21,198 nucleotides of DNA from a virus. Each line of letters opens with the position of its first letter. The first letter of the stretch is position 1. The stretch is taken from IMG/VR virus record IMGVR_UViG_3300007344_000315, positions 1 to 21,198 of that record; one strand, given 5' to 3'. The translations under genes and the position numbers were made by a program. Shown one piece after another: positions 1-21,198 of the stretch. The notes beneath the pieces are model-generated. The model was not told the origin of the DNA, ran no database searches, and saw nothing but the letters and a program-made list of their open reading frames with translations.

Positions 1-201
1 AATTGCTGACTGAATCGCTTTTTGATCTGCCTTTTTTTCTGCTCGTTTTGTTTCCGCCTCCGCAATTTTCCGAACATCTTCAACTAAACCGTGGCCTTCT
101 TTAACAACACCACGAGCAGCCTTAAGCGTGGACTCCGCTGCCGATAAGGGGTTAGCCGCAGCCCCTGCGACTTCGGTCAACTTGTCTAGCGGATTGCTCA
201 C
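1..201 (-). CDS. Start of a helical, coiled-coil-prone phage protein (3' end cut by window edge)
   Basis: 67 codons are open from a GTG at 201-199 to the window edge. The GTG directly follows the TGA (204-202) of the upstream gene in the same frame, so this start is fixed by an in-frame stop. A purine-rich GAGAAGG (213-219) lies 11 bases upstream. The product begins SNPLDKLTEVAGAAANPLSA, a Gly/Ala/Pro-containing stretch, and continues as a charged Lys/Glu/Ala-rich helix. I do not recognise a named family. Similar small proteins with an NP-motif start followed by a long helix occur at the end of phage structural blocks near lysis genes, so a lysis-associated (spanin-like) or structural role is possible but unproven. 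It contains a run of seven A that forms an A AAA AAG heptamer in frame (31-37). Confidence 0.65.
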   Translation of the reverse strand, partial: MSNPLDKLTEVAGAAANPLSAAESTLKAARGVVKEGHGLVEDVRKIAEAETKRAEKKADQKAIQSAI

Positions 202-423
202 TCACTTATCAACCTTCTCATCTAGCTTGTCCCAGATGCGGGTTAGGATAGATTCAATTCGCTCCAACGCATCTCTGTAATCATCGCGCCGCACAAATTG
301 ACTCATCATTTCTTTATGGTCGCGCTGAAGATTCTCGAGCGAGTTGGTGATGCTGCGTAATGTCCAGCCGCCAAAAGCGGCGGCAATACCAATCGCAAAA
401 TTAAATGCAATCTGATAGTCCAT
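202..423 (-). CDS. Small membrane-anchored coiled-coil protein, lysis-region type
   Basis: 73 residues. Residues about 5-22 (IAFNFAIGIAAAFGGWTL) form one hydrophobic segment that could cross the membrane. The rest is a charged amphipathic helix with the typical R-R-D-D-Y...ALERIESILTRIWDKLDEK pattern. Short proteins of this plan are common in phages just before holin, endolysin or spanin genes. They are usually left uncharacterised and sometimes called holin-like. One N-terminal membrane helix followed by a coiled coil also fits the inner-membrane spanin topology, but 73 residues is short for Rz. The ATG (423-421) overlaps the TAA of the upstream gene as TAATG, so translation is probably coupled. 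The role in lysis is inferred from architecture only. Confidence 0.7.
   Translation of the reverse strand: MDYQIAFNFAIGIAAAFGGWTLRSITNSLENLQRDHKEMMSQFVRRDDYRDALERIESILTRIWDKLDEKVDK
213..219 (-). promoter_or_regulatory. Shine-Dalgarno for the GTG-start gene at 201
   Basis: GAGAAGG lies 11 bases upstream of the GTG at 201-199, inside the last codons of the preceding gene. It supports GTG as the start, since an in-frame TGA immediately precedes that codon and no in-frame ATG follows in the visible part. Confidence 0.45.
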
Positions 424-791
424 TATTCAGCCTCGTTCACCACTTCAACCCAAGATGTTGTGGCCTCATCCCAAGAGTACATCTGCCCATCGTCAGGCAT
501 TGCTACCGGCGCTTCCCATTGGGCCGCATCGTTCAATACCCAAGACGCATAGGGCTGCGGTGGGACAAAGGCATCGATGTCAGCATCGTAGGTGTAGCCA
601 ATGCCTGCGTAGTTCTTGCGGATGTTGCCGTTGTAGCTCGTTTGTTTCCAAACGCCGCCAAATAACTTTTCAAGAAATGCCGCGCCGATATGTTCTTTTT
701 CCACACCGTTGGCATCAGCCGTATCCTTGTTAGCCACAACGACTACCTGGGTTACGACGTTGTTTTCGTCAATGCGGGCAAAATGAGCCAT
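423..791 (-). CDS. Conserved uncharacterised phage virion-region protein
   Basis: 122 residues starting MAHFARIDENNVVTQVVVV. The central part has the pattern FGGVWKQTSYNGNIRKNYAGIGYTYD (read here as separate conserved blocks: W48-K-Q-T-S-Y, then R-K-N-Y-A-G-I-G-Y-T-Y). It is followed by a Pro/Trp-rich tail (PPQPYASW, WEAPVAMPDDG, YSWDEATTSW). This pattern is widespread in marine and freshwater phages and cyanophages, typically beside tail-fibre genes, with no established function that I know. No membrane segment or signal peptide is visible. The start has a good GGAG 8-9 bases upstream of the ATG. The repeated Trp/Tyr blocks look like short beta strands, so a small structural or fibre-associated role is plausible. 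That is inference. Confidence 0.8.
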   Translation of the reverse strand: MAHFARIDENNVVTQVVVVANKDTADANGVEKEHIGAAFLEKLFGGVWKQTSYNGNIRKNYAGIGYTYDADIDAFVPPQPYASWVLNDAAQWEAPVAMPDDGQMYSWDEATTSWVEVVNEAE

Positions 792-792
792 C

Positions 793-1395
793 TCAATTCT
801 CCAAGTGCAATGCGGTTAGCTGTTCTTCCTCGCCAACGTAGCCGACAGGGAAGGTGTTAAAAGATAACGAAATGCGATCTTCTTCTTTAACCGTCTCGAC
901 CATGTGAGTAAGGCTAGAGGGGAAAATCATCAAGTCGCCGGTACCCACTTCAAACCACCACGAATCACTGTTATGCAAGTTGTAGTTGTCGGTCGGCAGT
1001 TTGATTTGCTGGTAGCCATCACGGTAGAAATAAATCTTGTCTCGCTCACGCGCTGCTTTGAGATACAAGACTCCGCTCACAAAAGAATTGGGATGGGCGT
1101 GCTTGTGGTGGAACTCACCGGGTTTCGTGTAGTTGAGCCATGACTGCGTAATCCGCAAGCTGACATCGTTTTTCGGGGCATAGATGGACTTGAGGTATTC
1201 CGCCACAGAGCGTTCGGTAAACTCCCGTAGCTTCGCCATTGTGTCATCGCGCAACACATAGCGATTATTGCTGGTGGTGTTACCCATATTTTTGTGAGTC
1301 TCTTGTGAACCCACAAAGTCCAACTCTTCGGCGCTGAATTCTCGCCCAAGGTCAAACTTGGCAACGGGGGTTGGGAATAGGCTGTAAAGGTTCAA
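793..1395 (-). CDS. 2OG-Fe(II) oxygenase, TIGR02466-like
   Basis: 200 residues. It fits the putative 2-oxoglutarate/Fe(II) dioxygenase family TIGR02466 in length and order of motifs: LFPTPV at the N-terminus (6-11), SWLNYTKPGEF (85-95), HKHAHPNSFVSGVLYL (97-112), LMIFPSSLTHMVETV (155-169) and RISLSFNTF (174-182). H99 and H101, with H164, are the likely iron ligands, and R174 is the likely 2-oxoglutarate-binding arginine. Such enzymes hydroxylate proteins, nucleotides or small molecules, and the substrate here is unknown. The start is a TTG whose last two bases overlap the upstream stop as TTGA, with GGAG 8 bases upstream. No in-frame ATG precedes N37, so TTG is preferred. The position after the fibre genes suggests, but does not prove, a virion protein as target. 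Confidence 0.85.
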   Translation of the reverse strand: MNLYSLFPTPVAKFDLGREFSAEELDFVGSQETHKNMGNTTSNNRYVLRDDTMAKLREFTERSVAEYLKSIYAPKNDVSLRITQSWLNYTKPGEFHHKHAHPNSFVSGVLYLKAARERDKIYFYRDGYQQIKLPTDNYNLHNSDSWWFEVGTGDLMIFPSSLTHMVETVKEEDRISLSFNTFPVGYVGEEEQLTALHLEN

Positions 1396-1646
1396 GCGTT
1401 CATCTCCGCTTCGATTTGTTTGACATGATCATCAAAGGCTTGCTGCTGTTCGGGCAACAGGATCGTATTGATTGATTCTTCAAAGGCTTTGATCTTTTCA
1501 ATGGTTTCCATCACCTCTTCCACAGAGGGCTTTGGCCTCGGATCGTCCCAACGGGTAAACCCCAAACCGCCTGTCCACTCCCACTTCGCACCCGGTCGTA
1601 ACAGATGCACCGCTGTGTCAATGCCCATGATTTGATAAGCCTTCAT
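1392..1646 (-). CDS. Small XkdW-like tail-fibre-associated protein
   Basis: 84 residues. The centre has the pattern LLRPGAKWEWTGG..FTRWDDPRPKPSVEEV, which matches the L-x-P-x-A-x-W...W-x-D...K-P-t-x-E-E layout of small XkdW-like phage proteins. The C-terminal half is a charged helix (IEKIKAFEESIN...EQQQAFDDHVKQIEAEM). These small proteins usually follow tail-fibre or adhesin genes and are thought to help fibre folding or attachment, though direct evidence is limited. Here it lies directly after the glycine-rich tip protein, with a TAATG overlap (1646-1648 stop, ATG at 1646-1644) and AAGGTG upstream. That supports co-translation with the adhesin. The assembly-chaperone role is inferred from family and context. 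Confidence 0.7.
   Translation of the reverse strand: MKAYQIMGIDTAVHLLRPGAKWEWTGGLGFTRWDDPRPKPSVEEVMETIEKIKAFEESINTILLPEQQQAFDDHVKQIEAEMNA
1404..1407 (-). promoter_or_regulatory. Shine-Dalgarno supporting the TTG start at 1395
   Basis: GGAG sits 8 bases upstream of the TTG at 1395-1393, within the last codons of the preceding gene. The TTG shares two bases with that gene's TGA (TTGA). Together these support a coupled TTG initiation for the oxygenase. Confidence 0.5.
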
Positions 1647-3295
1647 TAGTAGTTCACCTTGAGAATGACAATGCCGGAGCCGCCGGAGCCGCCAGCAAAA
1701 ACGGTATCTCCTGCGTCATGACCGCCACCTCCACCGCCACCGCCGGTATTGACGGTGCCTGCTGTTCCAGCCGCACCTAATCCACCTGCACCGCCGCCAC
1801 CGGAACCGCCCGATCCTGCGTTAGTTGATGACCGCCAATTTGATCCGCCACCACCGCCGGCATAAGTCACTGATGAGCCACTAATGGACGAAACAGTACC
1901 ATCGCCTCCGTTACCACCGTTCGTAGAGGTTCCATCTGCGCCTACGGCAGACGCGCCACCGCCACCACCTGCGCCGTAATTCGGAGTTGTAGCAGATGCG
2001 CTTCCTCCATTATTACCTTGAGATGGCGAAGTATTTGGCGTATTTCCTGCCGCACCCGGTACAGCCCCCGGAATACCAGCCCCTGCTCCACCGCCGCCAG
2101 AGCCGCCCGTTTGAGCCGCCGTTAATGTCCCTGCTCCACCTCCACCACCGGTTGAGGTAATGGTGCTAAATACTGAATTAGAGCCGGACGTTCCACCGTT
2201 ACTTCCAACAGTTACCCCAGGCCCACCGGCTCCGCCGGCTCCAACCGTAATCGTATAATCAGTCCCAGCCGTAACGGATAACCCCGTTCCAGTGCGGAAC
2301 CCACCGGCCCCGCCACCGCCAGCAGAATCTCCACCACCCCCGCCGCCACCAGCCACGACAAGGTAGTCCACACTCACCGCACCCGTTGGTGCAGTCCAAG
2401 ATTGCGTGGACTTGAAGGTGAAGACAGATGTTGTTGGGACTTGGTATTTCAGAATGACGATGCCAGAGCCGCCGGAGCCACCCGTTTTGTCTGTAAACGT
2501 CGGTGCTGCTGACTGACCGCCGCCCCCACCACCTCCACCAGTATTTGCGGTGCCAGCCGTTCCGTCAGCAATTGGCTGACCCGCTCCCCCGCCACCAGCG
2601 CCTCCGTTGCCGCCGGTTCCACCACCTTGTCCAGCGCCGCCGCCGCCGCCTGCATAGGTCGCAGACGAACCAGAAATGCTAGATGCGGTGCCATCGCCAC
2701 CGTTACCGCCCGCTGTAGATGTGCCGGCAGACCCAACGGCAGCAGCCCCGCCGCCGCCACCGGCCCCATAATTGGGCGGATCTGCGTTCCCTGTCCCTCC
2801 ATTACTTCCTTGAGATGGAGAAACAACTGGTGTATTGCCGCTACCACCGGGGGCAGGAGTAAAGGTTGCAGAAGGCACATCATAAGTATATGCGCCGCCA
2901 CCGCCAGAGCCGCCATTTGCACCTGTTGAATTTGGGGCCGTGTTACCTGATCCACCACCACCACCGCCATTAGAAGTAATAGTAGAAAATACAGAATTTC
3001 CACCGCTGACACCTCGGGTGTCTCTTGATGATCCGGCCCCACCAGCGCCAACAGTAATTGTGTAGTCAGTCCCACCGGTAACCGAAAGTCCAGTTCCTGT
3101 GCGGAATCCCCCTGCGCCGCCACCGCCACCAGATACACCCCCACCCCCACCCCCACCGGAAACAACGAGGTACTCCACCTCGGTCACATCCGCAGGAGCC
3201 GTCCAAGTACCTGTGGCGAGGAAGGTTTGGATAATCGTGACGTTTCCACCGCCTGCGGCTGCTCTACCGAGCAAAAGCATCATAATTCCAGACAT
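1646..3295 (-). CDS. Tandem glycine-rich tail tip/adhesin protein
   Basis: 549 residues made almost entirely of two similar glycine-rich modules. Module 1 is about residues 23-284 and module 2 about 291-548. Each opens with a beta entry (F-x-x-x-x-x-W-T-A-P, then Y-L-V-V-x-G-G-G-G), has a GGFRTGTGLSVT...DYTITVGAGGAG block, a P-N-Y-G-A-G-G-G-G-G block and a ...GDGT.SSISGSS.TYAGGGGG block, and closes with GGSGGSGIVILK. This is the glycine-rich domain seen in many phage tail proteins. Polyglycine type II helix bundles are known in the phage S16 gp38 adhesin, so a receptor-binding tip is the best reading. The first 20 residues (MSGIMMLLLGRAAAGGGNVT) look like a short attachment segment, not a signal peptide. 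Gly runs are coded by GGN tracts, which makes slippage and domain swapping easy. Confidence 0.8.
   Translation of the reverse strand: MSGIMMLLLGRAAAGGGNVTIIQTFLATGTWTAPADVTEVEYLVVSGGGGGGGVSGGGGGAGGFRTGTGLSVTGGTDYTITVGAGGAGSSRDTRGVSGGNSVFSTITSNGGGGGGSGNTAPNSTGANGGSGGGGAYTYDVPSATFTPAPGGSGNTPVVSPSQGSNGGTGNADPPNYGAGGGGGAAAVGSAGTSTAGGNGGDGTASSISGSSATYAGGGGGAGQGGGTGGNGGAGGGGAGQPIADGTAGTANTGGGGGGGGQSAAPTFTDKTGGSGGSGIVILKYQVPTTSVFTFKSTQSWTAPTGAVSVDYLVVAGGGGGGGDSAGGGGAGGFRTGTGLSVTAGTDYTITVGAGGAGGPGVTVGSNGGTSGSNSVFSTITSTGGGGGAGTLTAAQTGGSGGGGAGAGIPGAVPGAAGNTPNTSPSQGNNGGSASATTPNYGAGGGGGASAVGADGTSTNGGNGGDGTVSSISGSSVTYAGGGGGSNWRSSTNAGSGGSGGGGAGGLGAAGTAGTVNTGGGGGGGGHDAGDTVFAGGSGGSGIVILKVNY
1652..2425 (-). 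repeat. Glycine-rich module 2 of 2
   Basis: Second copy of the module (residues 291-548). It shares the W-T-A-P entry, the GGFRTGTGLSVT block, the PNYGAGGGGG block and the GSGGSGIVILK exit with copy 1. It carries its own unique segment around SNWRSSTNAGSG (residues 485-496), which could be a receptor-facing loop. Confidence 0.75.
2444..3229 (-). repeat. Glycine-rich module 1 of 2
   Basis: First copy of an approximately 260-residue module in the tip protein (residues 23-284). It aligns with the second copy at an offset of 269 residues (W31 against W300, I279 against I542). The copies have diverged most in the middle Gly/Asn/Ser loops and least at the beta entry and exit segments. Confidence 0.75.
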
Positions 3296-3298
3296 GGT

Positions 3299-4099
3299 TT
3301 AACTCACGTTGCCGGTGATAACGCAGTTGTCACTGTCTAAAAACAACACGGTTGCCACCCCGCGAGTAGCTAATGTCACGCTTGCCTTATCCGTATCAGT
3401 GCCAGCAATGTAGGCGATGCTGATACTGCATTCCACCGTGATGTCGCCGGTTGTTGCATTGTACAGCGACACGACATCACCCGCTGACATGACCGCATTC
3501 GGTATCACGATAGAGCCGCTGGTGCCTATTCCAATAAACCGCCCATTGTCACCCGCTGATAGCGAATATGCGGTGGTTTTGTTAGACCCTGATTGCGGAA
3601 CGTTTCGGTAACCTACCGGATTCGTGCCATCAACTGTTAGTGCCGCCAAACTGCCCGTGGAACTGTTTGTGCCGCCATTAGCCACGGGCAAAACGCCTGT
3701 AACGCCTGACGTTAAATTGACTGTACCCAAGGTTTGTTTGAGCGAGCCGTTGGTGTCAAACGTGCCATCCGTCGTCCAGGTATCACCGATATTCAACGTC
3801 ACCACCGCGATGGTTCGCAGGGTGCTGTTGTTGTTGTAAGAGATCGTCAGCGTAACGGCTGCCGTATCTTTGTTTTCAATGGTAATCGTCTTGATGGTGC
3901 GGCGTGTTGCCGCCGCAGGAGCGGCTACTAGCGTCACGGCACTAGTGCCATTTAGTGCGCCATCGCTTGCCCCTTCCGTAAAGACGGAGCCGGTGTTATC
4001 TGCCCACGCCGCCGTAAAATCGGGGTTGGTGGTTGCCGCCGCCCCCGACATGGCGACTTCAATAGATTTGGTTGTTGCGTCAAGAATTAAAAGTGCCAT
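3299..4099 (-). CDS. Beta-rich tail/fibre structural protein
   Basis: 266 residues in three parts. Residues 1-115 start MALLILDATTKSIEV and contain TIKTITIENKDTAAVTLTIS and RTIAVVTLNIGDTW, a beta-sandwich-like module common at the start of phage tail proteins. Residues about 127-160 hold LTSGVTGVLPVANGGTNSS, a motif found in many tail fibres. Residues about 178-266 form a second beta module (SLSAGDNGRFIGIGTSGSIVIP...GDVVSLYNATTGDITV). This last pattern recurs in the jelly-roll protein at 15869-16696. It is probably an accessory fibre, or a connector between the main fibre and the glycine-rich tip. No catalytic motif is visible. The gene lies 9 bases after the fibre and 3 bases before the tip gene. 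An AGGA precedes the ATG. Confidence 0.7.
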   Translation of the reverse strand: MALLILDATTKSIEVAMSGAAATTNPDFTAAWADNTGSVFTEGASDGALNGTSAVTLVAAPAAATRRTIKTITIENKDTAAVTLTISYNNNSTLRTIAVVTLNIGDTWTTDGTFDTNGSLKQTLGTVNLTSGVTGVLPVANGGTNSSTGSLAALTVDGTNPVGYRNVPQSGSNKTTAYSLSAGDNGRFIGIGTSGSIVIPNAVMSAGDVVSLYNATTGDITVECSISIAYIAGTDTDKASVTLATRGVATVLFLDSDNCVITGNVS

Positions 4100-4108
4100 G
4101 TCATATCC

Positions 4109-6022
4109 TCACGAAATAAACCATGCAAAAGCCTCACCACCACCGCCGCCGCCGCCGCCTGATTGCACGACCCACGACAAAGTGCCTGATCCGTTCGTTT
4201 GAAGAACGTACCCACTTGATCCATCTGCCGCAGGCCAAGTATAGGTAACTGATCCTGCTGCGGCTGCGGCTTGGAAACCGACATAACCAGAAGAACTGCC
4301 TAGAAACCGTGCGACTGCGACGTTGATAGAAGATACCGAGGCTTGTGTTGCCGCAAGTGTCGTTGCGGTGGCTGTTGTCAACAACGCCACACCCGCATTG
4401 ATGGACGCCACCGAAGCGCCCGTCGCCGTTAGGTTTGTAACAACTGCCGTATCCGCATTTGCCGAGGTAATGCTGGCCCCTGTGGCGGTCAGCGTTGTAA
4501 CGGCTGCCACGCCGACATTGGCAGACGTCACACTTGCGCCCGTAGCGATCAAGTCGGTCACTACGGCTGTGCCAAGGTTTGCAGAGGCTACCGAGGCACC
4601 AGTTGATGTTAGATTGGTCACCGTGCCGGTGGTAATCAATGCCACCGCTGCGTTAGCTGAAGCGATTGAAGCGCCGGTAGCCTGTAGGTCATTAACAACC
4701 GCTACCCCAACGTTTGCCGAGGCGATAGAAACGCCCGTTAACGTCAGCGCTGAAATCACCGCCGTCCCAAGGTTAGCCGAGGCAATACTTGCGCCGGTTG
4801 CGGTTAATGCCGTAATGGCCGCCACCCCAACATTGGCCGAGGCCGCTGACACGCCTGTCGCTTGCAAGTTGTTTACATTGGCTGACGCAATTGACGCGCC
4901 AGTAACCTGTAAGTTGCCCGCATTGGCTGACGCTATGCTTGCGCTAGTTGCCGTCAAATCCGTCGCAGTAGCCGTGGTTAACAAAGCGACCGCAACATTT
5001 GCTGAAGCAACTGACGCGCTAGTAGCCGTTAAATTGGTTACCGAGCCGGTCGTAATAACGGCTGTACCCACGTTAGCAGATGTTGCGGATGCGTTTGCTG
5101 CCTGCAACGTCGTGATATTGGCAACACCAAAGTTTGCCGAGGCAACCGAAACGTTTGACAAGATTAAATTGCCAACGTTAGCCGACGCAATGGATGCTCC
5201 TGTTGCCGTTAAATTAGTCACGGTTGCGGTTGTTAGCAACGCAACACCTGCATTCATGGAAGCCGCAGAAGCTCCCGTTACGGTCAAGCCGACGATGTTG
5301 GCTGACGTAATTGACGCATTCGTGTTTGTTAAATTGGTAACTACCGCCGTTGCAACGTTGGCAGAGCTGACTGATGCTCCTGTTGCCGTTAGCGCACCCA
5401 CAACGGCTACAGAGGCGTTCATTGATGGCGAGGATACTTCCGCAAGATTTGACTTGCCGGTAACCGTTAACGTGCCATTAATCGTTGTATCGCCGAATGA
5501 GTTGGCGGCGTTAATCATTTGGAATCGAGTGCCGTCGTAGATCACGACAACCATTTCGCCCGAATTGATGTCTCCTGCCGCTAATGCTGTCGCGCCATCA
5601 CGGGTAATGCTTTTTGCACCTAACGAATTGATGTTGAGGGTGACTGCCCCCGTGTTTGCCCCTGCCGCAATGAAATAAAACAATTGACCTGCATCGTAGG
5701 CAGTCAATGTGGGCGACATCACGCCTGTGATCGTGTCAATTCCGCTGATTGATCCAATTAGTTTTGCTGCGGTCGTTTGTACTTGCCCTAACGTTGCCGC
5801 ATCTGATGCCAACGTACCGCTTGCCAAGCTGGTAATTTTGTTGTTGCCCATCGGAATGTTGGCGGTCGGCGTAGATTGGCCATCTTTTGTGATGCAATTC
5901 GTTAAACCCGAGGCCAAATCCGTTGTCAAAGCGTTGAAAACCGTCGCGGATATGACGGTGTTAGCAACGACAGGTTGGCCTGTCGTGTTAATCAAAAACG
6001 TGCCGTTGCCGTTAAAACTCAT
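4109..6022 (-). CDS. Tail fibre with long pentad-register repeat shaft
   Basis: 637 residues. Residues 1-80 (MSFNGNGTFLINTTGQPVVA, then the block TVFNALTTDLASGL, then ITKDGQSTPTANIPMG) match the virion-attachment end of many podovirus and lambdoid tail fibres. Residues about 105-172 are a common fibre beta module ending VVVIYDGTRFQMI. Residues 211-575 are a repeat shaft of 18 units of the type LTATG-ASIAS-ANVGV-AVVTN. Residues 576-620 carry the widespread TWPAADGSSGYVLQTNGSGTLSW end domain. The protein finishes with eight glycines and EAFAWFIS. It presumably trimerises on the tail and points to the receptor-binding proteins encoded downstream. AGGAG lies 9 bases before the ATG. The large plus-strand open frame opposite the repeats is a shadow. 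Confidence 0.85.
   Translation of the reverse strand: MSFNGNGTFLINTTGQPVVANTVISATVFNALTTDLASGLTNCITKDGQSTPTANIPMGNNKITSLASGTLASDAATLGQVQTTAAKLIGSISGIDTITGVMSPTLTAYDAGQLFYFIAAGANTGAVTLNINSLGAKSITRDGATALAAGDINSGEMVVVIYDGTRFQMINAANSFGDTTINGTLTVTGKSNLAEVSSPSMNASVAVVGALTATGASVSSANVATAVVTNLTNTNASITSANIVGLTVTGASAASMNAGVALLTTATVTNLTATGASIASANVGNLILSNVSVASANFGVANITTLQAANASATSANVGTAVITTGSVTNLTATSASVASANVAVALLTTATATDLTATSASIASANAGNLQVTGASIASANVNNLQATGVSAASANVGVAAITALTATGASIASANLGTAVISALTLTGVSIASANVGVAVVNDLQATGASIASANAAVALITTGTVTNLTSTGASVASANLGTAVVTDLIATGASVTSANVGVAAVTTLTATGASITSANADTAVVTNLTATGASVASINAGVALLTTATATTLAATQASVSSINVAVARFLGSSSGYVGFQAAAAAGSVTYTWPAADGSSGYVLQTNGSGTLSWVVQSGGGGGGGGEAFAWFIS
4298..5392 (-). 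repeat. Pentad-register repeat array in the fibre shaft (18 units)
   Basis: Residues 211-575 divide into 18 contiguous units beginning L-x-x-x-x followed by A-S-x-x-S and A-N-x-x-x. Unit lengths in order are 20, 15, 25, 15, 20, 25, 25, 15, 15, 20, 20, 20, 25, 20, 20, 20, 25 and 20 residues. Every unit is a multiple of five, so the whole array is 73 pentads (365 residues) without a register break. At the DNA level the units are 45, 60 or 75 bases. Confidence 0.85.
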
Positions 6023-6028
6023 CTGTGC

Positions 6029-8041
6029 TTACTCCTGTGCCGTAAACGCGCCTGCGCGCCCCGCTAATTGACCCGCTAACGCCTGCTGACGCCGCCGCCG
6101 CTCCATGTAAGCGCGTACATCGCGTAATTCTTGCTGCGCGGGTTCATCGGACAATAACAACATCTGCGCTAATCGATTGCGCGTAGGCTCTGGCATCGAT
6201 AGTTGCGAGAACTTACGCGCCGCTCTTGTTGCGAGTGGAACTCCACCGCCCTGCGCAGCCTGCGCTAGATCAATCGCGTCCATAAACTGCGACTGATCCT
6301 CTGCGCCTGCTAATCTTTGCGCTGTTTGCGATCCTCGGCCCAAACGCTCCACTTCTTTCAGCTGTTCTTGCTGCAAAATGGTTTTTTGGAATTGCCGGAA
6401 ATTGTTACCGAATATCGTACGCAATCGGCCTTGCAATGCAGGCTCTTTGTAAAGATTTAACAATCGGGTTTGACCTGCTTGACCGCCCGCTAAATCGCGG
6501 ATCGCTTGGGCTGCGCCTAATCGAAATGCCTCAAGCTCCGCAGCGTCAAGACTGCCGACAATTTCATCTAATTGTTCCACATCCTCGCGCATTGCTTGAC
6601 GCCCTCGCGTCATCGCGGTTTCTAACTGCGCTTGCGATTGAAATGCCTCTCGGGCTTGACGATAAATGCTTTGCCCTGCGTCATCTTTTGGCGATAACGC
6701 ATCTAGCTTTTCAGTAAATTCGCGGCGCAAATTACTATAGTTGCGGCTTAAATTTGATGGTCGCCCAAATTCACCTTTTGCGCTGTCTTCAATGTCGTAT
6801 AACGCGCGCTTTAAGTTATCAAGCACCGAGAACGGAATGCGGTCACCGACTTTTAAACTTCCAAGGTTCAATGATTCAGGCGTCCCGCCAACCAGTGCCA
6901 ATTCTTCAGCTTTACCAAATGCTTTGCGCGAACGCTGAAGCAACGTTACCAATTCTGCATCAACGGGAACATCCACATTTTCTAGTTGCGCGTAAAACGG
7001 AGCCGCTTGCGCTTGTTTCTGACGCGCAAACTCTTGCAACGTTGCTCTAAACGGCAGTCCCTGCGCGCCTAACGCTTCTTCTGCGCCTGAAACAATAGCG
7101 GGGCCACGTTCTGCCGCAATTTCTCGCCCTTTGCGTCGAACTTGGGTCTGGGCAGTGCCAGGCAAAACCGCCAATAAATCTAACTCTCGTTGCGCTTCTT
7201 GCCCTGTGGCGGCTATCGGCGCATTGGGGCCAAGCTGACGCAATCGCGCTTGTGCAACATCAACCGGCTCACCAGCGCCCATGCGCCGTGCTTCGGCATC
7301 GCGGGCCAATAACTGCGCGAGGCGTTCCCGCGCTTCGTTAATTTGGATGGGTTCGTCAATGCCTGGCACTCGCGCACCAATCTGGCGACCGACCATGCCC
7401 AACCCTTTGCCACCAAGGCCGAATGCACCACCGTAGGCTGTACCTTCAGCCGTACCCATCGCAATGTCGCGCATCATGTCTATCGGCGCTTCGGCTTCGG
7501 TTTCACCTGCTGCCGTAATGGCGCTGGTTGCGGTAACGGGTTTTAAAAATTCCACCCCGCGTCGTAACGCTCCCATGCCTGCACGCGCACCGCCGCCTAA
7601 CGTGAAAGGAGCGGTCAACAATGCGCCGCCAAATTGCGTTGCCATTGCCGCACCAGGCTCGTCTTTTTCGTACTGCTCTGTTGCGCCGCGCACGGCCTCT
7701 CTAGCGGGCATTGTGACCTGTTCTGGCCGCATCGTCGGCGCGGGTTGCCCTGCATATCCTGCACCGGCATACGCGCCCGCTGTGCCTGCTGTAGCGCCTA
7801 AAGCGGCAAGTTCGTCGGCAAACCCAAATGCGCCACCGCGCAGAGCTTGCAATGTCGCTTTGGTGCTAGTGGGAAGGCGCGCACCGGCCTCTCGCGCTTC
7901 TACGCGCTGCATATCCGGCGCTGGGCCTGTCTCTTGAGCCAACGCTTGCTTGTACGCTTCCGCGACTGTGGCGAATTCCTGACTGCCCGCCTTGTCTTGG
8001 TTAGCGACGATCCACTTTGCGTAATCTTGTGCGGTAGGCAT
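6029..8041 (-). CDS. Large internal virion / DNA-ejection protein
   Basis: 670 residues. The start MPTAQDYAKWIVANQDKAG and the following EFATVAEAYK resemble the N-terminus of large proteins encoded upstream of tail fibres in many podoviruses. Three Gly/Ala-rich stretches follow, about residues 68-98, 129-160 and 195-224, with glycine-zipper spacing (FGGALL, GTAEGTAYGGAFGLGGKG). They could insert into a membrane. Residues about 230-640 are charged and largely helical (ARERLAQLLARDAEARR, LKRALYDIED, FRQFQKTILQQEQLKEVERL). I see no lytic transglycosylase motif. By size, position and membrane-prone plus coiled-coil build, it fits a T7 gp16-type or P22 gp16/gp20-type ejection protein, but I cannot assign it to one family. 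The gene is 3 bases from its upstream neighbour. Confidence 0.65.
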   Translation of the reverse strand: MPTAQDYAKWIVANQDKAGSQEFATVAEAYKQALAQETGPAPDMQRVEAREAGARLPTSTKATLQALRGGAFGFADELAALGATAGTAGAYAGAGYAGQPAPTMRPEQVTMPAREAVRGATEQYEKDEPGAAMATQFGGALLTAPFTLGGGARAGMGALRRGVEFLKPVTATSAITAAGETEAEAPIDMMRDIAMGTAEGTAYGGAFGLGGKGLGMVGRQIGARVPGIDEPIQINEARERLAQLLARDAEARRMGAGEPVDVAQARLRQLGPNAPIAATGQEAQRELDLLAVLPGTAQTQVRRKGREIAAERGPAIVSGAEEALGAQGLPFRATLQEFARQKQAQAAPFYAQLENVDVPVDAELVTLLQRSRKAFGKAEELALVGGTPESLNLGSLKVGDRIPFSVLDNLKRALYDIEDSAKGEFGRPSNLSRNYSNLRREFTEKLDALSPKDDAGQSIYRQAREAFQSQAQLETAMTRGRQAMREDVEQLDEIVGSLDAAELEAFRLGAAQAIRDLAGGQAGQTRLLNLYKEPALQGRLRTIFGNNFRQFQKTILQQEQLKEVERLGRGSQTAQRLAGAEDQSQFMDAIDLAQAAQGGGVPLATRAARKFSQLSMPEPTRNRLAQMLLLSDEPAQQELRDVRAYMERRRRQQALAGQLAGRAGAFTAQE

Positions 8042-8044
8042 AGT

Positions 8045-9436
8045 TTAAAACCCTGATCGACGCAGAATTTCGTTGGCTTGATCAAACACTGGGTTAGCGC
8101 CGCTTGGCGTTTTGCGGGTTGGACGTTCAAACGGTCGCTTACGCACGCCGTATGGCGCTTGCAGTTGGTAATACCAATCCAGATCGCCGCTATTAATGCG
8201 TTCGTTGACCGCATCTAAATTGTTTTCCAACACTTTAGCGCGCAGTTTAGTCATTTCCCTTAACGTTTCATTGTCTAACTGTCGCGTACCCGTCATCACG
8301 TTGAGCAAAAATTCTCGTTCTGCTTCAGTGTCCAATCCTCTTGAGCCAATGCCTAACGATTGGATGTAACTAAACACTTCAGAACCTAACAACGCATCCA
8401 ACAATTGACTGTCAGATACTTGCGATGACGGCTGACCCGTAAACATGCTCTTAAGCCGTTCACCCATCAAACGAATATCTGCGCCAACACCTGTAATGGG
8501 CTGCCCCTGCTCAAGCAAATCTAGCGCCCGATAGGTTTTTTCTAACCCCTCTTGCGCTTTTTTCGCGTTGGTTAATTGTGTTTGCGTGGCTGCAACGTTT
8601 TCCTTCAACAATTGCGCTTGCATTTCTTGCTGCGCTCTTGGTGACAAATTGGCAAAGCCCGTTGTTGGTGGAGGCTGCGGTGTGGGTTGCCCAAAAGTCT
8701 GCGGGCCTACCATAAAGTTTGGCATTCCTGTGGTTGGAAACGGTTGACCCGTGTCAAAGGTAAATCGGCCTACGTCAAGCCCCAATTGAATTCTTTGCTG
8801 CTGCGTTAATTCTGCGTATTCACGCGGCTTCAATAGCGTGTAATTAGGCGTGCCTCCCTTCACGCTTGCATCAAACTGCTCCAAACTTTCAGACGTAAAT
8901 TTAGAGGGATCAATTGAGCCATAAGGCGATTTATCCTTTTCCGGCTCTTTTAGCATCATCGCCAACCGCTCGGCCATAATCGGTCGATCTTTCAGCGCAT
9001 CCGCCCCGAGCTTGGTGGACGCCATCGCCAATGCCTCTTGTGGCGAACGCACATACTGCGATTGCCGCGTGACTTCGCCGAGTTCCGTCTGCTCGGGAAT
9101 GGGTGCTGGGGGTTTGCTAGGATCGTAACCTTTGTAAACGTAACCGCCTTCCATGCGGCCTAACATGCGCTGCGCGTAATCCTCTTTCATGCCCTCTGCG
9201 GCTTCCTCGGCCTCGCGTGCTTTTCTGCCTGCACGGCCCGTCATGTAGCCCTGTAACGCCTTTACAAGCGGTGCAGCGCGAGGGATGGGGGCAACAACAC
9301 CCTCCTGCGGCTCATACTGCTGCTGCGCGAGGGCTTCCGCTAATGCCGCGCGACGACGCGCTTCCTCAAGCTGCCGTTCGTACTCGCTCGGTGCGCGGAA
9401 CGTGCTGACGTAACGAACAGGGTCATTCCTGGCCAT
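8045..9436 (-). CDS. Probable internal virion protein
   Basis: 463 residues from the ATG at 9436. An alternative TTG at 9442 is only 3 bases from the GAGGAG, so the ATG (spacing 9) is preferred. The N-terminus (residues 15-45 and 70-95) is a charged Arg/Glu/Ala helix. The middle (225-262) is Pro/Gln/Phe-rich and probably flexible. Residues 265-310 are helical. Residues about 340-425 carry a pattern seen in several podovirus structural proteins: SQLLDALLGSEVFSYIQSLG, then RGLDTEAEREFLLNVMTGTR, then a helix ending NSGDLDWYYQ. The protein ends ANEILRRSGF. No enzyme motif is visible. Position between the S74 protein and the largest ejection-type protein supports an internal or ejected virion component. 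The function itself is not recognisable from sequence. Confidence 0.65.
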   Translation of the reverse strand: MARNDPVRYVSTFRAPSEYERQLEEARRRAALAEALAQQQYEPQEGVVAPIPRAAPLVKALQGYMTGRAGRKAREAEEAAEGMKEDYAQRMLGRMEGGYVYKGYDPSKPPAPIPEQTELGEVTRQSQYVRSPQEALAMASTKLGADALKDRPIMAERLAMMLKEPEKDKSPYGSIDPSKFTSESLEQFDASVKGGTPNYTLLKPREYAELTQQQRIQLGLDVGRFTFDTGQPFPTTGMPNFMVGPQTFGQPTPQPPPTTGFANLSPRAQQEMQAQLLKENVAATQTQLTNAKKAQEGLEKTYRALDLLEQGQPITGVGADIRLMGERLKSMFTGQPSSQVSDSQLLDALLGSEVFSYIQSLGIGSRGLDTEAEREFLLNVMTGTRQLDNETLREMTKLRAKVLENNLDAVNERINSGDLDWYYQLQAPYGVRKRPFERPTRKTPSGANPVFDQANEILRRSGF

Positions 9437-9812
9437 AGTCAAAATCTCCTCGATAGCCGCCTCCCTGCGGCGTTGTCATGCCAGCCGGTGACGGCATACG
9501 CGGTCGCATTGGTGGGCCACCTACCTGCGGTGACATTTGCGGCATTCCCATCTGCGGGCGGTTCATACCCATCTGTGGGCGGTTAACGCCTAGCCCCGGC
9601 TGCATCGTTGTCATCGGGCCATTAAAATTCATTGCCTGTGGCGGCATGCCAGAGGCGGCGTTTGGCGTGGCTTGGCCGTAGCCTAACCCCGGCATTTGCC
9701 GCATTCCCATGTCGCGTTGTCCTGCCGGTGCCGTCAACATTTGGTTTCGCTCTTGGGCGGCTAGCATTTGCGCTAACTGTTGCGGTCGGCGGTCTGGTGT
9801 AAATCCGTTCAT
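9423..9812 (-). CDS. Small Met/Pro/Gly/Gln-rich low-complexity protein
   Basis: 129 residues. After a short helical start (PQQLAQMLAAQERNQML), the rest is disordered-looking and dominated by Met, Pro, Gly and Gln, with two exact NRPQMGM copies (residues 77-83 and 84-90) and further PQM and PPMRPRMP variants. No known domain is recognised. It has a proper AGGAG 7 bases before the ATG (overlapping the TAG of the upstream gene), and its tail overlaps the next gene by 14 bases, so it is a genuine part of the operon. Small flexible proteins between ejection-type genes may act as linkers or as minor internal virion proteins. That role is only inferred. Confidence 0.65.
   Translation of the reverse strand: MNGFTPDRRPQQLAQMLAAQERNQMLTAPAGQRDMGMRQMPGLGYGQATPNAASGMPPQAMNFNGPMTTMQPGLGVNRPQMGMNRPQMGMPQMSPQVGGPPMRPRMPSPAGMTTPQGGGYRGDFDYGQE
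9446..9451 (-). promoter_or_regulatory. Shine-Dalgarno deciding the start at 9436
   Basis: GAGGAG lies 9 bases before the ATG at 9436-9434 but only 3 bases before the alternative TTG at 9442, so it favours the ATG. It sits within the coding end of the preceding small gene. Confidence 0.55.
9543..9584 (-). repeat. Two tandem heptapeptide copies (NRPQMGM)
   Basis: A 21-base unit is present twice in succession. It codes for NRPQMGM at residues 77-83 and again at 84-90, followed by a partial copy PQM. The third-base differences between copies show they are not a sequencing duplicate. Confidence 0.8.
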
Positions 9813-9822
9813 CAGTTAGCTC

Positions 9823-12420
9823 CTAAAGTAATCCGTAATTGACCATCTTGTAGCCGCTTGAGTGTGTCGCCACGGCTTCTGGCATCACCGTTTCTACTTC
9901 GTCGGCCATCACGCCACGTTGCCGTTCGCCAAAGATGTCGTATTCGTAGATGCCTATGCCGAGCGGATGCGTGCCAACGCGCACGACGTTAGATTTCAAG
10001 CGGCGATCTGAAAATAATCCCGCGATGCTGCCTGCCCCGCCAATAGCCGTACCGGCTGCGCCCGCTAGGCTCCCCAACATGCCCATGCCCGCGTTGTATG
10101 CGCCGACTTGGTTGGCATAGTTCTGTTGTGCAAAGTTGCCCGCAGCCTGACCTGCTTGGAAAATCGGCGGTGGCGCTACGTTCACGCCGCTATAGCCTTG
10201 GAATTGCGGCACGCTGACCTGACCACCTGACAACAACGCGCTGATCTCATTGACGGGCATAGATCGTATGGCGGCTTGCTGTGCCAACGCTTGCTGGGCT
10301 GCCGTATTTTGGAATTGCGCTTGCGCCAACGCCTGATTATATTGCTGCTGTTGCAACGCATTCAGCGTGTTGAAGTAATCTAATTCCGTCTGCTGACGTT
10401 GCGCCAGTGCCGCATTTTGCGCGGCCTGAATGTCCATCTGCTGCCCAAAGCGCTGCTGCTGGGCGGCGTTCGCGGCAGCCTGATAAGCCAACTCCTGCTG
10501 ATAGGCTTGTGCTTGCGATTGGTTGTAGAACTGCGCAAGTTCTTGCGATTCCCGAGATTGTTGCGCCTGTCGCGCCAAATTGGCTTGCTGCGCACCCACC
10601 ATTTGCTGAAAGTTTTGCGCTGCCGCTGCGTTTTGCAATTCTTGTTGCGTAACGCCTTGCCCAAAAATCTGTTGCAACGCTTGGTTTTGCGCTTCAGTCT
10701 GCGCGAGCGATTGCTGATAGTTCTGTGCGATGGCTTGATTAGCCAGCTCCTGCGCCGACTGACCCATGCCAAACTGTTGCAACAACGCTTCGCGGTTAAA
10801 CTGACCCGCCCCCAACGCTTGCTGATAGTTCTGCGCCATTGCAGCGTTCTGCGCTTGTTGCGACGCTAGGGCTTGCTCAAAGTTCTGCCCCATCGCCTGA
10901 TTTTGCATCTGCTGCGCGGCTTGCGCCTGTGCAAAATTTTGTGCGATAGCTTGATTTGCGGCTTGTTGTGCTTGCTGTTGTGTACCAAATGAAGCCAACT
11001 GCGCCTCTTGGCCAAATTCACCCGCTTGCAGACGTTGCTGAAACGCCTGTTGCTGCGCTTGGTTCTGCGCGGCCTGCGTGGCAAGTGATGATTGCAAATC
11101 TTGTTGCGCGCCAAGGTTATAAAGCCCTGCCTGCTCCATGCCTGCACCAAAGCCCGACAAAGCGGCTTGATTGGCAAACATGGCGCGAGATTGTTGCTCG
11201 GCAAACTGCTGTTGACGCGCCGCTTGATCAAGGCTAATACCTTGCGCAGCAGCTTGCAGAATCAAATCGTTTTCCTTCTGCATTTGCGCTGACATGGCAG
11301 CGTTGTACGCCTCACCGCCCGGTCGCAAACCCTGATTGATTAACTGCGTTTGAAGTTGCTGACGCTCGGTGGCGATCTGTGGCGACAAACGCGACATAAT
11401 CGCCTGCTGCGCTGTCATTCCTGCGTTAACTGGGCCTTGCGCGATACCTGAAACATCAATCTGCCCTTGTAATTGCGGGCCTTGCACAAACCGTTGGGCG
11501 TAGCCAAATTCACCCTGTTGCGGGCCGCCCGCTACGCCGCCAAGACCTGACAGATTAAGCCCTTGTAAATTTAAACCTTGCGGGCCTGCGCCAGCTAATC
11601 CGTACAAACCGCCGGATGGGCCGCCTTGCGCGGTGCCAAATGCTTGCCCGCTCGGTGCGCTTTGCGCGGCAAATTGACCCGCCTGCAATTGCCCCAAATC
11701 AGTCGGAGCGGCAGGGCCAGCGCCTGCACGACCGTAATACTCTGATCCAGGCGCCATAATTGCACCTTGAATCGGCACATCCGCCCTCGCCTGCTGGCCT
11801 TCGTTAACAGGCTGTGGTAACAAATCGGTGGGATACGCTGAAACAACTGAAAACGGTGCCGTTGGCGCGCCTTCAATTGCACCACCCGCGCCTTGTTGCA
11901 ACGCTTGCGCCTGTCCCCAATTGGTGATGTTGGTGGGGCGAGAAACCGCATCGTATGGGCCGATTGCGCCATACACTAAATTAGGAATGTCTGTCGGACG
12001 AAACGCTGACGCAATACCGAGGTCACCTAATCCTGATGCCGCACCCGCTGCGGCTTTTGACATGTAAAACTGCGCGAGTTCTTGCTGCCGTAGCGCTGCC
12101 TCCGCATCAGGGTTGATGGTTTGTCTAACCGTTGGCTGCTCAATAAACGTTGTAAAATCTTCCTGTGATGGCTGCGCCCCTGCATATTGCGGGTTAGTCA
12201 TCATGTTTTCGCGCCACTGCTGCATCGCCTTGTTGTAGGCGTCTGTGTCAATAGTCGGCGTCTTCGTCCAAGTCACTTCCTGCGACCCCGTGGGGCCGTA
12301 GATGTTGGGATTGGACATATAGGCCGATTGCTTGGCGGCTGCCAAGTTGGCCTCACCCTGTTTAACAGCTAGGGTGGCGTAATCAGGTGCTGGCGGCGGT
12401 GCCGGTGATTTTTTGCCCAT
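9823..12420 (-). CDS. Gln/Ala-rich rod protein with C-terminal S74 intramolecular chaperone
   Basis: 865 residues. It starts MGKKSPAPPPAPDYATLAVK. Residues about 150-330 are Gly/Gln/Pro-rich with repeated GLNLQGLNLSGLGG-type loops. Residues 381-722 are nineteen contiguous 18-residue helical units rich in Gln, Ala and Asn. Residues about 775-803 are a Gly/Ala hydrophobic segment (AGAAGTAIGGAGSIAGLF). The last 62 residues are a Peptidase_S74 intramolecular chaperone domain: S804-D-R-R-L-K809 gives the Ser-Lys pair with the spacing known from endosialidase chaperones, followed by GVMADEVETVMPEAV and YKMVNYG. The domain normally trimerises a fibre and cleaves itself off before the Ser. The location among ejection-type genes, not fibres, suggests a tail or ejection component. 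GGAG precedes the ATG by 7 bases. The first 38 bases lie inside the GNAT-like gene. Confidence 0.8.
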   Translation of the reverse strand: MGKKSPAPPPAPDYATLAVKQGEANLAAAKQSAYMSNPNIYGPTGSQEVTWTKTPTIDTDAYNKAMQQWRENMMTNPQYAGAQPSQEDFTTFIEQPTVRQTINPDAEAALRQQELAQFYMSKAAAGAASGLGDLGIASAFRPTDIPNLVYGAIGPYDAVSRPTNITNWGQAQALQQGAGGAIEGAPTAPFSVVSAYPTDLLPQPVNEGQQARADVPIQGAIMAPGSEYYGRAGAGPAAPTDLGQLQAGQFAAQSAPSGQAFGTAQGGPSGGLYGLAGAGPQGLNLQGLNLSGLGGVAGGPQQGEFGYAQRFVQGPQLQGQIDVSGIAQGPVNAGMTAQQAIMSRLSPQIATERQQLQTQLINQGLRPGGEAYNAAMSAQMQKENDLILQAAAQGISLDQAARQQQFAEQQSRAMFANQAALSGFGAGMEQAGLYNLGAQQDLQSSLATQAAQNQAQQQAFQQRLQAGEFGQEAQLASFGTQQQAQQAANQAIAQNFAQAQAAQQMQNQAMGQNFEQALASQQAQNAAMAQNYQQALGAGQFNREALLQQFGMGQSAQELANQAIAQNYQQSLAQTEAQNQALQQIFGQGVTQQELQNAAAAQNFQQMVGAQQANLARQAQQSRESQELAQFYNQSQAQAYQQELAYQAAANAAQQQRFGQQMDIQAAQNAALAQRQQTELDYFNTLNALQQQQYNQALAQAQFQNTAAQQALAQQAAIRSMPVNEISALLSGGQVSVPQFQGYSGVNVAPPPIFQAGQAAGNFAQQNYANQVGAYNAGMGMLGSLAGAAGTAIGGAGSIAGLFSDRRLKSNVVRVGTHPLGIGIYEYDIFGERQRGVMADEVETVMPEAVATHSSGYKMVNYGLL
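10255..11280 (-). repeat. Nineteen contiguous 18-residue (54-base) helical repeats
   Basis: Residues 381-722 can be cut into nineteen 18-residue units with no insertion or deletion. The best consensus is N-Q-A-x-A-Q-N-F-x-Q-x-L-x-x-x-x-x-Q. Position 8 is Phe or Tyr in 13 units, Leu in 4-type variants at the ends, and Ser or Gln in two units. Position 1 is Asn in most units. At DNA level the period is 54 bases. Confidence 0.75.
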
Positions 12421-12826
12421 ACCTTGGCTCCAAATATCGACACCGTTCGGGTGTCTGCGTCATCAAAACAATATCTCCAGAGTCATGCGCGGCATCCTTT
12501 ATCCGCGCTTCCTCGGAAAAGCCCATTTTGCTGACCAATTTAAGCGCTCGGGTATGATTGCTACTGATTGGCCCTATTATCTTATCAACTCCTGCGACGT
12601 TGTACGCATAATCGTATATCGCCGCAATATAGGTGGGCGTTACGCGGTGCCACGCAATGTGACACACCAATGACCGCCCGTTCCAATTCTCAAATACCGT
12701 CCCTGCGACCAATTCGCCGTCGCGTTCTAATCCAATGGCGACCGATCTTTCAGGCCAAAACGCCCCGTTGGTATGGTCAACCACCCAGAAGCCCACTTCA
12801 GGGCCGTTTACGATGCGCCAGCCCAT
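12383..12826 (-). CDS. GNAT-like virion-cluster protein
   Basis: 147 residues with the order of a small GNAT fold: a strand IGLERDGELVAGTVFENW (31-48), LVCHIAWH (53-60), a helix TYIAAIYDYAYNVAGV (65-80), KIIGPISSNHTRALKLVSKMGF (82-103) and a last strand DIVLMTQTPERCRYL (118-132). The N-R-A-L-x-L...M-G-F end pattern is the most typical part. The classical acetyl-CoA loop R/Q-x-x-G-x-G/A is not visible, so catalysis is doubtful. GNAT-like proteins are found at this place in podovirus maps, between nozzle and ejection proteins, and T7 gp13 has been described as of this type. The gene overlaps the nozzle gene by 19 bases and the S74 gene by 38 bases. No good Shine-Dalgarno precedes the ATG, so coupling to the nozzle gene is likely. 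Confidence 0.7.
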   Translation of the reverse strand: MGWRIVNGPEVGFWVVDHTNGAFWPERSVAIGLERDGELVAGTVFENWNGRSLVCHIAWHRVTPTYIAAIYDYAYNVAGVDKIIGPISSNHTRALKLVSKMGFSEEARIKDAAHDSGDIVLMTQTPERCRYLEPRYGQKITGTAAST

Positions 12827-14385
12827 CCTAATTGGTACACCACGTCAGTGGATGCCCACTCCAATGTCACGTTTTTGCTACTACTGTTGAAAACAAGACC
12901 GCCGCAATAGCCAATACCTTGGATGCCGACAAAGTTGTTGGTAATGATGATGTCAGCACCCCACACTGACTGATTCCACAAGCCAACGTCCCACAACCCG
13001 TACTGCGTTGCGACAAATGACAAGGCACCCAAATCCGCGTCGGTCTGAAAATCAACGTTCATGCCAATATCAATGGTCGGCTGGCCGTTGCTGTAGATTG
13101 TGGGTCGTGCGCGGGTAAAGTATTTTATTACTCCACGCGTCTCAAAGTAGTTAAAAGCCTGCAAGGCGCGAGTGGAAATCGCTAGATTGTCGTCGTTAAA
13201 GCCTGTAGCGCCTGATCCTGTCGTCCAAGCCTCTGCAACATAGCCATCACCGCCGAAATACGGTTGATCGTTTAACAACGCAAAACAATTAGCCGCCCAA
13301 CCCGTGAATCGGCACCACGCTTTTGTAATGTTATTCATCACAAATTGCTGTTGATTGCCGACTGACACGGGAACGTTAACAATCAAGGCGTTATTGAGCG
13401 GGTTGTACAATAACCCCCATCCAAAGTTTGTTTTGTATTGTCGAGCCGCCTCTGCAAACGCTCCTTGGATTTTGTCAGACAGCGCTACTTGTGGGTCTAA
13501 TCTTGATGATTGCAAGGCAGACGCAAATGGCACCAAACCATCTAGGGTCAAGATCAGCAAATCACCGCCGTACTTTTGAACGCACCGCCGAGAAATAGGC
13601 GAACCGACTACCCAAACGCCAATCAACGCCCATGTGGATGCGTTAGAAGGATCAGTGCCGCGATAAACAATGACTTCGCCTTGATCCGTAATAAATACCA
13701 AGTTGTCATCAACCCCGTAGCCTGCGTCAATCGTCCACGACGCCATTGCGACCAAGCTGCCGCCTAGATGGGCGACTGATGACAAATCTAACGTGTTGGC
13801 GGCCCCACCTACGGATGCGGTCGGCAAATACCACGCCTTCAAGGTATCTTTTTGAATAAACCACATCCTGTTTTTAAACAGGGTTGGTTGAATTAGCGTA
13901 GTTGTGGTAACGCCAGTAATTGCGGGTGAAGATACGCCATCAATGGCTGTCCAAGTGCTGCCGTCATACAGCAAGGGTTTATCAACGCCATTGGCGGCAT
14001 ACAAATACCCACCGCCTGCGGTCGTGATGTTGGTGTATTCCCATCGGCTATTGCTTAAGCTGCTAACTTCTGCTGCTCCAACAGCACCCGCTGTGGTGAC
14101 ATCAAAAATTTCACCGCTCGCCACGGCAAACATTTCATCTGTTGCCCCAGCGTTGTACACCAACAAACTCTCAACCTGACCCGTGATGCCTGTGGCATGT
14201 TTGGTAAAGCCACCCCGCAACGAAACGCTTGATACGCCGGGAAATAAATTATCTAGCGTTACCGCATCCGTTGGTGCCATGTTGGCCAATGAATCGCGCG
14301 CGTTCCAACCGCCCACAGGGGCAGGCAACGACGCTACATTGTTCGTCGTGCGCTGAATCAACCGCCTGCGAACAGGTGATGCCAT
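12808..14385 (-). CDS. Tail nozzle / packaged-DNA stabilisation protein
   Basis: 525 residues. It starts MASPVRRRLIQRTTNNVASL and continues PAPVGGWNARDSLANMAPTD and LDNLFPGVSSVSLRGGF, the usual entry of podovirus stabilisation or nozzle proteins. The body is made of beta-strand blocks such as GGYLYAANGVDKPLLYDGST, MWFIQKDTLKAWYLPTASVGG, DNLVFITDQGEVIVYRGTDP and GGDLLILTLDGLVPFASAL, as expected for a beta-propeller like P22 gp10 or T7 gp12. The C-terminal part (about 400-525) is a separate beta domain. It would sit below the adaptor ring and close the tail tube. The ATG overlaps the adaptor stop codon (TAATG). No enzymatic motif is visible. Assignment to the gp10 or the gp12 type needs structure prediction. 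Confidence 0.8.
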   Translation of the reverse strand: MASPVRRRLIQRTTNNVASLPAPVGGWNARDSLANMAPTDAVTLDNLFPGVSSVSLRGGFTKHATGITGQVESLLVYNAGATDEMFAVASGEIFDVTTAGAVGAAEVSSLSNSRWEYTNITTAGGGYLYAANGVDKPLLYDGSTWTAIDGVSSPAITGVTTTTLIQPTLFKNRMWFIQKDTLKAWYLPTASVGGAANTLDLSSVAHLGGSLVAMASWTIDAGYGVDDNLVFITDQGEVIVYRGTDPSNASTWALIGVWVVGSPISRRCVQKYGGDLLILTLDGLVPFASALQSSRLDPQVALSDKIQGAFAEAARQYKTNFGWGLLYNPLNNALIVNVPVSVGNQQQFVMNNITKAWCRFTGWAANCFALLNDQPYFGGDGYVAEAWTTGSGATGFNDDNLAISTRALQAFNYFETRGVIKYFTRARPTIYSNGQPTIDIGMNVDFQTDADLGALSFVATQYGLWDVGLWNQSVWGADIIITNNFVGIQGIGYCGGLVFNSSSKNVTLEWASTDVVYQLGWAGAS

Positions 14386-15296
14386 TAGGTGCTACCCGTT
14401 CCATAACCGCTGTCAGGGATATTGTCGTAGCCGATCAACACGGTGCCAGGTCGCGGTGCAAACGACAGGTTAGCCGCAGCGGTGTCTTGCGCGACTGCCG
14501 TTTCAAACTCCATCAAGTAATCGCGGTACAGGGCAGTCGTGTCAAAACCCTTGGCCTCAAAATACTTGAGCTTGGTTCCCAACACCATCAATCGGTCAGG
14601 ATAGATGCAAGTATCATCGTCTGACGTAAAACTGTTTTTCGGCGTACCGTCTGCCGCTTCTACCCACGCCTTGCTGCGATATTCAAACCCAAGCAATTCG
14701 CCCGCATTCGTACCTGGCCAAATCTGGAAGTATTTACCGAGCAAACGCCAGCGAATACGCGGCCCCGTGCTGATGTAGCCTGATAGCAACCATTGCCACT
14801 GCTGCGGGGATTCGGGGCCGAGCATTTCCCAGCGCTTGCTCTTGTCCCAATGCGTGCGGTTGACCGTGCTGACGTAATCCGTTGGCAAGTCATATTTCAC
14901 CTTTTGGAAAATGACTTGACCACTCACCACCGTTTCTGTCGGCGCATAGTTCAGCGTAACGCTTGTTGGCCCTACGGATGTGATGTACGTTGCGTTAGGT
15001 ATTCCAACGCCTTGCACCTGATAGTTGGTAGACAGGCTTGACGTATCAGCAAGACCCGTAATGGTCGCCACGCCATCCACCCATGAGCCTGTGGCGGTTG
15101 ACGCTTCGGTATAGAACGTGTGTTGGCGTGTCAGTTCTCGCCAATCGGCACGACGGAGCAACTCATACCCGCACGCATTCATTAACGCTAGAAGCTGCAC
15201 GACATCTTGACTGTTGTTGCCTGCGACCGTGGATGGGGTGGGGATACCGAGTTCTTGCGTACACTCGGTAATCAGTTCAACCATCGTGCTGCCCAT
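14385..15296 (-). CDS. Head-tail adaptor (P22 gp4-like) with inserted beta domain
   Basis: 303 residues. The N-terminus MGSTMVELITECTQELGIPT, then DVVQLLALMNACGYELLRRADWRELTRQHTFYT (split by eye into two helices, about 31-49 and 51-60), is typical of gp4-like adaptors that bind below the portal. After a short insert, the family pattern resumes with KYDLPTDYVSTVNRTHWD (133-150) and RIRWRLLGKYFQIWPG (180-195). It ends with the helix DRLMVLGTKLKYFEAKG...YRDYLMEFETAVAQD. Residues about 66-130 are extra for this family and read as a small beta domain (GSWVDGVATITGLAD, VQGVGIPNATYITSVGPTSV). GGAGG lies upstream of the ATG. It precedes the nozzle gene, as expected for sequential assembly of the tail tube. 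Confidence 0.8.
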   Translation of the reverse strand: MGSTMVELITECTQELGIPTPSTVAGNNSQDVVQLLALMNACGYELLRRADWRELTRQHTFYTEASTATGSWVDGVATITGLADTSSLSTNYQVQGVGIPNATYITSVGPTSVTLNYAPTETVVSGQVIFQKVKYDLPTDYVSTVNRTHWDKSKRWEMLGPESPQQWQWLLSGYISTGPRIRWRLLGKYFQIWPGTNAGELLGFEYRSKAWVEAADGTPKNSFTSDDDTCIYPDRLMVLGTKLKYFEAKGFDTTALYRDYLMEFETAVAQDTAAANLSFAPRPGTVLIGYDNIPDSGYGTGST

Positions 15297-15297
15297 G

Positions 15298-15849
15298 CTA
15301 TGCCTCCATTACAGGCTCTTTAGGCGGCCTGCCACGCTTCTTGGATTCCGTCGCCATCATCGCCTGCATCTGCGCTTGCAATTCTGCCAGTTGTCGCTTG
15401 GTATCTTCTAGCTCTGCGTTACTTTCCACGCGGTTTTTGCGATTCAAGTATTGGCGTGCGCGTTCGCGTAAGCCCACGCCGCCCATGCCGACACGCTGCA
15501 ACTGCGAGTCAGACGCAAGCGCCAATTGTTCCACCGTCAAAAACTTAAGGATGGTTAACTCTGCGATCTGATCGCGGTTGATGTCATCCGGCGCATCCGT
15601 CAACCATTGTGATAGCGGGGTGCCAATCTCTTGTGCAGCGCCTTCGCTTTGCTGCATCTGAAAATAAAGCCACTGACGTGGAAATCGACCTTTGTGATCG
15701 TCTCGCACCGGCTGGTCAATCACGTTAGTCTTATCGCCCGGCGCTTGAATTCGCACATAAGGGTTGCCCTTGTTGGGGCCATCCTCGCGCAAGTAAAACT
15801 CAACGTGCAGTTGGGCGTCGGCGTTATTGATGTCGCTATCTAATGGCAT
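15298..15849 (-). CDS. Structural-region protein with HhH-like and AT-hook-like motifs
   Basis: 183 residues. Residues 12-62 (LHVEFYLREDG...PYVRIQAPGDKTNVI...KGRFPRQWLYFQ) resemble a small conserved phage domain of unknown role. Residues about 104-135 (LTVEQLALASDSQLQRVGMG, then GVGLRERARQYL) read as a helix-hairpin-helix-like segment. Residues 144-163 are a coiled coil. The tail ends KKRGRPPKEPV, whose R-G-R-P core (172-175) is that of an AT-hook. Both end motifs suggest nucleic acid contact. Proteins of this size with a GRP-K end lie between capsid and adaptor genes in other aquatic phages, with no assigned function I can name. A strong AGGAG lies 7 bases before the ATG. Possible roles are a head-completion or DNA-contacting virion protein. 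This is inference. Confidence 0.7.
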   Translation of the reverse strand: MPLDSDINNADAQLHVEFYLREDGPNKGNPYVRIQAPGDKTNVIDQPVRDDHKGRFPRQWLYFQMQQSEGAAQEIGTPLSQWLTDAPDDINRDQIAELTILKFLTVEQLALASDSQLQRVGMGGVGLRERARQYLNRKNRVESNAELEDTKRQLAELQAQMQAMMATESKKRGRPPKEPVMEA

Positions 15850-15868
15850 TGTCCTACTCCTGTGGGGA

Positions 15869-16696
15869 TTACAGGTTGTTGACCTGTGTTACGGTACAAA
15901 TGATTGAGGGAGTCGCCGGCCATACGCTTGTGGCGGTGGCCGCTAAAACTACAACGTTAGGGTCATCTGCCGCCCACATTAATTCTACATAATGCGTGGG
16001 TTCTAGCTGGATAACAAAATTCCATGCCGCAACTTGACGCGCCGCAGTGCCTTGTAGTGTCAATGTGGTGGTGGTGTTTGGCACGTTCGTGCCGTTTTTG
16101 CGTAGCCAGATATAAACATCGGCTGCGCCGCCTGACGCTTTATCTAACTGCGCTGAAAATTGCACGTTGTAGACGCCTTGGTTGTCTACCACTAACCGCG
16201 AAGAAGGCGAACCGATAGACACGCCGTTACTGCTGTCTGTCGTGTCAAATGTCATCGCGTATGCCGTATTGATACTTACAATGGTTTGTGTGGTGGTGTC
16301 TGAAAATGCGCCGTAGTGAAGAATTGGCACAGAGCGGCCAAACGCCTGCAGTTCTTCCCACAACGTATTGGTCACGGCATAAAACATGGCCGAGCAAGTA
16401 CTGTTTATGGTTCCAAAACCCGCCGTATTAATTGTGCTGTTTGTATCATACGGGTAAACCGTCAGTGGATTTGCGCCACCATTTCGCACAATGATGGTTT
16501 CGCCCGCTTCCGTTGGCGGCAATTTGACGCCAGCGCCTACGCCGGTCGTTGTGACATTGTTATAAACATAACTAATTTGCGTGGCATCGCCTGCTGACGT
16601 GCCAGCGGCGGTCACACTTGCGTTACCATCGCCGCATATTGCGATGGTGGACAGGCTGTTAACGCCTGATCCTAATACGCGAGAAGGAATGGCCAT
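15869..16696 (-). CDS. C1q/TNF-like jelly-roll virion protein
   Basis: 275 residues in two modules. Residues 1-120 start MAIPSRVLGSGVNSLSTIAI and include VGAGVKLPPTEAGETIIVRN and NPLTVYPYDTNSTIN...MFYAVTNTLWEEL, a beta module also seen in phage fibres. Residues about 125-275 look like a C1q/TNF jelly roll: YAMTFDTTDSSNGVSIGSPS, RLVVDNQGVYNVQFSAQLDK, ADVYIWLRKNGTNVPNTTTT, VAAWNFVIQLEPTHYVELMW and a final ATPSIICTVTQV. Such domains trimerise and are used by phages in decoration or head-fibre proteins and spikes. Because it is encoded among head genes, before the adaptor, a capsid or head-fibre role is more likely than a tail one. That is inference. TAATG overlap with the upstream gene indicates coupling. 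Confidence 0.7.
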   Translation of the reverse strand: MAIPSRVLGSGVNSLSTIAICGDGNASVTAAGTSAGDATQISYVYNNVTTTGVGAGVKLPPTEAGETIIVRNGGANPLTVYPYDTNSTINTAGFGTINSTCSAMFYAVTNTLWEELQAFGRSVPILHYGAFSDTTTQTIVSINTAYAMTFDTTDSSNGVSIGSPSSRLVVDNQGVYNVQFSAQLDKASGGAADVYIWLRKNGTNVPNTTTTLTLQGTAARQVAAWNFVIQLEPTHYVELMWAADDPNVVVLAATATSVWPATPSIICTVTQVNNL

Positions 16697-17472
16697 TATG
16701 CTGCCTGCGCCCGCTCACCACGAACGCGCATAATTTCAGCAATCAACCCTGGGCCTTTAACGTCTACCGTTATATCGCCCATCACGTCAAATAACTTTTG
16801 GAATTCGTTAGCCTGTTGGGCCATCGCCATATTACAGTTGAACTTTTTGCCGCTTGGGCCACCTACCCAAATGTCAATGGCAGGGCCGGTATGCTCGCCC
16901 GTGAAACGTTTTAATCCATCCGCTCGATTGCAACTGTCATAGCCATACATCACAAAGTTGCGAAAGCCGAGCAAATAGCCAATGTTGATAGCGCGCAGTC
17001 CCGAGGTCGTCCCACCGCCCACAGCAAGTTTGCCAGGCCCAACGGCTTGCATTTCAGGGCCATCTGCCCATGAATGCCACAACCAAACATTTTTACCCTT
17101 TAAATAGTCAAACGTCACCGCAGGGCAACGCGATGCCACCATGTACACCGTGCGTGCATTGGCTTTTTGAATGCCGCTAGTGCGATCACGCGGGTCAAGG
17201 TTGACCCACATATCCGGCTCAACGCCGTTATCACATAAAAAATCGTGCGCTGCTTTGATTGCCACAATCGGCAAACCTGCGCGACGGTGCGCCTTGATGT
17301 CATCAATAAAGTCAGGCATTGACCACCCGCTTGCCACTAGCACCATCGTGCCGTTGTGCTTAATCGGAACGGGCGTTAATTCTGGTAGACCACGGGCAAG
17401 CGCCGAGCGGATGTTGGTGCATAACTCCTCATCCGTTCCCGCCGCCTGCACCGTGATCTCCAGAGGGTGCAT
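16696..17472 (-). CDS. DUF115 / MptE-like protein (nucleotide-sugar or pterin-enzyme fold)
   Basis: 258 residues. The motifs of the DUF115/MptE-like family are present in order: a first Rossmann-like strand and loop TMVLVASGWSMPD (42-54), IVAIKAAHDFLCDNGVEPDM (69-88), the acidic NLDPRD (91-96), GGGTTSGLRAINIGYLLGF (152-170) and FVMYGYDS (173-180). Related bacterial proteins (Maf type) are needed for flagellin glycosylation, and the archaeal MptE is a pterin pyrophosphokinase. The reaction of phage members is not established. The position between the decoration-like and jelly-roll genes is unusual for an enzyme and suggests modification of a capsid component, or use of the fold structurally. 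No signal peptide or membrane helix is seen. The Shine-Dalgarno is weak. The gene starts 2 bases after the preceding stop. Confidence 0.75.
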   Translation of the reverse strand: MHPLEITVQAAGTDEELCTNIRSALARGLPELTPVPIKHNGTMVLVASGWSMPDFIDDIKAHRRAGLPIVAIKAAHDFLCDNGVEPDMWVNLDPRDRTSGIQKANARTVYMVASRCPAVTFDYLKGKNVWLWHSWADGPEMQAVGPGKLAVGGGTTSGLRAINIGYLLGFRNFVMYGYDSCNRADGLKRFTGEHTGPAIDIWVGGPSGKKFNCNMAMAQQANEFQKLFDVMGDITVDVKGPGLIAEIMRVRGERAQAA

Positions 17473-17474
17473 CG

Positions 17475-17951
17475 TTAAGACCCGACAACGCCCGTGGCGA
17501 TGTGCGGATAGCCCGCAATGCAGGTGACCGCAGAGGCCGAAGCCGCCGAGGTCGTGGCCACAAGGCCCGCCACCAAACCGCCGCTTACGGTCGCGTCATC
17601 CAAGACGCCGCCCGTTGCGGTGGTAAACAGCGGTACCGACGGCTCGCAGGCCGTGGCAACGCTGACACGCGGTTTGCCGCCCAACTGCACCCAGCCGTAA
17701 TAGCCCGAGGCAATGGACACTTGAGCAAAGCCAACTGCTTTGCTCGCCGCTGCGTTGGTGGTGGTCAACGGCACAACCGTATCGTTTACGAGAACGGAAA
17801 CCGCCGCGTAAGCCGCTACAGCCGAAGCCGCCTGTACATACACCGCCTGACCGCCATCGTCCAAGTTCACGGTCGTGCCGAGATTAAACTGTGCGGTGTC
17901 GTCGGTGAAGCCGAGTGCCACGCCAATGACGTTAGATGTTGAAATTGCCAT
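17475..17951 (-). CDS. Capsid decoration/cement-like protein
   Basis: 158 residues, Ala/Val/Thr-rich and beta-predicted, without Lys-rich or catalytic patterns. Recognisable blocks are LGTTVNLDDGGQAVYVQAAS (24-43), VGFAQVSIASGYYGWVQLGG (73-92) and LFTTATGGVLDDATVSGGLV (108-127), with CIAGYPHIA near the end. The GFAQVSIASGYYGWVQLGG part is common in small proteins encoded directly after a phage major capsid gene, including DUF2190-like and cement proteins. The gene follows the capsid gene by 14 bases and has its own GGAG 9 bases before the ATG, which fits stoichiometric expression with the capsid. In Bordetella phage BPP-1 a small cement protein pairs with the capsid protein, and a similar pair is likely here. 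Confidence 0.75.
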   Translation of the reverse strand: MAISTSNVIGVALGFTDDTAQFNLGTTVNLDDGGQAVYVQAASAVAAYAAVSVLVNDTVVPLTTTNAAASKAVGFAQVSIASGYYGWVQLGGKPRVSVATACEPSVPLFTTATGGVLDDATVSGGLVAGLVATTSAASASAVTCIAGYPHIATGVVGS

Positions 17952-17965
17952 TTTCGTGTACTCCG

Positions 17966-18991
17966 TTAAGCAATCAAAACGCCCTGGAACTGACTACCCG
18001 AGCAGGTCAAGTTGCCTGCCCAGCCAATCAATTTCACGATGGCGTCTTGGTTGACCGCCTGCCGCTCGCCGCCAATCGGCACAAAGTTACGATCTTTGTG
18101 TGGACGGAAATGCAGGTACTTGGTGTTGAGGAACCACATGTGGTTGGCGTTGCCTGACCCGCTGTTGTAGGTCGAGGAACCGATACCACCGTCCAACACC
18201 ACGTCGGAGGCCATACCGGCACCGTAGTACTTCAGCGAGGCAAAGCCCGCGCCTGCGAGGCCCGAACCACTCTCGGTGATACGCTGAATCGCCTGAAGCG
18301 ATTGCAGGTAAAAACGATAGTAGTTGTTGTCAGCCACGATTAGGTCAGGCTTGTCGGTGCCACGCACCAACTGCACTGCCAAGGCATCCATGTAGCCCTG
18401 AATGGTCGTGTTTGACACAGCACCCGCACCACCGCCATCAGCGGCAGCCGAGAACTTCTTGCTCTGCCAGAACGTCCACACAGCGCGATTGATGCCGCCG
18501 TAGGTTCCCGTAGTCGGGTCATCCGGCACTGCCGCAGCAAGACCCGTAAGGTTCTTACCCGCATTGCCCGTGCCGTCGCCGTACAGGTCACCGCTGATGC
18601 GGTTCGCTAACTGCGCTTCAGCCACCGACATACGACCATCAAGCAGGTCAATAATGGCCTCCTTGCCCGAGTTCTGGATCATCTCCAGACCCGAAATGGT
18701 CACCGCACTGGCGTACTGCGTAATGCTGAACTGGGCAGCCGAAATGGGGCTGTTCTGTCCCACGTTCAACACCTCGTAGCCGCTGTACGAGTTGGTGTTG
18801 TTGGTTGAGTCATCGTTGTACATGATTTCTTGCAAAATCACGTTACCGCCCGAAAACGTTTTCACGTTCCCGCGCTCCTTCAAGCGACGAAGCAACGCAT
18901 TGTTGTTCGTCACGTTATCAGCAAGCTCACCGCTACGGCTCTGGATCGTAGTAGCGATGATGTCGCTGATACTAGAGTTGGCCCATGCCAT
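17966..18991 (-). CDS. Major capsid protein
   Basis: 341 residues. It starts MAWANSSISDIIATTIQSRS, with ELADNVTNNNALLRRLKERG (22-41) as the N-terminal arm. It then has the blocks VILQEIMYNDDSTN, GYEVLNVGQNSPISAAQFSI, AVTISGLEMIQNSGKEAIID, GRMSVAEAQLANRISGDLYG and DLIVADNNYYRFYLQSLQAI, and ends with a FLNTKYLHFRPHKDRNFVPI region and GWAGNLTCSGSQFQGVLIA. This is the usual pattern of podovirus and myovirus capsid proteins of HK97-like fold, similar in plan to the BPP-1 type. The length suits a T=7-like shell. The gene sits between scaffold and decoration genes, with the strongest Shine-Dalgarno of the window (AAGGAG, spacing 7), as expected for the most abundant virion protein. No protease gene is seen in this stretch. 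Confidence 0.9.
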   Translation of the reverse strand: MAWANSSISDIIATTIQSRSGELADNVTNNNALLRRLKERGNVKTFSGGNVILQEIMYNDDSTNNTNSYSGYEVLNVGQNSPISAAQFSITQYASAVTISGLEMIQNSGKEAIIDLLDGRMSVAEAQLANRISGDLYGDGTGNAGKNLTGLAAAVPDDPTTGTYGGINRAVWTFWQSKKFSAAADGGGAGAVSNTTIQGYMDALAVQLVRGTDKPDLIVADNNYYRFYLQSLQAIQRITESGSGLAGAGFASLKYYGAGMASDVVLDGGIGSSTYNSGSGNANHMWFLNTKYLHFRPHKDRNFVPIGGERQAVNQDAIVKLIGWAGNLTCSGSQFQGVLIA

Positions 18992-18998
18992 GTTTTTA

Positions 18999-19004
18999 CT
19001 CCTT
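18999..19004 (-). promoter_or_regulatory. Strong Shine-Dalgarno of the capsid gene
   Basis: AAGGAG lies 7 bases before the capsid ATG (18991-18989), in the 23-base gap after the scaffold stop. It is the longest anti-16S match I see in the window and fits high capsid expression. Confidence 0.7.
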
Positions 19005-19014
19005 GATCAGTTAA

Positions 19015-20022
19015 TTAAAAACGCTCCTCGATTTCGGCAAATGCCTCTTCGAGTAACGCACGACGGTCGCCGCTCTTGGGAGCCGTGTTTACGCCGGGTG
19101 TGGCGCTTCTGACACTCACCGCTGCTGCGCGTGCAGTTTTGGCTGCACGGTTTTGCTCTTTCGCCTGTTTGCTCGCCGCTTCAGCCTGTTGGGCTTTTTG
19201 CACCGACTCAAACAAGTTGAGATCGAGTCTGATGGCCTTGTCATACGCTTCGTCCAGCGTCTGCGCGATTCCGCTCTGTAGAAGCTGGATCATCGCAGGG
19301 CGGGCTTCTTCAAAATGCTCGGCCTTCAAACTAAATTGGTTAATCTCGTTTAGCAGGGTCTGATTTTCTACCATTTCCTGCTGCTGTTTCCAGCCCATGA
19401 CTTCGCCACGGACTTTATTCAATTCGTTCTGTAATTGCCATACAAGCGGATCAACGCCCTGTTGTGGCGCTGCGCCTTGCGGAGCGGGCTGCTCCTGCAT
19501 CGCACCCAAGTTAATGCCATACGACTGCGCTAGCTGCATAAAGTATTGCGCTTTTGCTTGCGGATCGCTGTTGCGGAGCTTGTGGTCGGCCTCCATCAGC
19601 GCCGCCACGGCTTTATCTGGCGTTAACCCTAACCCTTGGATGGTCGTCATGTAAGGCTCTATGGCCTCTTGCATCGCATCCGCAAATTGCGCCTTTGACA
19701 TGACCGATTCGACGCCCTCGCGCATCTGTTGCTCGCGCTGCCAGGCGTACTCTTGCATCTTTGGGTCAGCCTTTGCCCAAACTTCGTGATAATCCTTTTT
19801 CCACGACGCAGGAGGCCGACGCCATACAGGCGGCTCGGCTTCGGGTTCGGCCTCGGGTGCTTCTTCTTTCGCCGCTTTTGGCGCAAAGCGACCCTTTTCA
19901 TCGCGTCCAATGTTCTCAATCGGCTCACCGCGCTCGGCGGCCTCTAATCCCGCCTCCAACATCTCTCGGCGGTCAATGACTTCAGCCTGTGGGGCGTCGT
20001 CTCGTTCTTGCTGCTCGTCCAC
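19015..20022 (-). CDS. Capsid scaffolding protein
   Basis: 335 residues, highly charged and mostly helical. It begins with an acidic stretch (MDEQQERDDAPQAEVIDRRE) and has the GRDEKGRFAPKA block (39-50) that is common to phage scaffolds. A Pro-rich PPVWRRPPASWKKDYHEVW segment, Gln/Met-rich helices and a coiled coil (QNELNKVRGEVMGWKQQQEM) follow. It ends with a basic/alanine stretch and ALLEEAFAEIEERF. The location directly before the capsid gene and the lack of any enzyme motif support scaffold function: it would co-assemble with capsid protein and leave before or during packaging. The start is GTG (20022-20020) with AGGAG at spacing 8. The stop of the preceding gene is one base upstream. No protease domain is visible. 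Confidence 0.85.
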   Translation of the reverse strand: MDEQQERDDAPQAEVIDRREMLEAGLEAAERGEPIENIGRDEKGRFAPKAAKEEAPEAEPEAEPPVWRRPPASWKKDYHEVWAKADPKMQEYAWQREQQMREGVESVMSKAQFADAMQEAIEPYMTTIQGLGLTPDKAVAALMEADHKLRNSDPQAKAQYFMQLAQSYGINLGAMQEQPAPQGAAPQQGVDPLVWQLQNELNKVRGEVMGWKQQQEMVENQTLLNEINQFSLKAEHFEEARPAMIQLLQSGIAQTLDEAYDKAIRLDLNLFESVQKAQQAEAASKQAKEQNRAAKTARAAAVSVRSATPGVNTAPKSGDRRALLEEAFAEIEERF

Positions 20023-20023
20023 G

Positions 20024-20371
20024 TTACCGGCTCCTGTGGGGATGGGTGAAATTGGCGTGCTGGCGCAACTCGCGGATGAGGCGGTCGGCCTGATCGTTGG
20101 TCATTCGGGTGTTGACCATGTGTTTAATGCGTTCTAGCCGCGTGTTCTTTTCAGGCTCGCGGCGAATGTGCTTGCTGGGATCGTCGTTGCCCACTTCCTC
20201 GCAGCCGTTTGCCTTTAAATGCCTGCGGTGCTGCGAGCGTGACGTAATCATCGACCCATCAATCATGCTCTTGTAGGGCGTGATATCGCCTTGAACGTAG
20301 TGATAGCGACCCTTCGCATCCTTGCGCCGTTCCACTAACTCGCCGTCCATGTAGACGTAGGTGCGTTTCAT
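20024..20371 (-). CDS. Small basic protein between portal and scaffold genes
   Basis: 115 residues, rich in Arg, Lys, His and Asp. The start MKRTYVYMDGELVERRKDAK, followed by YHYVQGDITPYKSMIDGSMI and TSRSQHRRHLKANGCEEVGN, matches small proteins found at the same place in other podovirus-like genomes. Their function is unknown to me. The C-terminal half is charged and helical (KNTRLERIKHMVNTRMTNDQ, DRLIRELRQHA). One Cys (C57) is present without a metal-binding partner. The ATG overlaps the portal stop as ATGA (20368-20371), so it is translated with the portal. A role in portal or head assembly is inferred from position only. It could also regulate scaffold or packaging. Confidence 0.75.
   Translation of the reverse strand: MKRTYVYMDGELVERRKDAKGRYHYVQGDITPYKSMIDGSMITSRSQHRRHLKANGCEEVGNDDPSKHIRREPEKNTRLERIKHMVNTRMTNDQADRLIRELRQHANFTHPHRSR
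20031..20035 (-). promoter_or_regulatory. Shine-Dalgarno supporting the GTG start of the scaffold gene
   Basis: AGGAG is 8 bases before the GTG at 20022-20020 and lies within the last codons of the preceding gene. It belongs to a 13-base string, ATCCCCACAGGAG, that recurs exactly before the gene starting at 15849. Confidence 0.6.
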
Positions 20372-21198
20372 TGGGATAGCGGTGGCTCGGGTAGGGTTTT
20401 ACCCATCTGCGCGATGATGAGCTTGGTTTGTGCGTCCAAATCCGCTTTGTATTTGGCGGCGGCTTGATTGGCCTGTATTTCGGCAGCCTTCAGCCGTGCC
20501 TCGAAGTCTAGCTTTTGCTGCTCCATCGCCAATTTGGCTTGGTTACGCATCTGCTCCATCTGCATCTGATGCTGCATCTCGGCTTGCTTAAGTGCCGATT
20601 GCATCTGCATCTTACTTTGCTCCATCTGACCCTTGGCCTGCATCTCGGCTTGCTTGCCCTGCTCCTCGCCATCTGGCCCACGTTGCGCGGCAGCCTGCGC
20701 GAGTTGTTGCAGCGTGGCATCCAGCTGCCCTTCAATGGGTCGGGCCGCCTTAAACGCCTGCATACCAAAGCGCAGTAGTTCCATCATCATCGGCACCATC
20801 TCGGGTGACGCCTGACCGACCGGCAATGCTTGCGCCAAGAAGCCCCCGAACGCTTGCAGGAACTGCAACCGATCCTGCTTCATCTGGTTCTCATCCAGCA
20901 GCACCAAACTGTCAGCGGCAATGTCTACGCGGAAATTGCGTAGTGGCTTGTCTTTCAGCAACTCTAGCGCCTGCGGAATCAACTGCTGGTCAGCGGGCGT
21001 CATCTGTTGCGCGGCGGCATACGCCAAGATCGTCTCGGGCTGAAAGTGCATGCACATCACTTGCGCTTTCAGCCGAATTAACTCTGATGCGAATAGCGCC
21101 ACATCTTCTTGCAGCGACCGCAACCTTAATCCTGCGTATTGCCCTTTGATTTGCTGCGCCGTCGCGGTTTCCGACGCCGCTGTCGTGCCTCGGATGAT
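20368..21198 (-). CDS. Portal protein, C-terminal part (5' end beyond window)
   Basis: 276 residues are visible. The frame stays open from the window edge, so the TTG at 21123 is an internal Leu, not the start. The first visible residues IIRGTTAASETATAQQIKGQ, followed by YAGLRLRSLQEDVALFASEL, form a hallmark of P22-type and BPP-1-type portal proteins (TATAxQxKGQ before the long wing helix). Next come VMCMHFQPETILAYAA and DSLVLLDENQMKQDRLQFLQ. The last about 130 residues are a Met/Gln/Ala-rich coiled coil, with repeated EMQxKxQMEQ and KLDFEARLKAAEIQANQAAA, that could form the barrel above the portal ring. Twelve copies are expected at one capsid vertex, with DNA passing through the centre. The small gene at 20371 overlaps its TGA. 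Confidence 0.88.
   Translation of the reverse strand: MIRGTTAASETATAQQIKGQYAGLRLRSLQEDVALFASELIRLKAQVMCMHFQPETILAYAAAQQMTPADQQLIPQALELLKDKPLRNFRVDIAADSLVLLDENQMKQDRLQFLQAFGGFLAQALPVGQASPEMVPMMMELLRFGMQAFKAARPIEGQLDATLQQLAQAAAQRGPDGEEQGKQAEMQAKGQMEQSKMQMQSALKQAEMQHQMQMEQMRNQAKLAMEQQKLDFEARLKAAEIQANQAAAKYKADLDAQTKLIIAQMGKTLPEPPLSQ

Follow-up and report, generated by a model that had tools for sequence, protein, structure and literature searches.

A predicted phage virion protein with a quantised 18-residue helical rod and a Gly/Pro-rich segment locked to it in length

Introduction

Among the closest described systems are the ejection proteins of phages P22 and T7. The slot held by P22 gp7 and T7 gp14 encodes an outer-membrane pore protein of 181–240 residues; T7 gp14 is known, in part, as a hexameric helical outer-membrane channel, and the N-terminal portion of T7 gp16 (gp16-N) forms a "molecular tape" on the gp15 tunnel (PMC8954989). 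In phage phiGT1, the proteins IVPB and IVPD match syntenic genes of phage Mx8 (PMC10386132).

The window analysed here, a 21.2-kb virus record, carries its genes in the order portal, scaffold-like, capsid, ..., tail tube A-like, nozzle, GNAT-like acyltransferase, stalk protein, 129-residue protein, 465-residue protein, 670-residue protein and fibre-like genes (Table 1). This parallels the P22 order 14-7-20-16 and is shared with Mx8 (p53-p54-...), phiGT1 (16-17-18), EBPR podovirus 2, ppBjS10J-1 and a Manatee Spring phage. The gene of the stalk protein lies between the GNAT-like gene and the two larger ejection-slot genes, a gp14/gp7-type position. A preliminary description of the window had suggested a tail or ejection setting for this protein, and the gene order supports the ejection slot. 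However, at 865 residues the stalk protein is outside the size range of gp14/gp7-type proteins, and P22 gp7 (phrog_598, as against phrog_6121 for the stalk protein) shows no profile similarity to it (hhalign probability 0.2%). The ejection role therefore rests on gene order, and the stalk protein is filed beside gp7 by position and likeness of mechanism only. The main finding reported here is a locked length ratio between two stretches of this one chain, a helical rod and a Gly/Pro-rich segment (S).

Results

The domain layout of the stalk protein and its neighbouring genes are listed in Table 1. Segment S is rich in Gly, Pro and Ala, the rod in Gln and Ala, and the hairpin between them carries the motif RLSPQ...GLRPGGEAY...QKEND. 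The phrog_6121 profile matches the stalk protein with an E value of 6.9e-45, the best stretch being residues 636–864, and spans the full length of one relative (L200). Relatives were gathered by six scans of viral contigs, and those of the rod family range from approximately 299 to 1064 residues; a scan of genome contigs yielded only four distant ones. Searches of Pfam, NCBIfam, PHROGs, PDB sequences and Foldseek returned no named family for the rod or for S, in agreement with the earlier view that the repeat lacks a family name. Foldseek matches among predicted viral structures are unnamed "intramolecular chaperone" proteins of uncultured phages, and among the papers searched none matched 18-residue coiled coils. 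The stalk architecture is not described by any known family.

Table 1. Coordinates of the stalk protein, its parts and other genes of the window
Feature	Coordinates	Strand	Remarks
Stalk protein, 865 aa	9823..12420	-	phrog_6121 "virion structural protein"
N-terminal domain, aa 1-130	12031..12420	-	MGKKSPAPPPAPDY motif, helix, beta strands, helix; kept across relatives; AF2 pLDDT ~55-91
Segment S, aa 100-343	11392..12123	-	First helix, then Gly/Pro-rich non-helical part at ~aa 140-330; length tracks rod
Hairpin tip, aa 344-381	11278..11391	-	RLSPQ...LINQGLRPGGEAYNAAMSAQMQ; AF2 pLDDT 74-87
Rod, 19 units x 18 residues, aa 382-723	10252..11277	-	Conserved anchors, autocorrelation
C-terminal domain, aa 724-803	10012..10251	-	NEISALLSGGQV...PQF motif and Gly-rich hydrophobic tail, ending ...AGLF
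Short Peptidase_S74 intramolecular chaperone domain, aa 804-865	9826..10011	-	Pfam; C-terminus lengths of relatives
GNAT-like acyltransferase, directly upstream of stalk gene	12383..12826	-	Counterpart of P22 gp14 / T7 IVPA; phiGT1_16 annotation
Tail nozzle / tubular tail B protein (phrog_5107)	12808..14385	-	Length constant as rod varies
465-aa protein	8045..9442	-	P22 gene 20 / T7 gene 15 slot by gene order; length independent of rod
670-aa protein (phrog_5880)	6029..8041	-	P22 gene 16 / T7 gene 16 slot; length independent of rod
129-aa Met/Pro/Gly/Gln-rich protein	9423-9812	-	21-nt repeat at 9543-9584; overlaps start of 465-aa gene; syntenic with Mx8 p55
637-aa fibre-like protein	4109-6022	-	~14-residue ATGASIASANVG-type repeats; N-terminal 90 aa match phrog_13989 virion structural protein
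549-aa Gly-rich protein	1646-3295	-	Two Gly_rich_2 (PF21722) copies; phrog_2295; among fibre-like genes
MptE-like (PF01973) protein	16696-17472	-	Between capsid and tail genes, podovirus structural module
275-aa protein	15869-16696	-	Weak, below-cut-off BclA_C (PF18573) match; adjoins MptE-like gene
2OG-Fe(II) oxygenase (PF13759; phrog_81)	793-1395	-	Near end of structural genes

The proposal of 19 uninterrupted units is borne out: the rod divides into ungapped 18-mers, with an 18-residue autocorrelation of z ~7–9. Residue identities peak at lags of 18, 36 and 54 (z 6.9, 6.9, 6.4), and aromatic residues at 9, 18, 36 and 54 (z 5.3, 7.4, 8.6, 9.5), showing a 9-residue sub-period as well. The conserved anchors start the rod one residue later than first given (aa 382–723 instead of 381–722). 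Phe or Tyr occupies position 8 of the original numbering, and Asn position 1, in 14 of the 19 units each, and 29 of the 342 rod residues are charged, so that the aromatic, Asn and low-charge features noted at the outset all hold. Lag 7 is depleted (z −3.7), and the rod is therefore not a heptad coiled coil. As Tandem Repeats Finder reports no tandem repeat in the rod-coding DNA, the 18-residue period is maintained at the protein level.

On a helical wheel of 308 units, one face comprises F/Y7 (82% aromatic), L/M/V11 and N18, and the opposite face Q5 (89%), Q9 (70%), A2 (78%) and A/F/L16. The aromatic stripe of the preliminary description corresponds to the F/Y-L-N face and is half of the picture, the Q-Q-A-L/F face having been missed. 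Fully extended, the rod would be a straight helix of about 51 nm (342 × 0.15 nm), the length originally estimated; AlphaFold predicts it as helical at low confidence.

Rod length is quantised. Among the 158 distinct sequences of the clade carrying PVNAGMT(A/G)Q, the distance between GxEAY in the hairpin and NEI is exactly 14 + 18u residues in 154, with u values of 3–14, 16–20, 22, 23, 25, 26, 28 and 29. Insertions of other lengths, which would have spoken against a fixed repeat, are confined to the remaining four, with 4 additional residues in three sequences and 11 in one, approximately one or three helical turns. In more distant relatives the same distance is 43, 46, 50, 57, 61, 64, 68 or 136 residues; these rods differ by steps of 3, 4, 7 and 11, which keep the helical phase and thus argue that one continuous helix joins the hairpin and the NEI motif.

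The length of S, taken between the Q-T-[LI] strand and the hairpin, grows by approximately 10.7 residues (10.6–10.8) with each added rod unit (r = 0.9998, n = 108 members). It is 73 residues at u = 3, 83 at u = 4, 94–95 at u = 5, mostly 103–107 at u = 6 and 130 at u = 8, rising to 219–222 (u = 17), 241–244 (u = 19), 273–277 (u = 22), 304–309 (u = 25) and 339 (u = 28). Slopes fitted separately are 10.77 residues per unit at u ≤ 8 and 10.79 at u ≥ 16. Beyond the clade, relatives whose rods are short or odd have approximately 10.0 residues of S per 18 rod residues. Phylogenetic independent contrasts, using a tree built from the conserved parts (N-terminus, hairpin and C-part) without S and rod, gave a slope of 10.74 (r = 0.999); the ratio is fixed over a roughly ten-fold rod range (u 3–29) and at least 41 independent rod-length changes. 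The line S = 41.86 + 10.59u, fixed beforehand, predicted 37 members fetched later with a mean error of 0.56 residues (s.d. 4.0). The single outlier among these (L337, u = 28) has an S that is 20 residues short.

Other lengths do not follow the rod. The R-to-G distance within the hairpin is 24 residues in all 102 members measured, and at u ≥ 16 the lengths of the N-terminal and C-terminal parts correlate with the rod at r 0.04 and −0.23. The tail adaptor (300–305 residues) and nozzle (509–529 residues) are nearly constant while the rod varies, and the 129-, 465- and 670-residue proteins show no trend matching rod length, with weak correlations between clades. A ruler for tail or tunnel length was rejected, given that the nozzle, adaptor, 465- and 670-residue proteins lack matching covariation. 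In a relative from a Rhodobacteraceae MAG (L170), a long Pro-rich segment stands in the place of S, with approximately 255 residues for a 93-residue rod; the length rule therefore fails in some distant relatives.

Near-identical pairs (rod identity 0.91–0.98, S identity 0.81–0.97) differ by matched insertions of 1 unit and 11 residues, 2 and 20, 3 and 31, 6 and 62, or 9 and 93. Counted from the hairpin, the two insertions of a pair have similar positions, which mostly agree to within one to three units. Between L050 and L337, for example, an insertion of six units sits 5.9 units away from the hairpin, and one of 62 residues in S at the 5.0-unit position. A second, two-unit rod insertion in L337 has no partner in S, either a real mismatch or an assembly fault, and accounts for the outlier above. 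Insertion positions correlate at 0.98 over 27 event groups, with a slope of 9.85 residues per unit. Within u ≥ 16 the correlation is 0.97 for the seven cleanest classes and weaker at loose identity thresholds, where several indels overlap and make the test noisy, and the clean near-identical pairs were preferred in its place; the register is therefore less secure than the length coupling. The simple reading of the matched insertions is that S and the rod would pair antiparallel. Synonymous divergence between the two insertions is somewhat above that of the upstream part in seven of seven near-identical pairs, and above that of the downstream part in six of seven, so some insertions may come from swaps of the whole distal end.

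S is periodic at a lag of 32 (z 15.7) and also at 16, with a 31–32-residue superperiod in long relatives. In the rod, similarity is highest between a unit and the third one along (0.38, vs 0.29 for neighbours). Three units (54 residues, 81 Å) therefore match one S superunit (31–32 residues). Since one unit is 27 Å of helix, S would advance by 2.5 Å per residue, a rise too large for a helix and too small for a straight strand. A strand wound once per three units round a trimer, at a radius of ~10 Å, would fit, although this is arithmetic and not evidence. AlphaFold monomers consist of a long helix and coil, with pLDDT of ~30–60 for S and rod; in these models the strand is not packed on the rod, and S is coil of very low confidence. 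Searches of the models with Foldseek and VIA-align found no known fold. Middling helical VIA-align matches, including the Cyanophage A4 pre-ejectosome (9k2v, Z 4.7), were treated as uninformative.

The C-terminal Peptidase_S74 (PF13884) match scores 23.1 bits against a gathering cut-off of 22, with similar or better scores in relatives. S804 and K809, five residues on (SDRRLK), are a candidate catalytic pair, the Ser and Lys of SDxRLK being catalytic in S74 domains. The motif, SD-x-[RN]-[LMVI]-K, is present in 88 members, and the domain is missing from 66. Members lacking it end 70–85 residues after NEI, and elsewhere the S74 serine lies 69–88 residues after NEI; the tree implies at least 26 gains or losses of the domain, always near the predicted cleavage point. 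This pattern fits a putative cleavage before S804 that would leave a hydrophobic, Gly-rich C-terminus; P22 gp7 likewise ends in a Gly-rich hydrophobic stretch.

Discussion

We consider it probable that the protein forms an antiparallel strand–helix hairpin stalk with an invariant tip and modular length, and that it is, by gene order, the first ejection (internal virion) protein. From the N-terminal domain the chain would run out as an extended strand rich in Gly and Pro (S), turn at the conserved helical hairpin tip, and return to the C-terminal domain as a straight α-helix of 18-residue units (five turns, 2.7 nm each). Strand and helix would run antiparallel and in register, with ~10.7 strand residues of 2.5 Å per unit; in such an arrangement rod and strand must lengthen together, and we have good confidence in a physical cause of this kind for the length lock. 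In a putative oligomer the helices would pack via the F/Y-L-N face, with the strand probably held on the opposite Q/A face. The distance between the invariant tip and the body, ~10 to 80 nm in different members, would be set by rod length. After ejection the stalk probably unfolds or extends and becomes part of the path through the envelope, and the S74 domain, where carried, would fold the oligomer and release itself by cleavage at S804, so that the chain ends in the hydrophobic tail. Several points weigh against this reading: in the AlphaFold monomers the strand is not packed on the rod, P22 gp7 lacks profile similarity, rods above ~50 nm are too long to lie straight in a T=7 head, and two rod units of L337 have no counterpart in S. 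The straight helix, ejection setting and want of a family name in the preliminary description stand, while the covariation of S, the hairpin tip and the range of u from 3 to 29 had escaped it.

Two other arrangements differ in where and in what number the rods would act. Rods longer than ~50 nm would not fit straight inside a T=7 head, so rods of 43–80 nm in phages with contigs of at most ~37 kb favour either extension after ejection or an external position. The latter would be a trimeric fibre or whisker, with a homotrimeric straight rod wrapped by three S strands, the N- and C-terminal domains on the tail, the tip pointing outward, and S74 acting as in tail fibres. S74 domains typically occur on trimeric fibres and spikes, weak PHROG tail-fibre matches come through the S74 part, lengths of 43–80 nm suit a fibre, and the superperiod of three units per 32 residues would equal one wrap per 81 Å, giving a radius of ~10 Å at 3.3 Å per residue as a matter of calculation. 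We nevertheless find an external fibre unlikely: the gene sits in an ejection-protein order, with separate genes for fibre-like proteins further downstream (4109–6022 and beyond), many members lack S74 and have a hydrophobic Gly-rich end as in P22 gp7, and short relatives (262–360 residues) are nearly rodless. Lengths of up to ~80 nm exceed the Gram-negative periplasm, the other tunnel proteins do not covary with the rod, and there is no sequence similarity to gp7; these points make it doubtful that the rods are staves of a hexameric or larger DNA-conducting barrel leading from the tail through the outer membrane, with the strands as surface tapes in the manner of T7 gp15/gp16. Such a tube would, however, make use of the two opposite conserved helix faces, which suit side-by-side packing, and has precedents in the hexameric gp14 channel and the gp16-N tape on gp15 (PMC8954989).

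The coupling itself could be a by-product of recombination, in which the distal part of the gene is swapped between phages whose S and rod were already correlated by descent. The raised synonymous divergence between insertions is a hint of such tip-swapping, but crossovers would be needed at matching positions every time, the changes on the tree (at least 41) hold one slope, and distant relatives share the ratio. Recombination would account for how the lengths change, not for why the ratio persists, and we judge it highly improbable as the origin of the coupling. Functionless length drift of a Gln/Ala rod and a Gly/Pro linker, with quantisation by unequal crossing-over of the repeat, would sit well with the low-complexity composition and is almost certainly wrong. 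The DNA is not a tandem repeat, independent drift cannot yield r 0.9998 between separated segments or matched insertion positions, and the regression, independent contrasts and out-of-sample prediction contradict it.

If the antiparallel strand–helix hairpin stalk is correct, it may, more tentatively, represent a new modular fibre class. Its module would be 18 helical and ~10.7 extended residues zipped antiparallel, perhaps in a trimer with one strand turn per three modules, and gain or loss of whole numbers of modules would vary the stalk between ~10 and 80 nm while leaving the tip as it is, and would give an adjustable reach for genome delivery. The 2.7 nm per unit would quantify the reach, if such it is, of an ejection protein; the proteins so far reviewed from this slot scarcely differ in size. 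This is also a rare instance of a physical pairing predicted from sequence alone, and a modular, length-programmable rod would be directly testable by structural biologists and designers.

Among known systems, the stalk protein is most readily compared with the group of Mx8 p54, phiGT1_17 and phrog_6121, with which it shares the gene slot, N-terminal domain, hairpin motif (GSEAY) and Gly-rich hydrophobic C-terminal end; an NEI-type motif (N-x-I-x-AL-x-SG-x-QV) is found in several members and S74 in some. The syntenic proteins of the five annotated phages differ in being 282–342 residues long, with hardly any rod and lacking a Gly/Pro segment. P22 gp7 and T7 gp14 are likewise encoded by the first ejection gene after the GNAT-like gene, and gp7 has a similar Gly-rich hydrophobic C-terminus, but both types are of near-constant size (181–240 residues; PMC8954989) and lack repeats, the profile comparison having been made with gp7.

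The S74 domain resembles the endosialidase-type intramolecular chaperone (PF13884) in its C-terminal position, its score above the Pfam cut-off and the Ser–Lys spacing of SDRRLK, with weak structural matches to 3gud, 3gw6 and the MyRF ICA (7dc3). Unlike the usual chaperone of this type, it is short (62 residues), follows a helical rod instead of a β-fibre, and is optional within the family. The periplasmic tunnel of T7 gp15 and gp16-N offers only a works-like analogy, in which helical staves are bound by an extended "molecular tape" (PMC8954989); there, tape and stave are separate proteins and have no repeat. Canonical heptad and hendecad coiled coils share with the rod a long helix with a hydrophobic stripe. 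In contrast, the stalk rod has an 18/5 period (3.6 residues per turn, untwisted), a Gln/Ala-rich composition, a second conserved Gln face and, as predicted here, a partner strand in the same chain.
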